Shown here in pieces: positions 1 through 64,000 of a DNA stretch of 64,000 nt (the first letter of the stretch is position 1; every line of letters starts with the position of its first letter). The notes under the pieces are model-generated. The model saw only the letters and a list, made by a program, of their open reading frames with translations. It was not told the origin of the DNA and did not search any database. The DNA is from Stigmatella aurantiaca (GTDB lineage Bacteria; Myxococcota; Myxococcia; Myxococcales; Myxococcaceae). The position numbers were made by a program, and so were the translations under genes. The stretch covers positions 62,001 to 126,000 of the forward strand of contig NZ_FOAP01000025.1 in NCBI RefSeq assembly GCF_900109545.1. Reading direction: 5' to 3'.

Positions 1-1
1 C

Positions 2-289
2 GTGTCCGACACCACCGGTGCCAGCCTCAAGGCCCAGGCGGGCGCCAGCGGCACCGTGGTGAACCAGGCCTCGGCGTGGGACCTCTATGACGGCACCTCG
101 ATGGCCACCCCGCACGTGGCCGGCGTCCTGGGCCTCATCTGGTCCTCGAAGCCCGCGCTCACCAACACCCAGGTGGAGACCCACCTCTTCAACACGGCGA
201 CGAACCTGGGCGCCGCGGGCTACGACACCACCTACGGCTACGGGCTCGTGAACGCGAGCGCCGCGGTCAAGGCGGCCTCCGGCCTGTAG
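2..289 (+). CDS. S8 subtilisin-like serine peptidase, C-terminal fragment
   Basis: This is the tail of a subtilase whose start lies before the window. The visible 95 residues include the catalytic-serine block DGTSMATPHVAGV (nucleophile Ser at about visible residue 33), followed by the closing helices with GYGLVNASAAV typical of the end of the S8 fold. The protein stops directly after the catalytic domain, so there is no MYXO-CTERM or other C-terminal extension, unlike the large subtilase at 42195-47564. It is probably secreted, since subtilases of this kind normally carry a signal and propeptide, but that part is not visible. The true start cannot be given; the first GTG in frame is only where the window opens. 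Confidence 0.85.
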   Translation: MSDTTGASLKAQAGASGTVVNQASAWDLYDGTSMATPHVAGVLGLIWSSKPALTNTQVETHLFNTATNLGAAGYDTTYGYGLVNASAAVKAASGL

Positions 290-378
290 TCCTCTCGGGA
301 CGCCTGCTCCACCCGGGGCAGGCGTCCGGGGAGTCCATCTGGCACCGGGCGCGACCGCGCCTGCGCGGCCTTTCCTTT

Positions 379-1488
379 CTAGGTTGATGCGGCAGAAGCC
401 CCCGGAAGCGTGAACGCGAAAGTGCTGCCCTTGCCAGGCTGACTCTCGGCCCAAATCCGCCCACCGTGCGCTTCAACAATGCCCCTGGCGATGTAGAGCC
501 CGAGCCCCAGCCCTCTCCGGTCTTCGCGGCGGGCTTGCCAGAAACGCTCGAACACAGCCTCCAACTGATTGCCCGGAACTCCGGGGCCCGTGTCCGTCAC
601 CGAGAAGCGAACGTCCTGGCCCACCGGCTCTACCAGAAGCGAGATCCTGCCTCCTGCGGGGGTGAACTTGATGGCATTGCTCAGCAGGTTGGCGAGCACC
701 TGGAGGATGCGCTCATGGTCAAACCTCGCCATCAGCGTGTTCCCGCGTATCTCCACCTCAAGCGAGAGGCCCTGGGCGGAGGCCTGAGGCTGGAACGCCT
801 CGACGGACTCCTGCACGAGCGCGGTCGCATCCTGCAACTCGGGGGCGACACGGATCTGGCCCCGCTCAATGCTGGCCACATCCACCAGATCTCCGATCAG
901 CCGGTTCATCCGTGCGGTGAATCGCTGGATCTTCTCAGCGGCTTGGACGCTCCTCCTGCCCTCCTCGTGTCCGGCAGCGCCCCGCTTGAGCAAGGCCGCT
1001 TGCATCGCGATGCCCCCGAGGAGCGTGCGCAAGTCGTGGCTGACCATGCCCAAGAATTCATCCCGCGTCGCAAGCCCCTCGTCGGCGCGCGTCCGCTCCG
1101 TCAGCAACCGCAGATCGGTTTCCGCTCGTTCCAGGTGGAGCAGGGTCGCCAAGACACGCTTGTGCTCGGCGCGTTCGTCTCGCAGTTCAGTGTCAGCGGC
1201 CGCACGTTCTTTATGCAAGGCGGCGTCCTCGAGTGCCCGCTCCCGCGAGACGCTCACCCGCGCAGTTACGGGCGCCTCACCCTGTTCCAAGTTCGTATCG
1301 GCGTGTTCGCGGGCCACGCGTAAGGTTTCATCCGCCCTTCCCCGGGCTTTGTGGATGGCGGCATCTGCCCCCTCTTCAATCTCGGTGGAGCTGGTGGCGT
1401 ACTCATGGTCAGACTTCTCGCGCTCCAGGCGCAGGCTTTCATCCGTGTGGGTACGCTCAGGTGGCGGCTTTTTGTCCTTGGAGGACAT
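379..1488 (-). CDS. orphan sensor histidine kinase with N-terminal coiled coil
   Basis: This is a cytoplasmic histidine kinase of about 369 residues. The first ~150 residues are charged, heptad-like and rich in Glu, Arg and Ala, predicting a long coiled coil instead of a membrane sensor. The HisKA dimerisation/phosphoacceptor segment contains the H-box SHDLRTLLGG, followed by the N-box (LANLLSNAIKF), G1 (DTGPGVP) and G2 (GLGLGLYIA) of the HATPase domain. The residue after RT in the H-box is normally Pro but is Leu here. No transmembrane segment or PAS/GAF domain is visible, and no cognate response regulator is adjacent, so input and output are unknown. A GTG 45 nt upstream (1533) is an alternative start, but it lacks a ribosome site; the ATG at 1488 opens the charged MSSKDKK sequence. 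Confidence 0.85.
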   Translation of the reverse strand: MSSKDKKPPPERTHTDESLRLEREKSDHEYATSSTEIEEGADAAIHKARGRADETLRVAREHADTNLEQGEAPVTARVSVSRERALEDAALHKERAAADTELRDERAEHKRVLATLLHLERAETDLRLLTERTRADEGLATRDEFLGMVSHDLRTLLGGIAMQAALLKRGAAGHEEGRRSVQAAEKIQRFTARMNRLIGDLVDVASIERGQIRVAPELQDATALVQESVEAFQPQASAQGLSLEVEIRGNTLMARFDHERILQVLANLLSNAIKFTPAGGRISLLVEPVGQDVRFSVTDTGPGVPGNQLEAVFERFWQARREDRRGLGLGLYIARGIVEAHGGRIWAESQPGKGSTFAFTLPGASAAST

Positions 1489-1778
1489 GGAGAGGGCCCT
1501 CCTTCGCAGCCCCAGCAGCGGGAAAGGTAACACACAAGGGCTCCATGCCGGCCGCCGTCAGCTCACCCCGCACCGCGCATGGTCCTGAAATGACTGGGGT
1601 TCGAGGCCGGCAGCTGTTCAAGACGGACAAGCCCAGCAAGCTCAAACAGGACAAGCGCCGCACCGGGCGTCCGTGATCCTGTGGCGCCACGCCCATGCAA
1701 CCTCCCGGCCGGGCGGGCGCTCCCTCCATGGCCTTTGGCTGCCAGGAGGAAGGCGTTCTTTTAGATTTACCGGACGCC
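1489..1778. other. divergent intergenic region between two kinase genes
   Basis: About 290 bases separate the divergent starts of the two histidine kinase genes, so promoters for both should lie here. The only AT-rich patch is around 1758-1770 (TTCTTTTAGATTTACC), just before the plus-strand kinase. An AGGAGGA at 1744-1750 is too far from the chosen ATG at 1779 but would suit an upstream start badly too. I see no repeat, hairpin or small gene that I can support. Confidence 0.4.
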
Positions 1779-3002
1779 ATGAGTTCTGCCTCGGTGCCAT
1801 TGCCTCCCTTTCTTCCCTCCTTGGACCCTCGCGTGCAGGCGGATGTGGCGGCCATTGCCCGGATTGGCGCGGTGCAGTCCGTGCTGCGCGTGTTGTTGCA
1901 GCTCACCGGCATGCGGCTCGCCGTGGTGGCGCGTGTGACGGACGAGTCGTGGACGTGCTGTGCGGTGCTGGACGAGACGAACTTTGGCCTCCGTCCGGGC
2001 GATACGCTCGAGCTGGCCACGACCTTCTGCAATGTGGTGCGATGCTCGGAGAGCCCCTTGCTCGTCAACCGGGCGAGCGAGGATCCGCGCTTCGCGAGCC
2101 ACCCGGCGCCGAAGCTCTACGGCATCGAGAGCTACATCGCGGTGCCCCTGAGCCGCCGCGATGGAACGCCCTTTGGCGTGATGTGTGCGCTGGACCCGCT
2201 GCCCGCGGCGATGCAGGAGGACCGGCTGGTGGTGTTCCGCCACCTCGCGGACCTGGTGGGCTACCAGCTGGAGCAAGAGGAGCAGCTGGATGCCCGTGCG
2301 GCTCAGTTGCTGGGGGCCCAGGAGACGGCGCAGCTGCGCGAGCAGCTCATCGGCATCGTGAGCCACGATCTGCGCAGCCCCCTCACCGCGATTACCCTGT
2401 CGGCCGCGACGATGATGCGGCGGACGGAGCTGGATGGCCGGGCGCGCGAGGGGCTCACCCGCATCCTCCAGGCCGCTGGCCGCGCCAACCGTCTCATTCG
2501 CGACCTGCTGGATTTTACCCAGGCGCGGATCGGCAAGGGGTTGCCGGTGCGCCGTCAGGCCATGGACGTGCACGAGCTTGCGCAGCAGGTGGTGGACGAG
2601 CTCCAGCTCTCCGTGCCCGAGCGTCTCCTCCGCTTGAGCTGCTCGGGGGACGGCACGGGCTCCTGGGACCCGGACCGCGTGGCCCAGGTGCTGACCAACC
2701 TCATCACCAACGCGGTGCAATACGGTCCCCCGGGCGAGCCCATCCGGGTGGACGTGCAGGGCCGTCCGGACGCGGTGCACCTGAGCGTGCACAACGGGGG
2801 ACCGCCCATCGCCGGGCACGTGTTGGCTTCGCTCTTCCAGCCGTTCACCCGTGGCGAGCAGCCGGGGGGGGAGCGGCGCAGCATTGGGCTGGGGCTGTTC
2901 ATCGTGGACCAGATCCTTCGCGCGCACGGGGGCAGCGTCGAGGTGCAGAGCACCGCCGGGGCGGGGACGGCCTTTCACGTTCACTTGCCGCGCACCGCCT
3001 GA
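1779..3002 (+). CDS. GAF-domain sensor histidine kinase
   Basis: This is a soluble histidine kinase. An N-terminal GAF domain (about residues 25-165, with FCNVVRCSESPLLVNRA and the IAVPLSRRDGTPFGVMCALD core) would bind a small ligand or sense redox state. It is followed by HisKA with the canonical H-box SHDLRSPL, the N-box LTNLITNAVQYG, a G1 box in which the usual Asp is Asn (HNGGPPI), and G2 (IGLGLFIVDQI). The ATPase domain therefore has the NGGPP variant seen in some bacteriophytochrome-like kinases. In-frame starts at 1695 and 1728 would add up to 28 low-complexity residues; the ATG at 1779 lies close to the GAF fold and is preferred, though no clear ribosome site precedes it. A receiver-like gene follows 72 bases downstream on the same strand and is a candidate partner. 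Confidence 0.85.
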   Translation: MSSASVPLPPFLPSLDPRVQADVAAIARIGAVQSVLRVLLQLTGMRLAVVARVTDESWTCCAVLDETNFGLRPGDTLELATTFCNVVRCSESPLLVNRASEDPRFASHPAPKLYGIESYIAVPLSRRDGTPFGVMCALDPLPAAMQEDRLVVFRHLADLVGYQLEQEEQLDARAAQLLGAQETAQLREQLIGIVSHDLRSPLTAITLSAATMMRRTELDGRAREGLTRILQAAGRANRLIRDLLDFTQARIGKGLPVRRQAMDVHELAQQVVDELQLSVPERLLRLSCSGDGTGSWDPDRVAQVLTNLITNAVQYGPPGEPIRVDVQGRPDAVHLSVHNGGPPIAGHVLASLFQPFTRGEQPGGERRSIGLGLFIVDQILRAHGGSVEVQSTAGAGTAFHVHLPRTA

Positions 3003-3074
3003 CGGCTGGCTCCTTGCCCAGCAGGCGGCACGGACGGGTTGCCTGCCTCGTCTCCGGCATTACCTTCGAAGGTG

Positions 3075-3512
3075 ATGCGGACACGTCCCCGGGTGCTGGT
3101 GCTCAACGGTAGCGAAGACCTGCTCGAAGTCCTCTCGGAGGTCCTCGAGATGGCGGGCTTCGAGGTCCAGACCGCACGCATTCCGGATCTCGAGCGGGGC
3201 CGGGTGGACGTCCGCGAGCTGTTCCGGAGTTTCGAGCCGCGCGCCGTCGTCTTCGATCTCTCGCTGCCCTACAAGCGCAGCTGGGACTTCTTGCAGCGCG
3301 TGAAGGCCCTGCCCGAGGCCCAGGGGCGCGCCTTCGTCATCACCACCGCGAACGCGCGCGCGGCGGCGCACCTCACCGGGCCGGACGCGCTGGAGCTGGT
3401 GCTCAAGCCGTATGATCTCGCCGAGCTCACCCGGCGCGTGGCGCATGCGGTGGACATGCCGCTGGATGCCGAGGATGCGCCCCGGTGGGGGCCGGACCTG
3501 CGCACCCACTAG
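3075..3512 (+). CDS. degenerate response regulator receiver protein
   Basis: This is a single-domain receiver-like protein of about 145 residues. The fold is recognisable by LVLNGSEDLLEVL at the first strand, the phosphoacceptor-type Asp in VVFDLSLP, the Thr switch in FVITTAN and the conserved Lys in LVLKPYD. The acidic pair that normally chelates Mg2+ after strand 1 (for example VDDE) is replaced by N-G-S-E, so Mg-dependent phosphorylation may be weak or absent. The start at 3075 has a GAAGGTG ribosome site directly before it; an upstream in-frame ATG at 3039 lacks one. The gene follows the GAF kinase on the same strand and converges with the MEDS kinase, so either kinase might signal to it. 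It carries no output domain. Confidence 0.75.
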   Translation: MRTRPRVLVLNGSEDLLEVLSEVLEMAGFEVQTARIPDLERGRVDVRELFRSFEPRAVVFDLSLPYKRSWDFLQRVKALPEAQGRAFVITTANARAAAHLTGPDALELVLKPYDLAELTRRVAHAVDMPLDAEDAPRWGPDLRTH

Positions 3513-3521
3513 GCCTGGGCT

Positions 3522-4949
3522 TCAGGCCTGGGCTCGCGGGGCCTGGGGCATGCGCGGCAGCTTGAGGGTGAAGGTGGAGCCTTGCCCGGGCTGGCTGCGC
3601 ACCTCCACCGTGCCGCCGTGCGCGCGGGCAATCTCGCGGGTGATGAACAGCCCGAGCCCCAGACCGCTCACCTCGCTGGGACTGATGGCGCGCTCGAAAC
3701 GCTCGAAGATGCGCGGCAGATCCTCTGGGCGCAGCCCGAGTCCCTGGTCCTCGATCTCCAGCAGGGCCTGGTCCTCTTGGGTGGTGATGCGCACCGTCAC
3801 GGGCTTGCCCTGTCCGTACTTGAACGCGTTGCTCAGCAGGTTCGTCACCGCCTGCTCCAGGCGGGAGCGGTCCCACTGGCCCACGAGTTGGGTTCCGCTC
3901 TGAAGCGACAGCTGCATGGAGGCGGGCATGAACTCCGAGGACATGCGCTCCACCGTCTCCTCCACCAGCTCCCGCAGGTCCACCGGCTCGGTGCGCAGGG
4001 CGAGCTGGTGCGAGGTGATGCGCGACACGTCCAGCAGGTCCGAGACGAGCTGGGAGAGCCGGCGCACCTGGCGGTCGGTGCGCCCCAGGGTGCGCGTGAG
4101 CTGGGTTTCCTCGGGCGCCGCAGGGGCCGTGGCCCGCTGCGCGAGCAGGCGCTGCAGCCCTTGGACCTGGAGCTTGAGCGAGGTGAGGGGGGTGTTCAGC
4201 TCGTGGCTCGCCACTCCGATGAAGTCGTCACGCGCCTGCACCGCCCGCTCCATCTTCTCCTCCGAGGCGCGGAAGTGCTTCAGCTGGTGCATCATCCAGT
4301 CCACGCGCCGCTCCGCGGACTCGCGCCCCAGCACCATCGCGGGCGTCTCGTAGAAGAGGTTCGCGCACACCTGGCCGCCGAGGATGGCGATGGGGTGGGT
4401 GCGCAGCACGTCCCGGATCATGTCCGCCCCGAAGCGCCGGCGGTTGTACTGGCAGACCGCCAGCGAGCGGCTGCCCGGGAAGAATTCATTGAGCAGCGCT
4501 TCGTACTCCACCAGATCCTCGCACCCGCACTCGCGCCCCAGCGCCCACGTCATCTCTCCCGTGACGCGAAAGCCCGAGAAGCCGTTCGCCGCGGCTTGGC
4601 GCACCGTGTTCTCGAGGAAGGTGAGCATCGCGGGGGGGCTGAAGCTGCCGCTGTTCAGGTACGCCTCACGATTCGTCATGAACGTGAGCGCCCCGCGGCG
4701 TACATGCCCCTCCACGTCCACCCCGTGCGCCTGCAGCACGTGGCGCACCTCGTCGATGCTCTGGCCGTCGGTGATGTAGGCGCACACCTCGTTGCGTTCG
4801 AGGCCCGCGGTGATGAACGGGAGGAGCGCCGCCCACTGCTGCTCGGGCGTCTCGTACACGAGGCAGTAGTGGTCGCCGTGCTTCATCCCCCGCACCTGCT
4901 CGTGCAGGTGAGTGCTCTTGGCGGGACTTGGAGAGGAGGCCTGGAACAT
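3522..4949 (-). CDS. MEDS-domain sensor histidine kinase
   Basis: This 475-residue kinase begins with a MEDS (DcmR-type sensory) domain at about residues 20-195, recognised by GDHYCLVYETPEQQWAAL and a following RecA-like pattern (ERNEVCAYITD, FRVTGEMTWAL). This domain family is found next to hydrocarbon- or C1-sensing kinases and anti-sigma regulators. HisKA follows with a normal H-box (ASHELNTPLTSL), then N-box (VTNLLSNAFKYG), G1 (EDQGLGL) and G2 (GLGLGLFITREI). No membrane segment is visible, so it is cytoplasmic. Its gene converges with the degenerate receiver, with stop codons only nine bases apart. Ligand and partner are unknown. Confidence 0.87.
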   Translation of the reverse strand: MFQASSPSPAKSTHLHEQVRGMKHGDHYCLVYETPEQQWAALLPFITAGLERNEVCAYITDGQSIDEVRHVLQAHGVDVEGHVRRGALTFMTNREAYLNSGSFSPPAMLTFLENTVRQAAANGFSGFRVTGEMTWALGRECGCEDLVEYEALLNEFFPGSRSLAVCQYNRRRFGADMIRDVLRTHPIAILGGQVCANLFYETPAMVLGRESAERRVDWMMHQLKHFRASEEKMERAVQARDDFIGVASHELNTPLTSLKLQVQGLQRLLAQRATAPAAPEETQLTRTLGRTDRQVRRLSQLVSDLLDVSRITSHQLALRTEPVDLRELVEETVERMSSEFMPASMQLSLQSGTQLVGQWDRSRLEQAVTNLLSNAFKYGQGKPVTVRITTQEDQALLEIEDQGLGLRPEDLPRIFERFERAISPSEVSGLGLGLFITREIARAHGGTVEVRSQPGQGSTFTLKLPRMPQAPRAQA

Positions 4950-5057
4950 GTGTCCCTCAAAGCGGGGGAAAGAGGGCAGAACTCCTGTTCCATGTAGCAG
5001 TTGAAGAGGGTTGAGGCCAAACCACCTGGGGGCTGGGGGGTTGGATTCTCGAAACAG

Positions 5058-5084
5058 GGCTCCTCGTCCCCGCGGGGAGGAGCC
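5058..5084 (-). terminator. hairpin downstream of the DUF4382 lipoprotein gene
   Basis: Two perfect 8-base arms, GGCTCCTC at 5058-5065 and GAGGAGCC at 5077-5084, enclose an 11-base loop that can itself pair partly (CCCC/GGGG). It lies about 45 bases beyond the stop of the minus-strand lipoprotein gene. There is no T-tract, as is common in very GC-rich genomes, so termination is inferred from position and stem strength only. Confidence 0.4.
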
Positions 5085-5129
5085 AAGCAGGGCGTTGGTT
5101 CAGGAAGCCTGGAGGGGGCTTCGTGACGG

Positions 5130-6044
5130 CTAGCGGGAGACGGAGGTGAGGGTGAAGTTCACGGCCGTCTCGGCCCCCGAGCCGATGGTGGCGGACGCGG
5201 GGTGGCTGGGGGCCGTGGTGAAGCTCACGCCCGCGGGCGCCACCACGTCCACCTGGTAGGTGCCGGGCAGCAGGAACTTGAAGTTCGCCACGAAGAGGCC
5301 GTCCGGGCTGGCGCTGAAGGGCAACGTCTCACGGCTGCCGTCCGCGTTGATGAGCACGGCGGAGAAGGCGCTCAGCTCCAGTGGGGTGTCACCGCCGGGC
5401 AGCTGCACACCGGTGCCCAGTGCCAACGTGGCCTTCACGTTGCCCGAGAACTGGAGGTCCGCGCCCTTGATGACGGGCCCCATCACCCACCGGCCCGAGT
5501 TGCCGGCGGCCCGGCCGAAGCTCTGCGCCACGTCGAAGTCCACGAGGATGACCTTCTGGGTGTCCTCGCTGGTGATGGTGACGTCCGCGTCCTTGTCGAA
5601 CTTCACCTTGAGGCCCGAGCTGCTGGCGCTCGGCATGTGCAGCTCGCCATCGGCCTGGGTGCCCTCGGGCAGCCCCGCGTAGTTGGGCGAGGTGGCGTAG
5701 ATGCGGCGCTGCCCATCCTCGTTCACCTGGATGTAGCCGCCCGAGATGACGAAGCGCAGCTCGCGGTAGGTGCCCTGGGGAACCTCGGCGTCCTTCACCA
5801 GATCCGCCGCGTCATTGGCCAGGGTGAGCAGGTTGACCGTCACCGGCTCGTCGAGCAGCACCACGTCTTCACTGCCCTTCAGATACACCTTGGTGATCGT
5901 GACCACCGCCTTCTCGAAGTTGTCTCCCGGCGCGTCGGTCAGCTTCACCGTGACACGGGCCGTGGAGTCATCGCCGCAGGCCGCCAGGCCAAGAACGCCC
6001 GTGGCAAGCAGCAGGCTGGAAAGCAGGGAACGGAGGGTCGTCAT
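5130..6044 (-). CDS. DUF4382 domain lipoprotein
   Basis: This is a secreted lipoprotein of about 304 residues. A signal peptide ends in the lipobox LAAC (GLAACGDD). The next ~150 residues match the DUF4382 pattern: VTVKLTDAPGDNFEKAVVTI, then a strand-rich body with YRELRFVISGGYI. The C-terminal ~80 residues look like a carboxypeptidase-regulatory/transthyretin-like beta domain (LLPGTYQVDVVAP, AVNFTLTSV). DUF4382 proteins are envelope lipoproteins of unknown function. The ATG at 6044 is chosen because it opens the signal peptide; a longer reading frame to 6116 would bury it. The neighbours on the minus strand are also lipoproteins, but the gap to the next one is about 118 bases, so joint transcription is uncertain. 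Confidence 0.8.
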   Translation of the reverse strand: MTTLRSLLSSLLLATGVLGLAACGDDSTARVTVKLTDAPGDNFEKAVVTITKVYLKGSEDVVLLDEPVTVNLLTLANDAADLVKDAEVPQGTYRELRFVISGGYIQVNEDGQRRIYATSPNYAGLPEGTQADGELHMPSASSSGLKVKFDKDADVTITSEDTQKVILVDFDVAQSFGRAAGNSGRWVMGPVIKGADLQFSGNVKATLALGTGVQLPGGDTPLELSAFSAVLINADGSRETLPFSASPDGLFVANFKFLLPGTYQVDVVAPAGVSFTTAPSHPASATIGSGAETAVNFTLTSVSR

Positions 6045-6162
6045 GAAATGGAACTCGTGAAAAAGGAGGGGTGAACGGCAAAGAGACCCGCCGGGGCCCG
6101 CGGTGGCCACAGCCAACGCTCACCGCGGGCGTCAGAAGGCAGGTCCTGGAGGACAGCGGGGC

Positions 6163-6699
6163 TCAGCCGATGCTGGGCCAGCACAGGCCCTGAACGCACG
6201 AGAGGCCGTTGCAGCAGGGGGTGGACCCTTCGGCATTGCACTCGGAGCCGGAGGGGAGGCAGGCGGGGCCCCCGTCCTGGTCTCCTCCCGCGCCTCCGTC
6301 TTCGCCTCCGCCTTCACCTCCGCCTTCACCTCCGCCTTCGCCTCCACCCTCGCCGGGGAAGGAGCCCCCGCCATCCGGGGGCGTTTCCGGCTCACCGCCG
6401 CAGGGGCCCACGGAATCGCCATGGCGCAGGTGTGCGCGCAGCGCGGGCTGGCCGACGGTGATGGTGTGCGCGTTGGCGGGGTTGCCGGGGGGGATGTGGC
6501 AGAGCGTGATGGCGCCGGTGTTACCCGGGCCCGCGCCTCCGTCCTGGGCCTCGCCTGGATTCGCGCCAGCGCCCAGATTGTTGTCCCCGTTGCTGAGCGT
6601 GGGGTCCGTCTCCATGGTGTCGCCGCAGCCACTGGCCATCAGCATGCACAGCGCCATCAGCACCGCGGACGAAGAAGCAGTCACTTTTCGCATCGGCAT
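6163..6699 (-). CDS. lipoprotein with Gly/Glu repeats and Cys-rich C-terminus
   Basis: This is a small lipoprotein of unknown function. The signal peptide ends at the lipobox ASGC (MLMASGCGD). It then has a segment with CHIPPGNPANAHTITV and a following HLRHGD, a motif recurring in secreted bacterial proteins. Next comes a low-complexity run of GGGE tetrapeptides, and finally a cysteine-rich module (ACLPSGSECN, PCCNGLSCVQGLC) resembling a small disulfide-bonded knot. The ATG at 6693 (MRKV) is an equally possible start. The coding sequence contains imperfect 12-base repeats at 6301-6345. It is probably displayed at the cell surface; no enzyme motif is visible. Confidence 0.7.
   Translation of the reverse strand: MPMRKVTASSSAVLMALCMLMASGCGDTMETDPTLSNGDNNLGAGANPGEAQDGGAGPGNTGAITLCHIPPGNPANAHTITVGQPALRAHLRHGDSVGPCGGEPETPPDGGGSFPGEGGGEGGGEGGGEGGGEDGGAGGDQDGGPACLPSGSECNAEGSTPCCNGLSCVQGLCWPSIG
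6301..6345. repeat. 12-base tandem repeat encoding GGGE units
   Basis: Imperfect tandem copies of TTCACCTCCGCC / TTCGCCTCCGCC lie inside the lipoprotein gene and encode its Gly-Gly-Gly-Glu run. The repeat is in frame, so copy-number changes would only alter linker length. Confidence 0.7.
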
Positions 6700-6795
6700 T
6701 CTCCAGAGAAAGCCGGGGGAGGCTTTCTGCGCCTCCCTGGCCACAGGAAGACCCGGGAGGTGGCGGAGCGGCCACGGGGCCGGCGTGTTTTCCCG

Positions 6796-7383
6796 CTAGT
6801 TCTCGTCCGGCGTCAGCTCGAGCCTCAGCACCTTCTGCTCGCCGTGGCCCACGCAGCCCTGGCCCGCCGCATCCAGGAAGCCTGGCGCGGAGACACGTAC
6901 CTTGTAGCACCCATCGGGCAGGGGTCCCACCCGCCGCACGCCCTCGTTGTCCTCGGTGTCGAGCGGGAGGGACTCGAAGGGCGTGCCCTCCACGGAGGCG
7001 ACGGCCTGCGCCACCCGCAGGTTGCCCTGGGCCTGCACCTTCAAGAAGAGGGTGCTGGCCGGCTGGGGCGCCACATCCGCCACCTGCACGGACTGGCCCC
7101 CCTGCACCGTGAGCGCCACGCGCGCGGCCTTCTGCTCCGAGGCCACGATGAACAGCTCCGCTGGGCCCGCGGGCACGTCCTCCAGCGTGAAGTGGCCATC
7201 CGCCTCCAGCGTGGCGCGCACGTGGGGCGCTCCCACCAGGGAGATCAGCGCCACCGCCGGATCGAACTCGGTGAGCCGCCCGTGCACGGTGCCCGAGCGG
7301 AACGGCGCGTTGTCCAGGCTGCCGCAGGCCCCCAGGCCCAGCACCAGCAGCACCCCTGTCACCCGCGAGCATGTGCGAAGCAT
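6796..7383 (-). CDS. small lipoprotein, last gene of the sigma/caspase cluster
   Basis: This lipoprotein of 195 residues has the lipobox LGAC (VLGLGACGSLD). The body is all-beta in appearance, with a carboxypeptidase-regulatory-like pattern (ATLEADGHFTLEDVPAGPAEL) and a C-terminal segment with two cysteines (GCYKVRVSAPGF, GQGCVGHG) that may form a disulfide. Its ATG at 7383 overlaps the TGA of the caspase gene as ATGA, which implies translational coupling and is the main reason for choosing this start over the longer frame to 7512. It is the fourth gene of the ECF sigma/anti-sigma/caspase unit. It may be a partner or substrate of the caspase-like protein; that is inference. Confidence 0.75.
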   Translation of the reverse strand: MLRTCSRVTGVLLVLGLGACGSLDNAPFRSGTVHGRLTEFDPAVALISLVGAPHVRATLEADGHFTLEDVPAGPAELFIVASEQKAARVALTVQGGQSVQVADVAPQPASTLFLKVQAQGNLRVAQAVASVEGTPFESLPLDTEDNEGVRRVGPLPDGCYKVRVSAPGFLDAAGQGCVGHGEQKVLRLELTPDEN

Positions 7384-9029
7384 CAGAAGCGGTACCCCAC
7401 TCCAGCGTGTCCACCCGTGAAGCCCACGGCCTGGCCCTGTCCGTCCACCACCACATACGTCAGCATCAGCTGCGCTTGAGACGTGAGCTCCAGCCGCTCG
7501 CCCAGGCGCCACACCACGCCTCCCACCACCCCCGGGCTGACGGTGAAGTAGCGCTGGGCGCCGGAAAACGCCTCCACGTCAAAGGACCTGTGCAGGTACA
7601 GCGCGGCCACACGTGGCCCCGCGAAAAGCGTCAGCCGCTCCCAGCGCCACAGGTACGGCACCGCCGCCCCCACCGTGAGCGTGGTGTAGCCGAAGGGGAC
7701 CTCGCTGCCCTGGGCCACCTGGAGCGCGCGCCGCCCCCGGCCCAGGCTCAGGTCGGCGAGCAGCCCCAGGTTCTGGAGGGGCGCGTCCTCCAGCCGCAGC
7801 ACCACGCCGGCCTGGGGCGCCGGGGGCAGCACGGTGCGCCTCCGGGCGCCATCCACGAAGGAGAACACGCCGCCCACGAGCGACAGCGACCGCCGGGGGA
7901 GGGCGTCCGACAGCAGCCGCTCCAGGGGCAGCCGCTCCCCGGGCGCCACGTCGAGCTCGCGCCGGACGAGGACCGCGCCGCCCTTGGTGAGCTCCACCGT
8001 GCGCCGGCCGGGCCCCACCGCCGCGCCGCCGGGCAGCTCCAGGCGCGGCTCGCCGTCCACCTTGAGCGTGAAGCCGTCCAGCCGCGGGTGGTAGGAGAAC
8101 AGCTCGGGCTGGCCCGTGCGGCGCAGGTGCCCGGAGAGGATGATGGGGTCCGCGCCCACCTCGAGGATCTCCGCCGACGGCCGCTGCCGGCCCTCGGTGA
8201 AGGCGAAGGTGCGGCGCCGTGAGTAGTCGTGGGCCTCGGTGGCGGTGACTGCGCCGTCCGCGTTGCGGTCCGCGGCGCCGCCCAGGCCCTCGATGAGGAA
8301 GTGCGTATAGATGTCGTTCCGCAGGCTCTCGTCCTCGCGTGCGGTCTCGCCCCAGTCGCTCGCGGCGAACACCATGGAGGCCCGGGAGGACTCCTCCAGC
8401 GGCCGCGCGTAGAAGCCGGACTTGATGCCGGCCAGCTCCACCTCCAGCTCCTGGGGCAGGAGCGACTTGCCGCTGCCGCTGTGGCACGTGGCCAGCACCA
8501 GCAGCCGCCGCCGGCTGGGCAACTGCTCGAACTCCGCCTTGAGCGCGTCCATGGAGAGCGCCGTCTGGGGGATGGCACGGTAGGAGGCATCCCGCGTGAC
8601 GAGGTAGCGGCTCAGCTCGCCCCGGCCATCGCGCGCCAGCGTGCCGTGGGCGGACAGGTACACCAGCACCACGTCATCGGGCCGGGTGGCCTCCCGTTTG
8701 AGCTTCCGCAGGGCCGCGAGGATGGCCTCGCGCGTGGTCTCCTCCGGGCGCGTGAGGACACGCACCTGATCGAAGCGGCCACGCGCCGGGTCTCCCAGCA
8801 CCGCCGCCAGATCCGTGGCGTCCTTCCCGGAGTAGCGCAGGCCGCGCCACTGCGGATCATCGAACGAGGACACGCCCACCAGCAACGCGAACCGCCGGGG
8901 GGTGTAGGCGCGCGACAGGTCCGTCGCGTCGAGCTGGAGGGGGACGAGGCCCCCCTTCTCCCGGGACGTGGCGGACGGGCTCGCGCAGGCGGTGAGGATG
9001 GCGAGCAGGATGGGGATGAAGCGCTTCAC
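7383..9029 (-). CDS. caspase-like (peptidase C14) lipoprotein with barrel-like C-terminus
   Basis: This 548-residue protein starts with a lipoprotein signal (ILTACAS, lipid-accepting Cys at about 15). Residues ~45-290 form a C14 caspase-like domain: ALLVGVSSFDD, then the His of the dyad in VYLSAHGTL (His128) and the Cys in LATCHSGSG (Cys182); both catalytic residues are present. Residues ~300-375 look like a PEGA-type beta linker (FTLKVDGEPRLELPGG). The last ~160 residues have alternating amphipathic strands and end in GVGYRF, the terminal aromatic expected of an outer-membrane beta-barrel. It starts with GTG and overlaps the anti-sigma stop as GTGA. The suggested location is the periplasmic face of the outer membrane. 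Substrate specificity is unknown. Confidence 0.82.
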   Translation of the reverse strand: MKRFIPILLAILTACASPSATSREKGGLVPLQLDATDLSRAYTPRRFALLVGVSSFDDPQWRGLRYSGKDATDLAAVLGDPARGRFDQVRVLTRPEETTREAILAALRKLKREATRPDDVVLVYLSAHGTLARDGRGELSRYLVTRDASYRAIPQTALSMDALKAEFEQLPSRRRLLVLATCHSGSGKSLLPQELEVELAGIKSGFYARPLEESSRASMVFAASDWGETAREDESLRNDIYTHFLIEGLGGAADRNADGAVTATEAHDYSRRRTFAFTEGRQRPSAEILEVGADPIILSGHLRRTGQPELFSYHPRLDGFTLKVDGEPRLELPGGAAVGPGRRTVELTKGGAVLVRRELDVAPGERLPLERLLSDALPRRSLSLVGGVFSFVDGARRRTVLPPAPQAGVVLRLEDAPLQNLGLLADLSLGRGRRALQVAQGSEVPFGYTTLTVGAAVPYLWRWERLTLFAGPRVAALYLHRSFDVEAFSGAQRYFTVSPGVVGGVVWRLGERLELTSQAQLMLTYVVVDGQGQAVGFTGGHAGVGYRF

Positions 9030-9802
9030 GGCCGGGGAGGAGTTTGTCCTGGTTGGACGCGCACGTCGAACCGCGCCACGGTGCCTGGGGGGACTTCCGT
9101 GGCCTCCTCGGAAGGCGCCTCCCCTGCGGCGAAGGCCACCAGCATCAGCGTCAGCGAGCCCTCGTCTCCCTCCAGGCTCACTCCCGCGAGGCCCTGCGGG
9201 CCCTCCAGGTCATGCGTCCCGGCTTCCAGGGGAAAGCGGCCGAGCAACTCCGGATGCTGGCCCTCGCGCTGCTGGTAGAGCAGGGCGGTGCCGCTCTCGG
9301 TGGCGTGGTAGCGCAGGAGCAGCACGTCCTCCGGGGCCACGGCGGCCCCGGGATCCAACCGGCGCAACTGCCCATCCAGGCCCCGGGCCACCACCGCCAG
9401 CTCCAGGGAAATGCGGCCCGGGCCCTTCACCCCGGTCCAGGGCGTCCCCTGGATGGCGGAGGGGGCGCGCAGCGAGGGCACCAGCACCACTGCTAGCAGG
9501 CAGGCCGCGAGGGCTCCGGCCATCCATCCCCACTGCCGCGCGGAGGGGGAGGGGAGGCGCCGGGGTGGCTTCAGGGCGCGCACGGGGGGGAGCGGGGCCG
9601 GGAGGTCCTCTACCGCGGGAGCGGGGGCGAGCCGCAGCAGCGCGGCGTCCACCTCGCCATCGAGAAGTCCTGGTCCGTCGTGGCGGGCAAGGAAGGTCTC
9701 GCAGGCCTCGCAGGGGGCGGCCAGGTGCTCACGGAAGTAGGCGACGGCCTCGGGCTCCCGGGTGGAGAGCGCGTGCATCGCGGCGGCATCCAGGTGTCTC
9801 AT
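9026..9802 (-). CDS. membrane anti-sigma factor
   Basis: This 258-residue protein lies three bases after the ECF sigma gene. Its N-terminus has a zinc-finger-like His-Cys-Cys cluster (His26, Cys31, Cys34 in HLAAPCEACETF), comparable to the ZAS motif of anti-sigma factors although the His-Cys spacing is one residue longer. A Pro-rich linker leads to a single membrane helix at about residues 91-110 (GALAACLLAVVLV). The periplasmic part (~140 residues) is beta-rich with LDPGAAVAPEDVLLLRYHA, which resembles DUF4384-type sensor domains. The expected role is to hold the sigma factor at the membrane until an envelope signal arrives. The caspase gene overlaps its stop codon. Confidence 0.75.
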   Translation of the reverse strand: MRHLDAAAMHALSTREPEAVAYFREHLAAPCEACETFLARHDGPGLLDGEVDAALLRLAPAPAVEDLPAPLPPVRALKPPRRLPSPSARQWGWMAGALAACLLAVVLVPSLRAPSAIQGTPWTGVKGPGRISLELAVVARGLDGQLRRLDPGAAVAPEDVLLLRYHATESGTALLYQQREGQHPELLGRFPLEAGTHDLEGPQGLAGVSLEGDEGSLTLMLVAFAAGEAPSEEATEVPPGTVARFDVRVQPGQTPPRP

Positions 9803-9805
9803 GTC

Positions 9806-10417
9806 TCACTCCCACCGTCCGGCGAGCACCCGCTGGAGCAGCTCCCGTTTGATGCGCCCGCGGAAGCGCTCCAGCCGCATCGTCACCGCGCTCTTGCCCA
9901 CCCCGAGCTGCTCGGCAATCTCCCGCGCCGTGAGATGCCCCTCGATGTAGAACAGGTGCACGGTCGTCTTCTCCTCACCCTCGGGCAGCTCGGCGATGAG
10001 CTGGCGCACCACCGCGATGTCCCGCTCCACCTGGAGCGCCTCGGGAAAGGCCGGTACCGCCTCGGGGGCCGGATCCGGCAGTTCCTCTTCCAGCCGCCGG
10101 AGGGACGAGCGGCGCTCCAGGCGCGTGCGGGCCCGGTTCCGGGCAATGGCCAGCAGCCACGGCTCGAACGCCGCGGCCTCCTTCAGCCGGGGCAACCCCC
10201 GGAACGCCCGCACATAGGCCTCTTGAATGACGTCCTCCACCTCGTCGGCATCCAACGTGCCGAAACCCGCGACCAGCCGCGCCACCAGGGGACGGGTGCG
10301 CCGGTACAGCGCATTGAAGGCAGACCTCTCCCCTTGGGCCGCCCGCCGCACCTGGTCCGTGAGTCCCTCTGTTTCACCCACCTGGCCTCCAGACCTCCCG
10401 GCGCGCGGATCGGCCAC
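9806..10417 (-). CDS. ECF-type RNA polymerase sigma factor
   Basis: This is a 203-residue extracytoplasmic-function sigma factor. Region 2 is seen in DEVEDVIQEAYVRAFRGLPR and FEPWLLAIARNRA; region 4 is a helix-turn-helix with EGHLTAREIAEQLGVGKSAV. Regions 1.1 and 3 are absent, as expected for the ECF group. The start is a GTG at 10417 only eight bases from a GATAAT element on the same strand, so the transcript may be leaderless. It heads a unit with an anti-sigma factor, a caspase-like lipoprotein and a small lipoprotein. ECF sigma factors usually activate their own operon, so the caspase is probably part of the regulon. Confidence 0.92.
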   Translation of the reverse strand: MADPRAGRSGGQVGETEGLTDQVRRAAQGERSAFNALYRRTRPLVARLVAGFGTLDADEVEDVIQEAYVRAFRGLPRLKEAAAFEPWLLAIARNRARTRLERRSSLRRLEEELPDPAPEAVPAFPEALQVERDIAVVRQLIAELPEGEEKTTVHLFYIEGHLTAREIAEQLGVGKSAVTMRLERFRGRIKRELLQRVLAGRWE

Positions 10418-10425
10418 ACGCCCGA

Positions 10426-10431
10426 ATTATC
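10426..10431 (-). promoter_or_regulatory. candidate -10 element before the ECF sigma gene
   Basis: On the minus strand this reads GATAAT, one mismatch from the housekeeping TATAAT. The sigma gene's GTG lies eight bases downstream, so transcription would begin at or next to the start codon. No convincing -35 box is seen at the usual distance. It could be a basal promoter separate from any autoregulated ECF promoter. Confidence 0.35.
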
Positions 10432-10476
10432 CCCCGGCTTTCGCCCTTTCTGGAGGCGAGGCAGGGGCCGGGGGGC

Positions 10477-10950
10477 TCACTGCATGTAGGTGTCACGCAG
10501 ACGCTTCAGGAGCGCGGTCAGTTTTCCCACGCCCGGGGCATCGCAGCCGGCAATCTGCGCCCGGTAGCTCCTGTTCTCCAATTCCAAGGTGAGCCAGACG
10601 CTGGCATCGGTGACGGTCCCGCAGGGCTGCTCCCCGCGCTCCAGGGTCTCCAGCAAACCGGAGTCCGTGGCGGTCTCCCGGACGTCTTCCAGCGCGTGTG
10701 GGGGCAGGAGGACTTCCTGGACGGGCCCGCCGGGAGCATTGAAGCGGTCCACGCGGAAGGTGCCATCGGCCCGCACCTCGTCCGAGCCCTCGCAGTCCAT
10801 GCCTTCCGAGCAGGGGCCTTGCGCGCTCTCCACGAGGAGCCGCCGGAAGGACTCCGGCTCGGAGCCGCCGCAGGCAAGCAGTCCCACCGTGGCGCCCCCC
10901 ACGGCGAGGCGGGCCAGGGACCGGAAAACCGAAGCGCGAGGGGCATGCAT
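10477..10950 (-). CDS. putative lipoprotein of unknown function
   Basis: This 157-residue protein begins with an N-terminal signal that fits a lipoprotein (VGLLACGGS). The mature part has five further cysteines and an EVLLPPHALEDVRETA segment. I do not recognise the family. It lies on the same strand upstream of the ECF sigma gene with a 59-base gap that contains the candidate -10 element, so it may be transcribed separately. It is divergent from the OPT transporter, with about 78 bases between starts. The ATG at 10948-10950 is chosen because it opens the signal peptide; the longer frame to 11376 would run antisense into the transporter. Confidence 0.65.
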   Translation of the reverse strand: MHAPRASVFRSLARLAVGGATVGLLACGGSEPESFRRLLVESAQGPCSEGMDCEGSDEVRADGTFRVDRFNAPGGPVQEVLLPPHALEDVRETATDSGLLETLERGEQPCGTVTDASVWLTLELENRSYRAQIAGCDAPGVGKLTALLKRLRDTYMQ

Positions 10951-11028
10951 CCCGCCCCCATACGCCCGCTGCCTCCTCCCCATCAAGCCGCCCCGCAGGA
11001 CCAGGCCGTGCGCTAATGTGTGCTCCCC

Positions 11029-12849
11029 ATGGCTGATGTGTCTTCGTCTCCCCCCGGAAGTGCCCGGTTTGGCTGGTTGCCGGCGCCAGGCACCTGGAAG
11101 TTCCACCTGCTCTTGAGCGCGGTGGCCATCTTCATCCTGGGGCCCCTGGGCGGCGTGGCCGCCTCCTATATGAACTTCAGCCTGGGGTTCTTCGTGGGCG
11201 GGCAGGTGCTGGCGGGCATCCTGGGCAGCGCCGTCACGTACGGCTATGGCCCCGAGGGCAAGCACGGCGCCAACTTCATGCAGACGATGGCCGCCTCGGT
11301 GGCGTCCCTGTGCGCCATGGCGGTGCTGCTCCAGGCCATGGTGTGGCTGGGCATGCCGCAGCCGCCCGCCTGGCACCTGATGCTCTTCGTCGGGTGCGTG
11401 GGCATGTTCGGCGTGGGCGTGGGTATGCTCTACACGCCGCTGCTCGTGGACCGGCTGCAGCTCGACTACCCCTCGGGCTACGCGGTGGCCAACATCCTCC
11501 GGGCGCTCACCGACAAGCGCATCCTCAAGGTCTCCATCGCCAAGCTGGGCGGCGGCACGGCCCTGGGCGCGCTGGTGGCCTGGCTCACCGAGACGTCGCG
11601 GACCTTGGCGAGCCTAGGGGTGAGCGGCTCCACGTTGGGCGCGGGCATGGTGGTGGGCAGCCGCGTCACGGTGCCAGCCCTCCTGGGCGGCCTGGTGGGC
11701 CTGGCCCTTACACCCCCCTTGCGGGAGTGGGGCTGGCTGGGGCCGCAGGATCCGTTTCGCAAGATTGGCTTCCTGGCCGGCCTGGGGATGATCTGCGGCG
11801 CCGCCGTGGTCGACCTGGCCCTGCTGGCGCGGCAGGCGGTGGACCGCGTGCGCAACCGGGCGCAGGCGGTGGAAGGCGAGGTGCCCGCTTGGAAGCAGGT
11901 GAGCCTGCCCCGGCTGTTCGCGTGGGTGGCCTTCTGGGGCGTGGCGGTGGTGGCCGTGGCCACGCAGCTCCTGAATCAGCCCCTGGGCTTCGTCCTGTTC
12001 GGCATGGCGCTGTCGCTGCTCTTCGTGCTCATCAACGGCATCTCCTACGGCATCACCGACCAGAACCCCATCTCCAGCGCCTTCGTCGTCTCGGTGCTGC
12101 TGATGTCGATGCTGGGGCTGAAGAACCCGGTGGTGGCGGTGATGTCCTCCAGCATCCTGCTCATCTGCACCTCGGTGGGCTGTGACATGCAGCAGGACCG
12201 CTCCACCGGCTGGCGGCTGGGCACGGACCGGACGATCCAGTTCCGCTACCAGGTGGTGGGCATCGTGATGGGCTCGGTGCTGTGCGTGGGGCTGGCGCGC
12301 GTCTTCATGACGGCCTACCCCGTGCTGGCCATCAACCAGCTCGACACGCCGGGCGCGGACGTGGGGCAGTGGAACTCGGCGATGACGTACAAGCTCGTGG
12401 GCGCCATCCGGAGCCTGGGGGCGCTGTCGGACCACACCCTGAAGGCGCTGGCGGTGGGCCTGGGGCTCGGCTTCGTCCTGGAGGTCGCCCGCAAGGTGCT
12501 CCGGGGCAACGCGCGCTACCAGGGGTTCGTGAAGGGCTCGCCCCGGGGCGCCGCGGTGGGGTGGACGATGGACTCGGTGGTGCTGGCGAGCCCCTACGCC
12601 TCGTCGTTCGGCGCCTTCGTCAGCCTGCCGTCGGCCATCTGGTTCGGCGTGGGCGGCATCGCCTCGTCGCTCTGGAACACCTGGACGAAGCGCAGCGCCC
12701 CCCAGGCCTCGGGAACGCCGGGCGAGGGGGGAGAGGCGGTGCCCGAGGACATGAGCACCACCTCCCTGCTGGGTGGAGGCCTCATCGCCGGCGAGTCGCT
12801 CTTCTTCCTCGTCGTGGGGCTCGTCGGCCTGGTGACGCTGCTGGGCTGA
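11029..12849 (+). CDS. OPT-family oligopeptide/metal-chelate transporter
   Basis: This is an inner-membrane transporter of about 606 residues with some 14-16 hydrophobic helices. OPT-family features include the early GGVAASYMNFSLGFFVGGQVLAG-like segment, the LQLDYPSGYAVANILRAL block and the ISYGITDQNPISSAF loop. Bacterial OPT members move small peptides or metal-peptide chelates into the cell with protons. The ATG at 11029 is chosen over a GTG nine bases earlier. It is divergent from a lipoprotein gene and ends two bases before the convergent ParB-like gene, so there is no room for a separate terminator. Its substrate cannot be read from sequence. Confidence 0.8.
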   Translation: MADVSSSPPGSARFGWLPAPGTWKFHLLLSAVAIFILGPLGGVAASYMNFSLGFFVGGQVLAGILGSAVTYGYGPEGKHGANFMQTMAASVASLCAMAVLLQAMVWLGMPQPPAWHLMLFVGCVGMFGVGVGMLYTPLLVDRLQLDYPSGYAVANILRALTDKRILKVSIAKLGGGTALGALVAWLTETSRTLASLGVSGSTLGAGMVVGSRVTVPALLGGLVGLALTPPLREWGWLGPQDPFRKIGFLAGLGMICGAAVVDLALLARQAVDRVRNRAQAVEGEVPAWKQVSLPRLFAWVAFWGVAVVAVATQLLNQPLGFVLFGMALSLLFVLINGISYGITDQNPISSAFVVSVLLMSMLGLKNPVVAVMSSSILLICTSVGCDMQQDRSTGWRLGTDRTIQFRYQVVGIVMGSVLCVGLARVFMTAYPVLAINQLDTPGADVGQWNSAMTYKLVGAIRSLGALSDHTLKALAVGLGLGFVLEVARKVLRGNARYQGFVKGSPRGAAVGWTMDSVVLASPYASSFGAFVSLPSAIWFGVGGIASSLWNTWTKRSAPQASGTPGEGGEAVPEDMSTTSLLGGGLIAGESLFFLVVGLVGLVTLLG

Positions 12850-12851
12850 CG

Positions 12852-13844
12852 CTACTCCTCGTCCGGCTCCGCGCCGCCCGCGCCCCCCATGCGGGAGATG
12901 TCGTCCTTGTTCACCTTGTCCAGGTTGAACTTCCGGGCGCTGGCGAGCATCCGCGCCACGCTCGGGCCAAACTCGGAGGGGCTGTCGTCCTTCTTGAAGC
13001 GCAGGAAGTTGATGCGCGCGACGACGAAGTTCTTCAGGTAGGGGTTCTGCAGGCCCCGCTCCTTGAGCGCGGTGACGATGCGGGTCACCTCATCGTCCAG
13101 CTCCAGCAGCCGGTCCGCGCGCGCCTCCCGCTCCCGGAGCGCTTCCTCCAGCGGCAGGTCCAGGAAGCGCTCCACCCGCTTGACGAAGGGGTGGTAGGCG
13201 CCCGCCGAGTAGCGGGGCCGCTTCTCGTACGCCGCGCCCAGGGTGATGAAGGCGGGCTCCTCGAAGAGGTGGGCGAAGGCCGACTCCTTCCCCGCGCGCG
13301 AGCCCGTGAGCCCGCGGTGCATGCGGATGACCTCCAGCGAGCGCTCCTTGAGGTTGTGGGCCTTCTCCGTGTTGAGGGCGAGGATCTGATAGGCCACGTC
13401 CTCCTCGGGCAGCACCAGGGCCACCATTGCCTTGGCGCCCAGCATCTTCGAGGCGTGCAGGCGGTGGTTGCCGTTGGGCGTCCAGTAGCGCCCGTCCTTG
13501 CGGATGGCGATGACGGGGTCCAGGAAGCGGTCCAGCCGCTCCATGGCGCCCACCAGCCGCTTCACGTGGGGCTCGGACAGGTCGCGCTGGTAGGGCGTGG
13601 GCTCGACCTTGTCGATAGGCAGCGCGGCGAACACCACCGTGTGGGCGCCCAGCGGATCCCGGTACACCGCGAGCACCTCGCCCCCATCCTGATGGATGCC
13701 CTGAATGAGCTCAGTGGGAGGCGTGGCGGCCTCGCTGGCCACCTCCGCCGCCGAGAGCCCCCGCGAGCGGGGCTCAGCCTTCTTGCGGCGGGGTTTACGG
13801 GGCGTGGTGCTCCGGGCCCGGGTGCCTGCCTTCTTCGCTGCCAT
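12852..13844 (-). CDS. ParB/Spo0J N-terminal-domain protein
   Basis: This protein of 330 residues opens with a Lys/Arg-rich tail (about 40 residues, e.g. TPRKPRRKKAEPR). A ParB N-terminal-like domain follows: LPIDKVEPTPYQRDLSEPHVKRL, with the GRYWTPNGNHRLHASKMLGAKA block corresponding to ParB box II, where the usual GERR is GNHR. The rest is helical with no clear helix-turn-helix. In ParB-like proteins this fold binds or hydrolyses CTP or acts as a nuclease. The gene is the third of a minus-strand set after tldD and tldE (39-base gap), with GGAGG and AGGGA upstream of its ATG. It is unlikely to be the chromosomal ParB because there is no ParA nearby. Its role is unknown. Confidence 0.75.
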   Translation of the reverse strand: MAAKKAGTRARSTTPRKPRRKKAEPRSRGLSAAEVASEAATPPTELIQGIHQDGGEVLAVYRDPLGAHTVVFAALPIDKVEPTPYQRDLSEPHVKRLVGAMERLDRFLDPVIAIRKDGRYWTPNGNHRLHASKMLGAKAMVALVLPEEDVAYQILALNTEKAHNLKERSLEVIRMHRGLTGSRAGKESAFAHLFEEPAFITLGAAYEKRPRYSAGAYHPFVKRVERFLDLPLEEALREREARADRLLELDDEVTRIVTALKERGLQNPYLKNFVVARINFLRFKKDDSPSEFGPSVARMLASARKFNLDKVNKDDISRMGGAGGAEPDEE

Positions 13845-13883
13845 ACGTCCCTTTCCTCCGGGGAGACGGGAAGCCGCTGGGGC

Positions 13884-15233
13884 TCAGTCTCCCGAGATGG
13901 TGAGCTGTTTGAAGCGCAAGGTGGGGGCGCCCGACGAGCCACGGAACTGGAGATCGTTGCCGATGCCGTCCAGGTCCTGGAGCATCTGCAGGAGGTTGCC
14001 CGCCACGGTGACTTCCTGCACCGCGTAGGTCAGCTCGCCGTTTTCGATCCAGAGGCCGTTGGCGCCGCGCGAGTAGTCGCCCGTCACCGGGTTGGCCCCG
14101 CTGCCCAGCATGGCGGTGACGTAGAAGCCGTTCTTCACCTCGCGCACCAGCTCCTCCGGGGTGCGCGTGCCCGGCTCCAGGTACAGGTTGTTCGTGCCGA
14201 TGTGCGGCAGCGAGCTGTAGCCCCGGGCCGCGTTGCCCGTCGTCTTCGCCTTCGCCTTGCGGGCGGTGAACGAGTCGTACAGGTAGTTGCGCAGCACGCC
14301 CTTGTCGAGCAGGGCGGTGCGGCGGGTGGCCACGCCCTCGCCGTCGAAGGGGGAGGTGCCCAGCCCGCGCTTGAGCAGTCCGTCATCCACCACCGTCACG
14401 GTCTCGGGCGCCAGGCGCTTGCCCAGCTTGGAGACGAAGACGCTGGAGTTCTTGTAGATGGCGTTGCCGTCGGCCGCCGAGGCGATGTTGTTCACGAAGG
14501 AGGCGGCCACCAGCGGATCGAAAATCACCGGCACCTGCTGGGTCTTCGCCCGCTTCGCGCCGAGCATGCGCACCGCGCGCCGCGCCGCCTCGCGCCCCAC
14601 CGACTCGGGCGCGTCCAGGTCCGAGAGGAAGCGCTTGTAGTCGATCCAGTAGCTCGTCTGGAGCTGGCCGTTCTCGGCGGCCACGGGCGAGGCGGCCAGG
14701 TACACGTACGTGCCCGCGTAGCCTGCCGACATGCCCTCGCTGGAGGCGACATACACCTCGGAGACGTAGTCCCCGGCGCCCACGTTGTCGAAGGTGGTGA
14801 TGCGCGGGTCCACCGCCTTGCCCGCCTTCTCCATCTCCAGCGCGGCCTTGATCTTCCAGTCCCCGGCGAGGCTCGCCACCGCCGGGTCATACAGCTCCCC
14901 GGTGTCCCCCAGCTTGCCCAGCTCCTTGAGGTTGGGCAGGCCGTTGAGCTTGTTGGGGGCCGCGGCCTGGGCCAGTTGTAGCGCCCGGTCCACGAAGCCC
15001 TCCAGGGAGGAGGGATCGAAGTCCGAGGTGTAGGCAAAGCCCAGGCGGTGATCCTTGGTGATGACGCGCAGGCCCACGCCCTTGCTGGTGGCCTCGGTCA
15101 AATCCTCGATTTCGCCATCGCGCACCCGGCAACTGCTCTGCCGGCCTGCTTCGATGAAGGCCTCTGCCTGCTTGGCGCCCTTCTTCTTGGCGCGTTGGAC
15201 GAGCTTCTTCGCGAGCTGTTCGTAGCCAGTCAT
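13884..15233 (-). CDS. tldE: TldE/PmbA-family subunit of the TldD-TldE protease
   Basis: This is the 449-residue non-catalytic-type partner of TldD. Family features include the N-terminal SSCRVRDGEIEDLTEATSKG block, VITKDHRLGFAYTSD, the segment around PVIFDPLVAASFVNNIASA, and the C-terminal GDYSRGANGLWIENGELTY. It lacks the HExxxH zinc motif, as expected for TldE/PmbA. TldD and TldE form a heterodimeric metalloprotease that trims unfolded or modified peptides, including RiPP precursors and CcdA. It lies 14 bases downstream of tldD, so it is almost certainly cotranscribed and the two are made together. Confidence 0.9.
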   Translation of the reverse strand: MTGYEQLAKKLVQRAKKKGAKQAEAFIEAGRQSSCRVRDGEIEDLTEATSKGVGLRVITKDHRLGFAYTSDFDPSSLEGFVDRALQLAQAAAPNKLNGLPNLKELGKLGDTGELYDPAVASLAGDWKIKAALEMEKAGKAVDPRITTFDNVGAGDYVSEVYVASSEGMSAGYAGTYVYLAASPVAAENGQLQTSYWIDYKRFLSDLDAPESVGREAARRAVRMLGAKRAKTQQVPVIFDPLVAASFVNNIASAADGNAIYKNSSVFVSKLGKRLAPETVTVVDDGLLKRGLGTSPFDGEGVATRRTALLDKGVLRNYLYDSFTARKAKAKTTGNAARGYSSLPHIGTNNLYLEPGTRTPEELVREVKNGFYVTAMLGSGANPVTGDYSRGANGLWIENGELTYAVQEVTVAGNLLQMLQDLDGIGNDLQFRGSSGAPTLRFKQLTISGD

Positions 15234-15247
15234 GGAGTCCGTGTGCC

Positions 15248-16732
15248 TCAGGCGACCTTCGTTCCGCCCACCGTCATGTTGTCGATGCGCAGCGTGGGCA
15301 GTCCCACGCCCACCGGCACGCTCTGCCCATCCTTGCCGCAGGTGCCCAGGCCCGGGTCGGGCATCGGGTCATTCCCCACGCGCGACACGTTCTTCAGCGC
15401 CTCGGGCCCCACCCCGATGAGGATGGCGTTCTTCACGGGCTTGCCCAGCTTGCCGTCCTCGATTTGATAGGCCTCGGACACTTCGAAGACGAAGTTGCCG
15501 TTGGTGATGTCCACCTGGCCGCCGCCGAAGTGGGCGCAGTACAGGCCGCGCTTCACCTCCTTGAGGATGTCCTCGGGGGCATGGTCTCCTGGGGCCAGGT
15601 AGGTGTTCGTCATGCGCGGCAGAGGCATGTGCTTGAAGGACTCGCGCCGGCCGCTGCCCGTGGAGCGCTGGCCCATCAGCTTCGCGTTGAGCTGGTCGTA
15701 CAGGTAGCCCTTGAGCACGCCCTTCTCGATGAGGACCTTGTGCTGGCCCGGGGCGCCCTCGTCATCCACGTTGATGGAGCCGCGGTTGTTGGCCATGGTG
15801 CCATCGTCGATGACGGTGACCAGGTCCGAGGCCACCTTCTCGCCGAGCTTGCCCGCGAAGAGCGAGGTGCCCTTGCGGATGAAGTCCGCCTCCAGGCCGT
15901 GGCCCACCGCCTCGTGCAAGAGGATGCCGCTCCAGCCCGGGGCGAGCACCACCGTCTGCGGGCCCGCCTGGCACTCCACGGACCCCAGCGTGGCGATGGC
16001 CTGCCGGGCCGCCTCGCGCGCCACGCTCTCGGGCGTGAAGGTGTCGAAGTGGTTGAAGGACACCCGGCCGCCGCCCCCGTAGAAGCCCGTGCGCCGCTCC
16101 TTGTTCTTGCCCTCGGCCATCACCTGGATGGACAGGCGGCACAGGTCCTGCGTGTCCTCGGAGTAGTGGCCCTGGGTGTTGCCCACGGCGATGCGCTTGG
16201 TGACATCCGCGTAGGAGCCGTTCACCTGCTTGACGCGCGCGTCGAACGCCCGCGCCGCCTTGTCCGCGCGGAGCACCAGCTCCGCCTTGCGCGCCACCTC
16301 GATGTCCGCCAGCGGCGTGGCGACCTTGTAATAGGTGGGGGCGGGGGCCCGGCTGACCTTGAAGCTCTGCGGGGAGCCGCCGCCCTGGGCAATCATCGCC
16401 GCGGTGCGGGCCGCGCGCAGCAGTGCCTCCTCGTCCAGATCATCCGAGTACGCGTAGCCCACCTTGGGCCCGGCGATGACGCGCACGCCCACGCCCTGGG
16501 ACAGCCCGGTCTGGCCGCTCTTGATGCGCCCTTCCTCCAGGATGACGGCCGTGGACTGCGCCCGCTCGACGTAGACCTCGGCGAACTCCGCCCCGCGCTC
16601 CATCGCCACCCCGAGCAGCCGCTCGAGCAAGGGCTGGGGCAGCAGGGGAGGGAGCACCTTCTGCCGGGTCGCCAGGGGGGCGAGCAGGGCCGGGGAGGGA
16701 CGCTTTTTCGTCAGCACCGACGCACGGGGCAT
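15248..16732 (-). CDS. tldD: TldD metalloprotease subunit
   Basis: This 494-residue protein is the catalytic half of the TldD/TldE peptidase. The zinc-binding motif HEAVGHGLE (HExxxH) is intact at about residue 277, and the flanking GWSGILLHEAVG and VIDDGTMANNRGSINVDDEG segments are typical of TldD. The C-terminal FVFEVSEAYQIEDGKLG segment matches the family. The ATG at 16732 follows a GGAG ribosome site seven bases away. It is the first gene of the tldD-tldE-ParB-like set. No obvious RiPP precursor peptide is encoded alongside, so a general proteolytic role is as likely as peptide maturation. Confidence 0.92.
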   Translation of the reverse strand: MPRASVLTKKRPSPALLAPLATRQKVLPPLLPQPLLERLLGVAMERGAEFAEVYVERAQSTAVILEEGRIKSGQTGLSQGVGVRVIAGPKVGYAYSDDLDEEALLRAARTAAMIAQGGGSPQSFKVSRAPAPTYYKVATPLADIEVARKAELVLRADKAARAFDARVKQVNGSYADVTKRIAVGNTQGHYSEDTQDLCRLSIQVMAEGKNKERRTGFYGGGGRVSFNHFDTFTPESVAREAARQAIATLGSVECQAGPQTVVLAPGWSGILLHEAVGHGLEADFIRKGTSLFAGKLGEKVASDLVTVIDDGTMANNRGSINVDDEGAPGQHKVLIEKGVLKGYLYDQLNAKLMGQRSTGSGRRESFKHMPLPRMTNTYLAPGDHAPEDILKEVKRGLYCAHFGGGQVDITNGNFVFEVSEAYQIEDGKLGKPVKNAILIGVGPEALKNVSRVGNDPMPDPGLGTCGKDGQSVPVGVGLPTLRIDNMTVGGTKVA

Positions 16733-16860
16733 TCAATTTCTCCAAACACGAGAGGAGGTGGGATGGGACCGTAATGAGGGCGTATCCTCCGGGCAACGGA
16801 CAACGCACACGGGCTGTTCCGGACAGGTCTGCATTCCCCTGACGGGGCGTGCGCTCTAAG

Positions 16861-19023
16861 ATGCCCCGGCCCCGCTCCAGGCCCCCCACCTCCATGCCCC
16901 CTCGCCGACCCAATTCCCCCCCCGCCGATGATGCCCCGAAGCCCTCGGGCGGTGCCTCGCGGAATGATCGCACCGAGCTCCGGCCGTCGCCCTTCGCCAA
17001 CGGCGAGCGCTCCCGCGCGGGGGCCCGCCCCCGCTCCGTCGAGGTGGACGAGGAGTACCACACCTCCAACCACTACCCGGACGAGGGCGAGGAGGACGCG
17101 GAGGAGGGCACGCCGACCCCGTCGGCGCGGTCGGTCCGCCGGCCGAGCGGCATGGACGCGCTCTCCGAGCAGGAAGAGGACGACGAGCCCCTGCCCGAGG
17201 AGGACGATGACAACCCGGACGCGACCCGGGCGGGGCCTCCCGTGTCGCTCCACATCGTGGAGGGCCCGGACCAGGGCAAGAAGCGGCGCTTCAAGGGCGT
17301 GCGCATGGTGGTGGGGCGCGGCAAGAAGATCGAGCTGCAGCTGTCCGATCAGTCCGTGTCGCGCCGCCACCTGGAGCTGATCCACAGCGAAGCCGGCACG
17401 CTCATGCGGGACCTGGGCACCATCAACGGCACGCTGGTGAACGATGAGCGCGTGGACGAGAAGCTGCTCGCGCATGGCGATGTGATCGCCATCGGCAAGA
17501 CGCGCATCCGCTACGTGGACGAGCTGGCGCAGGTGAAGCAGATGCGCGCCGAGCAGGAGGCGCGCGAGGCCGAGGAGAAGAAGGCCGCGGAGGAGGCCCA
17601 GAAGAAGGCCGAGGCGGAGGCCGCGGCGCGCAAGGAGGCCGCCGCCAACACCGGCGCCGCCAGCAAGGACGAGGTGGACCCGGCGGACCCGCGCTTCAAT
17701 CAGGCCACCCAGGCCCGCTTCCCGGCGCCCCAGGAGCTGCTGGATGCGCCCGTCCGGCCCCGGCCCGGCCGGGGCGGGGACAACAAGTTCGGCGGCAACA
17801 AGGTCCTCATCGGCGGCGGCATCGGCGTGGCGGTGGTGGTGGCGCTGGTGGTGGCCATCATCCTCATGGGGCGCCCGTCCCAGCCCGAGGTGCAGCCCCC
17901 GGACCCCAAGGAGGCCATCGCCGCCACGAAGATGCAGCAGGCGTACAACGCGGTGCGCAGCGGGGACTTCGCGCTCGCGGTGAAGCTCATCGAAGAGGCC
18001 GAGGCGCTCAAGCCCGGCATCGACACGGAGGGGCTGGCCCAGGCGGCGCGCAAGGAGCTGGCCGTCATGGAGGCCTTCCAGGCCGTGCGCGCGCTCATGG
18101 ACGAGGAGCGCTTCGAGGAGGCCCGCCAGAAGCTGAAGGACACGCCGCTGGGCACCACGGCCCAGAGCGACGAGGAGCGCGAGAAGCTGGAGAAGGAGCT
18201 GGATGAGCGCGAGTTCGCCTTCCTGGTGAAGCGCGCGGAGGCCCTGCTGGAGCAGCGCGACGTGGAGGGACTGCGCGCGCTCCTCGCCAGGCTCCCGCCG
18301 TCGGCCCAGCCCCTCTACCGCCAGAAGCTGGCGGACCTGGAGAAGGCGCTGGAGGACGAGGCCAAGGAGCTGGCCCGGCAGGGGCGGCAGAACAAGGCCC
18401 TGGCGGCGAAGCTGGCGGCCGAGAAGCGCGCCCAGTTCATCGCCGAGGCCTTCGAGGCGGTGGAGCGCAAGTTCGACAACGGGGACTACGCGCGCGCGGT
18501 GCTCGAGTGCGACCGGGTGATGGAGGCCCACAAGGGTGACACGGAGATCCGCGACCGCGCCAAGAGCCTCAAGCGGCTCATCCCCCAGTTCGCCAAGTCC
18601 TTCGAGGACGCCCAGCGCAAGGTCCAGGCCCGCTCGCTGGAGGCCGCCGTGCGGCCCCTGAAGCGCTCCTCCGAGCTGTACCAGCAGATCGGCTTCAACG
18701 GCGGGCTCCAGGAGACGCTCAACGAGCAGCTCGCCCGGGCCTCCGTGAGCGCGGGCAAGGCGGCGTTGGCGCGCCGCGACGTGGCCAGCGCGGCCCGCAG
18801 CTTCCGGGAGGCCCTGCGCATCAACCCCGGGGACGCGGGCGCCCAGGACGGGCTCAACAGCCTGGAGGGCCAGGTGGAGGAGCTCTTCAAGCGCGCCTAC
18901 ATCGAGCGGGACCGGGATCCGCGCTCCGCGGCGGAAAAGTTCAGGATCGTCATCGACGCCTCCCCCCCGGACTCGGAGCTGCGGCAAAAGGCGGAGACGC
19001 ACCTGCAAGCACTTCAGCCCTGA
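16861..19023 (+). CDS. FHA-domain protein with one membrane helix and TPR-like tail
   Basis: This protein of about 720 residues begins with a disordered, Pro/Arg- then acid-rich ~120-residue segment. An FHA domain follows (about residues 125-220), with the conserved MVVGRGKKIELQLSD, SVSRRHLEL and TINGTLVND blocks that bind phosphothreonine peptides. A charged Ala/Glu/Lys coiled coil precedes a membrane helix (IGGGIGVAVVVALVVAIIL), and the last ~380 residues are helical repeats of TPR type. The FHA would therefore face the cytoplasm and the repeats the periplasm. It starts a plus-strand group with the cyclic-nucleotide-binding protein 69 bases downstream. The ATG at 16894 is another possible start; neither has a good ribosome site. 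Confidence 0.82.
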   Translation: MPRPRSRPPTSMPPRRPNSPPADDAPKPSGGASRNDRTELRPSPFANGERSRAGARPRSVEVDEEYHTSNHYPDEGEEDAEEGTPTPSARSVRRPSGMDALSEQEEDDEPLPEEDDDNPDATRAGPPVSLHIVEGPDQGKKRRFKGVRMVVGRGKKIELQLSDQSVSRRHLELIHSEAGTLMRDLGTINGTLVNDERVDEKLLAHGDVIAIGKTRIRYVDELAQVKQMRAEQEAREAEEKKAAEEAQKKAEAEAAARKEAAANTGAASKDEVDPADPRFNQATQARFPAPQELLDAPVRPRPGRGGDNKFGGNKVLIGGGIGVAVVVALVVAIILMGRPSQPEVQPPDPKEAIAATKMQQAYNAVRSGDFALAVKLIEEAEALKPGIDTEGLAQAARKELAVMEAFQAVRALMDEERFEEARQKLKDTPLGTTAQSDEEREKLEKELDEREFAFLVKRAEALLEQRDVEGLRALLARLPPSAQPLYRQKLADLEKALEDEAKELARQGRQNKALAAKLAAEKRAQFIAEAFEAVERKFDNGDYARAVLECDRVMEAHKGDTEIRDRAKSLKRLIPQFAKSFEDAQRKVQARSLEAAVRPLKRSSELYQQIGFNGGLQETLNEQLARASVSAGKAALARRDVASAARSFREALRINPGDAGAQDGLNSLEGQVEELFKRAYIERDRDPRSAAEKFRIVIDASPPDSELRQKAETHLQALQP

Positions 19024-19092
19024 CGGCGCGGCGTGCGGTAAGGTGGGGGCGGGGGCACCCGCCGCCGTTCAATACCTTGTGGGAGAGTGGCA

Positions 19093-20433
19093 ATGAGTGA
19101 GTCGTCGCTGCGAGAGCTCGGAATGGATCTGATCGAGGATCGCCAGTTCGAGCGGGCCCTCGGGGTGTTCTCCGAGGCCGTGCGCCGCCGTCCTGCGGAC
19201 CATCGCTCGCGGATGCTCGCGGCGCGGTGCCTGGCCGAGATGGGAGAGCGGGAGCGCGCGGTGACGGCCTACCACGCGTGTGCCGAGGGCCTGCTGCGCC
19301 GGGACTACCTGCTGTCGGCCATGGCCGCCTGCAAGCTGGCGCTGGAGCTGGCCCCGCAGGAGCGCCGGTTGAAGGACACGCTGGTGCGCATCCACGCCCG
19401 GGCCTCGCGCAATGCCGCGGGGCGCGCCTCCGTGCCGCCGCCGCTGCCGCCCGAGACGATGTTCGAGGGCAAGGTGGAGAAGGATCTGCTGGGCATGGTG
19501 GGCGAGGAGCTGACGCAGCACGCCATCGAGGTGCTGGCGGCGCCGGACCCGGGTGGGGCGGCGGACCCGAACAGCCGCCCGCCGCTGCCGCTGTTCGCGG
19601 CGCTGGAGCGCGAGGCCTTCCTGGACCTGGTGTACCGGATGGCCTGGCGCAGCGTGCCGCCGGGCACCGTCATGAGCCAGGAGGGGGAGACGGGAGACCA
19701 CCTCCACGTCATCGTCGCCGGCAAGGCGGAGGTGACGCGGTTGACGGAAGGGCAGCGCAAGACGCTGGGCTTCCTGGGCGGCGGCTCCATCTTCGGCGAG
19801 CTGTCCCTCATCACCAACACCTCGCCCACCGCCAGCGTCACCTCGACGGTGGACACGGAAGTGTTCGAGGTCCGCCGCGAGCACCTCAACGCCGTGGCGC
19901 GCAACCACCCCTCCGTGCCCCAGGTGCTGGCGGAGTTCGCCCAGCAGCGCATGGCGCGCAACATGATGGCCACCTCGCCGCTCTTCCAGCAGTTGCCCGA
20001 GTCCGACCGGGCCGCGCTCCTGGAGCGCTTCACCTTCCGGGCGCTTCAGCCGCGGGACCGGGCGCTGGTGGAGGGCGAGCCCTCGCCGGGCCTGTTCCTC
20101 GTGCTCGCCGGCGAGCTGGTGGTGCAGAAGGGAGACCCGGGCGGCGGCGCGGTGAGCCTGGGCATCCTGCGGGAGGGCGAGGTGGCGGGGGAAATCTCCC
20201 TGCTCACCGGCGCCAATGCCACCGCCACCGTGGCGGCCACGCGCAAGACGGCCACCGCCTTCCTGCCGCGCGAGGCCTTCGCCGAGCTGACGCAGGAGTA
20301 CCCCTCCATCAAGACGTACCTGGAGCAGCTCTCGGAGCAGCGCATCCAGCGGACGGCCGAGGCCCTGCGGCCCGCGGAGATCATCGACGCGGATGAGCTG
20401 GTCATCGAGCCGGACGTGGCCCGGGCGGGCTGA
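19093..20433 (+). CDS. TPR protein with two cyclic-nucleotide-binding domains
   Basis: This is a cytoplasmic protein of 446 residues. Residues ~5-110 are helical TPR-like repeats. Two cyclic-nucleotide-binding folds follow: the first at about 185-290 (PPGTVMSQEGETGDHLHVIVAGKAEV, split by GGGSIFGELSLITNTSPTASV) and the second at about 300-415 (GEPSPGLFLVLAGELVV, GEVAGEISLLTGANATATV). Both keep the GE(L/I)SL phosphate-cassette core, but the Arg that contacts the phosphate of cAMP is a Thr in each (SPTAS, NATAT), so cAMP/cGMP binding is doubtful. No DNA-binding domain is present. The start has GGGAGAG nine bases upstream; it follows the FHA gene on the same strand. Confidence 0.85.
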   Translation: MSESSLRELGMDLIEDRQFERALGVFSEAVRRRPADHRSRMLAARCLAEMGERERAVTAYHACAEGLLRRDYLLSAMAACKLALELAPQERRLKDTLVRIHARASRNAAGRASVPPPLPPETMFEGKVEKDLLGMVGEELTQHAIEVLAAPDPGGAADPNSRPPLPLFAALEREAFLDLVYRMAWRSVPPGTVMSQEGETGDHLHVIVAGKAEVTRLTEGQRKTLGFLGGGSIFGELSLITNTSPTASVTSTVDTEVFEVRREHLNAVARNHPSVPQVLAEFAQQRMARNMMATSPLFQQLPESDRAALLERFTFRALQPRDRALVEGEPSPGLFLVLAGELVVQKGDPGGGAVSLGILREGEVAGEISLLTGANATATVAATRKTATAFLPREAFAELTQEYPSIKTYLEQLSEQRIQRTAEALRPAEIIDADELVIEPDVARAG

Positions 20434-20447
20434 GTCCAGAGCCTCGC

Positions 20448-20939
20448 ATGGTGGCCCTGACGCGCTCACACGTGGTGGGAGGAGGGCTGGCCCTGCTGGT
20501 GGCGGGGCTGGTGCTGGCTTTCTGGCCGCACGAGGAGCCGCCCGTGGAGGAGGCCATCCGCCGGAAGATCGGCGAGATGACGCACGCGGCCGAGCAGAAG
20601 GACATCGGCGCGGTGATGGAGGGCGTGTCCGAGCGCTTCAAGACGGACCAGGGCTGGGACAAGCAGCGGGTCCGGGGCGTGCTCCTGGCCCAGGTGCTGC
20701 GCGGCCAGTGGCTGCGGCTGTTCACCACGGACCTCGAAGTCACCGAGGTGTCCCCCTCGCGGGGAGACTTCACGGTGAAGTTCATCTTCGGCCGCTCGGA
20801 GGCGAAGGAGCTCGAGCAGCTTGGACAAGACAGTGTGATGAGCGCGTGGCGGGTGGAGGGCTCCTTCGAGAACGAGGACGGTGAATGGCGCATGGTGCGC
20901 GCCACTCACCGCCGCTTGGAGCCCTCGGAGCTGTTCTAA
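20448..20939 (+). CDS. small membrane-anchored protein of unknown function
   Basis: This 163-residue protein starts with one hydrophobic helix (GGGLALLVAGLVLAFWP) acting as a membrane anchor or uncleaved signal. The rest has the helix-then-sheet order of an NTF2/SnoaL-like fold (EEAIRRKIGEMTHAAEQKDI, VMEGVSERFKTD, then strands ending in DGEWRMVRATHR). Such domains often bind small ligands or act as scaffolds. It lies 14 bases after the cyclic-nucleotide-binding gene on the same strand and so is probably in the same operon. No catalytic residues are recognisable. Confidence 0.7.
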   Translation: MVALTRSHVVGGGLALLVAGLVLAFWPHEEPPVEEAIRRKIGEMTHAAEQKDIGAVMEGVSERFKTDQGWDKQRVRGVLLAQVLRGQWLRLFTTDLEVTEVSPSRGDFTVKFIFGRSEAKELEQLGQDSVMSAWRVEGSFENEDGEWRMVRATHRRLEPSELF

Positions 20940-20953
20940 CAGGCTTCGCCTGT
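20939..20953. terminator. short hairpin between convergent genes
   Basis: ACAGGC at 20939-20944 and GCCTGT at 20948-20953 form a six-base stem closing a TTC loop. It sits exactly between the stop codons of the convergent plus- and minus-strand genes and touches both, so it could terminate either transcript. There is no T-tract. Confidence 0.4.
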
Positions 20954-21414
20954 CATTCAGGGCAATTCACAACATTCACGAAGATGATCTCTCCCGTGAT
21001 GTTGTAATACTCATCCCACGCCAGGAATTGCACCTGATACTCGCCGTTGGTGGCGGTGCTGGGGCCCGGGCCGTAGTCATCCGGATCGATGGTGCCCGGA
21101 ATGCCATCCTGGTCGTCATCCCCTGTGTTGTAACGGTACACGGTCAAGGGATTGCCACAGGCATCCACCGCGGAGGCGGCCGGGACCACCCAGGGCTCGT
21201 TGCACTGGAGGGTGATGGTGGTGGGGCCACTCACCGTCAGGATGGGACTCTCGGTCTCGCAGCCGGAGTCCAATGTCTGGCTTTGAGTGTCCAGATTCTG
21301 GCTGGGCTCGCTGGCCTCGGGGCCGCAAGCGCTCGCCGCGAGGGCCAGGCTCATCAACGAGGACAACACCATGGAGCGGAGGGGAGCCTTCGTGAAACAG
21401 AGAGGGTTGCTCAT
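20953..21414 (-). CDS. secreted lipoprotein with one Ig-like (DUF5011/HYR-type) domain
   Basis: This 153-residue protein has a signal peptide with lipobox-like ASAC (LALAASACGPEAS). After a short Ser/Gln linker comes one beta-sandwich domain with two conserved cysteine pairs (LTVSGPTTITLQCNEPW, AVDACGNPLTVY) and the closing QVQFLAWDEYYN, the pattern of DUF5011/HYR domains used in extracellular adhesive proteins. An aspartate-rich loop (DDDQDGIPGTIDPDDYGPG) could bind calcium. The ATG at 21414 is preferred because it opens the signal peptide and is preceded by GAGG. It is divergent from the SGNH hydrolase gene. Function unknown. Confidence 0.7.
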   Translation of the reverse strand: MSNPLCFTKAPLRSMVLSSLMSLALAASACGPEASEPSQNLDTQSQTLDSGCETESPILTVSGPTTITLQCNEPWVVPAASAVDACGNPLTVYRYNTGDDDQDGIPGTIDPDDYGPGPSTATNGEYQVQFLAWDEYYNITGEIIFVNVVNCPE

Positions 21415-21633
21415 AGCTGGCGCCTCTGGGGGGTTGGGGTTGGGCACGAGTATGGGCGTGAAGACAGTCATGAGAAAAGCAGAAAGTGATACGCGGAGTT
21501 ATTTTTTTGTATTGCATTGAGGGCGGATGTTTTCAGATCGTGAGATGTATTCTGACAGTGAGAGAGTGGTAAGGCGTGCTTTCCATGTCAGGGGTGTGAG
21601 AGGGTTCAGCTTCTCCCTCACTTGGTGGTTCGC
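21415..21633. other. AT-rich divergent intergenic region
   Basis: This 219-base region between two divergent secreted-protein genes is markedly more AT-rich than the rest of the window, especially 21476-21560 with a T7 run at 21502-21508. It must hold promoters for both genes. I could not find a well-spaced -35/-10 pair, so no individual site is called. Confidence 0.45.
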
Positions 21634-22341
21634 ATGTCTCTGAAAAAATTAAGAGTGACTTTGAGCGCCGTGATGCTGTGTGCGTCCAGCTGTGGCCTCG
21701 CGGAGGCGTCCCCGGCGCTCGCGGTGAAGAAGGTCATGCCGCTGGGGGATTCCATCACCCAGGCGGCCTCGGGGCGCGAGAGCTACCGCTGTGCGCTGTG
21801 GCAGAAGCTCAAGGCAGGGGGCTCCTCCGTGGACTTCGTGGGCAGCCTGACGGGCGGCAACGGCGGCGCGAACACCTGCACCGCGAGCGGATTCGACTTC
21901 CAGCACGAGGGGCACTGGGGCTGGCGCGCGGATCAGATCCTGGCGCAGATCTCCACGTGGGCGGCCAACACCCGGCCGGACATCGCGCTCATCCACCTGG
22001 GCACCAATGACATGCTCCAGGGGCAGACCGCCGACAGCACCCTCCAGGAGCTGAGTCAGATAATCGACCGGCTGCGCGCGGCCAATCCCAACGTCCGGAT
22101 CTTCTTGGCGCAGCTCATTCCGGCCACGAACGCCACCGGCGCCGCCGCCATCCAGGCCCTCAACCAGCGCATTCCGGGGCTGGCTGCCTCCAAGAGCACG
22201 GCCGCCTCACCGGTGACGGTGGTGGATCAATGGACGGGGTTCAGCGCGCCGGCCGATACCTACGACGGGATTCACCCCAATCCCACGGGCGAGGCGAAGA
22301 TGGCCGAGCGCTGGTACCAGGCCATCCGCTCCAGCCTCTGA
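21634..22341 (+). CDS. secreted SGNH/GDSL-family hydrolase
   Basis: This 235-residue esterase-type enzyme has a Sec signal peptide (about 28 residues). Block I is MPLGDSITQ (nucleophile Ser), with the Gly of block II in the GHWGWRADQI region, block III GTNDM (Asn) and block V DGIHPNPTG (Asp and His), so the full SGNH catalytic set is present. Close relatives act on acetylated or feruloylated polysaccharides and are often paired with cellulose-binding modules, but no such module is fused here. The ATG at 21634 is chosen over an upstream GTG at 21622 because it opens the MSLKKLR signal sequence. It converges with a TPR gene. Confidence 0.87.
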   Translation: MSLKKLRVTLSAVMLCASSCGLAEASPALAVKKVMPLGDSITQAASGRESYRCALWQKLKAGGSSVDFVGSLTGGNGGANTCTASGFDFQHEGHWGWRADQILAQISTWAANTRPDIALIHLGTNDMLQGQTADSTLQELSQIIDRLRAANPNVRIFLAQLIPATNATGAAAIQALNQRIPGLAASKSTAASPVTVVDQWTGFSAPADTYDGIHPNPTGEAKMAERWYQAIRSSL

Positions 22342-22348
22342 GGCGGCC

Positions 22349-23953
22349 CTACTTCAGCAGGGCCTCGGCCTCGGTCTTCCAGGCCTGGGCCATCTTCACC
22401 TGGCCGGCGTCCGTGAGCTGCTTGCCGATCTGCGCCACCTGGGCCTGGAGCTGCTCGGGGGGAACGCCCCGGCCCCGGGCCCGGCTCAGGGCGAAGAAGT
22501 GGTGCTGGCAGCCCGTGGCGTAGTCCCCCTGGGCGAAGAGCAGCTCCGCCATGGCGGTGTAGGCCTCGGGAACGGAGCTGGTGCCGTTGTCCGGGGTGAC
22601 GGTGGTGAGCACCGCCTTTGCCCCCTCGTAGTCCTTGCGGGCCAGGAGCAGCGCGCCCTTGGCGTACTGCGCGCGGGCCTGCTGCGGCCCCTTCACGGCC
22701 AGGGCCTGCTCATAGGCGGTCAGCGCTTCGTCCTGCCGGCCCGCCGCCTCCAGCACGTTGCCGCGCGTCAGCCAGTACCGGTCGTCCCGCTCCAGCGCGC
22801 TGACCGTCTTGCCCTCGCCGGCGCTCACCTGGATGTTCCGGAACGTGGCCTCGTAGCCATCGATCAGCGCCAGGGCCCCGGCGGTGTCGCCCAGCTGCTG
22901 GAGCGCCTTGGCCCCCTCGAAATAGAACAGGGGCGCCGTCTTGTGCTGGGCCGCCGCCGCCTCGAAGGCCGCGCGGGCCCCCGGGTCCTTCTTCGCCGTC
23001 AGCGCCTTGGCCCGGGCGAAGAGGGCATAGGGCTCCTTCGGGGAGACGGCGAGCGCCGCGTCCGCGGCCTGGAGCGCCGCATCCGGGTTGCCCCGGGTCA
23101 GTGCCAGCTCCGCGCGGGTGGCGAGGGCCCGGGCCTTCAGCGCGGGGCTCAGCTCCGCCTCCCGGGCCTGGAGGTCCTGCAGGGTGCGCTCCACCTCGTC
23201 CGGTCTGCCGTGCAGGGCCAGGGTGGCCAGCCCCGCCGTCAGCCGGGCCTGGAGGTGGTCCGGGTTGGCCGAGGTGGCCCGGCCCAGCGCCTCACCGGCC
23301 TGGGCGAACAGCCCCTCCTGCAGCAGGGCCTCGCCGTAGGCCGTGGCGAAGCGGGGATCCTTCCAGGCGCCCTCCATGGCGCGGGCATACGCCTGGCGTG
23401 CGGCCTGGAGGTTGCCCAGGGCCTGGTCCGTCCGCGCCTGGACGAGCCACAGCTTGGGGTTGCTCGCCCCGCGCTCGCGCAGCGCCTTCAACAGCCCGGC
23501 GGCCTCCGGGGCCTTGCCCTCGGACAGCGTCACCCAGGCCCGGACGACCCGGGCGCCGTAGCGCTCGGCATCCTTGGACTCCAGGGACTCGGCCCGGGCC
23601 AGGTGCTCGCGCGCCGGGGCCTCCGAGCCGGGCTGGTGGTGCTCCAGCCACAGCGCCGCGTGGAGGTCCGCCGCCAGGGCGTGCGCGCCGTAGACGTCCG
23701 CATCCAGGGCGAACAGCGCGTCCAGCTCCTGGAGCGCCTTCGCGAGGTCCGCGGGGTTGCCGCGCTGCGCCAGCCCCTGGGCCGCCTTGAGGTGTGTTTC
23801 CGTGTCGCGCCGCACCCGGCCCCGGTGCACCACGAAGGTGACGGTCGCCCCCAGCAGCACGGCCACCAGCGCCACCTGGGCCAGAGCACTGCCCAGGCTC
23901 TCGCGCCGTTTCCAGTCCCTTTGCCCGCCGCTACTGCCGCTTGCCATGCCCAT
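22349..23953 (-). CDS. membrane-anchored TPR protein
   Basis: This 534-residue protein has a short cytoplasmic N-terminus and one membrane helix (QVALVAVLLGATVTFVV) at about residues 26-43. The rest is built from some 12 tetratricopeptide-type helical repeats rich in Ala/Leu (for example GNLQAARQAYARAMEG, GRQDEALTAYEQALAV, KDYEGAKAVLTT). TPR domains mediate protein-protein assembly; the orientation suggests that the repeats face the periplasm. A purine-rich AAGGCGG precedes the ATG. It stands alone between the SGNH hydrolase and a kinase-like gene, so partners are unknown. Confidence 0.8.
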   Translation of the reverse strand: MGMASGSSGGQRDWKRRESLGSALAQVALVAVLLGATVTFVVHRGRVRRDTETHLKAAQGLAQRGNPADLAKALQELDALFALDADVYGAHALAADLHAALWLEHHQPGSEAPAREHLARAESLESKDAERYGARVVRAWVTLSEGKAPEAAGLLKALRERGASNPKLWLVQARTDQALGNLQAARQAYARAMEGAWKDPRFATAYGEALLQEGLFAQAGEALGRATSANPDHLQARLTAGLATLALHGRPDEVERTLQDLQAREAELSPALKARALATRAELALTRGNPDAALQAADAALAVSPKEPYALFARAKALTAKKDPGARAAFEAAAAQHKTAPLFYFEGAKALQQLGDTAGALALIDGYEATFRNIQVSAGEGKTVSALERDDRYWLTRGNVLEAAGRQDEALTAYEQALAVKGPQQARAQYAKGALLLARKDYEGAKAVLTTVTPDNGTSSVPEAYTAMAELLFAQGDYATGCQHHFFALSRARGRGVPPEQLQAQVAQIGKQLTDAGQVKMAQAWKTEAEALLK

Positions 23954-24103
23954 GCGCGACCGCCTTCCGGACTGGAAATTTGAATGGTTTCGGACGTTTA
24001 TGCGTGATAAGGGGAGCCGGGGCTACTTAAGGCCGCTGTCTCTGGGTGTCAACGTGGGGGGGGCCGGAGGGTTGAGCGGCTGTCGACTCCTGGAGGTGCA
24101 GTG

Positions 24104-25075
24104 ATGGCGGTGTACACGGTGCTGGACTCCGGGGCGTTCGCGCGGATCGCCGAGGCCTTTGGGCTGGGCGAGGTGCACACGGTCGACGCCATCCCCGAGG
24201 GCTCCATCAACACCAACCACCGGTTCCTCACGTCGCAGGGGCGCTTCTTCGTGAGGCACACCACGGTGCGCTCGGCGGAGGATCTGCGCTTCGAGGCCGC
24301 GCTGCTCTCCCACCTCGCCGAGTCCCAGTTTCCGGGCCCCGCGCCCGTGCTCACGGCGCAGGGCGCGCCCTTCCTGGAGCTGCAGGGCGGGCGGGTGTCG
24401 GTGTTCCGGTGGCTCGTGGGCGAGGAGTTGAAGCGCCCGCAGCTCACCGCGGAGCACCTGGAGCGCCTGGGCCAGGAGCTGGGGAAGATGCACCGGCTCA
24501 CCCAGTCCTTCGGCGGCCACCGGGACAATCCCTACAGCGCGGCGCAGGTGCAGCAGTGGCTCACGGGGCTGCGGCGGAACCCGGACGTGGAGGTGGCCCA
24601 GGTGGCCGGGGAGCTGGAAGGGTACCTGGCGCGGGCCGAGCAGGAGCGCGCGGGCGGGCTGGAGCCTCGCGGCGTCATCCACGCGGACCTCTTCATGGAC
24701 AACGTGAAGTGGCTGGGGGACCGGGTGGGTGCCTTCTTCGACTTCGAGATGGCGTGCCGGGATGTCTACGCGCTGGACGTGGCCATCACCCTGAACGCCT
24801 GGGGCTTCGAGGGGCAGTACGTGCCGGCGCTGTGCCAGGCCTTCTTCCGGGGCTACCAGGACGCGCGCCCCCTGTCGCCGGTGGAGCGCGAGCACCTCTT
24901 CGGGCACGCGCTCTTCGGGGCGGTGCGCTACACCGCCAGCCGCATCCGGGACTTCCACCTGTCGCCGCTGCCCGCGGAGCAGCTCACCCGCAAGAGCTTC
25001 CGCACCTACCTGGCGCGGGCCCGGGAGCTGGTGGCCCTGGGGCCCGCGGGGTTCCTCCAGCGCATGGGGCTGTGA
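24104..25075 (+). CDS. homoserine kinase type II-like phosphotransferase
   Basis: This 323-residue protein has the choline/homoserine kinase-like (APH) fold: SINTNHRFLTSQGRFFVRHT for the ATP lobe, the catalytic GVIHADLFMDNVKW (His-x-Asp-x4-Asn) and FFDFEMACRDVYALDVA for the Mg2+ Asp. The match to type II homoserine kinases (threonine biosynthesis, ATP-dependent phosphorylation of L-homoserine) is good, though other small-molecule kinases share these motifs. The start is fixed by GGAGG eight bases before ATG 24104. No thr gene is nearby; the aspartate-semialdehyde-dehydrogenase-like gene at 60391 is far away and lacks its catalytic Cys. Confidence 0.75.
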   Translation: MAVYTVLDSGAFARIAEAFGLGEVHTVDAIPEGSINTNHRFLTSQGRFFVRHTTVRSAEDLRFEAALLSHLAESQFPGPAPVLTAQGAPFLELQGGRVSVFRWLVGEELKRPQLTAEHLERLGQELGKMHRLTQSFGGHRDNPYSAAQVQQWLTGLRRNPDVEVAQVAGELEGYLARAEQERAGGLEPRGVIHADLFMDNVKWLGDRVGAFFDFEMACRDVYALDVAITLNAWGFEGQYVPALCQAFFRGYQDARPLSPVEREHLFGHALFGAVRYTASRIRDFHLSPLPAEQLTRKSFRTYLARARELVALGPAGFLQRMGL

Positions 25076-25087
25076 GCGGGGCGGCGC

Positions 25088-25555
25088 TTAGATTCCGGAG
25101 ACGATCTTCCACTGGCCGTCGCGCTTCTCGAGCACCATCTGCTCCAGCTCCGAGTCGTTCTGGGCCCGGGTCGTCAGCGAGGGCAGCCGCCAGCTCGCGT
25201 TCCAGTAGTAGATGGCCACCGCCTGGTCCTTGTTGATGTCCAGCCGGCGCACGTTGATGTCCACCTTGGGGTTGTCCAGCCGGGAGAAGAGGTTCTTCAG
25301 GTGGTCCGCCAGGTTGGCATACGTGAGATCGTCCTCGAGCGTCTCCGTGCCGGAGTCCTCGCGGAAGCTCTCGGAGACGATGGCCAGGATGGCGCGCGAG
25401 TCCCTGGCCTCCAGGCCGGACCGGTAGCGTTCCATCACGCCCAGGATGGCGCGCGAATCCTCGGTGTCTTCGATATCGGTGCCGGCAATGCGCCGGGTGG
25501 CGCACGCCGTGACCAGGAGCAGCAGGGGCAGGACAAGGAGCGATCGGACGTTCAT
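25088..25555 (-). CDS. NTF2-like lipoprotein
   Basis: This 155-residue lipoprotein has the lipobox VTAC (LLLLVTACATRR). The mature part reads as a cone-shaped NTF2/SnoaL-like domain: DSRAILGVMERYRSGLEARD (helix 1), ILAIVSESFRED, then strands ending in EQMVLEKRDGQWKIVSGI. This is close in design to the NTF2-like protein at 20448, although that one has a membrane helix. Function is unknown. It is the last gene of a minus-strand set with the DUF2505-like protein (68-base gap), and converges with the kinase-like gene. Confidence 0.72.
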   Translation of the reverse strand: MNVRSLLVLPLLLLVTACATRRIAGTDIEDTEDSRAILGVMERYRSGLEARDSRAILAIVSESFREDSGTETLEDDLTYANLADHLKNLFSRLDNPKVDINVRRLDINKDQAVAIYYWNASWRLPSLTTRAQNDSELEQMVLEKRDGQWKIVSGI

Positions 25556-25623
25556 GGTTCGGTGGCCTCTATGAGTCCAACCGCTCCGGTGTCAACTCAT
25601 TCCCCAGACGGCCGGAGGACCGG

Positions 25624-26148
25624 TTACGCCTTGCGGACGTGCTCGGCGATGAAGCGGTTGAGCACCGGGAGCTCGGCATCGAGAATCTTCAGCCCCTCGG
25701 ACTGGATGACCTTCTCGCCAATGAGCGCCAGGGGCTTGAGCAGAAACGGCAGCTTGAGGGAAATCTCTCCCTCCATGGTGCGCTCGGTCTCGCCGTTGAC
25801 GTCCCTCAGGCGCAGCACGCCGGTGTTCACCATCATCTTGGAGATGGCGTTGGAGGTGGGCACGTTGGCGAACGTCAGCTCCTTGGTGCGCTTGTCATAG
25901 GTGGACGTCTCGACGAAGGCGAACCACTCGGGGGGAACCTTCTTGGGGCCAATGGCGCTGATGACGGGCTTGGGGCGGTAGCGGATCCGCCGGCGGACGA
26001 CGTTGCCCTCGTCTTTGACTTCCAGCGTCTGCACCTCCAAGAGCACGCCGTGGTGCTTGAGCAGAAAATCGGAGTACCGCTCGTCGAACAACGCGCGCTC
26101 CACCTCGTCCACCGTCCCCTGAATCCGCTGCCGCGCTTCGAACCGCAT
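25624..26148 (-). CDS. DUF2505-like START-fold protein
   Basis: This soluble 174-residue protein has no signal peptide. MRFEARQRIQGTVDEVERAL and RYRPKPVISAIGPKKV, with the C-terminal amphipathic helix (EGLKILDAELPVLNRFIAEH), match the DUF2505 family of SRPBCC/START-like lipid- or ligand-binding proteins. The ATG is supported by AGGAGGG six bases upstream; the longer frame to 27273 runs antisense-like through the metalloprotease and is rejected. It lies 29 bases after the peptidase MA gene, so the two are probably cotranscribed. No enzymatic residues are apparent. Confidence 0.75.
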   Translation of the reverse strand: MRFEARQRIQGTVDEVERALFDERYSDFLLKHHGVLLEVQTLEVKDEGNVVRRRIRYRPKPVISAIGPKKVPPEWFAFVETSTYDKRTKELTFANVPTSNAISKMMVNTGVLRLRDVNGETERTMEGEISLKLPFLLKPLALIGEKVIQSEGLKILDAELPVLNRFIAEHVRKA

Positions 26149-26177
26149 ACACCCTCCTGTCGAGTAGGCGGATGCGT

Positions 26178-28544
26178 CTAGCGGAAAGCCCGCCGGGGCA
26201 CCAGAGGTCCGCCCAGGGCACCATCCTCGAACGCACACCGGTCCACCCACTCGGTGGCCGCCTTCTTGAAGGCGGGTCCAAAATCCGGCAGTGCCCCCAC
26301 CTCGTGCCTCACCGCGCCGCAGTCCCCGGCGAGGTAGGAGGATTCCACCACCAGCCGCAGGGTCTCCCGGCGCAGGGCCTCGGACAGTGGTGGGGTGGCC
26401 TCCAGCGTCTGGCGCAGGTGCTCCACCGCGAGCGTGGGCTCGCCCACCTGGTGCAGCCGCCGCCCCAGCAGGTAGTGGAGGATGGGGTCCTTGGGCGTTG
26501 TCTCCAGCGCCCAGGCCAGGCGCACCAGGCGCAGGTCCTCGCGCGGGTCCCGGAAGAAGCGCTCCAGGGTCTCCAGGCGCGAGGGGGAGTCGATCGCGGA
26601 GAGCTTCACCTGGGCGGTGCGCTCCAGCTCGGGGCTGGGCGCCAGGGCGAGCACCCGCTCCAGGTACCGCCGGGCCCCTTCGAGCTGCGTCAGGCGCAGG
26701 GCCATGTCCGCCTGCCTCATCGCCACCTCGGCCTCCAGCGCGGGCTGGGCCTGGGCCTTTTCGGCCAGGCGCGCCAGCAACTGGGCCGCCTCGGCCGTCT
26801 GGTCGAGCTGATCCAGCGCGGAGGCCTGGCCCAGCTGGTAGGTGGGCTCCTCGGGCTGGAGCGACGCGGCGCGCTGGTAGAGCCGCAGGGACTCCTCCGG
26901 GTCTCCCAGGATGGAGCTGGCGGCCGCCTCGGACAGCCGCGCCACCTCGCGCGCGCAGGTGCGGGAGAAGAGGCTGCCGGTGCGGAAGCGCAAGAGGGCG
27001 CGGCTCAACGCCGCCTCGTCCAGCGGCAGGGAGTCCAGGAAGCGCTCCCACTCGGTGGCGAGCTCGTACACGGAGCGGCCGTAGGCGGCGGGGAAGTCCG
27101 CGTGGGCATAGAGGGTGCGGACCTTCTCCGCGCCGTAGGTGTCCGCCAGATAACGGATGAAGGAGCCCGCGACGGTGTACGCGCGCGTGGGCGCGGCCTG
27201 GTAGAAGCTCTCGGGGCCCATCAGCCCGCGCATGTCCGGCGCCAGCCCCTGCCGGCGCATGCCCGCCGCCCACTGGTGCAGCGTGAGGTCCCCCTGGATG
27301 GGGTCATCCGCGGCGACCGCGTAGCCTTCAATCACGCCCATCAGCGGCCACACCCCGAAGCGGGTGGTGACGCGGAAGGGGCCGCTGCCCGCGGGGGCCG
27401 CCATCACGTGCGCCAGCTCGTGGTGGAGGGTGGAGTGGGGGAAGGGGCGCTCGTTGATGTGCAGCTCGTAGCGCCAGGGCTTGGCGAACTGGGTCCTCCC
27501 GGCGCCCACCAGCTCCTGTTTCTCCTCGTCCGAGCGGTAGAGGTAGACGTGGATCGTCTCCGTGGGGGCCTGGCCGAGGAAGCGGGCGAGCTGGGCGTGG
27601 CGGAACTCCAGGTCCCTCGCCATGCGCTCCACGTCCTGCCGGGGCTTGCCGCGCGGGTAGTGCAGGCGGAAGTGGGGCGTGTCCCGGACCCCGCCGAGGC
27701 GCTCGGAGAGGGTGGCGTCGTTCATTCGCAGCCCCAGCGCGGGGGCCTGTACCTCGATGAAGGCGATGCTTCCCAGGAGCAGCGCCAGCAACCCTCCCGT
27801 GCCCAGCCCCACGCGCGGCCGGGCGAGGCGGCCTTCCCGCACGTCCAGGCTCAGGGCCGCCAGCAGCGCCAGCACCGAGGCCCCCAGCAGCGTCTCCAGC
27901 CGGAACCACGCCAGGCGGGGGGTGACCTCCAGCGCCTCGTCGTAGAGCGGGCCGGGCAGATGTCCGAGGAAGTGGTTGAAGGCATACACCTGGGGGCCGA
28001 AGACGATGGGCCAGGCGGTGAGGAGGCCCGAGGCGAGCACCAGGCCGGCATAGGCGAGCACCGCGCGCCCGGGCCGTTGGACTCCGAAGCCGCAGAGGAC
28101 GCCGGCCGCGGCGGCCAGGGCGGCGGAGGGAAGGGTGAGCAGGGGGTAGAAGCCCACGAGCTCGAACGGATCACACGGGGTGGTGAGCCACGCGAAGAGG
28201 GTGGCGCTGAGGAAGGGGGGCAGGAGCACCGCGGTGTTCAGCAGCAGGGCGGTGCCCAGGGCGTGGGCCACGGCCACCCCGGGGCGTTCCGGCCGGGGAA
28301 GATCCTTCCAGCGGGGCTCCTCTCCCCGGAGGATGCGGCGCTCCTGGGCGGCGGCGGCGATGCCCACGCCTCCCCCCAGGGTGCCCACGGCGATGGCCAG
28401 GGCGAGCCCCAGTTCGAAACCGGGCACCCCAAACAGCGGGAGGAAGACCAGCGCGGAGCCTCCGAGTGCCAGGGCACCCACCACACAGAACACCGCACGG
28501 CGGCGCAGCAGGGCGAGAACTCGGGATGATGGGACTTGCTGCAT
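26178..28544 (-). CDS. multi-pass membrane zinc metalloprotease with TPR tail
   Basis: This 788-residue protein has an N-terminal membrane region of about 270 residues with some seven hydrophobic helices (FCVVGALALGGSALVFL and later ones). A soluble peptidase MA-like (gluzincin) domain then carries the zinc motif HHELAHVM (HExxH, with Glu catalytic) and GVIEGYAVAADD downstream as the likely third-ligand Glu helix. The C-terminal ~250 residues are TPR repeats. This order suggests an integral membrane protease with a periplasmic catalytic domain. The start at 28544 has AGGGGAG just upstream; it lies only 25 bases from the divergent PilZ start. Substrate unknown. Confidence 0.8.
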   Translation of the reverse strand: MQQVPSSRVLALLRRRAVFCVVGALALGGSALVFLPLFGVPGFELGLALAIAVGTLGGGVGIAAAAQERRILRGEEPRWKDLPRPERPGVAVAHALGTALLLNTAVLLPPFLSATLFAWLTTPCDPFELVGFYPLLTLPSAALAAAAGVLCGFGVQRPGRAVLAYAGLVLASGLLTAWPIVFGPQVYAFNHFLGHLPGPLYDEALEVTPRLAWFRLETLLGASVLALLAALSLDVREGRLARPRVGLGTGGLLALLLGSIAFIEVQAPALGLRMNDATLSERLGGVRDTPHFRLHYPRGKPRQDVERMARDLEFRHAQLARFLGQAPTETIHVYLYRSDEEKQELVGAGRTQFAKPWRYELHINERPFPHSTLHHELAHVMAAPAGSGPFRVTTRFGVWPLMGVIEGYAVAADDPIQGDLTLHQWAAGMRRQGLAPDMRGLMGPESFYQAAPTRAYTVAGSFIRYLADTYGAEKVRTLYAHADFPAAYGRSVYELATEWERFLDSLPLDEAALSRALLRFRTGSLFSRTCAREVARLSEAAASSILGDPEESLRLYQRAASLQPEEPTYQLGQASALDQLDQTAEAAQLLARLAEKAQAQPALEAEVAMRQADMALRLTQLEGARRYLERVLALAPSPELERTAQVKLSAIDSPSRLETLERFFRDPREDLRLVRLAWALETTPKDPILHYLLGRRLHQVGEPTLAVEHLRQTLEATPPLSEALRRETLRLVVESSYLAGDCGAVRHEVGALPDFGPAFKKAATEWVDRCAFEDGALGGPLVPRRAFR

Positions 28545-28569
28545 GGGCTCCCCTATACTCCCTGCCAGC
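28545..28569. promoter_or_regulatory. 25-base divergent spacer with TATACT element
   Basis: The divergent start codons of the membrane protease and PilZ genes are only 25 bases apart. A plus-strand TATACT lies at 28554-28559, 10 bases before the PilZ ATG, which has no ribosome site; this fits a nearly leaderless PilZ transcript. No -35 box is evident. The AGGGGAG on the opposite strand serves the protease gene. Confidence 0.35.
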
Positions 28570-28962
28570 ATGCCCGAACAGAAGACCGGTCCCGAGCACC
28601 GCCAGCACACGCGGGCGCCCATCGAACTGAAAGTCGATTACAAGAAGCTCAACTCCTTCTTCGCCGACTACACGAAGAACATCTCCAAGGGTGGCACCTT
28701 CATCAAGACGAAGAAGCCGCTGCCCATCGGCACGCGCTTCCTCTTCAAGCTGACGGTGCCCCAGCGCGAGGCGCCCTTCGAGCTGCTGGGCGAGGTGGTC
28801 TGGTCCAAGGGGGATGGGGACGAGCCCGGCATGGGCATCCGCTTCATCTACAGCAACGACTCCCAGCGCACGGAGTTCGAGGCCGTCGTCGAGAAGCTCA
28901 TGGCGGACAGCCTGGGCACGGACCTGACCGAGAAGCTCCTCAAGAAGCCCCTGCACTCATGA
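28570..28962 (+). CDS. PilZ-domain protein (candidate c-di-GMP receptor)
   Basis: This single-domain protein of 130 residues carries both parts of the PilZ c-di-GMP signature: RQHTR (RxxxR) at about residues 11-15 and NISKGG (NxSxxG) at about 37-42. Strands FLFKLTVPQREAPF and LGEVVWSKGDGDEPGMGIRF finish the beta-barrel; this last pattern is typical of the TIGR02266-type PilZ proteins that are abundant in myxobacteria. Some of these act in motility and polarity (for example PlpA of Myxococcus), but equivalence is not shown. It overlaps the DUF192 gene as ATGA. Confidence 0.85.
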   Translation: MPEQKTGPEHRQHTRAPIELKVDYKKLNSFFADYTKNISKGGTFIKTKKPLPIGTRFLFKLTVPQREAPFELLGEVVWSKGDGDEPGMGIRFIYSNDSQRTEFEAVVEKLMADSLGTDLTEKLLKKPLHS

Positions 28963-29501
28963 AGCTCCATTCCGTCAAGACGGGGGCCCTGTCGGCCCTG
29001 CTGCTGCTCGTGGCCTGCCAGGCGCCCGAAGCCCAGGGCAAGCCTCCCGCGAGCCGCCCGCCTGTCACCGATGTGTCCGCGGAGGACTATGTGCTGCCCC
29101 CGCTGCCGCGTGCCTGGGTCCGCCTCAAGGATGCTTTTGGAGGGGTTCACCGGGTGGAGGTGGAAGTGGCCGCCACGCCGGAGTCCCGCACGCGCGGGAT
29201 GATGTGGCGCAAGGAGCTGGCCGCCGGCAAGGGCATGCTCTTTCTCTTCCCCGAGGAGGAGGTGCAGAGCTTCTGGATGCGCAACACGCTCATCCCCCTG
29301 GACATGCTCTTCATCAACTCGAAGATGCATCTGGTGGGCATCAGCGAACGGGCCGTGCCGCGCACGCTCACGCCGCGCTCGGTGGGGGTGCCCAGCCAGT
29401 TCGTGCTGGAGGTCCCCGGCGGCTGGTGCCAGTCGGTGGGGGTGGTGAAGGGCGCGACCGTGGAGTTCGAGGGTGTCTCCTCCATCCCCATCGTTCCCTG
29501 A
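28959..29501 (+). CDS. DUF192 lipoprotein
   Basis: This is a 180-residue protein with a lipoprotein signal (LLLLVACQAPE, lipid Cys at 20). After a ~30-residue Pro-rich linker, the DUF192 domain spans residues ~55-178: VEVEVAATPESRTRGMMWRK, MLFLFPEEEVQSFWMRNTLI and PLDMLFI. DUF192 is a small secreted domain of unknown biochemical role. Its ATG overlaps the PilZ stop codon (ATGA), so the two are translationally coupled. The functional link between a cytoplasmic c-di-GMP receptor and this envelope protein is not evident from the sequence. Confidence 0.85.
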   Translation: MKLHSVKTGALSALLLLVACQAPEAQGKPPASRPPVTDVSAEDYVLPPLPRAWVRLKDAFGGVHRVEVEVAATPESRTRGMMWRKELAAGKGMLFLFPEEEVQSFWMRNTLIPLDMLFINSKMHLVGISERAVPRTLTPRSVGVPSQFVLEVPGGWCQSVGVVKGATVEFEGVSSIPIVP

Positions 29502-29534
29502 GCCCGCAGTGCCTGGATGCCTCCGGAGGGGAAC

Positions 29535-30551
29535 ATGACGGCTGAAGCGCTTCCCGAGACCATGCGTGCCCTGTGCCTCACGGACTACGGCGGGGGGCCC
29601 CACGCGCTGCGGCTCGTGCGGCGCCCGGTGCCGAAGCCCGCGCCCGGACAGCTCCTGGTGCGCGTGAAGGCCGCGCCCATCCACCCCGCGGACCAGATGT
29701 TCATGCGGGGCCAGTATGGGGTGAAGAAGCCGCTGCCGGTGGTGCCCGGCTTCGAGGGCAGCGGCACGGTGGTGGCCGCGGGGAGCCTGGCGGGACGGCT
29801 GCTGGTGGGGCGCCGGGTGGGGGTGTCCTCCGCGCAGAGCCAGGATGGGACGTGGGCGGAGTACGTGGTGGTGCCCATGTCCCAGTGCCTGCCCCTGTTG
29901 CCGGGCATCGATGACGAGCAGGGGGCGAGCCTCTTCGTCAACCCCTTCTCGGCCTGGGCGATGATGGAGCTGGCGCGCCAGGGCAAGCACCGGGCGCTGG
30001 TGCAGAGCGCGGCGGCGAGTACCCTGGGGCGCATGCTGCTGCGGCTCTCCCTGCAGGCGGGGATTCCGCTGGTGAACATCGTCCGCCGGGCGGAGCAGGA
30101 GGAGCTGCTGCGCGGGCTCGGGGCCGAGCACGTGGTGAACAGCAGCGAGCCAGAGTTCGAGGAGCGCCTGCGGCTGCGCTGCCACGAGCTGGGGGTGACG
30201 CTGGGCTTCGACGCGGTGGCGGGCGCGATGACGGGGCAGCTCCTTCAGGCGCTGCCCGAGGGCGGCACGGTGGTGGTCTACGGCGCGCTCTCCGGCGAGG
30301 AGAGCCGCGTGCCGGTGGGCGAGCTGATCTTCCGCCGCCAGAAGGTGGAAGGGTTCTGGTTGGGCACGTGGCTCTCCCAGGGCTTCGGCAAGTCCCAGCT
30401 CCGGGCCCTGGTGGAGGTGCCCCTGCGGATGGGCAAGGCGTTCGAGACGCCCGTGCGCGCGTGCTTTCCCCTCGAAGCGGCGGAAGAGGCGCTGCGCCTG
30501 GCCGGGACGGACATGACGTCGGGCAAGGTGTTCTTCACCCCGAACGCCTGA
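29535..30551 (+). CDS. zinc-independent MDR oxidoreductase (quinone oxidoreductase-like)
   Basis: This 338-residue enzyme belongs to the medium-chain dehydrogenase/reductase family. The N-terminal GroES-like domain has KAAPIHPADQMFMRGQYG and VPGFEGSGTVV; the NAD(P)-binding Rossmann part shows VQSAAASTLGRMLLRLS in place of the usual AAGGVG-type loop. The zinc-ligand cysteines of alcohol dehydrogenases are absent, so it is likely an NADPH-dependent quinone/enoyl reductase. GGAGGGG precedes the ATG at 29535. It lies 33 bases downstream of the DUF192 gene and converges with ybaK. Confidence 0.82.
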   Translation: MTAEALPETMRALCLTDYGGGPHALRLVRRPVPKPAPGQLLVRVKAAPIHPADQMFMRGQYGVKKPLPVVPGFEGSGTVVAAGSLAGRLLVGRRVGVSSAQSQDGTWAEYVVVPMSQCLPLLPGIDDEQGASLFVNPFSAWAMMELARQGKHRALVQSAAASTLGRMLLRLSLQAGIPLVNIVRRAEQEELLRGLGAEHVVNSSEPEFEERLRLRCHELGVTLGFDAVAGAMTGQLLQALPEGGTVVVYGALSGEESRVPVGELIFRRQKVEGFWLGTWLSQGFGKSQLRALVEVPLRMGKAFETPVRACFPLEAAEEALRLAGTDMTSGKVFFTPNA

Positions 30552-30578
30552 GCCCGGGAGGGCTTCAGCCCTTCGGGC
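30552..30578. terminator. hairpin between convergent MDR and ybaK genes
   Basis: GCCCG/CGGGC outer arms and AGGGCT/AGCCCT inner arms, separated by a small bulge, form an 11-pair stem around a two-base loop region. It starts right after the MDR stop codon and spans the ybaK stop, so it could act in both directions. No T-tract is present. Confidence 0.35.
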
Positions 30579-31041
30579 GGGAGATGGGGCCCACCTTGCA
30601 CTTCGTCACCTGCCGGTAGGCCTCCGGCGCCAGCAGGAGCTGGGTGCCCCGCACGCCCGCGGACACGGAGATGACGTCGAACAGGTCGATCGTATCGTCC
30701 GCGAAGACGGGGTAGTCCTTCTTGCCGCCCAGAGCCGTCACCCCGCCCCGGATGTAGCCCGTGAGCGGTTGCAGCTCCTTCAGGGGCACGGTGTCCACCT
30801 TCCGGTCCCCGCTCAGCCGGGCCAGCGCCTTCAGGTCCAGCTCCGCGTCGCCGGGCACCACGGCCAGGAGGACGCCCGTCCGGTCGCCGCGCGCCACCAG
30901 CGTCTTGAACACCTGCTCGGCGGGCAGCCCCACCTTGGCGGCCACCGTCTCCGCGGACAGGTCCTCGGGGTCCACCTCGTACTCGCGCAGCTCGTAGGCA
31001 ACCCCGAGCGTGTCCAGCAGGCGGGCGGCGTTCGTCTTCAC
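30565..31041 (-). CDS. ybaK: YbaK-type Cys-tRNA(Pro)/Cys-tRNA(Cys) deacylase
   Basis: This 158-residue protein belongs to the YbaK/EbsC trans-editing family, which hydrolyses Cys mischarged on tRNA(Pro). Family features visible are the EQVFKTLVARGD block with the conserved Lys, the VVPGDAELDLKALARL segment, and GGVTALGGKKDYPVFAD, ending at the SAGVRGTQLLLAPEAY strand. The gene lies four bases after purK and is the last of the purE-purK-ybaK set, so it is probably cotranscribed with purine biosynthesis genes, a housekeeping association with no evident functional link. Confidence 0.9.
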   Translation of the reverse strand: MKTNAARLLDTLGVAYELREYEVDPEDLSAETVAAKVGLPAEQVFKTLVARGDRTGVLLAVVPGDAELDLKALARLSGDRKVDTVPLKELQPLTGYIRGGVTALGGKKDYPVFADDTIDLFDVISVSAGVRGTQLLLAPEAYRQVTKCKVGPISRPKG

Positions 31042-31045
31042 GGCC

Positions 31046-32182
31046 TCACATCCCCAGGGCCTGGGCGGCGGCTTTGACGCGGGTGAGCGCCTCTTCGGGC
31101 GTGGTGCCCACGGCGGACAGGTGCCCCATCTTCCGGCCCTTGCGCGCCTCGCGCTTGCCGTACAGGTGCAGCCGGACGCCCGGCATCGCCAGCACCTGCT
31201 CGAAGCGGGGGCCGCCCTCGCTCAGCCACAGGTCCCCCAGCAGGTTCACGATGGCCGCGGGGCGCACCACCTCCACCGAGCCCAGGGGCAGATTGCACAC
31301 CGCGCGCACCGCCTGCTCGAACTGGCTGGTGAGGCAGGCCACCTCCGTGGCGTGGAAGCTGTTGTGCGGCCGGGGCGCCAGCTCGTTCACGAGCAGCGTG
31401 CCGTCCTTCAACAGGAACATCTCCACCACCAGGAGCCCCTCCACCTGGAGCGCGTGGGCCATGGCGCGGGCGATGTCCGCGGCCTGCGAGGCCACGGCGG
31501 GGGGCACCGGGCCGGGGAGCAGCGACCAGGCCAGGATGCGGTCCTCGTGGTGGTTGAAGGCGGGCGGGTACACCGCCGTCTCGCCCCGGGGGTTGCGGGC
31601 CACCAGCACGGACAGCTCGGCCTCCAGGTCCAGCGTGGCCTCCACCACCACCGCGCGCTCGCCCAGCTCGCGCCAGGCCTGGGGGGCCTCCGCGGCGGAC
31701 TTCACCACCACCTGCCCGCGGCCGTCATAGCCGCCCTCGCAGGACTTCACGAAGCAGCGCCCTCCCAGGGCGCTCACCTCCGCGGCGAGTTCCTCCGCGC
31801 GGCCCACCTCGCGCCAGGGGCCCAGCGGAAAGCCGTTCTTGGCCAGCCACGCCTTCTGCCGTCCCCGGTGCTGCACGACTTCCAGCACCTCGGCGGAGGG
31901 GCGCACCGGCGCGTGCTCCGCCGCCGCCCTCAGCGAGGCCAGGGGAATCTTTTCGATCTCCAGTGTCACCACCTCGCACGCCCGGGCGAGCTGGGCCGCC
32001 GCCTTCGTGTCCCCGAAGTCGGCCGTGTAGCACTGGTCCACCACCCAGCGGGCGGGGCAGGCGGGATCCGGATCCAGCGCCTGGACCTGGAAGCCGAGCG
32101 TGCGGGCCGACAGCGCCATCATCCGGCCGAGCTGCCCACCGCCCAGGATGCCGAGGGTCCCTCCGGGGAGCACGGTCTTCAT
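31046..32182 (-). CDS. purK: 5-(carboxyamino)imidazole ribonucleotide synthase
   Basis: This 378-residue ATP-grasp enzyme converts AIR, ATP and bicarbonate to N5-CAIR in purine biosynthesis. Visible features are the N-terminal GTLGILGGGQLGRMMALSA pre-ATP-grasp motif, DPDPACPARWV, the GGYDGRGQVVV glycine-rich ATP loop, and MFLLKDGTLLVNELAPRPHNS with the metal-binding Glu/Asn. Length matches the family. It overlaps purE by four bases (ATGA), so the two enzymes of consecutive steps are made in a coupled way. Confidence 0.95.
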   Translation of the reverse strand: MKTVLPGGTLGILGGGQLGRMMALSARTLGFQVQALDPDPACPARWVVDQCYTADFGDTKAAAQLARACEVVTLEIEKIPLASLRAAAEHAPVRPSAEVLEVVQHRGRQKAWLAKNGFPLGPWREVGRAEELAAEVSALGGRCFVKSCEGGYDGRGQVVVKSAAEAPQAWRELGERAVVVEATLDLEAELSVLVARNPRGETAVYPPAFNHHEDRILAWSLLPGPVPPAVASQAADIARAMAHALQVEGLLVVEMFLLKDGTLLVNELAPRPHNSFHATEVACLTSQFEQAVRAVCNLPLGSVEVVRPAAIVNLLGDLWLSEGGPRFEQVLAMPGVRLHLYGKREARKGRKMGHLSAVGTTPEEALTRVKAAAQALGM

Positions 32183-32676
32183 GAGAGCTCCCGCTCGTGA
32201 AGCACCTCGTCGGTGCGGGCCTTGCGCCAGCTGGCCAGCCGCGCGCGCAGCTCCGGGCGCTGGAGGGCGAGGATGGAGGCGGCGTGGAGCGCGGCGTTGG
32301 CCGCGCCGGGCTTGCCGATGGCCTGCGTGCCCACGGGGACGCCCTTGGGCATCTGGACGATGGACAGCAGCGCGTCGAAGCCGTTGAGCACCGTGGTGGG
32401 CATGGGCACCCCGAGCACGGGCAGCAGCGTCTTGCTGGCCACCATGCCCGGCAGGTGGGCCGCCCCGCCGGCCGCCGCGATGATGACCGACAGTCCCCGG
32501 GACTCCGCCGTGGAGGCGTATTCGATCATCCAGTCCGGGGTGCGGTGGGCGGAGACGATGCGCACCTCGTGGGGGATGCCCAGCTCGGTGAGGATGTCGA
32601 TGGCAGGGCGCAGGTGCTCGAGATCGCTCTTGCCGCCCATGATGACTCCGACCCAGGGGGTGTCCGCACTCGCCAT
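32179..32676 (-). CDS. purE: N5-CAIR mutase
   Basis: This class I PurE of 165 residues rearranges N5-CAIR to CAIR directly after PurK. VGVIMGGKSDLEHL, the catalytic SAHRTPDWM, and AAAGGAAHLPGMVAS with the following LPVLGVPM are all canonical. An upstream ATG at 32694 (six residues more) has a weaker ribosome site; the ATG at 32676 leaves GGAGG 11 bases away, so either is possible. It heads the purE-purK-ybaK set, and the promoter should lie in the 132 bases up to the VWA gene, which also contain a terminator hairpin. Confidence 0.94.
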   Translation of the reverse strand: MASADTPWVGVIMGGKSDLEHLRPAIDILTELGIPHEVRIVSAHRTPDWMIEYASTAESRGLSVIIAAAGGAAHLPGMVASKTLLPVLGVPMPTTVLNGFDALLSIVQMPKGVPVGTQAIGKPGAANAALHAASILALQRPELRARLASWRKARTDEVLHERELS

Positions 32677-32776
32677 GCTGTCTCGCGCCTCCATGCGCTT
32701 TCCCGCCGGGGGCGGGAGAATGCGGAGATAGGGCGGCGCGATTCCGCCGGTCAACCGAGAAGCGCGCGTCCTGTGA

Positions 32777-32802
32777 GGTGGGGGGACGTTGGGCCCCCCA
32801 CC
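32777..32802 (-). terminator. strong hairpin after the VWA gene
   Basis: GGTGGGGGG at 32777-32785 and CCCCCCACC at 32794-32802 form a perfect nine-base stem with an eight-base loop, seven bases beyond the stop codon of the minus-strand VWA gene. It is well placed to insulate purE from upstream transcription, although it has no T-tract. Confidence 0.55.
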
Positions 32803-32808
32803 ATCCCC

Positions 32809-34245
32809 TCAGTACGTGGAGCCCATGCGCCCGAAGCTCTTGAGCGCCTGGGTCTTCGAGCGCTTGACGGCCGTGTTCACTTCGTATGCGTTGCCGGCGC
32901 TCTCGTACTCGGCCATGGCCGCGTCCTGTTCGGCCATGTCGGCGGCCACCGCCGGTGCCCCGGCCACCGAGGCGGCCTCGTGGAACATCTGCTGGTTCTG
33001 CTGGATGAGCTGCTTGGCCTCATCCTTCCGTCCCAGCTTGAGGGCCTCGGCGGCCTTCTGGAGGTTCTGCGCGCTGCGGGCGCGGGTGGCGAACACGGTG
33101 GCGTCCTTGTCCTGGCGGGCGAGCACCTCCTCGCGCCGGTCCGTGACCATCGCCGACAGGCGGGCGGTGGTGCCCACGGTCTTGTCCTTCAAGAGGTCCG
33201 TGTAGGCGAGCTTCAGCCCCGTCACGTCCACCGCCTGGCCCACGCGAGCGCCCGTCACCACCACCCGGGCCACCACGCGCTCGGCCTGCCCGGCGGAGAA
33301 GTCCGGCAGGGCCACGCGCACCGTGTTCCCCGCGCTGCTGGAGCGGTAGCCCAGCACCTCGCCCAGCGTCACCCCCTCGGGCAGCTCGAAGGAGAGCTCC
33401 ACGTTGCGCGCCACCTGGGTGGTGGCCTGCTGCAGATCCTTCTGGAAGATCGTCGCCAGCTGCCCCGCGTCCTCCAGGAAGCCGTAGGCCCCGGCGCCGT
33501 ACTCGGCGAAGGCCTGCATCAGGTCCTCGTTGAAGTCCGTCCCCACGCCGATGGAGCTCACCGTCATGCCCTGGGCGCGGATGTCCTTGGCGAGCTGCTG
33601 GAGGCTGCCCGCGTCGGTGCTGCCCTCGGTGGGCTGCCCATCGCTGATGAGGATGAGGCGGTTGACGCGGTAGTCCGAGCGCGCGGCCTCGACCTGGGCC
33701 TGGCCCGCCAGCAGGCCCGCGCTGATGTTGGTGCCGCCCTCGTCCCAGATGCCCTCGATGTACTGCACCATCCGCTCGCGGTTGGCGGGGGTGGCCCGCA
33801 TGCCCGGCAGGCTCTTCACATCCGAGCCGTAGTGGACGATGGCCAGCCGGTCCTCGTCCTTGAGCATCTTCACGAGCTGCCGCGCGGCCTGCTTGGCCTG
33901 CTCCAGCTTGTAGCCGCTCATGGAGCCGGACCGGTCGATGATGAGCGCCAGGTTCACCGGGCTGCGCTTCGCCCCCGGCACCTCCTGGCCCTGGAGGTCC
34001 ACGGTGACGAAGAGGTCCGAGCGGCCCGGGATGATGTAGGGGTGGGACAGGCGGCTCGTCATCGCCAGCGAGCCCTGGGAGGTGCTGGGCGGCGGGGACG
34101 GCAGGGCAGGGGGCGGGGGGGACGGCTGGGCCGGCAGGGGCGTGGCCCCATGGAGCAAGGGGGCGGTCAGCTGCGGCAGCCCCAGCACGAGGGCGGTGAG
34201 CGCGAGCCCCCCGGTCAAAGCCAGCAGGGTGGTGGTCTTGTTCAT
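32809..34245 (-). CDS. von Willebrand factor A (VWA) domain protein
   Basis: This exported protein of 478 residues has an N-terminal hydrophobic segment (LLALTGGLALTALVLGLPQ), then a Pro-rich linker (residues ~40-55). The VWA domain at about 95-275 has a complete MIDAS: DRSGSMS, the Thr of DEGGTNISAGL and Asp in ISDGQPTEGS. The ~200 C-terminal residues are beta then helical (QKAAEALKLGRKDEAKQLI). VWA proteins of this layout bind divalent cations and ligands and are found at the cell surface. AAGGAG precedes the ATG. It lies 68 bases after gltK on the same strand, so it may be cotranscribed with this gliding gene. It is not a CglB equivalent by length or cysteine content. Confidence 0.8.
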   Translation of the reverse strand: MNKTTTLLALTGGLALTALVLGLPQLTAPLLHGATPLPAQPSPPPPALPSPPPSTSQGSLAMTSRLSHPYIIPGRSDLFVTVDLQGQEVPGAKRSPVNLALIIDRSGSMSGYKLEQAKQAARQLVKMLKDEDRLAIVHYGSDVKSLPGMRATPANRERMVQYIEGIWDEGGTNISAGLLAGQAQVEAARSDYRVNRLILISDGQPTEGSTDAGSLQQLAKDIRAQGMTVSSIGVGTDFNEDLMQAFAEYGAGAYGFLEDAGQLATIFQKDLQQATTQVARNVELSFELPEGVTLGEVLGYRSSSAGNTVRVALPDFSAGQAERVVARVVVTGARVGQAVDVTGLKLAYTDLLKDKTVGTTARLSAMVTDRREEVLARQDKDATVFATRARSAQNLQKAAEALKLGRKDEAKQLIQQNQQMFHEAASVAGAPAVAADMAEQDAAMAEYESAGNAYEVNTAVKRSKTQALKSFGRMGSTY

Positions 34246-34313
34246 GGCAGGGCTCCTTGAGACAGCGGGCCCTGCTTCAGACGGATGAGGCGGAAAAAAG
34301 GTCTACGGATTCT

Positions 34314-34790
34314 TCAGGGCGTCAGCGCGACCGCGCAGAAGTACGGCGAGTTGTTCTCCCCGAACGTCCGCCGGTAGGCCACCGGGTCCTCCTGCCGCAG
34401 CCGCTCCAGCGAGGCCTGGTCCAGGAGCAGCGAGCGGCAGGTGATGCCGGTGCGGATGTCCTCGGCCACGCCCGAGTCCGTCACCTCGCAGCCCGACTTG
34501 CCCGAGCCCTCCACGCAGTCCTGGCTGCAGTAGCCCTTGGCCTGGGCATCCGGGTTGGGGTCCCCCACGAAGTTCGCGTCCCGGACGCAGACGAGGTCCT
34601 CACAGTCCGTGACACCAAAGGAGATGAAGTCCTGGCCCGGGAGGATCTCCCGCTCGAGGATGGCCGTGGACTCCCCGGGGCGGTCCGGATCCTGCTTGAT
34701 CAGCAGGCACTCCTGGCCCAGCTGGGTGGTGACCTCGCACGCGCTGGCGAGCAGGGCGGCACTCAGAACGATGACCAGACGCGCAGACAT
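34314..34790 (-). CDS. gltK: outer-membrane lipoprotein, probable GltK (CglC/AgmO)
   Basis: This 158-residue lipoprotein has the lipobox ASAC (ALLASACEVTTQ) and eight further cysteines in the mature part (ECLLIK, DCEDLVCV, GYCSQDCVE, GCEV, TCRS, YFCAV). A cysteine-rich small lipoprotein directly divergent from gltB-gltA-gltC matches what I recall of the Myxococcus locus, where GltK (also CglC and AgmO) is an outer-membrane lipoprotein of the gliding machinery. I infer the name from position and type; the sequence itself has no diagnostic motif. The ATG at 34790 opens the signal peptide; one at 34808 is possible. Confidence 0.6.
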   Translation of the reverse strand: MSARLVIVLSAALLASACEVTTQLGQECLLIKQDPDRPGESTAILEREILPGQDFISFGVTDCEDLVCVRDANFVGDPNPDAQAKGYCSQDCVEGSGKSGCEVTDSGVAEDIRTGITCRSLLLDQASLERLRQEDPVAYRRTFGENNSPYFCAVALTP

Positions 34791-35054
34791 GACCGGTGTG
34801 CACCTCATGAGAAGGGAAGAGGAAGACAAAGGAGGGGTGAGCCCCGGACCGTAGCATAGCGGCTCGCGCTGCCAACCGTTTCCGCCACAAGTGGCATGGG
34901 TGGAATAGTTCAGGCAGGGGGAATGCCGGGAACGTAAGCAGGACATGCTCGGATTGGTTGTAGGGGTGGAAGTGGACGGATAGGATGCCCCCGCCGTTGA
35001 CACTCCGCACATTCGCGGGCGGCTGATCGCCCCTCCACCACGGAGCCCCCGGAA
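34791..35054. other. divergent intergenic region between gltK and gltB
   Basis: These 264 bases separate the divergent starts of gltK and gltB and must contain promoters for both arms of the gliding locus. A stretch around 34890-34985 is less GC-rich. I see no convincing paired promoter boxes, inverted repeats or small ORFs. Confidence 0.4.
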
Positions 35055-35882
35055 GTGAATCGCCTCAAGGCCATCCTGCTCGCGCTGTGCTTCGGACCCG
35101 CGCTAGCGCTCGCCCAATCCCAAGAGGGGATGGGACTCGACCTCAGCGGCTCGGACGCCAATCAGGCCGAGGAGTCGCAGACCGAAGAGACCCCTCTTGC
35201 CGCTGAAACCCCACCCGCCCCGGAGGCCGCCCCGCCGGCCGCCGAGCCCCCTCCGGAGCCCGTGGCCGTCTCCACGGACGTGACCTTGGACGACCGGGTC
35301 AAGAGCGTTCAGCGAAAGGTGTACCTGAAGAAGGGCCGCTTCGAGCTGACGCCCCAGGTGAGCTTCTCCATCAATGATCCGTACTATTCGAAGCTGGGCG
35401 CCTCGCTGCGCGGGGCGTACTACTTCGCGGACACCCTGGCGGTGGCCGTGCGCGGCTCGGTGATGCAGGTCATTCCCTCGGAAGACGTGCGCATCGCCAA
35501 GCGCAGCTTCCAGTCGGCCATCTACAACTCCGTGCCCAACTGGGCCGCCATGGGCGACGTGGAGTGGAGCCCCCTGTATGGCAAGGTGGCCTTCCTCAAC
35601 TCCATTCTCCACTTCGACGGCTACCTCGTGGGCGGCCTGGGCGTGGTGCAGACCGAGACCTCCTCGCTGCCGGGCCGTGGGCTCAACATCGCCACCGACC
35701 TGGGCGTGGGCCTGCGCTTCGTGGCCAAGGACTTCCTGGCGGTGAACACTTCCTTGATCAACACCTCGTACGTGGATCAGCCCCTGGGTACCAGCAAGGG
35801 GGCGCTGCAGAACGTCATGACGATCAACGCGGGCATCTCGCTGTTCTTCCCCCTGCAGTCCACTGGCCGGGAGGGCGAGTGA
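35055..35882 (+). CDS. gltB: outer-membrane beta-barrel gliding protein, probable GltB
   Basis: This 275-residue protein has a cleavable signal (about 20 residues, ending LALAQ), then a Pro/Ala/Glu-rich periplasmic linker (residues 35-75). A barrel follows, with a KKGRFELTPQVSFSINDP start, alternating strands and the C-terminal aromatic pattern INAGISLFFPLQ. The family is the myxobacterial outer-membrane beta-barrel seen in the Glt complex, which anchors focal adhesions in gliding. Start is GTG at 35055 with GGAG nine bases upstream. Its TGA overlaps the next ATG (TGATG). The gltB/gltA assignment of the two barrels rests on recalled gene order. Confidence 0.7.
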   Translation: MNRLKAILLALCFGPALALAQSQEGMGLDLSGSDANQAEESQTEETPLAAETPPAPEAAPPAAEPPPEPVAVSTDVTLDDRVKSVQRKVYLKKGRFELTPQVSFSINDPYYSKLGASLRGAYYFADTLAVAVRGSVMQVIPSEDVRIAKRSFQSAIYNSVPNWAAMGDVEWSPLYGKVAFLNSILHFDGYLVGGLGVVQTETSSLPGRGLNIATDLGVGLRFVAKDFLAVNTSLINTSYVDQPLGTSKGALQNVMTINAGISLFFPLQSTGREGE

Positions 35883-36694
35883 TGCGCGCCTTCTCTCTCC
35901 TGTGGGTGCTCTGCTGGGCGCCGGCCGTGGCCCTGGCCCAGACCGCTCCGCCCCCCACGGCCACGGAGCCCGTGCCCGCCGCGTCCTCCTCGGAGGCCGA
36001 GGCCGGCGACGTGTCCGAAGTGGACAAGGACGCGCTCGGGCCGCTGCGCGAGCGCATCCGCCCCGTGTCCGGCCACCTGTTCCTCAAGAAGGGCCGCTTC
36101 GAGGTCAGCCCCTCGGCGACCGTCACCTTCCGGGATGCGTTCTTCTCCAAGTACATCCTGGGGGCGTCGCTGACCTACCACCCCCTGGAGACGCTCGGGG
36201 TGGGGCTGCGCGCCGGGTACGCGCTCTCGGCGGTGTCCGGCTCGGCGCAGATCTGCACCTTCACCCAGGTGGAGGGGGGCGTCACCCGCGGGTGCCGCTC
36301 GCCGTCCTTCGAGCAGCTGGATGGCGAGGCCCCCGGCCTGCTCACCCTGATGGCGGGGGTGGACCTGCAGTGGGCGCCCATCTACGGGAAGATCTCCGTG
36401 CTGGCCGAGAAGTTCCTCCACTTCGACATGTACGGCATCGTGGGCGCCTCGGCGGTCCAGTACAAGGGGCGGCGTGCCAGCGAAGGGGAGGGGGGCCAGT
36501 CCTTCACCACGGTGGGTGGAAACGTGGGCATCGGCTTCCGCTTCTTCCTCAACCGGTACATGACGGTGCGCACCGAGGTGCGTGACCTCATCTATGTGGA
36601 GAAGGCGGTTCTTCCCTCCACCACGCTGCGCAACCAGCTGATGTTCGAGCTGGGCTTCTCCTTCTTCTTCCCCACTGCCCTTCCCGAGTCATGA
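35882..36694 (+). CDS. gltA: outer-membrane beta-barrel gliding protein, probable GltA
   Basis: This is a 270-residue paralogue of the preceding protein. It has a signal peptide ending ALAQ, a short acidic linker, and the same GHLFLKKGRFEVSPSATVTF barrel opening, closing with ELGFSFFFP. A loop (~120-150) carries two cysteines (QICTFTQV, RGCRSP) that could form a disulfide at the cell surface. GltA and GltB form the outer-membrane part of the gliding complex together with GltH and GltK. The gene overlaps gltB by one base and gltC by four (ATGA), so all three are coupled. Names for the pair are from recalled order. Confidence 0.7.
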   Translation: MRAFSLLWVLCWAPAVALAQTAPPPTATEPVPAASSSEAEAGDVSEVDKDALGPLRERIRPVSGHLFLKKGRFEVSPSATVTFRDAFFSKYILGASLTYHPLETLGVGLRAGYALSAVSGSAQICTFTQVEGGVTRGCRSPSFEQLDGEAPGLLTLMAGVDLQWAPIYGKISVLAEKFLHFDMYGIVGASAVQYKGRRASEGEGGQSFTTVGGNVGIGFRFFLNRYMTVRTEVRDLIYVEKAVLPSTTLRNQLMFELGFSFFFPTALPES

Positions 36695-38721
36695 TGCGCA
36701 CCTCCCGACTCCTCCGTTTCGCCCTGCTCGGGCTTACGCTCGTGTGGGCCAACCCCGCCCCTGCCCAGAGCTTCGAGGGCCTCGACACGCCCGGCGCTTC
36801 GAAGAAGAAGCGCGGCAAGCAGGCTGCCAAGAAGAAGAAGCCCGCGCGTGGCAAGAAGGCCGCTCCGGTCGAGGCTCCTCCCGAGGAGGAGGCCACGCCC
36901 GCGGCGAGCGAGACTCCCGCGGATGCGGCCGCCACGCCCGCCGAGGCGCCCACGCCCTCGCCGGGGGTCGCGCCGGATCCGGTGCCCACGCCGGAGGCCA
37001 CGCCTACCCCCGCGCCCGCGCAGACCGAGGGGCTGGGGCTGGACCTGACGGGCAGCTCGTCCAAGGGCACCGCGCCCACCATGTCCTTTGACGCGGTGGA
37101 CGTGTCCGGCAAGACCGCGGACCGGCAGCGCCTGGACGTGGCCGTGTCGCTCTTCAAGAACGACGAGTACGAGCAGGCCTCCATGTCGGCCTACGAGGTG
37201 CTCCAGGACCCGAAGATGTCGGGCCTGCACACCGAGGCGCGCTACGTGGTGGCCAAGGCCCTGTACCGCATGGGGCTGTACCACTCGGCGCTCGGCGAGT
37301 TCTCGAAGATCCTCGCGCTGGGCCCCCAGACGAAGTTCTTCAAGACGAGCCTGGAGTGGCTGTTCTTCATCAGCCGCAAGACGAAGAACGAGACGGTCGT
37401 TCTCGATGAGATCGCCCGCTACGCCAACTACGAGTTCCCCGAGAAGTTCCGCAGCGAGTTCCGCTACCTGCTGGCGCGCTACCACTTCGTGCGCGGCCGC
37501 GCGCTCGACCAGGTGGGGCAGACGGCCGAGGCGGACAAGAGCTTCGAGGAAGTGAAGCGGCTGGCGCTGACGGTGCCGCGCACCGACGCGTTCTACCCGC
37601 GCGTGAAGTTCCTGCAGGGCATCGCGCTGTTCCGCTTCGGCACCAAGCAGAAGAGCGCCGATGGGCGCCGTGGCGACACCAACATGATGCAGTCCATCGA
37701 GGCGATGAAGGAAGTCGTCCGCCTCACGCGTCCCAACCCCGCCAAGGGCGGCGAGGAGGCGAAGCTGGATCAGTCCCTGCGCGAGCTGGCTTTCATGCAG
37801 CTGGCCCGGACGCACTACGGCATGCAGCAGAACCGCTACGCCATCTTCTACTTCAACAAGATCGAGCGCGGCACCACGCAGTGGCTGGAGTCGATGTTCG
37901 AGTCGAGCTGGGCCAACTACCGCGTGGGCCAGTATGAGCAGGCGCTGGGCAACCTCATCACCCTGTCCTCGCCCTTCTTCCGGGAGGAGTACTTCCCCGA
38001 GGCGCTCATCCTCAAGGCGGTCATCTATTACGAGAACTGCCGCTACCGCGAGTCCACCCTCATCCTCCAGGACTTCGAGCGCACCTACCTGCCGGTGCAC
38101 GACCAGCTGGACCAGCTGGTGAAGAAGAACATGGACGCCGGCGAGTACTACAGCGTGCTCGCCGAGGTGCAGAAGAAGAACAAGGAGGGGCTGGAGAAGA
38201 ACGGCACGGACATCATCCTGGAGCGCATCCTGCGCCTGGCCCTCACGGATCAGGACCTGAAGAAGACCAACGACTCCATCCTCGAGCTGGAGAACGAGAT
38301 GGACCTGTTTGGCGAGAAGAAGGACACCTTCAAGTACTCCGAGCTGTCCAAGGCCCTGCTGGAGGGGCTCAAGGAGCAGCGCGTCTCGCTCATCTCGCGC
38401 GCGGGCATCATGGCCAAGGGCAAGCTGGAGTCGGAGCTGATGGCGCTCAAGCAGCTCCTGGCCAACGGGCTGCGCATCAAGTTCGAGACGACCACGAAGG
38501 AGAAGGAGTTCCTCGAGGAGCAGCTCAAGGCGGGTGGGCGCACGGCCATCGTGAAGAAGTACCGGTACTCGGTGGCGGTGCCGGATGATCAGCTCTACTG
38601 GCCGTACGAGGGTGAGTACTGGCGCGACGAGCTGGGCACCTACCAGTACACGATGACCAAGGGTTGCATCGAGCGCGACTCGGCCAACCGCGACGTCCAG
38701 GCGTCGAGTCAGGCGCGGTAA
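36691..38721 (+). CDS. gltC: periplasmic TPR gliding protein, probable GltC
   Basis: This 676-residue protein has a signal peptide (LTLVWANPAPAQS), a Lys-rich then Pro/Ala/Glu-rich low-complexity linker to about residue 125, and a conserved GLGLDLTGSS motif shared with the start of GltB (GMGLDLSGSD). The rest is helical repeats of TPR type (DQVGQTAEADKSFEEVK, YRVGQYEQALGNLITL). GltC is a periplasmic member of the gliding complex that links inner- and outer-membrane parts. The gene overlaps gltA as ATGA. The shared GLGLDL motif between GltB and GltC may be a common docking element. Confidence 0.75.
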   Translation: MMRTSRLLRFALLGLTLVWANPAPAQSFEGLDTPGASKKKRGKQAAKKKKPARGKKAAPVEAPPEEEATPAASETPADAAATPAEAPTPSPGVAPDPVPTPEATPTPAPAQTEGLGLDLTGSSSKGTAPTMSFDAVDVSGKTADRQRLDVAVSLFKNDEYEQASMSAYEVLQDPKMSGLHTEARYVVAKALYRMGLYHSALGEFSKILALGPQTKFFKTSLEWLFFISRKTKNETVVLDEIARYANYEFPEKFRSEFRYLLARYHFVRGRALDQVGQTAEADKSFEEVKRLALTVPRTDAFYPRVKFLQGIALFRFGTKQKSADGRRGDTNMMQSIEAMKEVVRLTRPNPAKGGEEAKLDQSLRELAFMQLARTHYGMQQNRYAIFYFNKIERGTTQWLESMFESSWANYRVGQYEQALGNLITLSSPFFREEYFPEALILKAVIYYENCRYRESTLILQDFERTYLPVHDQLDQLVKKNMDAGEYYSVLAEVQKKNKEGLEKNGTDIILERILRLALTDQDLKKTNDSILELENEMDLFGEKKDTFKYSELSKALLEGLKEQRVSLISRAGIMAKGKLESELMALKQLLANGLRIKFETTTKEKEFLEEQLKAGGRTAIVKKYRYSVAVPDDQLYWPYEGEYWRDELGTYQYTMTKGCIERDSANRDVQASSQAR

Positions 38722-38729
38722 GCGGGAGC

Positions 38730-40037
38730 ATGGAGGAGCCTGCCCGGCGCGCATCCTTGCGCGCCGTCTTTGGTATCGTGGTGCTGGACCTCATCGGGTT
38801 CGGCATCCTCATCCCGCAGCTGGGGGTGTACGGAGTGAAGTTCGGCGCCTCGGCCTTCACGGCGGGGCTGCTGGTGTCCGTGTACTCGCTGATGCAGCTC
38901 TTGTTCGCCCCGGTGCTGGGGCGGCTGTCGGACCGGTATGGCCGCAGGCCCGTGCTGCTCGTGAGCCTGGCGGGCTCCCTCGCAGGCTATGTGCTGTTCG
39001 CCTTCGCCCACTCGCTGCCGCTGCTGTTCCTGGCGCGCATCATCGACGGGGTGAGTGGGGGCAACATCGCCACGGCCCAGGCGTACGTGGCGGATGTCAC
39101 CCGCCCCGAGGAGCGCGCCAAGGGCATGGGGCTCATCGGCGCGGCGTTTGGCCTGGGCTTCGTGCTGGGCCCGGCGCTGGGCGGGTTCCTGGGGGCCTGG
39201 GGCGGCAACCTGGCCATTGGCCTGTTCGCCGCGGGGCTCGCGGGGCTCAACCTGCTCGTCACCTACCTGTTCCTTCCGGAATCCCTCCAGCCGGGCCGCT
39301 CGCCGGGGGGGCCGGTGCGCTCGGTGCGCGGGGCCCTCGGCGCGCTGCGGCTGCCGGTGGTGGGCCCGTGCCTGGCCCTCATCCTCCTGTTCACCACTGC
39401 CTTCGCGCAGATGGAGGGCACCTTCTCGGTGTTCCTCCTCTCCCGGTTCCTCTCCTCGGGGCCGGTGCCGCTGGAGGGAGGGCTCTTCTTCCTGAACGCC
39501 CACGCGAGCCCGGAGGTGCTGGCCCAGGCGAGCCTCCGCACCGGGTGGCTGTTCGCCCTGGTGGGCGTGCTGTCGGCGGTGCTGCAGGGGGGGCTGCTCC
39601 GGAAGCTCCTGCCGGACCGGCACCCGGCGCCCGGTACGGGCTCGCGGACGGGCCGGGAGGCGGTGCTGGTGGTGGTGGGATTCTCGGTGACAGCGCTGGG
39701 ACTCGCCGTGCTACCGCTGGCGCCCACCTATGGGTGGCTCTTCCCGGCCATGGGGCTGTTGGCGGTGGGCTCGGCCTTCACCAACCCCTCCCTGTCCGCG
39801 GTGGTGTCCCTGCACGCGCCTGCGGAGCGGCAGGGGGCTGTGTTGGGTACCTATCAAGCCTTCAGCTCCCTGGGGCGGATTCTGGGCCCGGCGCTGGGAG
39901 GATGGCTCTTCACCCGCTTTGGCCCGTCCATGCCGTATGGCACGGCGGCGGGGATGCTGGGGGTGGGCGCGGCCCTGGCACTGGGATTGGTGTCGCGCAT
40001 GCGAATGGCGGACGCGGGCGCGCGGCAAAGCCCGTAA
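38730..40037 (+). CDS. MFS transporter, TCR/Tet-like
   Basis: This 435-residue inner-membrane transporter has 12 predicted helices. The family motif between TM2 and TM3 is intact (GRLSDRYGRRPVLLVSL), as is the motif-C-like GLGFVLGPALGG in TM5, which points to a drug/H+ antiporter (TetA-like). A periplasmic loop with FLLSRFLSSGPVPL is longer than usual. The start at 38730 has GGGAG close upstream. It follows gltC by eight bases, so it may be cotranscribed with the gliding operon, though a functional tie is unproven. Confidence 0.85.
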   Translation: MEEPARRASLRAVFGIVVLDLIGFGILIPQLGVYGVKFGASAFTAGLLVSVYSLMQLLFAPVLGRLSDRYGRRPVLLVSLAGSLAGYVLFAFAHSLPLLFLARIIDGVSGGNIATAQAYVADVTRPEERAKGMGLIGAAFGLGFVLGPALGGFLGAWGGNLAIGLFAAGLAGLNLLVTYLFLPESLQPGRSPGGPVRSVRGALGALRLPVVGPCLALILLFTTAFAQMEGTFSVFLLSRFLSSGPVPLEGGLFFLNAHASPEVLAQASLRTGWLFALVGVLSAVLQGGLLRKLLPDRHPAPGTGSRTGREAVLVVVGFSVTALGLAVLPLAPTYGWLFPAMGLLAVGSAFTNPSLSAVVSLHAPAERQGAVLGTYQAFSSLGRILGPALGGWLFTRFGPSMPYGTAAGMLGVGAALALGLVSRMRMADAGARQSP

Positions 40038-40038
40038 G

Positions 40039-41091
40039 ATGGGGGACATGGTGGGCACGTCGCAGGACCTCAAGGACATCACCATTGCCTTCGATGTGAT
40101 GGGCAGCGATCACGGACCCGAGGAGGTGGTGCGCGGCGCCGCGCAGCTCTCCTTGGAGGCGCCCCACATCCACGCGTTGCTCGTGGGAGACCGCGATGCC
40201 ATCGACGCGGTGCTCGCCGAGACGAAGCACCGCGCCGAGCGCATCTCCGTGCAGCACGTGAGCGAGTTCATCGCCATGGACGAGAAGCCGGGCGAGGCGC
40301 TGGCACGCAAGAAGAACGCCTCGGTGGCGGTGGCCGCCCAGCTCGTCGCCGAGGGCGAGGCGCATGCGCTCGTCTCCGCGGGCAACACGGGGGCGTGCGT
40401 GCTGGCGTGCGCGCGCTTCTTCCAGCTCATTCCCGGGGTACGCCGGGCGGCGCTGGCGGCGGTGTACCCCACGCGCGGCACCCGCGGGGAGAAGGAGGAT
40501 CCGTTCTCCCTCATCCTGGATGTGGGGGCCACGGTGGAGGCCACGGCGGAGGACCTGGTCACCTTCGCGGTGATGGGCTCGGCGTACGCGCGCATCATCT
40601 CCCGCAACGAGCGCCCCAAGGTGGCGCTGCTCTCCAACGGGGTGGAGCCGCAGAAGGGCCCCCCGCGGGTGGTGGAGGCGCACGCGCGTCTGTCCGCCAT
40701 GCCGGGGGTGAACTTCGTGGGCAACGTGGAGGGCGTGGACATTCCCAAGGGCACCGTGGACGTCATCGTCACGGACGGCTTCATGGGCAACGTGTGCCTG
40801 AAGATGCTGGAGGGCGTGCACGACACGGTGGTGGAGCTGGCCCAGTACGCCTACAAGGAGAAGCTGCGCTGGCGCGCGGGGCTGGCCATGCTCTCCAGCG
40901 GCATCCAGCGCATCAAGGACATCACCGACTGGGAGCAGTACGGCGGGGCGCCGGTGCTCGGCTTCGACCGCATCTTCATCAAGGCGCACGGGCGCTCGAA
41001 GGCGCGCGCCATCACCAACGCGGGCAAGGTGGCGGCGAAGGCCGTGGCGCACCAGCTCGGCACCGCCATCCAGGAAGGCCTGCCCCGGTGA
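40039..41091 (+). CDS. plsX: phosphate acyltransferase PlsX
   Basis: This 350-residue cytoplasmic enzyme makes acyl-phosphate from acyl-ACP for PlsY-dependent phospholipid synthesis. Family features: ITIAFDVMGSDHGP near the N-terminus, VSAGNTGACVL, a LILDVGATVEATAEDL block, and VIVTDGFMGNVCLKMLEG. Two ATGs, at 40039 and 40048, are possible starts. The stop overlaps the next gene's GTG (GTGA). The usual neighbours rpmF and fabH are not here; instead it is coupled to a HAD-type phosphatase. Confidence 0.95.
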   Translation: MGDMVGTSQDLKDITIAFDVMGSDHGPEEVVRGAAQLSLEAPHIHALLVGDRDAIDAVLAETKHRAERISVQHVSEFIAMDEKPGEALARKKNASVAVAAQLVAEGEAHALVSAGNTGACVLACARFFQLIPGVRRAALAAVYPTRGTRGEKEDPFSLILDVGATVEATAEDLVTFAVMGSAYARIISRNERPKVALLSNGVEPQKGPPRVVEAHARLSAMPGVNFVGNVEGVDIPKGTVDVIVTDGFMGNVCLKMLEGVHDTVVELAQYAYKEKLRWRAGLAMLSSGIQRIKDITDWEQYGGAPVLGFDRIFIKAHGRSKARAITNAGKVAAKAVAHQLGTAIQEGLPR

Positions 41092-42122
41092 GCTTGCCGG
41101 ACCGCATCGATCCCCCGCCGCCGAAGCGCATCTACCGGTGGGACTTGGACAAGACGTACCTGCGCACGGACTTCGACTCGTTCCGGGACTTGGTACGTAC
41201 CGCGATGCAGAAGGCCCACCAGAAGGTGGCCGTGCCGGGGGCCTCCGCGCTCATCAAGGAGCTGGCGGACAAGGGCGACTCCCGGCTGTGCATCGTCTCC
41301 GGCAGCCCCACGCAGATGCGCGCGGTGCTGGAGGAGAAGCTCAAGCTGGACGGGGTGAAGTGGGATGAGTTCGTCCTCAAGGACAACGTGGGCAACCTGC
41401 TGCGCGGGCGCTTCCGCGCGCTGCGCGGGCAGGTGGGCTACAAGCTGCCCGCCATCCTGGAGAGCCGGGCGAGCGCCCCCGTGGAGGCCGAGGAGGTGCT
41501 CTTCGGGGATGACGCGGAGGCCGATGCGTTCATCTACTCGCTCTATGCGGACCTCATCGCCGGACGGGTGGACGAGCGCGTCCTCAACCAGGTGATGGAG
41601 GCGGGCTCCGTCTACCCGGACGACGCCGAGCGGGTGCGCCAGGCCTGGAAGAAGATCCCCGTGGCAGACCCCGTGCGCCGCATCTTCATCCACCTGGACC
41701 GGCTGACGCCGCCGGCCCACTTCGCGGCGTATGGGCCGCGCGTGGTGCCCATCTTCAACTACTTCCAAGCGGCGCTGGTGCTGCTGGCGGATGGGCACCT
41801 GACGGCCCCGCAGGTCATCAAGATCGCCGTGGAGATGGTGCAGACGGCGGGGCACAACATCATCACCCTGTCCAACTCGTTCCAGGACTTGCTGCGGCGG
41901 GGCCTGCCGCTGCAGCAGGCCGCCGTGGCGCTGTCCCAGGCGCTGGAGGGGCCCAACGGGCTCCTGCAGGCGATGCGGCCGGTGCCGGACATCATCGCCG
42001 CCTTCACCAAGCGCCTGGCCGCCCTCGGCACGCCGCCCCCGCCTCCCCGGGTGCAGGCGGTGGACTACCTCGCGCTGGTGTCCCACGCCCTGCCTCGCAC
42101 CCACAAGGAGCGCAAGAAGTAG
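41088..42122 (+). CDS. HAD-superfamily phosphatase, APP1-like
   Basis: This 344-residue soluble protein shows the four HAD signature positions: DLDKT (Asp19 and Asp21), Ser71 in IVSGSP, Lys119 in GYKLP and Asp141/Asp142 in FGDDAEADAF. The RWDLDKTYL opening resembles the phosphatidate-phosphatase APP1/DUF2183 group. The C-terminal ~150 residues are helical with no known domain. It begins with GTG overlapping the plsX stop, so it is translationally coupled to phospholipid synthesis. A role as a lipid-phosphate phosphatase is plausible but inferred from context. Confidence 0.72.
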   Translation: MSLPDRIDPPPPKRIYRWDLDKTYLRTDFDSFRDLVRTAMQKAHQKVAVPGASALIKELADKGDSRLCIVSGSPTQMRAVLEEKLKLDGVKWDEFVLKDNVGNLLRGRFRALRGQVGYKLPAILESRASAPVEAEEVLFGDDAEADAFIYSLYADLIAGRVDERVLNQVMEAGSVYPDDAERVRQAWKKIPVADPVRRIFIHLDRLTPPAHFAAYGPRVVPIFNYFQAALVLLADGHLTAPQVIKIAVEMVQTAGHNIITLSNSFQDLLRRGLPLQQAAVALSQALEGPNGLLQAMRPVPDIIAAFTKRLAALGTPPPPPRVQAVDYLALVSHALPRTHKERKK

Positions 42123-42136
42123 GCGCGCGTCCGGGG

Positions 42137-42169
42137 AGGGCACCGCACCCCTTCTGCGTGCGGTGCCCT
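42137..42169. terminator. perfect bidirectional hairpin between convergent genes
   Basis: AGGGCACCGCAC at 42137-42148 and GTGCGGTGCCCT at 42158-42169 are exact complements, giving a 12-base-pair stem with a nine-base loop. It lies midway between the stops of the HAD phosphatase and the giant subtilase, so it probably terminates both transcripts. Confidence 0.7.
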
Positions 42170-42194
42170 GGACGTCAGGCCCTGTCCGCGCCGG

Positions 42195-45100
42195 TCAGTC
42201 CGGACGGCTCCGGGGCGTGCGGCGCGGCCGGCGGAGCCGCCCGAGCCCCAGGGCCACCAGCGGCAGGAGGCCTCCCACCGCGCCGCCGCCCGCGCTGCAT
42301 CCCCCGTAGCGGTCACCGGAGCCCGGCGGACGGCCCGCCCCCCGGTGGACCTTGAAGCGAGCCTCGGCGGAGCGGGGCCCCGCCGTCCCGGAGGCATCCG
42401 TCGCGTAGGCGGTCCAGACGTAGGTTTCGCCCCGGTGGAGCGGCTTGGAGAGGGTGAAGGAGGTCTGGGCCTGGCCGTCCTCGGTCACGCCTTGCCCCGA
42501 GGCCACCAGCCTTCCGCCAGACCGCCGCACCTCGAAGAGATAGGTGAGCGCATCCCCCTCGGGGTCCACGGCGTTCTGGATCCGCAGGGTGGGCCTGCGC
42601 TCGGAGACAAGGGCGTCGGAGGGGTTGAGCGCGACGGGCGCCGAGGGGGCGTCATTGCGCGTGTTGACGATGAACGCGTTGAGCGCCCACTCGCTCGCGG
42701 AGAAGCCATCCAGTGCGCGGATGCGCCAGAAGTACCGCGTGTTCTCCTTCAACCTGGGCGTCTGCCAGCGCACCTGGCCATCCGCGTCCGGAGCCACCGG
42801 CGGGGAGACAGGGTGGTCCGGGGAGCTGAAGCGCGCGGTGGTGTCGAGCTCGAAGACATAGGTCAGCGTGTCCCCATCGGCATCCTGTGCGGCATGGGCC
42901 ACGAGTGTGGGGGTGAACGAGGCCACTTGGCCGTCGGCGGACGGCCCGGCGAGCCCGGGCATGCCCGGCTCATGGTTGGAAGGCCGGCCGAAGGAGGTGG
43001 AGAAGGAGGCCACAGGGCCGTGGGCCGTGGCCCCATGGGGATCCGCCGCGGTGACACGCCAGTAGTAGGTGGTGGCGGGCGAGAGGGGCGAGGGAACGGT
43101 CCAGGCCGTGTTGCCGTGAGTGCCTGCCTCGGTGGCATCGGAGGTGAGCAGCGCCTGGCGCATCTCCGGGTCCGTGGTGAGCGTGAACGTATAGGTGAGC
43201 ACCTCATCGTCGATGTCGAACGCATTGTCGGTGATGAGCGTGAGCTTGTCCGTGGATACCTGCGTCCCGTCCATGGGGTGGGCAGGGCGCGGGGCGCCCG
43301 GTGCATCGTTGATGGAGTTGAAAGTGATGGACTGCGGCACGCTCCAGGGACCGTGAAGCGCATCATCCGTGGCACGCACGCGCCAGGTGTAGGCGTGGTT
43401 GTCCGTGAGATCCTCCAGCGTCTCGCTCTCCGTGCCATCCGTCAGCGTGGCCGAGGTGGTGGCCCCCGGGTTCTGGTCCACCGTGACGTCGCGGAGTGGC
43501 TGGGTGAAGTCCCAGCCGGCGAAGAGCTGGAACTGGTAGCGCACCGTGGTGAGGTGGCCCGCCTCCGTCACGTTCTCGGTGGTGAGCACAAGCTCGGGCG
43601 CATTCACCTGGGTACCGGACAAGGGCGCGTGGGCCACGGCCGCCTCGGGGAGGAGCAGCCCCCCGTGCTCGGACAGGAACTCCTCGCGGTTGTTCACCCC
43701 ATCGCCGTCCCGGTCCTCGGCCGCGTCATCGTGCGTGGGATCCAGTCCCACCCGTTCCTCCCAGCTGTCCGCCATTCCATCGCCGTCGGCGTCCTTCCAC
43801 AGGACGGTGAGGGTGAGGGTTTTCGAGTCCGAGGCACCGTCGTCATCGGTGACGGTGACGGTGACGGTGTGGGGCCGCCCCTCGGCGCTGCCCTGCGCGA
43901 AGCGGGGCGTCCACAGCAGCAGGCCATCGGCCGTCACGTTCAAGCCCTCCGGGGCGTTGCTGACGCTGAAGGTCAGCGTGTCCGCGCCGGGGTCCGTGGC
44001 CGTGAGCCGCAGCGCGAGCAGGCTGCCCTCCAGGGCCTCCGCCGGGGCGGGCAGCGCCAGCGTGGGGGCCACGTTCTGGAGGGGAATGGGGATGGACAAC
44101 TCGGTGTAGCTGTCCTCATCCATCACGCGCACGACGGTGGTGAAGGGCTGCCCTCCCGCCGCGTTGTCGCGGAAGGTGTGCAGGGCGTAGGGCGTGGAGG
44201 TCAGGGCATCGAACGTGCCATCGCCCTCGAAGTCCCACAGGAACGCCTTGAGGGGATCCGCGGTGGCCTCCGCCGCGCCGCTGCGCGCGAACAGATCAAA
44301 GGTCATCGTGGAGGGCTCCCTCCCTCCGCCTGTGAGGACCCGGGCCTTCAGCTCCGACGCGTACGGGTGGGCCTCGGCGATGTCCAGCGTGAGGGTGCGC
44401 ACCTCGGAGATGCTGCCGTCGGCATCCACCACGCGCAGGGCATACGGGCGCACGCCCGAGTCCGAGGCGACGCCGGAGAGGGTGATGGCCCCCTCGGTGA
44501 GGTGGGTCTCCTCCGCGTCCACGGTGAAGGTGGTCCCGTCGTAGCCGTAGTCCCACTGGACCTTCCACGGCGTGGCGGTGTCGCCCGGATTGCGGAAGGA
44601 GGAGGTGAACTGGAAGGCACTGCCCTCGGTCAGCGACGTGGGGCCCTGAAGGGCGCTCAGCGCGGGGGCCAGGTCCTCGACGGTGACGGCCAGCACCTGG
44701 ACGTTGCTGCGGACCCCATCCTTGTCGGTGATGCGCGCGGCGACGGTGAAGGTGCCGTCCTGGGGGAAGATGTGTTCGAGGGAGCCGGTACCGGCCGAGG
44801 AGACGGTGGAGAACCGGTCCGGCGAGAACGTGACGCCATCGTGGTCCAGATCCCACTCCACCCGCCAGGGCGCATCCAGCCCTGGATCCGAGAAGGAGAC
44901 GGTGAGGACGGTGGGCCTGTTCTCCTGGACCGCACCGGCGGTGGCCAGGGTTTCGAGCACGGGGGCCACGTCGGCCACGGTGACGGGGAACTTCTCCACG
45001 CGGGAGCGGGTTCCGCTGGCATCCGTGACGCGCACCGCCATCAGGACCGTTCCGCTCGCGTACACCGGCGCCGAGGCGGAGAGGCTGCCCTGCTGGGAGG

Positions 45101-47564
45101 CTTCCTGGGCGATGTCCGGGGTGAACCAGCCGGGGAAGTCCGTGTCGAACTGGACCGTCCAGGGGCCGTCCGTGGCCCCATCCGGATCGCTGAAGGACAT
45201 CGTGAGGGTGACGGCGTCACCCTCGGTGAGCGTGTCCGGAGTGACCGAGAGCGGCTGCACCACCGGGGCGATGCTGGGCGTCTGGATGCGCCACAGCAGC
45301 GCCGTACCATTCCGCAGGGTGGGCGAGTTGTTGCTGTGCTGGACCCCGGCCAGATCGGCGGTCTGGAGGCCCACGGTGGCGCTGGCGCCCTGGTCCAGGT
45401 CCGCGTGGTTGACGAGCACGTCCTGGTAATTGAAGAGGATGTCCGCCGTGTCCTCGAAGAAGACCACCTGGAAGTTCAGCGTGTCGGCAGGGGCCGCCGC
45501 GCGGGTGTCGCGGTGGTGGACGTTGCGCCACTCCACCACGAGCTCCCGGTGGGGGGCCACGCCCCGCACGCCCCAGTACACGGTGTCCTCGGGGGTGGGG
45601 CCTGGGTAGAGGTCATCCCAGAAGGGCGCCACGAGCGTGGTGTGGCCCGGGTCCGGCAGCGGGGTGTTGGTGAAGCCGATCTCGGTGCTGGAGAAGGACA
45701 GCACGCCGTTCATGCTGATGTTCAGCAGGTTCTGCCCGGGCCCCTGGGCGAACGGGATGGGGAAGGGCGTGGTGAGCGGCGTGACGGTGTCGTCCCCCTG
45801 CTCCAGGGAAGTCCCTGCGAACTGGCGCCACTCCAGGGGCACTTCCTTGCGCACGTAGCTCAGCGCGGTCTGGACGGTCAGCGGCTCCCCGCCCGGCAGC
45901 GTGAGGGTGTAGGTGCCCGGGGTGCCCGGCTCGAAGAAGCCGGTGTACATGCCGTCCCCGGCCACTTCGTCCCCGTGCTGCCCGGTGTCCTGGAGCAGGA
46001 ACGTCTCGTTGCCAGGCGTCACGGTGACGGCCAGCGCGCCCGCGGGCGCGCCGCAGTTGATGTGGTAAGCGACGATCTGAAGCGGCTCCTGGGTGGTCAC
46101 GGAGGCGGTGGACAGGAGGGGCCGCACCCGGCTGGAGAAGACCTGGTTGTTACACGTCAGCGAGCCCTTGCCGCCGGTGTCCGAGGCGCGCAGCCGCTTG
46201 CCCGTCAGGGTCTTGCCCTGGGCGGCGGTGGAGCTCACCGCGCCGGCGAGCACCAGGTTCTTGAGCTGCCGCCAATCGCGGCCTGGATCCTGCGCCTTGA
46301 GCAGTCCAATCACGCCAGCCACGTGCGGGGTGGCCATCGAGGTGCCATCGAACGACGCATACCCGCCGTTGGGCACGGTGCTGAGGATGTCGACCCCCGG
46401 CGCCGCGAGGTGCACGGTGTGCTGGCCGTAGCTGGAGAAGTCCGCCAGCCCGTCGTCGCGGTCGTGCGCGGCCACGGAGAGGATGTTGGAGAGAAAGTAG
46501 TTGCCCGGGTACGAGGCCATGGCGTCGTTGTCGATGGCGTTGTTGCCCGCCGCGGCCACGAAGAGGGTTCCGTCGTCGCGCTGCTGGGTGATGGCCTCCT
46601 GCAACGACAGCGAGTACGCCCCGCCTCCCCACGAGTTGTTGGTGGCGATGACGTTGACCGGGTGGACGGTCCGCGTCTTCATCTGGTGGACGTAGTCGAG
46701 ACAGGTGACGGCATCCGCCAGGGTGCCGCTGCCCCCGGCATCCAGGAACTTGCAGGCCATGAGCTGGGCGGACCAGTTCACCCCCGCCACGCCGGTGGTG
46801 TTGTGGCCTGCTCCGGCGATGGTGCCCGCGCAGTGCGTGCCGTGCTCGTTGTCATCCATCGGATCGCCACTGAGGGTGATGGCGTTGATGCCGTGGACGT
46901 CGTCGATGAAGCCGTTGCCGTCGTCGTCCACGTGGTTGCCCGGCACTTCGCCCGGGTTGGTCCACAGGTTGGCCTGGAGATCCGCATGGGTGTAGTCGAT
47001 GCCCGTGTCGATGACCGCGATGACGCCCGCGCTGCGGCTGCCCTGGGTCAGCTCCCAGGCCTCCGGGGCGTTGATGTCGACGTCGGCCGTGCCCCCGGCC
47101 TGCCCGGTGTTGTGCAGGCCCCAGAGATCCCCGAAGCGGGGATCATTGGGCAGCGCGCTGAGGCGGTAGACCAAATTGGGCTCCACGTGCGCGACGCTGG
47201 GGTCCTTCCGGTATGCCTCCAGGGTGTCCTTCAGGGGGGCCTTGGGCACCGTGACGAGCTGCAGCCCGGGCTGAGCGCGGTACGTGCGCAGCACCTGGGC
47301 GCCCAGCCGGGCGTGGGTGGCCGTGGCCAGGAGGTGCCCGGTGCCCTTCTTGAAGCGCACCAACACCTGGCCCGCGACGTATTCGGCCCCGTCCGGAGTC
47401 CGGAGGACTTGCGCCCCGGAGGCCAGGGCGCGCGAGTGTGGGGCCCGGCGGGGCGCACGCTGCGGGGCAGCCCCTGACTCTTCCTTTTTCGTGCACCCCT
47501 GGACCGCCAGGAGCGGTCCGAGGATCAGGGCCACCAGCGCCCCCGGCTTCATCCAACCCATCAT
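42195..47564 (-). CDS. giant S8 serine protease with lipobox and MYXO-CTERM tail
   Basis: About 1,789 residues. The signal peptide ends at VQGC, a lipobox. An I9-type propeptide (QVLVRFKKGTGH to VAHVEPNLV) is followed by the catalytic S8 domain with Asp186 (VIDTGID), His244 (HGTHCAGT) and Ser409 (GTSMATPHVAG). Then come beta-sandwich modules resembling Ig, PKD and cadherin folds (e.g. DLAPALSALQGPTSLTEG), a calcium-binding thrombospondin-3-like stretch (DADGDGMADSWEE) and several fibronectin-like modules. The C-terminus is GGCSAGGGA, a hydrophobic segment and RRPRRTPRSR, the MYXO-CTERM sorting signal that is processed and displayed at the cell surface. ATGs at 47564 and 47561 are both possible. 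It is a surface protease, probably for predation or matrix. Confidence 0.9.
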   Translation of the reverse strand: MMGWMKPGALVALILGPLLAVQGCTKKEESGAAPQRAPRRAPHSRALASGAQVLRTPDGAEYVAGQVLVRFKKGTGHLLATATHARLGAQVLRTYRAQPGLQLVTVPKAPLKDTLEAYRKDPSVAHVEPNLVYRLSALPNDPRFGDLWGLHNTGQAGGTADVDINAPEAWELTQGSRSAGVIAVIDTGIDYTHADLQANLWTNPGEVPGNHVDDDGNGFIDDVHGINAITLSGDPMDDNEHGTHCAGTIAGAGHNTTGVAGVNWSAQLMACKFLDAGGSGTLADAVTCLDYVHQMKTRTVHPVNVIATNNSWGGGAYSLSLQEAITQQRDDGTLFVAAAGNNAIDNDAMASYPGNYFLSNILSVAAHDRDDGLADFSSYGQHTVHLAAPGVDILSTVPNGGYASFDGTSMATPHVAGVIGLLKAQDPGRDWRQLKNLVLAGAVSSTAAQGKTLTGKRLRASDTGGKGSLTCNNQVFSSRVRPLLSTASVTTQEPLQIVAYHINCGAPAGALAVTVTPGNETFLLQDTGQHGDEVAGDGMYTGFFEPGTPGTYTLTLPGGEPLTVQTALSYVRKEVPLEWRQFAGTSLEQGDDTVTPLTTPFPIPFAQGPGQNLLNISMNGVLSFSSTEIGFTNTPLPDPGHTTLVAPFWDDLYPGPTPEDTVYWGVRGVAPHRELVVEWRNVHHRDTRAAAPADTLNFQVVFFEDTADILFNYQDVLVNHADLDQGASATVGLQTADLAGVQHSNNSPTLRNGTALLWRIQTPSIAPVVQPLSVTPDTLTEGDAVTLTMSFSDPDGATDGPWTVQFDTDFPGWFTPDIAQEASQQGSLSASAPVYASGTVLMAVRVTDASGTRSRVEKFPVTVADVAPVLETLATAGAVQENRPTVLTVSFSDPGLDAPWRVEWDLDHDGVTFSPDRFSTVSSAGTGSLEHIFPQDGTFTVAARITDKDGVRSNVQVLAVTVEDLAPALSALQGPTSLTEGSAFQFTSSFRNPGDTATPWKVQWDYGYDGTTFTVDAEETHLTEGAITLSGVASDSGVRPYALRVVDADGSISEVRTLTLDIAEAHPYASELKARVLTGGGREPSTMTFDLFARSGAAEATADPLKAFLWDFEGDGTFDALTSTPYALHTFRDNAAGGQPFTTVVRVMDEDSYTELSIPIPLQNVAPTLALPAPAEALEGSLLALRLTATDPGADTLTFSVSNAPEGLNVTADGLLLWTPRFAQGSAEGRPHTVTVTVTDDDGASDSKTLTLTVLWKDADGDGMADSWEERVGLDPTHDDAAEDRDGDGVNNREEFLSEHGGLLLPEAAVAHAPLSGTQVNAPELVLTTENVTEAGHLTTVRYQFQLFAGWDFTQPLRDVTVDQNPGATTSATLTDGTESETLEDLTDNHAYTWRVRATDDALHGPWSVPQSITFNSINDAPGAPRPAHPMDGTQVSTDKLTLITDNAFDIDDEVLTYTFTLTTDPEMRQALLTSDATEAGTHGNTAWTVPSPLSPATTYYWRVTAADPHGATAHGPVASFSTSFGRPSNHEPGMPGLAGPSADGQVASFTPTLVAHAAQDADGDTLTYVFELDTTARFSSPDHPVSPPVAPDADGQVRWQTPRLKENTRYFWRIRALDGFSASEWALNAFIVNTRNDAPSAPVALNPSDALVSERRPTLRIQNAVDPEGDALTYLFEVRRSGGRLVASGQGVTEDGQAQTSFTLSKPLHRGETYVWTAYATDASGTAGPRSAEARFKVHRGAGRPPGSGDRYGGCSAGGGAVGGLLPLVALGLGRLRRPRRTPRSRPD

Positions 47565-47640
47565 GAGCAATGCCTGCTTTCTCTTGAGCGATGAGCGTTC
47601 GGACGTGCGTGTTCTGTCGGTGGCGGGTCCCCAGCCCGAA

Positions 47641-47663
47641 CGGATTCCGGTTCCGGGAATCCG
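47641..47663. promoter_or_regulatory. inverted repeat upstream of the giant subtilase
   Basis: CGGATTCC at 47641-47648 and GGAATCCG at 47656-47663 are exact complements around a seven-base spacer. It lies about 77 bases upstream of the protease start, a position suited to an operator or attenuator hairpin. No known regulator matches it. Confidence 0.3.
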
Positions 47664-47718
47664 GATGCCATTGGGGGGGGACGGGGCAGGCGGTTCAATA
47701 GCCCTGGGTTTTTCCGGG

Positions 47719-47736
47719 ACGGCGGGGTTCCGCCGT
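47719..47736. promoter_or_regulatory. second inverted repeat in the subtilase-pcnB gap
   Basis: ACGGCGG at 47719-47725 and CCGCCGT at 47730-47736 form a perfect seven-base stem with a GGTT loop. Its T-rich flank is on the wrong side for termination of either gene, so a regulatory or structural role is more likely than a terminator. Confidence 0.3.
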
Positions 47737-47961
47737 GAACAGGGGGGAAGGAGGGGGCAGCGCCCCGGCGCTCACTTCCGTGAAGCACAATGGCCCGTTT
47801 GGGTAGGGGGCCGGAGGGGGGGGAGGGGGCCGCGTCCGCCCCCCCTCGGGCGTCCAGGTTGCCCCGCTCCTGGACGGGCAGCCGAGGCCTTTTCACCCCT
47901 CCAGGCAAGGATGCGGTATAGACGGGGGCCCCAAAAGCTCCAATGCTGGGGCAGCAACGCG

Positions 47962-49683
47962 ATGACGCGAGATTCGACAGAAACACCGCCCGCCGATGGA
48001 CCGTCCCTGCCTGCGCCCGACAACGCGCGCGAGGCCACCTCACCCGAGGTGCTGACGGTCTCCGAGCCCGCGACCGAGGCCCTTCCCATGTCTGATGTTG
48101 TGCCGCAGGCGGAATCCCTGGATCTGCCCCTGCCCACCGAGCCCGTGGAACCCCGGGCCGAGCCCCCCGAGCCCCCTCCCGAAGCCCTGGCCGCCGAGGC
48201 CGCCCCCCCGGAGCCGGAGATGGTGGCCCCCTCCACCACCCCCACCGGCGAGCCCCCCGCGATCGATCCCCTGAAGCTCGACCCGGACGCGCTCAAGGTC
48301 GTCCTCCGGCTGCACCAGCACGGGCACCAGGCCTACCTGGTGGGTGGGTGCGTCCGGGATCTGCTCCTGGGCCGTACGCCCAAGGACTTCGACGTGGCCA
48401 CCAGCGCCCACCCGAACGAGGTGCGCGCCACCTTCCGCAACTGCCGCCTCATCGGGCGCCGGTTCCGGCTGGCCCACGTGTACTTCAAGGGCGGGAAGAT
48501 CATCGAGGTTTCCACCTTCCGTGCCAACCCCACGGAGCTGATGGAGCCCGCCGAGGAGGAGGGGGCCGAGAACGGCAACGGCCAGGGGGGAGATGATCTG
48601 CTCATCACCCACGACAACGTCTTCGGCACCGCCGAGCAGGACGCCCGCCGCCGCGACTTCACCATCAACGGCCTGTTCTACGACGTCACCGAAGGCCGGG
48701 TGATCGACTACGTGCGCGGCCGGAGGGATCTCGACGAGCGGTACATCCGCACCATCGGCGATCCGGAGATCCGCATGCGCGAGGACCCGGTGCGCATCCT
48801 CCGGGCCGTGCGGTTCGCGAGCAAGCTGGGCCTGGACATCGAGTCGCGCACCTACGCGGCCATGGAGGGCGCGGTGGAGGACCTGCCGCGCTGCGCGCCC
48901 GCCCGGCTCCTGGAGGAGACCTTCCGCCTCATCCGGGGCGGGGTGGCGGCCCCCAGCCTCAAGCTGCTCGACGCGCTGGATGCGCTGAAGATCCTCCTGC
49001 CGCCCGTGGCGGCCTACATCCGGCGCAGCCGGGAGAACGAGCGGACCTTCTACGCCTACGCCGAGGCGCTGGACCGGCGGGTGGCGAAAGGCGAGCCGCT
49101 TGATGACGCCATCCTGCTGGCCACGTTGCTGGTGCCCATCAGCCGGGCGGCGCCGCCGTCCGAGGAGTCCGAGAACTCCGACGCTCCGCCCTCGGTCGCC
49201 CGGTCCATCGAGGACCTGCTCGCGGGCTTCGTGCAGAGCGCCCGCCTGCCGCGCCGGATCGCCGAGCGGTGCCGGTTGCTGCTGCTCGCCCAGCGCACCC
49301 TCTCCGGGGAGCGGCGCCGCCGGGGCGCGGCCTTCCGCCGGCACCCGCTGTTCGGTGAGGCCCTCACGGTGTTCGAGCTCTCCGTGGAGGCCACCGGGGA
49401 GTTCAGCGAGGCCCTGAACACGTGGAAGAGCGGCGAGGTGCCCACGGCGCGTCCCGAGGCCCCCGCGGGCGAAGGGGAGGCAGGCCGCAAGCGCCGCCGC
49501 CGCCGCCGCCGCCGGGGAGGCCGCAAGTCCGGAGGCAGCGAGGCTGGAAGCCCCGAGGCTGCGGACGCATCCTCCGAGGCAGGTCAGGCAGAAGGCGCCG
49601 AGGGGGAGTCTTCGGACGAGGACTCGGACGGGGAGCCGGACGAGGACTCGGAGGAGCCGGAGTCCGAGTCCTCCAGCACCTGA
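47962..49683 (+). CDS. pcnB: polynucleotide adenylyltransferase with charged tails
   Basis: This 573-residue protein adds poly(A) tails to RNA, promoting decay, or repairs tRNA CCA ends. The nucleotidyltransferase core is at about residues 105-330: YLVGGCVRDLLLGRTPKDFDVAT with the catalytic Asp pair, RRRDFTINGLFYD and EDPVRILRAVRFASKLG. The N-terminal ~100 residues are acidic, Pro-rich and probably disordered. The C-terminus has a strongly basic patch (RKRRRRRRRRGGRK) followed by an acidic Ser/Glu/Asp tail. E. coli PcnB also has a basic tail, but no acidic run. The ATG at 47962 opens the MTRDSTET sequence. Confidence 0.88.
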   Translation: MTRDSTETPPADGPSLPAPDNAREATSPEVLTVSEPATEALPMSDVVPQAESLDLPLPTEPVEPRAEPPEPPPEALAAEAAPPEPEMVAPSTTPTGEPPAIDPLKLDPDALKVVLRLHQHGHQAYLVGGCVRDLLLGRTPKDFDVATSAHPNEVRATFRNCRLIGRRFRLAHVYFKGGKIIEVSTFRANPTELMEPAEEEGAENGNGQGGDDLLITHDNVFGTAEQDARRRDFTINGLFYDVTEGRVIDYVRGRRDLDERYIRTIGDPEIRMREDPVRILRAVRFASKLGLDIESRTYAAMEGAVEDLPRCAPARLLEETFRLIRGGVAAPSLKLLDALDALKILLPPVAAYIRRSRENERTFYAYAEALDRRVAKGEPLDDAILLATLLVPISRAAPPSEESENSDAPPSVARSIEDLLAGFVQSARLPRRIAERCRLLLLAQRTLSGERRRRGAAFRRHPLFGEALTVFELSVEATGEFSEALNTWKSGEVPTARPEAPAGEGEAGRKRRRRRRRRGGRKSGGSEAGSPEAADASSEAGQAEGAEGESSDEDSDGEPDEDSEEPESESSST

Positions 49684-49687
49684 GCGG

Positions 49688-50503
49688 TTAGGCGGCCTTG
49701 GAGGTCCAGCCCGACTGGATCGCAGGGAGGTAGCCCACCGTGGTGAGGGTCTCCTGGATGGCCCGGCTCATGCCGGTATTCACCGCGCCGGCATTCTGGT
49801 GCTCACACCACGCCTGCACCGCGAGCACCGGGCCGTTCACGGTGAACTCGGCGATCTCGAAGGAGGGGCCCGGCTGCGGCAGCACCCCCGGAATCGCCGT
49901 TACCTGGGCTCCCAGCAGGCGCCGGAACTCCGGCAGGTCGATTCCGTAGTGCAGGGGAACCTTGAAGGTGAGCTGCCGGTGGGGGTGGTGGGCGTAGTTG
50001 GTGATGTTGTCGCCCAGCAGTTTGCTGTTGCCGACGACGATGCGCAGCTTGTCGGGCGTGTCGATGGACGTCACGAACAGGCCAATCTCCTGCACCAGCC
50101 CCGTGACGCCCGCCGCGCTGATCTCCTCGCCCACCCGGAAGGGCCGGAGCACGAGCAGGAAGACGCCCGCGGCGAAGTTGGACAGCAGCCCCGCCCAGGC
50201 GGAGCCGATGGCGATGCCCGCCGCCGCCAGCAGGGCCGCGAAGGACGTGGTCTCCACGCCGATCAGCCCCAGCAGCGAGAGCAGCAGGAGAATGGTCAGG
50301 GCGCCGGCGAACAGGGACTCGACGTAGCGGATCAGCGTGGCGTCGATCTTCCGGCGCTGCATCGTGAGGTGCAGCACGCGCCGGAAACCATTGATGAGGG
50401 TGCGCCCCACGAACCACAGGGCAATGGCACCACACAGCTTGAGCAGGAAAGGAACGGCCTCCGCGACCGCGAGGGTCTGGAGTTGAGCAAGGAGCGCTTC
50501 CAC
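49688..50503 (-). CDS. MscS-family mechanosensitive channel
   Basis: This 271-residue inner-membrane protein is of the small MscS type: about three helices, then the conserved pore helix AAAGIAIGSAWAGLLSNFAAG, the FRVGEEI hinge, and a beta-domain ring with KLRIVVGNSKLLGDNITNY. It would open under membrane tension to release osmolytes. The start is taken at a GTG (50503) with AAGG eight bases upstream, because residues further up are low-complexity and have no ribosome site; the longer frame to 50641 is less likely. It converges with pcnB, with four bases between the stops. Confidence 0.85.
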   Translation of the reverse strand: MEALLAQLQTLAVAEAVPFLLKLCGAIALWFVGRTLINGFRRVLHLTMQRRKIDATLIRYVESLFAGALTILLLLSLLGLIGVETTSFAALLAAAGIAIGSAWAGLLSNFAAGVFLLVLRPFRVGEEISAAGVTGLVQEIGLFVTSIDTPDKLRIVVGNSKLLGDNITNYAHHPHRQLTFKVPLHYGIDLPEFRRLLGAQVTAIPGVLPQPGPSFEIAEFTVNGPVLAVQAWCEHQNAGAVNTGMSRAIQETLTTVGYLPAIQSGWTSKAA

Positions 50504-50658
50504 GATCGGAACCTTCAGTTCTCCGTCTGGAAGGTACAGGGGGCCAGACGGTCTTCCCGTGCTCAGCAAATCCAGTGCCGGGCGCTCCTGCCTCGGACAC
50601 GGCGTTCGCCGGGATGTCAGCGCACCCGTTTGACATGTCAACGCGGCCGGATGACCTG

Positions 50659-51849
50659 TCAGTGCCGCGTGCCGGGGTCCCCGTCTTCCTCCTCGGCGTC
50701 GTGTCCGGCGATGTCCGCGGTGGTGATGGCCTTGGAGCCGAAGCGCTCGGTGATGCGGTCCAGCACGGCGTTCAGCTTCGCGCTGCGGGGCGGGGGGGCG
50801 GAGAAGAGGCCCAGTTGCTGCGGCTCCTGCTCGCCGAGGGACTGCACCGACACGCCCGTGAGCCGGATGGGGCGGTCCGCGTGGGCGCGCTCCAGGAGCT
50901 CCAGGGCGGCCCGGTAGAGCGTCTGCCCATCGTCCGTGGGAGAGGGCAGGGTGGTGCGCCGGGTGATAAGGCTGAAGTCCGAGAACTTCAGCTTGAGCTG
51001 GATGACGCGTCCCTTGACGCCCGCCTTGCGCAGGCGCCGGGCCACGCGCAGCGCCTGGGCGTGCACGTGGGGGCGCAGCAGGTCCACGCCCGTCAGGTCC
51101 TCCTCGAAGGTGTCCTCGGCGCCCACGCTCTTGGCGGCCCGGTCCGGGATGACTTCGCGGGAGTCATGCCCCTGTGCCAGCTCCCAGAGGTGGCGCCCCT
51201 GGCTGCCCAGGCGGGCCTCCAGCCACTCCACGTCGCGGGAGGCCACATCGCCAATGGTCTTCAGCCCCGCGCGCGTCAGCTCCTCCTCGGTCTTCGGGCC
51301 CACGCCCCAGAGGCGCGAGAGGGGCAGGCCCGCCAGGAAGGCCACCGTCTCGTGGGGCTTCACCTCGCGCTGGCCATTGGGCTTGGCGAGATCCGAGGCG
51401 ATCTTCGCCACGAACTTCACCCCGGCGATGCCCGCCGAGGCGGGCAGGTTCAGCTCGGCGGCGATCTCCTTGCGGATGCGGCGGGCGATGTCCGCGGGGG
51501 CGCCGAACAGCCCCACGGAGGAGGTGACATCCAGGAAGGCCTCGTCGAGCGAGAGCGGCTCGATGAGGGGGGTGTACCTCTCGAAGATGGCGAACACCTG
51601 CTCGCTGGCCTCGGCATAGGCGGCGAAGCGCGGCCGGACGACCAGGGCATGCGGGGCGAGCTTCACCGCGCGGGCCATGGGCATCGCGCTGCGGACACCG
51701 AAGGGGCGCACCTCGTAGGAGGCGGCGACGACCACGCCCCGCTGGGCGTGCCCGCCGACAATCACCGGCTTGCCCCGCAGGGACGGGTTGTCCCGCTGCT
51801 CCACGGACGCATAGAAAGCGTCCATATCGACGTGGATGATGGCGCGCAT
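50659..51849 (-). CDS. dinB: DNA polymerase IV (DinB)
   Basis: This 396-residue Y-family translesion polymerase shows the catalytic motifs HVDMDAFYASVEQ and SLDEAFLDVT with the metal-binding Asp/Glu residues, and the thumb/little-finger parts (GVGPKTEEEL). The sequence PQQLGLF near residue 345 matches the beta-clamp-binding consensus QLxLF, though it is about 50 residues from the C-terminus instead of at it. The ATG at 51849 starts the conserved MRAIIHVDMD; longer frames upstream are rejected. It is divergent from fadD with 109 bases between; I saw no clear LexA-box. Confidence 0.93.
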   Translation of the reverse strand: MRAIIHVDMDAFYASVEQRDNPSLRGKPVIVGGHAQRGVVVAASYEVRPFGVRSAMPMARAVKLAPHALVVRPRFAAYAEASEQVFAIFERYTPLIEPLSLDEAFLDVTSSVGLFGAPADIARRIRKEIAAELNLPASAGIAGVKFVAKIASDLAKPNGQREVKPHETVAFLAGLPLSRLWGVGPKTEEELTRAGLKTIGDVASRDVEWLEARLGSQGRHLWELAQGHDSREVIPDRAAKSVGAEDTFEEDLTGVDLLRPHVHAQALRVARRLRKAGVKGRVIQLKLKFSDFSLITRRTTLPSPTDDGQTLYRAALELLERAHADRPIRLTGVSVQSLGEQEPQQLGLFSAPPPRSAKLNAVLDRITERFGSKAITTADIAGHDAEEEDGDPGTRH

Positions 51850-51958
51850 GGGGTTCACACTGTAGCGGACCCTCCTGACGGAGCGGGGGAGTGTTCGAGG
51901 GTGATGGGCGAGTAGTATCGTCGGGGCGGTACCTTCGGCTGGCGAGGCAATCGCGCGT

Positions 51959-53635
51959 ATGGAGAAGCTCTGGCTCAAGCACTACCCCCCGGGGATTCCG
52001 GCGGAAATCGATGACCGGCAGTACCCGTCGTTGACCCACCTGCTGGAGGAGTCCTTCCGCAAGTTCGCCGATCGCCCCGCGTTCAAGTGCATGGGCCACT
52101 CCATCACCTACCGCGAGCTCGACACGCTGTCGCGCCAGGTGGGGGCATGGTTGCAGGCGCGGGGGCTGCCGCGGGGCGCCGCCGTCGCCATCATGATGCC
52201 CAATGTGTTGCAGTACCCGGTGTGCGTCGCGGCGATCCTGCGCGCGGGCTACGTGGTGGTGAACGTCAACCCGCTCTACACGCCGCGCGAGCTGGAGCAC
52301 CAACTCAAGGACAGCGGCGCCCAGGCCCTCTTCATCCTGGAGAACTTCGCCGTCACCCTGCAGCAGGTGCTCGCGCGCACGGCCGTCCAGCACGTGGTGG
52401 TGGCCTCCATGGGAGACCTGCTGGGCACCCTGAAGGGCCTGCTCGTCAACACCGTGGTGCGCAAGATCAAGAAGCTGGTGCCCCCCTTCCAGTTGCCCGG
52501 CGCCGTGCCGTTCAAGCGCGTGCTGGCGGAGGGCCAATCCCTGACACTGACGCCCGTGCAGGCGTCGCGGGATGACGTGGCCTTCCTGCAATACACCGGC
52601 GGCACCACGGGGGTCGTCAAAGGCGCCACGCTGCTGCACCGCAACGTGATTGCCAACATCTTGCAGGTGGATGCGTGGAGCCAGCCCACCTTCCAGCGCA
52701 AGGGCGTGAAGCAGCTCCACTTCGTCTGCGCGCTGCCGATGTATCACATCTTCGCGCTCACCGTCTGCGGGCTGATGGGCATCCGCCTGGGGGCGCTGAT
52801 CATCCTCATTCCCAACCCCCGCGACATTCCTGCCTTCGTGAAGACGCTGTCCCAGCAGCCCTTCCACGTCCTGCCCGCCGTCAACACGCTCTACAACGCG
52901 CTGCTCAATCACCCGGACTTCCAGAAGCTCGACTTCTCCCATTTGATGATCTCCAACGGCGGCGGCATGGCCGTGCAACAGGCGGTCGCCGAGAAGTGGA
53001 TCGCCCTCACGCGCGTGCCCCTCATCGAAGGGTATGGCCTGTCGGAGACCTCGCCCGTGGTGACCAGCAATCTGCCGGATGCCACGGAGTACTCCGGCAC
53101 CATCGGGCTACCCCTGCCGTCCACGGAGCTCTCCATCCGGGACGACGAGGGCAAGGAGCTGCCCCTGGGCCAGCCCGGCGAGATTTGCATCCGGGGGCCG
53201 CAGGTGATGGCGGGCTACTGGAACCGCCCGGACGAGACGGCCCAGGCCATGACGCCCGATGGGTTCTTCAAGTCCGGCGACATCGGCATCATGGACGAGA
53301 GGGGCCACACCCGCATCGTGGACCGCAAGAAGGACATGATTCTCGTCTCGGGCTTCAACGTCTATCCCAACGAAATCGAGGGCGTGGCCGCCATGCACCC
53401 GGGCATCCTCGAGGCCGCCGCCGTGGGCGTGCCCGACGCGCACTCCGGCGAGGCCGTGAAGCTCTTCGTGGTGAAGAAGGATCCCTCCCTCACCGAGGCC
53501 CAGGTGCTCGACTTCTGCCGCGAGCAGCTCGCGGGCTACAAGCGGCCCCGCTCCGTGGAGTTCCGCCAGGAGCTGCCCAAGAGTAACGTGGGGAAGATTC
53601 TCCGCCGCGAGCTACGCGGGCCGCCCTCCGCCTGA
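51959..53635 (+). CDS. fadD: long-chain fatty-acid-CoA ligase
   Basis: This 558-residue adenylate-forming enzyme activates fatty acids to acyl-CoA using ATP and CoA. The AMP-binding P-loop motif QYTGGTTGVVKGATL, the GYGLSETSPV motif, the FKSGDIGIMDERGHTRIVDR hinge and the terminal GKILRREL catalytic Lys are present. This order matches FadD-type ligases. GAGG lies 12 bases upstream of the ATG, a weak site. Its 3' end overlaps the convergent rluA-like gene by 24 bases. Several neighbours (plsX, cdsA) belong to lipid metabolism, but they are in separate units. Confidence 0.9.
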   Translation: MEKLWLKHYPPGIPAEIDDRQYPSLTHLLEESFRKFADRPAFKCMGHSITYRELDTLSRQVGAWLQARGLPRGAAVAIMMPNVLQYPVCVAAILRAGYVVVNVNPLYTPRELEHQLKDSGAQALFILENFAVTLQQVLARTAVQHVVVASMGDLLGTLKGLLVNTVVRKIKKLVPPFQLPGAVPFKRVLAEGQSLTLTPVQASRDDVAFLQYTGGTTGVVKGATLLHRNVIANILQVDAWSQPTFQRKGVKQLHFVCALPMYHIFALTVCGLMGIRLGALIILIPNPRDIPAFVKTLSQQPFHVLPAVNTLYNALLNHPDFQKLDFSHLMISNGGGMAVQQAVAEKWIALTRVPLIEGYGLSETSPVVTSNLPDATEYSGTIGLPLPSTELSIRDDEGKELPLGQPGEICIRGPQVMAGYWNRPDETAQAMTPDGFFKSGDIGIMDERGHTRIVDRKKDMILVSGFNVYPNEIEGVAAMHPGILEAAAVGVPDAHSGEAVKLFVVKKDPSLTEAQVLDFCREQLAGYKRPRSVEFRQELPKSNVGKILRRELRGPPSA

Positions 53636-54553
53636 GAGGCCGTGCTTGCGGAGCACCTCGGTGAGCTCCGGGGGCAGGGGGCTCTCCACCTGGAGCCGCT
53701 TCCCCGTCTCCGGGTGGGTGAAGCCCAGCGCCCGGGCGTGCAGGAAGAAGCGGGACAGGCCCGGTTCCTCGCGCCCGCCGTAGAGCATGTCCCCCACGAG
53801 GGGCGCACCGATGCCGGCCAGATGCGCGCGCACCTGGTGCAGCACGCCGGTGAGGATGCGCACCTCCACGAGGCTGAAGTCCCCCGCGCGCGCCTGGACC
53901 TGGAACAGCGAGTGCGCCTCGCGCGCCCCGTCCTCGCCCGGCAGCGCGGGCTCCACCCGGTCCGGGTGCCGGGGGTGGTGGCGCAGCGGCAGCTCGATTT
54001 CGCCCTCGTCCGCCAGGGGCCCGGTGACGAGCGCCACGTAGTGCTTGTCCACCTCGCGGCCGCTGAAGGCCGTGCGCATGCGCTGCCAGGCCTCGCGCGT
54101 GCGCGCGGCGAGCAGCACCCCGGAGGTTTCGATGTCCAGCCGGTGGCACAGCCCGCCCTCCCGCGAGTCCTCGGAGGCCTGGGCGCACTCGGGGTAGCGG
54201 GCGATGAGGGCGTTGGCCACCGTGCCCGTCTCCCCGGGCTTCAGCGGGTGAGAGGGGCGGCCCGCGGGCTTGTCCACCACCACCAGCGCCGCGTCCTCGT
54301 GCAGCACCGCCAGCGGGAAGTCCGCGTCCGGCACCGCCTCGCGGCTCTCCTCCTCCCACTTCACGAGGATGTGCTGCCCGGCGGCCACCAGGAGCCCCTT
54401 CTTCGCGGGGCGGCCGTCCACCCGCACCGCGCCCTCCTCGAAGAGGCGCTTGAGCTTCGCGCGCGACAGGCCCAGGGCCTCGCCGATGAAGAGGTCGACG
54501 CGCTGGCCCGCCTTCGCGGCGTCCACGGTGAGGGTATGCGTGGTGGTATTCAC
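53612..54553 (-). CDS. RluA-family pseudouridine synthase
   Basis: This 313-residue enzyme isomerises uridine in rRNA or tRNA. An S4 RNA-binding domain at residues ~15-75 ([21 protein letters not shown]) precedes the catalytic domain with [11 protein letters not shown], where Asp is the nucleophile, and the closing [20 protein letters not shown]. Which RNA site it modifies cannot be told from the sequence. It starts with GTG at 54553 overlapping the Ser/Thr kinase stop (GTGA), so the two are translationally coupled. The tail overlaps fadD antisense by 24 bases. Confidence 0.9.
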
Positions 54554-55662
54554 TCGGCGAGCGCCTCGTAGACTTCCTCGGCCGTCTGATAGCGGTCATC
54601 CAGCTCCTTGCGCAGGAGCCGGTGCGCCACGCGCGCCAGCTGAGGGTCTCCTTTCAGGTTGATGGCCAGCACGGGCGCGGGCTCCACCTCCAGCACCTGC
54701 TGCCAGAGCTGGCTGGGCGTCTTCGCGTCGAAGGGCGGCCGGCCGCTGAGCAGCTCGTACAGGATGACGCCCAGGCTGTAGAGGTCGGCCCGCGCATCCA
54801 GCGGCTCGCCGAGAATCTGCTCCGGGGACATGTACCGGAAGGTGCCCACGAAGCGCCCATCGCCGGTGAGGCCCGCGTCGTCCGCCAGGAACTTGGCGAG
54901 CCCGAAGTCCATGAGCCGCACCTGCCGGTCCTCGTCCACCATGATGTTGGAGGGCTTGAGGTCCCGGTGCACCAGGCCGTGGCCGTGGATGTACGCCAGC
55001 GCCTCGCACACCTGGAGCATGGCGTCCTTGAGCCGGCCCATGCGCTCGGGCCGGTTCAGCTCGTCCGTGCGCGCCTCCTGGATGCGGCGCTCCACGAGCT
55101 GGACCTTCGGATCCGCGTGCGGCACGGCGCTGGCCTGGGGCTCCGGCGTGCCGTCCGTGTCCGGCTCGTCCGCGGCATCGGCCAGCGCCCGCACGGGCCC
55201 GGCGCTCCCTTGCAGGCTGATGTCCTCGCTGGGCTCCTCCTCGCTGAAGGCCGCCAGGTTGAACGGGGAGTCGCCGTCGTCCGAGTCGTCGTCGTCGGGG
55301 GGCAGGGCGCGGAAGCGCGGCCCGGAGTACGAGCCCGAGGGCGAGTGGATGTCACTGCCGCGCAGGTCCAGGTAGTGCCGGAGGGTGAGTCCCTCGATGA
55401 GTTCCATGACGAGGTAGGGATAGCCCTGAAAGACGCCCACGTCGAACACCTTCACGACGTTGGGGTGGGCCAGCTCCGCGAGCGTCTCGTACTCTCGCAC
55501 CAGCCGCTGGGCCGCCCGGGCGTCCAGCGCGGGCGCCGCCGACAGCAGCTTGAGGGCCACGGTATCGTTGGTGCGGCGGTCCAGGGCCCGGTACACGGTC
55601 CCCACCCCTCCGCTGCCAAGCGTGTCCATGACGCGGTAGGGACCAATCAGCTTGGGGGGCAT
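54550..55662 (-). CDS. Hanks-type Ser/Thr protein kinase with long acidic insert
   Basis: This 370-residue cytoplasmic kinase keeps all catalytic features: glycine loop [10 protein letters not shown], Lys38 in [14 protein letters not shown] (Asp234), DFG (252-254), and SPEQI of the activation segment. Between the hinge (YLVMELIEG) and helix E lies an insert of about 100 residues (101-205), rich in Asp/Glu/Ser/Pro ([22 protein letters not shown]), where other kinases have a short linker. There is no transmembrane or PASTA sensor domain. It is upstream of and coupled to the rluA-like gene. Substrates are unknown. Confidence 0.92.
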
Positions 55663-55824
55663 GAGCGGGGCAGATCCTACGGAGCAGGTTGCTCCAGGGT
55701 CAAACAAGCTGGGAGTGAACCCATACCCACCCCTGGCCAGGCAGCCAATCAGGGTCCAGGGGGGGACAGGGGACGCACACGCCCGTGGACGGCGCCCGGC
55801 GGGGCCTCTAAGGTGCGGCGCTTC

Positions 55825-56613
55825 ATGGAACGCCCCTCGGTCGCCAGCGCGCTCGAACACCAGGTCAAGACCCGGCCTCTGCCCCGCCACGTGGGCATCA
55901 TCATGGACGGCAATGGCCGGTGGGCGGAGGTTCGCGGCCTGCCCCGGCTGGAGGGGCACCGCGAGGGCTCCGCCAGCGTGCGCGAGGTGACGCGCACCGC
56001 GCGCCGCGTGGGCATCTCCGCGCTGACGCTCTACGCCTTCTCCTCCCAGAACTGGGCCCGCCCCGCCGAGGAGGTGGCCGGGCTCATGGACCTGCTGCGC
56101 GAGTTCCTCGAGAGCGAGTACTCGGAGATTCTCGACAACGGCATCCGCCTCAACGCCATTGGCGAGGTGGACAAGATGCCGCGCTACGTGCGCGAGCCCC
56201 TGGAGCGGCTGCGCCGGGACTCGGCGCACAACCAGGGCATGGTGCTCACGCTGGCGCTCTCGTATGGCGGCCGGGAGGAGATCCTCCACGCCATGCAGCG
56301 GGTGGCCCGGGCGGTGGCCAGCGGCGAGCTGTCGCCGGACCGGCTGGGCGAGAAGGAGCTGGAAGCGCACCTGTGGACGAACGGGCTGCCACCGCTGGAC
56401 CTGGTGGTGCGCACCAGCGGCGAGTTCCGCGTCTCCAACTTCCTGCTCTGGCAGATGGCGTACGCGGAGCTGTGCTTCGCGGACGTGCTGTGGCCGGACT
56501 TCCGCTCCGAGGCGTTCCTGCGCTGCCTGGCCCAGTACCAGCAGCGCGAGCGGCGTTTCGGACTGACGTCCGCGCAGATCCAACGCGAGGACACCCAGCG
56601 GGCCAAGGCGTGA
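55825..56613 (+). CDS. uppS: undecaprenyl diphosphate synthase
   Basis: This 262-residue cis-prenyltransferase makes the lipid carrier for peptidoglycan. [19 protein letters not shown] (catalytic Asp28), [26 protein letters not shown], and the C-terminal [18 protein letters not shown] are standard. It heads the run uppS-cdsA-rseP; its TGA overlaps the GTG of cdsA. The gene for DXP reductoisomerase, which commonly sits between cdsA and rseP in other bacteria, is missing. The kinase on the other strand is divergent, with about 160 bases between them. Confidence 0.96.
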
Positions 56614-57434
56614 ACGAGAAGAACAAGAACCTCCTCATCCGCATCGTCTCCGCGGTGGTGCTGCTGCCCGTCGTGCTCTTCCTGTTGTGGAAGGGGGGCG
56701 TCTACAGCGCCGTCCTGCTGGGGTTGGCGGCCGCCGCCTGCGCCAGCGAGTACTACATCATCACCCTCAAGGGGCTGTCGCCCGCTGCCTGGGTGGGCAT
56801 CGTGCTGGCAGGCGCCATGCCCTTCCTGCCGCTGCGCGGGCCGGAGACCGTGGGGCAGATCGCCTTCTGGGTGACCGCGGGCTACTTCTTCTTCGCGTGG
56901 ACCTACCACCTCATCCGGGGGCCGCTGCCCGAGGCGCCGGTGCGCTCGGCGCAGCTCATCACCGGCTTCCTCTATGGTGGCGTGGGGCTCACCGCCCTGT
57001 CCGCGCTGCGGATGCTGCCGGACGGCATGGCCTGGGTCATCTGTGCGCTGGTCATCACCTGGGCCAATGACACCGTCGCCTACTTCGCGGGCCGCTTCCT
57101 GGGACGCCACAAGCTGTATGTGGAAGTAAGCCCGAACAAGACGTGGGAGGGCTTCTTCGGCGGGCTGGTGGGCTCGGTGGGCGGCATGTTCATCGCGCGG
57201 GCGGGGTTCTTCCCGGAGCTGACGGTGATGGACTGCGTCTTCACCGGCATCGCTGGCGGCATCCTGGGCCCCATTGGCGACCTGTGCGAGTCCATGCTCA
57301 AGCGGGCCTACGGGGTGAAGGACTCGGGCAAGCTCATCCCCGGCCACGGCGGCATCCTGGATCGCATCGACGCGCTCCTGTTCAACGCGCCGCTGGTGTT
57401 CATCTATGTGCAGTTCATCCGCCACCTGCTCTGA
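56610..57434 (+). CDS. cdsA: phosphatidate cytidylyltransferase
   Basis: This 274-residue membrane enzyme makes CDP-diacylglycerol from phosphatidate and CTP, the branch point for phospholipids. Eight or so hydrophobic helices are followed by the family signature [14 protein letters not shown] with HGGILDRID. The start is a GTG overlapping the uppS stop (GTGA), and the N-terminus [10 protein letters not shown] is positive, fitting an inward-facing end. It is coupled to uppS; 78 bases separate it from rseP, which may have its own promoter. Confidence 0.94.
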
Positions 57435-57512
57435 GGGCGGGGCTGTGTCCGGCCGGTCAGTGTAACCGGATGTGCGTTGTCCTGAAGGGACGGCGCGATT
57501 AGTGTTGGCCCC

Positions 57513-59126
57513 ATGTTTCAGAACATCGGGCTCTTCGCGCTGCTCCTCGGTGTGCTTGTCACCGTGCATGAGCTGGGTCACTTCCTCGTGGCGAAGGCCT
57601 GCGGGGTGAAGGTGCTCAAGTTCTCCTTTGGCTTCGGGCCCAAGCTCCTGGGGTTCGTCAAGGGAGAGACGGAGTACCAGATCGCGCTGCTGCCCCTGGG
57701 CGGCTACGTGAAGATGGCCGGGGACATTCCGGGCGAGGACCTGGCCCCCGAGGAGGCCCACCGGGGCTTCCTGGCCCAGCCGCCGTGGAAGCGCATGCTC
57801 ATCGTGCTGGCGGGCCCGGTGTTCAACCTGGCGTTCCCCATCCTCATCTACTTCTTCGTCTTCTGGGGCGCCCACGAAGTCACCTCCACGCGCGTGGGCA
57901 ACGTGCTGCCCGAGTCCCCCGCGGCCACCGCGGGCCTGCGCCCCGGGGACCGGGTGCTCGCGGTGGAGGGCGAGAAGGTCCGCACCTACCAGGAGATGTC
58001 GGAGGCCTTCATCGGCCGGTTCGAGCGGCCCATTCCGCTCACCATCGAGCGCGACGGCAAGCAGCAGATCGTCGAGGTGACGCCGCTCAAGAAGGTGGAG
58101 TCCTCGCCCATCGAGACCATCGAGCGGGGCGTCATGGGGGTGGAGTCCAGCTCCCGCGTGCCCATCCTCGGGGTGCCCGCGGATTCGGCGGCGGCGCGCG
58201 CCGGGCTGCGCACGTTCGACCGGGTGCTGGCCATCAACGGCACGGTGGTGCCGGACCAGGCGGTGCTCTACGACGTCCTGGCGAAGCAGTCCGGCACGCT
58301 GGAGCTGACGGTGCAGCGCGGGCGGCCGGTGGAGGCCGGCGCCGTGGTGGCCCGCCTGCCCGAGGTGCTGAAGCTCTCACTGGAGAAGCAGCCGGGCGAG
58401 GGCCTGGCGGCGCTCGGGGCCGAGTCGTCCGAGTTCTACGTGTCCTCCGTGCTGCCCGGCAGCCCCGCGGAGAAGGCGGGCCTGCGGTGGGGCGACCGGC
58501 TCGTGAGCCTCAATGGCGAGCCCATCCGCTCCTTCAACATGTTCCAGGTGCAGATCAGCGGGCTGGGCGAGAAGCCCTTTGGCCTGACGTGGCGGGGCGC
58601 GGAGGGTGAGCGCACGGTGCAGATCGCCCGGGCCCCCGTGCAGGTGAAGGAGGAGTTCGGCCAGGTGAGCACCGGCCCCATCCTGGGCGTGCAGTCCTGG
58701 GACTTCTCCTCGCCGGCCGAGCGCATCCAGCTCAACTTGGAGTGGCACGAGGCGCTCACGCAGTCGGCGCGCATCGTGCCCACCATCATCAAGCAGACGG
58801 TGAAGGCCATCGCCGGGCTGTTCGACAACTCGGTGCCGCTCAGCTCCATCGGCGGGCCCATCATGATGTACCAGATGGCGGCCCGGAGCTCCGAGCTGGG
58901 CTGGGACTACTACCTGCAGCTCATGGCGGCCATCTCCATCAACCTGGGCGTGGTGAACCTGCTGCCCATCCCCATCCTGGACGGGTTCCACCTGGTGGCC
59001 GCGGGCTGGGAGAGCGTGCGCCGGCGCCCCATTCCGGTGCGCGTGCGCGAGGTGGCCAACGTCGTAGGGCTGGCCATGCTGGTGGCCCTGATGCTGGTGG
59101 CCTTCTTCAACGACATCACCCGGTGA
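57513..59126 (+). CDS. rseP: RseP/site-2 intramembrane metalloprotease with three PDZ domains
   Basis: This 537-residue protein cleaves membrane-spanning substrates such as anti-sigma factors and remnant signal peptides. Zinc-binding HELGH at residues 19-23 and the NLLPIPILDG loop with Asp490 are intact. Between the first and last helices lie three PDZ-like modules: about 125-190 (SPAATAGLRPGDRVLAV), 215-275 (SAAARAGLRTFDRVLAI) and 305-370 (SPAEKAGLRWGDRLVSL), where E. coli RseP has two and B. subtilis RasP one. The length beyond 450 residues comes from the additional module. The following rlpA-like gene overlaps or nearly overlaps the stop. Confidence 0.93.
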   Translation: MFQNIGLFALLLGVLVTVHELGHFLVAKACGVKVLKFSFGFGPKLLGFVKGETEYQIALLPLGGYVKMAGDIPGEDLAPEEAHRGFLAQPPWKRMLIVLAGPVFNLAFPILIYFFVFWGAHEVTSTRVGNVLPESPAATAGLRPGDRVLAVEGEKVRTYQEMSEAFIGRFERPIPLTIERDGKQQIVEVTPLKKVESSPIETIERGVMGVESSSRVPILGVPADSAAARAGLRTFDRVLAINGTVVPDQAVLYDVLAKQSGTLELTVQRGRPVEAGAVVARLPEVLKLSLEKQPGEGLAALGAESSEFYVSSVLPGSPAEKAGLRWGDRLVSLNGEPIRSFNMFQVQISGLGEKPFGLTWRGAEGERTVQIARAPVQVKEEFGQVSTGPILGVQSWDFSSPAERIQLNLEWHEALTQSARIVPTIIKQTVKAIAGLFDNSVPLSSIGGPIMMYQMAARSSELGWDYYLQLMAAISINLGVVNLLPIPILDGFHLVAAGWESVRRRPIPVRVREVANVVGLAMLVALMLVAFFNDITR

Positions 59127-59134
59127 GCGCGCGC

Positions 59135-59590
59135 ATGGGGCGGAGCGTCCTGCTGCTGGCCCTGGCGCTGGGGCTGATGACCGGGTGTGCCTCGCGCTCG
59201 TCCCGGACGGCGCCCGCGCCCCGCGAGGAGCCCGCCGGCAAGGGCTCGGGCACGTACCTGGGCGAGGGGCTGGCCTCGTTCTACGGCCCCGGGCTGCACG
59301 GCCGGAAGACGGCCAACGGGGAGCGCTTCGACCAGGAGGCGATGACCGCCGCGCACCGCACGGCCCGCTTCGGCACCTGCGTGCAGGTGGTGAACATGGA
59401 GAACGGGCGCTCGGTGAAGGTGCGCGTCAACGACCGGGGCCCCTTCAAGGCAGGGCGCATCATCGATGTGTCCAAGGGGGCCGCCCGCAAGCTGGGCATG
59501 CTGGAGAAGGGGCTCGCGCGGGTGCGCCTGTACCGCTGCGCGGAGCCCGTGTCCGTCTTTTCCGTGCCGGACCCGCCGCTGCCGGGGTAG
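59135..59590 (+). CDS. rlpA: RlpA-like lipoprotein (septal lytic transglycosylase family)
   Basis: This 151-residue protein has a lipoprotein signal (ALGLMTGCASRS, Cys ~18). The double-psi beta-barrel spans ~45-140: GLASFYGPGLHGRKTANGERFD, MTAAHRTARFGTCVQV, and VKVRVNDRGPFKAGRIIDVS with the catalytic-type Asp. RlpA cleaves denuded peptidoglycan strands. The SPOR domain at the C-terminus of many RlpA proteins is absent, so it may lack septal targeting. A GTG at 59123 overlapping the rseP stop is an alternative start; the ATG at 59135 has GGTGAG upstream. Confidence 0.88.
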   Translation: MGRSVLLLALALGLMTGCASRSSRTAPAPREEPAGKGSGTYLGEGLASFYGPGLHGRKTANGERFDQEAMTAAHRTARFGTCVQVVNMENGRSVKVRVNDRGPFKAGRIIDVSKGAARKLGMLEKGLARVRLYRCAEPVSVFSVPDPPLPG

Positions 59591-59599
59591 AGGAGGGCC

Positions 59600-60334
59600 G
59601 TGTTCCTCGCGCTGGAGACCTCCACGTTGACGCTGTCGCTCGCCCTGGTGGAGCGGGCAGGGGAGGACGTGCGCGTCCTCGAGCATGTGGTGGCGGGGCC
59701 TCCGCTGAAGCAGAGCGAGGCGCTGCCTGGCCTCGTGGGCGAGCTGCTCGCGCGGCATGGGGTGAAGCTCGCGGAGCTGGAGGGGCTGGCCGTGGGGCTG
59801 GGGCCCGGCTCCTTCACCGGCCTGCGCATCGGCCTGGCCTCGGTCAAGGCGCTGGCATACGCGGCGCGCCTCAAGGTGGCGGGGGCCTCCTCCCTGGCGG
59901 CCGTGGCGCTGGAGGGCCCCGAGGGGCCGCCGCTGTTCTGTCTCGCAGTGGCGCGCAAGGATGACCTGTACTTCGGCGCCTACCGGCGGCGGGGTCACCA
60001 GGTGGAGGCGCTGGAGCCCGAGACGGCCATGTCCCCCGAGGAGGTGGCGGCGCGGATGGCGGCCGAGCCCCAGGCGCTCGCGCTGGGCCCCGCGCTCACC
60101 GGGTACCGCGCCGCGCTGGAGGCCGCGGGGGTGGCGCCCGGGCGGCTGCTGGCCGGGCCGGAGTTTCCCTCCGCGGTGGAGCTGTCGCGGCTCATCCGCT
60201 TCCCGGAAGAGCAGCCGCTGGAGACGCTCTTCGCGCTGGAGCCGCACTACGTGCGGGCCTCCGAGCCCGAGCGCAACCCGAAGTTCCCCCCGCTGCCGGG
60301 CCCCGCGCCCACCGCCCGGCTCAAGGAGGACTGA
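59600..60334 (+). CDS. tsaB: tRNA t6A37 threonylcarbamoyl-transfer subunit TsaB
   Basis: This 244-residue protein of the ASKHA fold partners with TsaD and TsaE in making t6A at tRNA position 37. LALETSTLTLSLALV at the start and GLAVGLGPGSFTGLRIGLASVKALAYA are characteristic; it lacks the catalytic metal site of TsaD, as expected. It starts at GTG 59600 with AGGAGGGCC immediately upstream, nine bases after the rlpA-like stop. It is the last of the run beginning at uppS and has a candidate terminator hairpin behind it. Confidence 0.93.
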   Translation: MFLALETSTLTLSLALVERAGEDVRVLEHVVAGPPLKQSEALPGLVGELLARHGVKLAELEGLAVGLGPGSFTGLRIGLASVKALAYAARLKVAGASSLAAVALEGPEGPPLFCLAVARKDDLYFGAYRRRGHQVEALEPETAMSPEEVAARMAAEPQALALGPALTGYRAALEAAGVAPGRLLAGPEFPSAVELSRLIRFPEEQPLETLFALEPHYVRASEPERNPKFPPLPGPAPTARLKED

Positions 60335-60335
60335 G

Positions 60336-60371
60336 CCCCGGGGGCAGCGGTGCGCGCCCCGCGGGATTTTT
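60336..60371 (+). terminator. candidate terminator after tsaB
   Basis: GGGGC at 60341-60345 pairs with GCCCC at 60356-60360, extended after a small internal loop by CCC/GGG, and is followed by ATTTTT (60366-60371). It is the only hairpin in the window with a T-run behind it. It separates the tsaB end from the next gene. Confidence 0.45.
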
Positions 60372-60390
60372 GGTGATAAGGGGACGCGCC

Positions 60391-61419
60391 ATGAACGAGA
60401 ACGGGAAGATCGCCGTGGTGGGGGCCACGGGAGCCGTGGGCCGCGAGGTGCTCTCCGCGCTGCTCGAGGCGGGCATTGACTCCGAGCGGCTCACGCTGCT
60501 GGCCTCCGAGCGCTCCGAGGCGGTGGAGCTGGAGTACGGCGAGGACACGCTGGAGGTGGAGAAGACCACGCCCGAGTCGTTCCGGGGCATGGCGCTGGTG
60601 CTGCTGGCCACCCCGGCGAACGCCTCCCGGACCCTGGGGCCCACGGCGCAGGCCGCGGGCGCGTGGGTGGTGGACGCCAGCTCCGCCTTCCGCGCGGATG
60701 GCTCCGTGCCGCTGGTGCTCCCGTCCTTCAACCCGGAGCTGCTGGGGGCGCCCTTCAAGGGGCGCATGGTCTGCGTCCCCTCCGCGGTGACGGGCGCGCT
60801 GGTGCCCTTGCTGGCGCCGCTGCACAAGGCCTTCGGCGTCGTCCGCGCCCAGGTGACGGCGATGATGGGGGCCTCCTCCGCGGGGGTGACAGGCGTCGGG
60901 GAGCTGGAGCGCCAGACGGCGGGGCTGCTGTCAGGCCGCGAGCTGGAGTCCCACGCCTTCCCCCAGCGCATCGGCTTCAACCTCATTCCCCAGGTGGGGG
61001 ACTTCCTCGCCCAGTCGCCGTGGACCGAGGAGGAGGCGGGCTGGACGCTGGAGGCCGCGCGCCTGTTCGGCGCCCGGGGGGACACCCCCGTCATCGCCGG
61101 GACGGCGGTCCAGGTGCCGGTGTTCTACGGCCACGGGCTCAGCGTGCACGTGCAGCTCAAGGCTGCCGTCCCCGTGGACCAGGTGCGCACGGTGCTCAAG
61201 GCCTCCCCGGCCCTCAAGGTCCTGGATGCGCCCGCCGAGAAGGTCTACCCCATGCCCATGCTGGTGACGGCCGACCCGACGGTGCATGTTGGCCGGCTGC
61301 GCACCTTTCCGCAGGCGCCCGAGTGGCTCACGCTCTTCGCCGCCATCGACAACGCGGGCCGGGGCGCCGCGCTCAACCTCGTGGAGGCCGGCCTGCGGCT
61401 GCTCCAGCGGCCCTCCTGA
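60391..61419 (+). CDS. USG-1-like aspartate-semialdehyde dehydrogenase homologue
   Basis: This 342-residue protein has the ASADH fold: IAVVGATGAVGREVLSALLE Rossmann motif, the DASSAF block, FNLIPQVGDF and VPVFYGHGLSV. The catalytic Cys of true ASADH (in N-P-N-C-S/T) is replaced: the sequence here is CVPSAVTG, with Ala at about 132. The Arg that binds substrate (RVPV) is Gln (QVPV). Both changes are shared by the E. coli Usg protein as I recall it, so this is a USG-1-type homologue and probably not the Asd of lysine/threonine biosynthesis. Ribosome site GGGGA precedes the ATG. The biochemical role of the family is unknown. Confidence 0.82.
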   Translation: MNENGKIAVVGATGAVGREVLSALLEAGIDSERLTLLASERSEAVELEYGEDTLEVEKTTPESFRGMALVLLATPANASRTLGPTAQAAGAWVVDASSAFRADGSVPLVLPSFNPELLGAPFKGRMVCVPSAVTGALVPLLAPLHKAFGVVRAQVTAMMGASSAGVTGVGELERQTAGLLSGRELESHAFPQRIGFNLIPQVGDFLAQSPWTEEEAGWTLEAARLFGARGDTPVIAGTAVQVPVFYGHGLSVHVQLKAAVPVDQVRTVLKASPALKVLDAPAEKVYPMPMLVTADPTVHVGRLRTFPQAPEWLTLFAAIDNAGRGAALNLVEAGLRLLQRPS

Positions 61420-61545
61420 CAATTTGGCACGGCCCCCTGGCACGCCTTGCCCATTTGGCGCGTCCCGGGGGGCAAGCGGCCCGGGAATGGAGGGATTCGG
61501 GCTTCGTTCCCAGTGGCCTCTCCCTTGCTAGGTTCGCCTTCGCCC

Positions 61546-62436
61546 ATGCGCCTTCCGCTCATTGTCTTGACCACGCTCTGTGCGTCCACTGCCCTGGGGC
61601 AGACCACGGCCCAAATCTCGCTGACGCTCCCCAACAACGCGACCTCCCTCCGGGTGCCGAGGGAGCCGTGTGACCGGACCCAGACCGTCAACTACGCCTA
61701 TGCCTCATCCACCACGGTCGTCTGCTCGGATCTGAAAATCTGGCTCGTGCAGGGCTCCTCCTGCTCGGACGAGCCCACCGGTACCTTCAAGCTGCTGAAG
61801 ACGCTGTCCCAGAACGATGTGGTGAACCAGCCCACGGGGACGGTGACCTTCAATATCGGGGAGCTGCCCGGCTTCACGGGGGCCGTGACGTGCCCCGCCA
61901 ATGACCGGGAGGACACCTACCGGGTGTGTGCGTCCATCAAGCTGCCAGGCGGCTCGTTCGGGACCGAGTGTGGCTCCGGCTCCTTCCAGCGCGACGACCT
62001 GGAGGTCGTCTACGACGCGAAGCCTCCCTCGGCGCCCACCCTCGGAGATGTGACCGCGCTGGACAGTGCGCTCTCCGTCAGCGTGACGGCGCCGGACGAT
62101 GCCGAGTTCATCCGGGTGACCGTCACGCGGGAGGACGGCACGGACGGCAAGACCGTCGAGAAGCCGGGCGATCTGAAGACGGTCCGCGTGGAGGGACTGA
62201 AGAACGGGGTGAAGTACACGGTGGTGGCCCGCGCCGTGGATGAGGCCTCGAACGAGAGCGCCCCGTCCGCAGCGAAGGAGGGCACGCCCGAGCCTACCCG
62301 GGGCTTCCTCGACAGGTACGATGAAGCCGGCGGCGAGGAAATGGGAGGCTGTGGCGCGGCGGGCGGTGGGGTCGCGGGCAGCCTGGTGCTGGCCGTGCTG
62401 GGGTTCTGGCTGTCTTCAAGGAGAAACCGGTCATGA
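61546..62436 (+). CDS. secreted beta-rich protein with MYXO-CTERM-like anchor
   Basis: This 296-residue protein has a signal peptide (CASTALGQTTA) and a Cys-rich beta domain with disulfides (REPCDRT, VVCSDLKIW, SSCSDEP, TCPANDRE). A fibronectin type III-like module follows (SVTAPDDAEFIRVTVTRE, GLKNGVKYTVVARAVD). The C-terminus has GGCGAAGGG, then a hydrophobic helix and RRNRS, the pattern of MYXO-CTERM signals. I recall a family named after MXAN_2561 for such proteins, but could not check this. The next gene overlaps as ATGA, so the two are coupled. Confidence 0.75.
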   Translation: MRLPLIVLTTLCASTALGQTTAQISLTLPNNATSLRVPREPCDRTQTVNYAYASSTTVVCSDLKIWLVQGSSCSDEPTGTFKLLKTLSQNDVVNQPTGTVTFNIGELPGFTGAVTCPANDREDTYRVCASIKLPGGSFGTECGSGSFQRDDLEVVYDAKPPSAPTLGDVTALDSALSVSVTAPDDAEFIRVTVTREDGTDGKTVEKPGDLKTVRVEGLKNGVKYTVVARAVDEASNESAPSAAKEGTPEPTRGFLDRYDEAGGEEMGGCGAAGGGVAGSLVLAVLGFWLSSRRNRS

Positions 62437-63155
62437 GTCGAGCAGTAGCCCTCGGCGCCGCGGTGTTCCTCGGCGCGCTGCCGAGCCAGGCGCAAGAGAC
62501 CTCCACGTCGGCCACGTCCCTCCAGTCGCCGCGCTCGGGCGCGATAGCCGTGAAGCTGGGGGGATACACGCCCCGCATTGACACCGAGGAGGGCCTGACG
62601 AGCGCTCCCTACGAGAAGACGTTCGGCAACTCGTCCATGCTCCTGGTGGAGCTGGAGATCCAGCGCTACTTCTACCAGGGCATTGGCTCGGCCGGCGTGT
62701 CGGTCTCCGCCGGTTACGCGGAGAAGTATGGGAAGGCCGTCAACCTGGAGGGCGTCGAGTCCCCCGAGACGACGTCGCTCAAGGTCGCCCCGCTGCGGCT
62801 CGGCGCGGTCTACAAGTTCGACTACGCGGCGTTCCGCTGGCACATCCCGTTGGTGCCCTACGGCAAGGCGGCGCTCATCTACATGCCCTGGTGGGTGTCC
62901 AAGGGGGACAAGACCCAGGAAGTGAATGGCCGCAAGGGCCGGGGGGGCCGCTGGGGCTATGGCTTCACCGGCGGCGTGGCCTTCCTGATGGACGTGCTGG
63001 AGCCCCGGCTGGCGCGGGACTTCGACTCGGACCTGGGCATCAACCACACGTATCTCTTCGCCGAGTACACGTACGCGGAAGTGAACAACTTCGGCAGCTC
63101 GGGGCTGGTTCTGTCCAGCCGGCACTGGATGTTCGGGTTGTCGCTGGACTACTAG
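62433..63155 (+). CDS. outer-membrane beta-barrel protein, MXAN_2562-like
   Basis: This 240-residue protein has a signal peptide (GALPSQAQET) and repeated amphipathic strands: AIAVKLGGYTPRIDT, SMLLVELEIQRYF, RLGAVYKFDYAAFRW, and a C-terminal MFGLSLDY ending on Tyr as many outer-membrane barrels do. It is coupled by ATGA overlap to the MYXO-CTERM-like gene. In family naming this resembles the MXAN_2562-type barrel, which I recall as adjacent to the MXAN_2561-type protein; that pairing would explain the coupling. Possibly the barrel helps to export or anchor its partner. Confidence 0.72.
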   Translation: MSRAVALGAAVFLGALPSQAQETSTSATSLQSPRSGAIAVKLGGYTPRIDTEEGLTSAPYEKTFGNSSMLLVELEIQRYFYQGIGSAGVSVSAGYAEKYGKAVNLEGVESPETTSLKVAPLRLGAVYKFDYAAFRWHIPLVPYGKAALIYMPWWVSKGDKTQEVNGRKGRGGRWGYGFTGGVAFLMDVLEPRLARDFDSDLGINHTYLFAEYTYAEVNNFGSSGLVLSSRHWMFGLSLDY

Positions 63156-63162
63156 ACCGTCC

Positions 63163-64000
63163 ATGCGGTCATCCCCCCTCGCGTCCCCGTCTCTCCTGCC
63201 GCTGTGGTGCGCGGCCACCCTGGGCCTCCTGGCCTCCGGCTGCCACCGCGCGGTGAAGCCGGAGCTGGGGGTGGACCGCACGGTGGAGGCGGGGGTGCCG
63301 GTGGACTTCGGCTCGCCGCGGGAGGATGCGACCCCCGTCACCTGGGACTTCGGCGACCAGCGCCCCCAGGTGAAGCAGGCCCGTATCTCCCATGCCTTCG
63401 CCTCGGCGGGCACGTACACGGTGCGGGCGCTGGAGGGCTCGCGGGAGGTGGGCCGTGTGCAGCTCACCGTGGTGCCCCGGCCGGTGCTCCGGGCCGTCCC
63501 CGCGGAGGCGCGGGTGGCCCTCTGGGTGCCCCAGCTGCGCGGCACGGTGGAGCCCCTGCTGACCTTCTACGAGCAGCTCGTGGGGCCGTCGCTGGCCCGG
63601 AACCAGCTGGGCGATGCGCCCTTCCTGCCCCTGCTGCTGCGCAGCGCCCGGGGGGATGCGCGCCTGGTGGATCCCGAGGAGGGCTTTGGGCTGTTCCGGC
63701 TGTCCTCCTTCGAGGGCACGGTGGCGCTGCTGGGGGTGACGGACGGCCCGGCGGCCATGGACGCGGTGCTCCAGGAGTTCGAGGCCGGGGGCGCCCAGGT
63801 GCGGCGGCAGGAGGATGGCAGCGCCTCCGTGCAGCGTGGGCTGGGGACTCCCATCTCGCTGTTCCTCGACCGGGGCTACCTGTACCTGGCCCTCCCGCAG
63901 GCGGAGACGCCGGAGGAGGGCCAGACGGTGAGGGCGCAGGCGAGCCTCGGGCCGGACGCGGGCGCGCTGCGGGGGCTCATCGCGGGCTTCGCGGGGGCGG
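63163..64000 (+). CDS. PKD-domain lipoprotein, 5' fragment
   Basis: This reading frame runs past the window end with no stop (at least 279 residues). A signal peptide ends in LASGC, a lipobox. Residues ~40-100 form a PKD-type beta-sandwich: VDFGSPREDATPVTWDFGD and SHAFASAGTYTVRA, typical of cell-surface proteins. The following ~180 residues (LWVPQLRGTVEPLLTFYEQ, LFRLSSFEGTVALLGV) form a further alpha/beta domain that I do not recognise. It starts seven bases after the beta-barrel stop and is probably in the same operon. The end is cut off by the window. Confidence 0.75.
   Translation, partial: MRSSPLASPSLLPLWCAATLGLLASGCHRAVKPELGVDRTVEAGVPVDFGSPREDATPVTWDFGDQRPQVKQARISHAFASAGTYTVRALEGSREVGRVQLTVVPRPVLRAVPAEARVALWVPQLRGTVEPLLTFYEQLVGPSLARNQLGDAPFLPLLLRSARGDARLVDPEEGFGLFRLSSFEGTVALLGVTDGPAAMDAVLQEFEAGGAQVRRQEDGSASVQRGLGTPISLFLDRGYLYLALPQAETPEEGQTVRAQASLGPDAGALRGLIAGFAGA

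Follow-up and report, generated by a model that had tools for sequence, protein, structure and literature searches.

Two kinds of system that link an anti-sigma factor to envelope events are well known. The sigma-E/RseA/DegS/RseP system works by regulated proteolysis of an inner-membrane anti-sigma factor, and FecA/FecR/FecI and FpvA/FpvR are cell-surface signalling systems. The former is named in the accessible part of PMC10028731, which also describes type III-E CRISPR systems where the caspase-like Csx29 cuts Csx30, an inhibitor of the ECF-type CASP-sigma. Operons combining metacaspase and sigma-70 genes were reported in 2012 from Myxococcus, with four in M. xanthus, and from other genera (PMC3501461, in the text accessible), and the sigma-caspase operon itself is therefore already known. 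In the neighbourhoods of EACC2, too, caspases stand beside a gene for an ECF sigma factor (PMC8195603, accessible part). A search of the open-access literature found no paper on anti-sigma factors together with metacaspases, or together with a caspase domain and ECF.

The locus described here lies in a window of 64,000 nucleotides from Stigmatella aurantiaca and shares the genomic association reported in 2012; the word 'barrel' is absent from the main text of that paper, and neither an anti-sigma linker motif nor a mechanism was found in its accessible part (PMC3501461). Four genes form an operon on the minus strand, from 10381 (or 10417) to 6796, in the order ECF sigma factor, anti-sigma factor, caspase, lipoprotein. 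ORF coordinates confirmed their tight packing, noticed in an earlier sequence-only reading, together with the three-base spacer between the sigma gene end at 9806 and the anti-sigma ATG at 9802 (gene 9026..9802) and the GTGA overlap with the caspase gene (7383..9029, GTG start, 548 amino acids). The ATGA overlap read at the caspase/lipoprotein junction had to be corrected to TGATG at 7383, where stop and start share one base. The last gene (6796..7383, minus strand) codes for a lipoprotein with a CarboxypepD_reg domain (PF13620, E 7.4e-10), a homologue of which is found 3' of the caspase gene in 26/26 loci (L031-L056).

Of 164 relatives the best 80 were kept (78 loci), and gene order was read from loci L031-L100, 70 in all, of which L084 and L096 gave no caspase ORF. 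A sigma and an anti-sigma gene stand directly upstream of the caspase in 58 of the remaining 68 loci (L101-L108, from other phyla, are outside this count), so that the gene order proposed for checking in other myxobacteria does recur. Five of the ten sigma-less loci begin near a contig end (L034, L037, L038, L039 and L077); the others are L070, L093, L094, L098 and L100. In genome G028, two of five caspases have no ECF match upstream. The association of sigma factor, anti-sigma factor and caspase exceeds chance, and proteins with the anchor-caspase-barrel layout described below are an old family. For the caspase alignment (A3), 61 of the 68 proteins were picked by length and score, of which 55 were used and six near-duplicates omitted.

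The sigma factor (9806..10381, minus strand, ORF open to GTG 10417) matches Sigma70_r2 (E 1.2e-13) and, with 75.1 bits against a cut-off of 42.9 for TIGR02937, is an ECF sigma factor, as first read. Translation probably starts at GTG 10381, a position common to most aligned relatives, with ATG in its place in L049, L050 and L054. The upstream GTG 10417 sits on a motif kept in relatives, GTGGCC-N15/16-GGTC. Here the motif (P1, GTGGCC-N16-GGTCT, 10391..10417, minus strand) lies directly before the sigma gene, and it stays conserved where 24 aligned upstream regions otherwise consist mostly of gaps. P1-type motifs were found in 31 of 58 loci and were absent from 27; subfamily B and many distant loci have none. 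The motif may be an ECF-type promoter. Further copies on the same strand, P2 (6749..6775) and P3 (6084..6110), precede genes for a lipoprotein with a Cys-rich tail and no Pfam match (6163..6699, minus strand) and for a DUF4382 lipoprotein (5130..6044, minus strand; PF14321, E 2.3e-28). Three of the 17 genome matches of the motif thus fall within 4.3 kb here, on one strand, each preceding a gene, and P2 and P3 occur together again in seven Corallococcus loci. The pattern has no genome-wide enrichment (17 matches against 32 for a reversed control), and in the search of the loci 35 forward matches inside caspase coding sequence were uninformative, with four on the opposite strand. With copies of this conserved sequence ahead of both the sigma gene and the two lipoprotein genes close by, a local regulon is suggested.

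The third gene codes for a caspase with a predicted outer-membrane location, which consists of a lipobox with Cys15, a caspase domain at about residues 42-303, a small beta region and a barrel-type domain at 380-548. It is a member of Peptidase C14 (PF00656, 44.3 bits, cut-off 21.4). The AlphaFold2 model (pLDDT 83.1) has a caspase fold over residues ~41-303, with VIA Z scores of 22-24 to MALT1, metacaspase-4 and caspase-7. A single-sequence search of the PDB gave no match at E 0.01; a profile search matched metacaspases. The catalytic residues His128 (8646..8648, minus strand) and Cys182 (8484..8486, minus strand), taken to be an intact dyad from the sequence, are invariant in 56/56 aligned proteins, as they were in a first set of 23/23, and protease activity thus appears to be under selection. 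Assignment to the EACC1-associated caspases was rejected (NF047832, 97.4 bits, cut-off 140): in the accessible part of PMC8195603 EACC1/EACC2 resemble this locus in having a caspase beside an ECF sigma gene, and NF047832 matches weakly, but a constant EACC domain is found there, and a lipobox and a barrel here.

The lipobox noted earlier as ILTAC is borne out as LTAC with Cys15, and 53/56 proteins of the alignment have Cys at this place; by this feature the caspase is a predicted lipoprotein. Its tail, residues 380-548 (7386..7892, minus strand), follows the caspase domain and the small beta region with eight long strands over 380-547 in the AlphaFold2 model. Foldseek matched the tail to OmpX (E 4.2e-7) and NspA (E 2.3e-7) and also to OmpA and Ail. 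Barrel closure was judged from these matches, the VIA comparison covering the caspase part, and the tail is predicted to be an eight-stranded outer-membrane barrel. GYRF ends the protein, with an aromatic last residue, in 26/26 loci (L031-L056), in keeping with the strand-rich tail ending in GVGYRF that the sequence-only reading had described. A soluble beta-sandwich tail was seen neither in the model nor among the Foldseek matches. With lipobox and predicted OmpX/OmpA-type tail, the anchor-caspase-barrel layout proposed at the outset is supported, and the caspase is predicted to be tethered at the outer membrane.

The anti-sigma factor (minus strand) has an Hx4Cx2C N-terminal part and one TM helix (88-112), as expected of the membrane anti-sigma it had been taken for, followed by an unstructured linker (113-132) and a DUF4384-like beta domain (133-249). 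In its AlphaFold2 model (pLDDT 83.7) the linker has no predicted structure and low confidence. Hhalign related the protein to DUF4384 anti-sigmas (probability 98.7, E 2.8e-16); no Pfam match, PF14326 (DUF4384) and the RseA domain included, was obtained for it at E up to 1, and PF14326 matches just one of 55 aligned anti-sigmas. As the hhalign relation is distant and a PF14326 match is absent, we call the domain DUF4384-like only. In Foldseek its best match was CARDB (E 8.8e-4), and all were weak matches to beta-sandwiches, of which no use was made. DUF4384 is also fused to orthocaspases and pseudo-orthocaspases (accessible parts of PMC7475262 and PMC6426788).

Within the linker lies Lys126-Gly127 (9422..9427, minus strand), the proposed caspase cleavage site, which is invariant in 55/55 aligned anti-sigmas. 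Of the 59 anti-sigmas that belong to such units, 58 carry Lys-Gly past the TM helix (expectation about 0.06 per stretch searched), at a variable distance of 9-22 residues and in an unstructured linker; these and the other motif counts include related genomes and are hence non-independent. The anti-sigma alignment (A5) comprised 54 of 58 loci and the window; of the four loci checked separately, L051, L056 and L095 have the motif and L085 lacks it, although its caspase retains the dyad. Alignment A4 comprised 37 of the 58 loci, the window and L127. Three genomes supplied 115 ECF loci, 65 of which went unscored because a rule made for this test gave them no coupled TM gene; Lys-Gly is present in 8/9 caspase-linked anti-sigmas and in 1/32 unlinked single-TM genes, and in that one protein the TM lies at 7-23. 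The linked exception, L196, has Arg-Gly, which is common by chance. A further nine unlinked genes with several TMs were excluded; two of these have Lys-Gly, namely L214, an ordinary multi-TM protein, and L269, an anti-sigma next to a barrel-like gene that has no caspase domain. Another group, distantly related and with DUF4384, shows the motif in 22/22 evaluable caspase-linked anti-sigmas (30 loci examined of 58 listed; L151 is cut by a contig end). DUF4384 loci L133, L144 and L159 have no TM, the first two with Lys-Gly strings, and L132 and L138 have the motif with a caspase match ~1.3 kb off on the other side. Lys-Gly is thus largely restricted to caspase-linked anti-sigmas.

Similar residues occur in the caspase itself. 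Lys203 (8421..8423, minus strand), in a loop after the catalytic Cys (201-216, pLDDT under 50), is Lys in 56/56 proteins, and Lys25-Gly26 of the N-linker (8952..8957, minus strand) is kept in 54/56; both are possible self-processing sites. In L085 the N-linker Lys-Gly is present but misaligned, and L093 has Lys-Asp there, lacks a lipobox and shows its ECF match ~0.9 kb downstream, none being found over 2.5 kb upstream. In distant myxobacterial caspases Lys-Gly stands 7-13 residues past the Cys in 32/32 distinct proteins fitting a Cys pattern (L196, which does not fit, was omitted; L027 and L277, both without an ECF match upstream, are included), and in outgroup caspases near the Cys in 1/9 (L104). 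We counted the match of the loop Lys and the N-linker Lys-Gly to the anti-sigma motif for cleavage. The metacaspase motif 'LRGCxND' contains an Asp, a residue of the S1 pocket, to which Asp70 is aligned. Two residues before the catalytic Cys, class 1 caspases have Ala, not Asp (71/71), so that the usual basic S1 pocket is incomplete. Orthocaspases cleave after Arg/Lys (PMC7475262, accessible part).

The near-invariant Lys-Gly in linkers of caspase-linked anti-sigmas suggests a caspase that works upstream of the sigma factor, and the new point suggested here is this direction of control, from caspase to anti-sigma. The sequence-only reading had the sigma system controlling the caspase; their common operon agrees with this, which can be at most half of the picture if the motif places the caspase upstream. 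We put slightly better than even chances on a trans-envelope switch of the following kind. An N-terminal lipid and a C-terminal eight-stranded barrel would fix the caspase to the outer membrane on its periplasmic side. A signal sensed at the outer membrane, through the barrel or the lipoprotein partner or as envelope damage, would activate it, perhaps with self-cleavage after Lys203, Lys25 or both as one step. The active enzyme would then cut the inner-membrane anti-sigma after Lys126, between TM helix and DUF4384-like domain (site-1). An RseP-type M50 protease would act as site-2 and free the ECF sigma factor, a candidate being encoded at 57513..59126, plus strand (PF02163, E 1.7e-68; TIGR00054 over cut-off). 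The freed sigma factor would transcribe its own operon and the two neighbouring lipoprotein genes. Besides the Lys-Gly counts, we take as favouring the switch the basic specificity of orthocaspases, the fusion of DUF4384 to them, the Csx29/Csx30 precedent and the clustered motif copies; Arg-Gly in L196, the missing motif of L085, the caspase-less L269, the Ala before the catalytic Cys, Lys-Gly in L104, the patchy and genome-wide unenriched promoter-like motif and the two caspases of G028 speak against it. The chances are evenly balanced that the switch represents a class of envelope signalling systems found throughout myxobacteria: a caspase tethered to the outer membrane would be the dedicated site-1 protease for an ECF anti-sigma and cut at a nearly invariant Lys-Gly, which would also mark the processing sites of the caspases.

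As in sigma-E/RseA, an inner-membrane anti-sigma would be cut periplasmically and then by RseP, freeing an ECF sigma factor. The proposed site-1 enzyme differs in being a caspase-fold cysteine protease, outer-membrane anchored and encoded in the sigma operon, and the anti-sigma is DUF4384-like where RseA has the RseA domain. Type III-E CRISPR CASP likewise has a caspase-like protease acting on an ECF sigma inhibitor, as proposed here, but that protease is an RNA-activated TPR-CHAT protein in a Cas7-11 complex, and ours a C14 enzyme with lipid anchor and barrel. The four operon proteins gave no Cas match, and Pfam assigned the caspase to C14, not CHAT, which places the locus outside type III-E CASP.

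A single operon, translational coupling and the motif ahead of the sigma gene would suit a caspase at the output end of the system: the sigma factor, a regulator of envelope stress or development, would induce a protease of the outer membrane whose targets are further periplasmic or surface proteins, in lysis, predation or remodelling; an autolysis role for Myxococcus metacaspases was thought conceivable by Asplund-Samuelsson in 2012 (PMC3501461, accessible part). We regard this as unlikely, as it leaves unexplained why Lys-Gly is found in anti-sigmas of caspase units and is rare in others. An output role is compatible with the switch, since autoregulated systems do both.

Invariance alone cannot separate binding from cutting, and Lys-Gly might be a docking or structural motif, holding an uncut anti-sigma in complex with the caspase or bringing the linker to another partner; L269, which keeps the motif beside its barrel-like, caspase-less partner, fits this. 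We find this improbable: the loop and N-linker of the caspase repeat the Lys, mostly as Lys-Gly, which would fit a substrate motif, and no structure is predicted for the anti-sigma linker. Neither of two TM-bearing DUF4384 proteins lacking a caspase within ~1.5 kb (L146 and L149) has the motif, and the domain therefore does not need it, as far as two proteins from one genus can tell. Lys-Gly as a fixed element of the DUF4384 structure was rejected on the same two proteins.

Very improbable is a FecA/FecR-like relay in which the barrel is the real sensor, caspase-domain contact passes the signal on and protease activity is secondary: FecA and FpvA do share the topology of an outer-membrane barrel whose periplasmic N-domain faces an anti-sigma of an ECF sigma factor, and caspase-less versions exist (L126, L269), but His128/Cys182 is invariant in 56/56, no FecR or TonB-receptor match was found, and the barrel here, of ~170 residues and eight long strands, is not TonB-dependent and carries a protease as N-domain.

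The role of bacterial caspase homologues is largely open, with cell death the usual guess. For the switch proposed above, genomic evidence gives a specific candidate substrate with a named bond, K126-G127 of the neighbouring anti-sigma. If true, a caspase-fold enzyme on the outer membrane would join the sigma-activating proteases, the sigma-caspase operons noted in 2012 would be accounted for, and the Csx29/Csx30 switch would have a parallel outside CRISPR. A caspase-type protease would then be a live signal transducer, not a killer.

The sequence-only reading's gene order and packing held: an ECF sigma gene, a three-base gap, an anti-sigma gene, a GTGA overlap, the gene of a 548-amino-acid caspase (7383-9029, minus strand) and a lipoprotein gene. 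The last two, thought to overlap by ATGA, actually meet in TGATG, with one base in common. Pfam searches matched Peptidase_C14 in the caspase (44.3 bits), Sigma70_r2 in the sigma factor and CarboxypepD_reg in the lipoprotein; the anti-sigma had no Pfam match. It has an N-terminal Hx4Cx2C motif (H-x3..7-C-x2-C is present in 55/59 anti-sigmas, this one counted in) and a single transmembrane (TM) helix, at 88-112 in the AlphaFold2 model.

The AlphaFold2 model of the caspase (56 sequences, mean pLDDT 83.1) begins with a lipobox segment, followed by low confidence at 16-28, a caspase domain at about 41-303 with confidence low again in the loop 201-216, then a small beta region at about 309-368, and a tail of eight long strands plus one five-residue strand (380-547). 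Foldseek matched the first part to MALT1 and caspases and the tail to OmpA, OmpX, NspA and Ail. With VIA, MALT1, metacaspase-4 and caspases aligned over about 41-303 (Z 22-24), the rows stopping short of the tail. The lipid anchor-caspase-barrel layout proposed earlier is thus supported by prediction, the tail giving outer-membrane-barrel matches when its structure was predicted as had been suggested. In OmpA both barrel ends are on the periplasmic side; if they face the periplasm here as well, the caspase domain would be periplasmic.

Caspase matches were found in 51/59 related genomes (E 1e-3) and, within the class, in 117/147 genomes (E 1e-20). The best 80 of 164 relatives in the related-locus search included Corallococcus, Myxococcus, Pyxidicoccus, Archangium, Citreicoccus, Hyalangium, Anaeromyxobacter and MAGs. 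The gene order, looked for in other myxobacteria as had been suggested, was found there, with sigma and anti-sigma genes directly upstream in 58 of the 68 loci with a caspase ORF among L031-L100. Remoter myxobacterial caspases (the distant class) are 26-31% identical across most of their length and share the dyad; no lipobox match was found in them, and a sigma homologue lies upstream in 5/6 loci examined. In the window's own genome four C14 proteins were found, each downstream of an ECF gene; the same is true of 2/2 in G044 and 3/5 in G028. One G028 exception, L276, without an ECF match, still has a Lys-Gly (KG) anti-sigma upstream of its caspase. Sigma-linked metacaspase operons were already described in 2012 (PMC3501461).

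Several loci stood out individually. In the window's genome (C13), an ECF gene and a KG anti-sigma precede a 769-aa caspase (L113:3938-6247) that has a long G/N-rich beta-type repeat run before its C-terminus. Among the best 80 of 164 relatives, Corallococcus proteins are 84-87% identical to the window caspase; same-genus orthologues other than that of G001 (G002, G003, G006) reach 75-80%, a pattern of sequence identity that may reflect horizontal transfer or a taxonomy question. BNCN01 records titled 'Comamonas sp. KCTC 72670', probably a mislabelled assembly, contain two caspase units of myxobacterial type (77% and 52%; L042, L063).

Only K126, G127 and G195 are invariant (each 55/55) in the anti-sigma alignment, which reaches down to 20% identity. 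KG lies within 40 residues after the TM in 58 of the 59 anti-sigmas collected (exception L085); the KG rate elsewhere in these proteins predicts 0.06 per such window. In the model KG falls in a linker (113-132, block pLDDT 53-58) without secondary structure, joining the TM helix to a beta domain (133-249). Since the TM-to-Lys spacing varies from 9 to 22 and the stretch is flexible, KG is more in keeping with a protease site than with an element of the fold.

As a control, we took every ECF locus scoring over the cut-off in three genomes (115 in total) and looked for a translationally coupled TM gene. KG was present in 8/9 caspase-linked anti-sigmas versus 1/32 unlinked single-TM genes (Fisher p about 8e-7, on genes from related genomes, which are not independent); the TM of that one unlinked protein is at 7-23. 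The ninth linked anti-sigma, beside a divergent ECF-linked caspase of the window's genome (L196, C7), has Arg-Gly after the TM. Multi-TM unlinked genes, set aside, had KG in 2/9. One is at L269 of G028, where an ECF gene and the KG anti-sigma adjoin a 203-aa barrel-like gene (2757-3368) whose caspase domain was either lost or never present; L269 and L276, elsewhere in that genome, may be a split or cross-talking pair. A stand-alone 211-aa protein of G006 (L126:4249-4884) with a lipobox and KG linker, no caspase domain, and a tail 64% identical to caspase residues 378-548 looks like a deletion derivative.

In a search for DUF4384 across 59 genomes, a caspase lay within about 1.5 kb in 23 of 30 loci examined, and KG stood between TM and domain in 22/22 evaluable caspase-linked loci. 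At L132 and L138 KG is present and the caspase match lies on the other side, about 1.3 kb away; KG is absent from two TM-bearing DUF4384 proteins of one genus without a nearby caspase (L146, L149). By hhalign, the window anti-sigma domain resembles the DUF4384 anti-sigmas (probability 98.7), the aligned stretch taking in TM and KG. Fusions of DUF4384 with orthocaspases and with pseudo-orthocaspases are described elsewhere (PMC7475262 and PMC6426788).

Lys also recurs within the caspases. It occupies position 203, in the loop of low confidence that follows the catalytic Cys, in 56/56 sequences. KG stands 7-13 residues past the Cys in 32/32 distinct remote myxobacterial caspases fitting the Cys pattern and is near it in 1/9 outgroup caspases from L101-L108 (L104). 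Between lipid Cys and caspase domain, KG occurs in 54/56, plus one misaligned in L085; the L093 caspase has KD and no lipobox, and its sole nearby ECF match is downstream. Arabidopsis MC4 self-processes and cuts after Arg/Lys. Orthocaspases such as MaOC1 do likewise (PMC7475262). Asp70 lines up with the Asp of the metacaspase 'LRGCxND' motif. A second expected Asp is present in the distant class and is Ala180 in class 1, the window caspase's own class, which speaks against a standard basic pocket there.

In 24 aligned upstream regions we found GTGGCC-N15/16-GGTC. In most of them CAGGTGGGT comes next, and its GTG is likely the shared sigma start; in L049, L050 and L054 an ATG stands a little before that point. 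Genome-wide, GTGGCC-N15/16-GGTCT is not enriched, since it occurs 17 times in 9.37 Mb and its reversed control 32 times. Three of the 17 copies nevertheless share a strand and a 4.3-kb stretch at the operon: one before the sigma gene, one (P2) before a lipoprotein gene (6163-6699) and one (P3) before a DUF4382 lipoprotein gene (5130-6044). By rough estimate, two extra copies in that span would arise by chance at about 3e-5. P2 and P3 occur together in seven Corallococcus loci and P3 alone in three more; the genes following them there resemble, by eye, the same two lipoproteins. The sigma-gene copy is present in 31/58 loci; subfamily B lacks it, as do many of the distant loci, a pattern to be expected if the paralogues are insulated. 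Just past both putative regulon genes lies a MEDS-domain sensor histidine kinase (3522-4949).

We propose that a signal arriving at the outer membrane would activate the caspase, which would cut the anti-sigma at K126|G127; site-2 cleavage by an RseP homologue, sigma release and positive autoregulation would follow. Each step from caspase activation onward is what we infer. Two RseP homologues exceeded the cut-off, both on the window's contig: an M50 protease with PDZ domains (57513-59126) and, about 7.5 kb further on, outside the window, G000:C25:128579-129541. A precedent is Csx29/Csx30 (PMC10028731), where a caspase-like protease acts on an ECF sigma inhibitor. The sigma-caspase association was already known, and prediction confirms the layout. 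Among the best-ranked matches listed in the literature searched, neither the proposed substrate nor the direction of control was found; relative to that literature, the new elements are an anti-sigma as the putative caspase substrate and the direction of control that this would imply.
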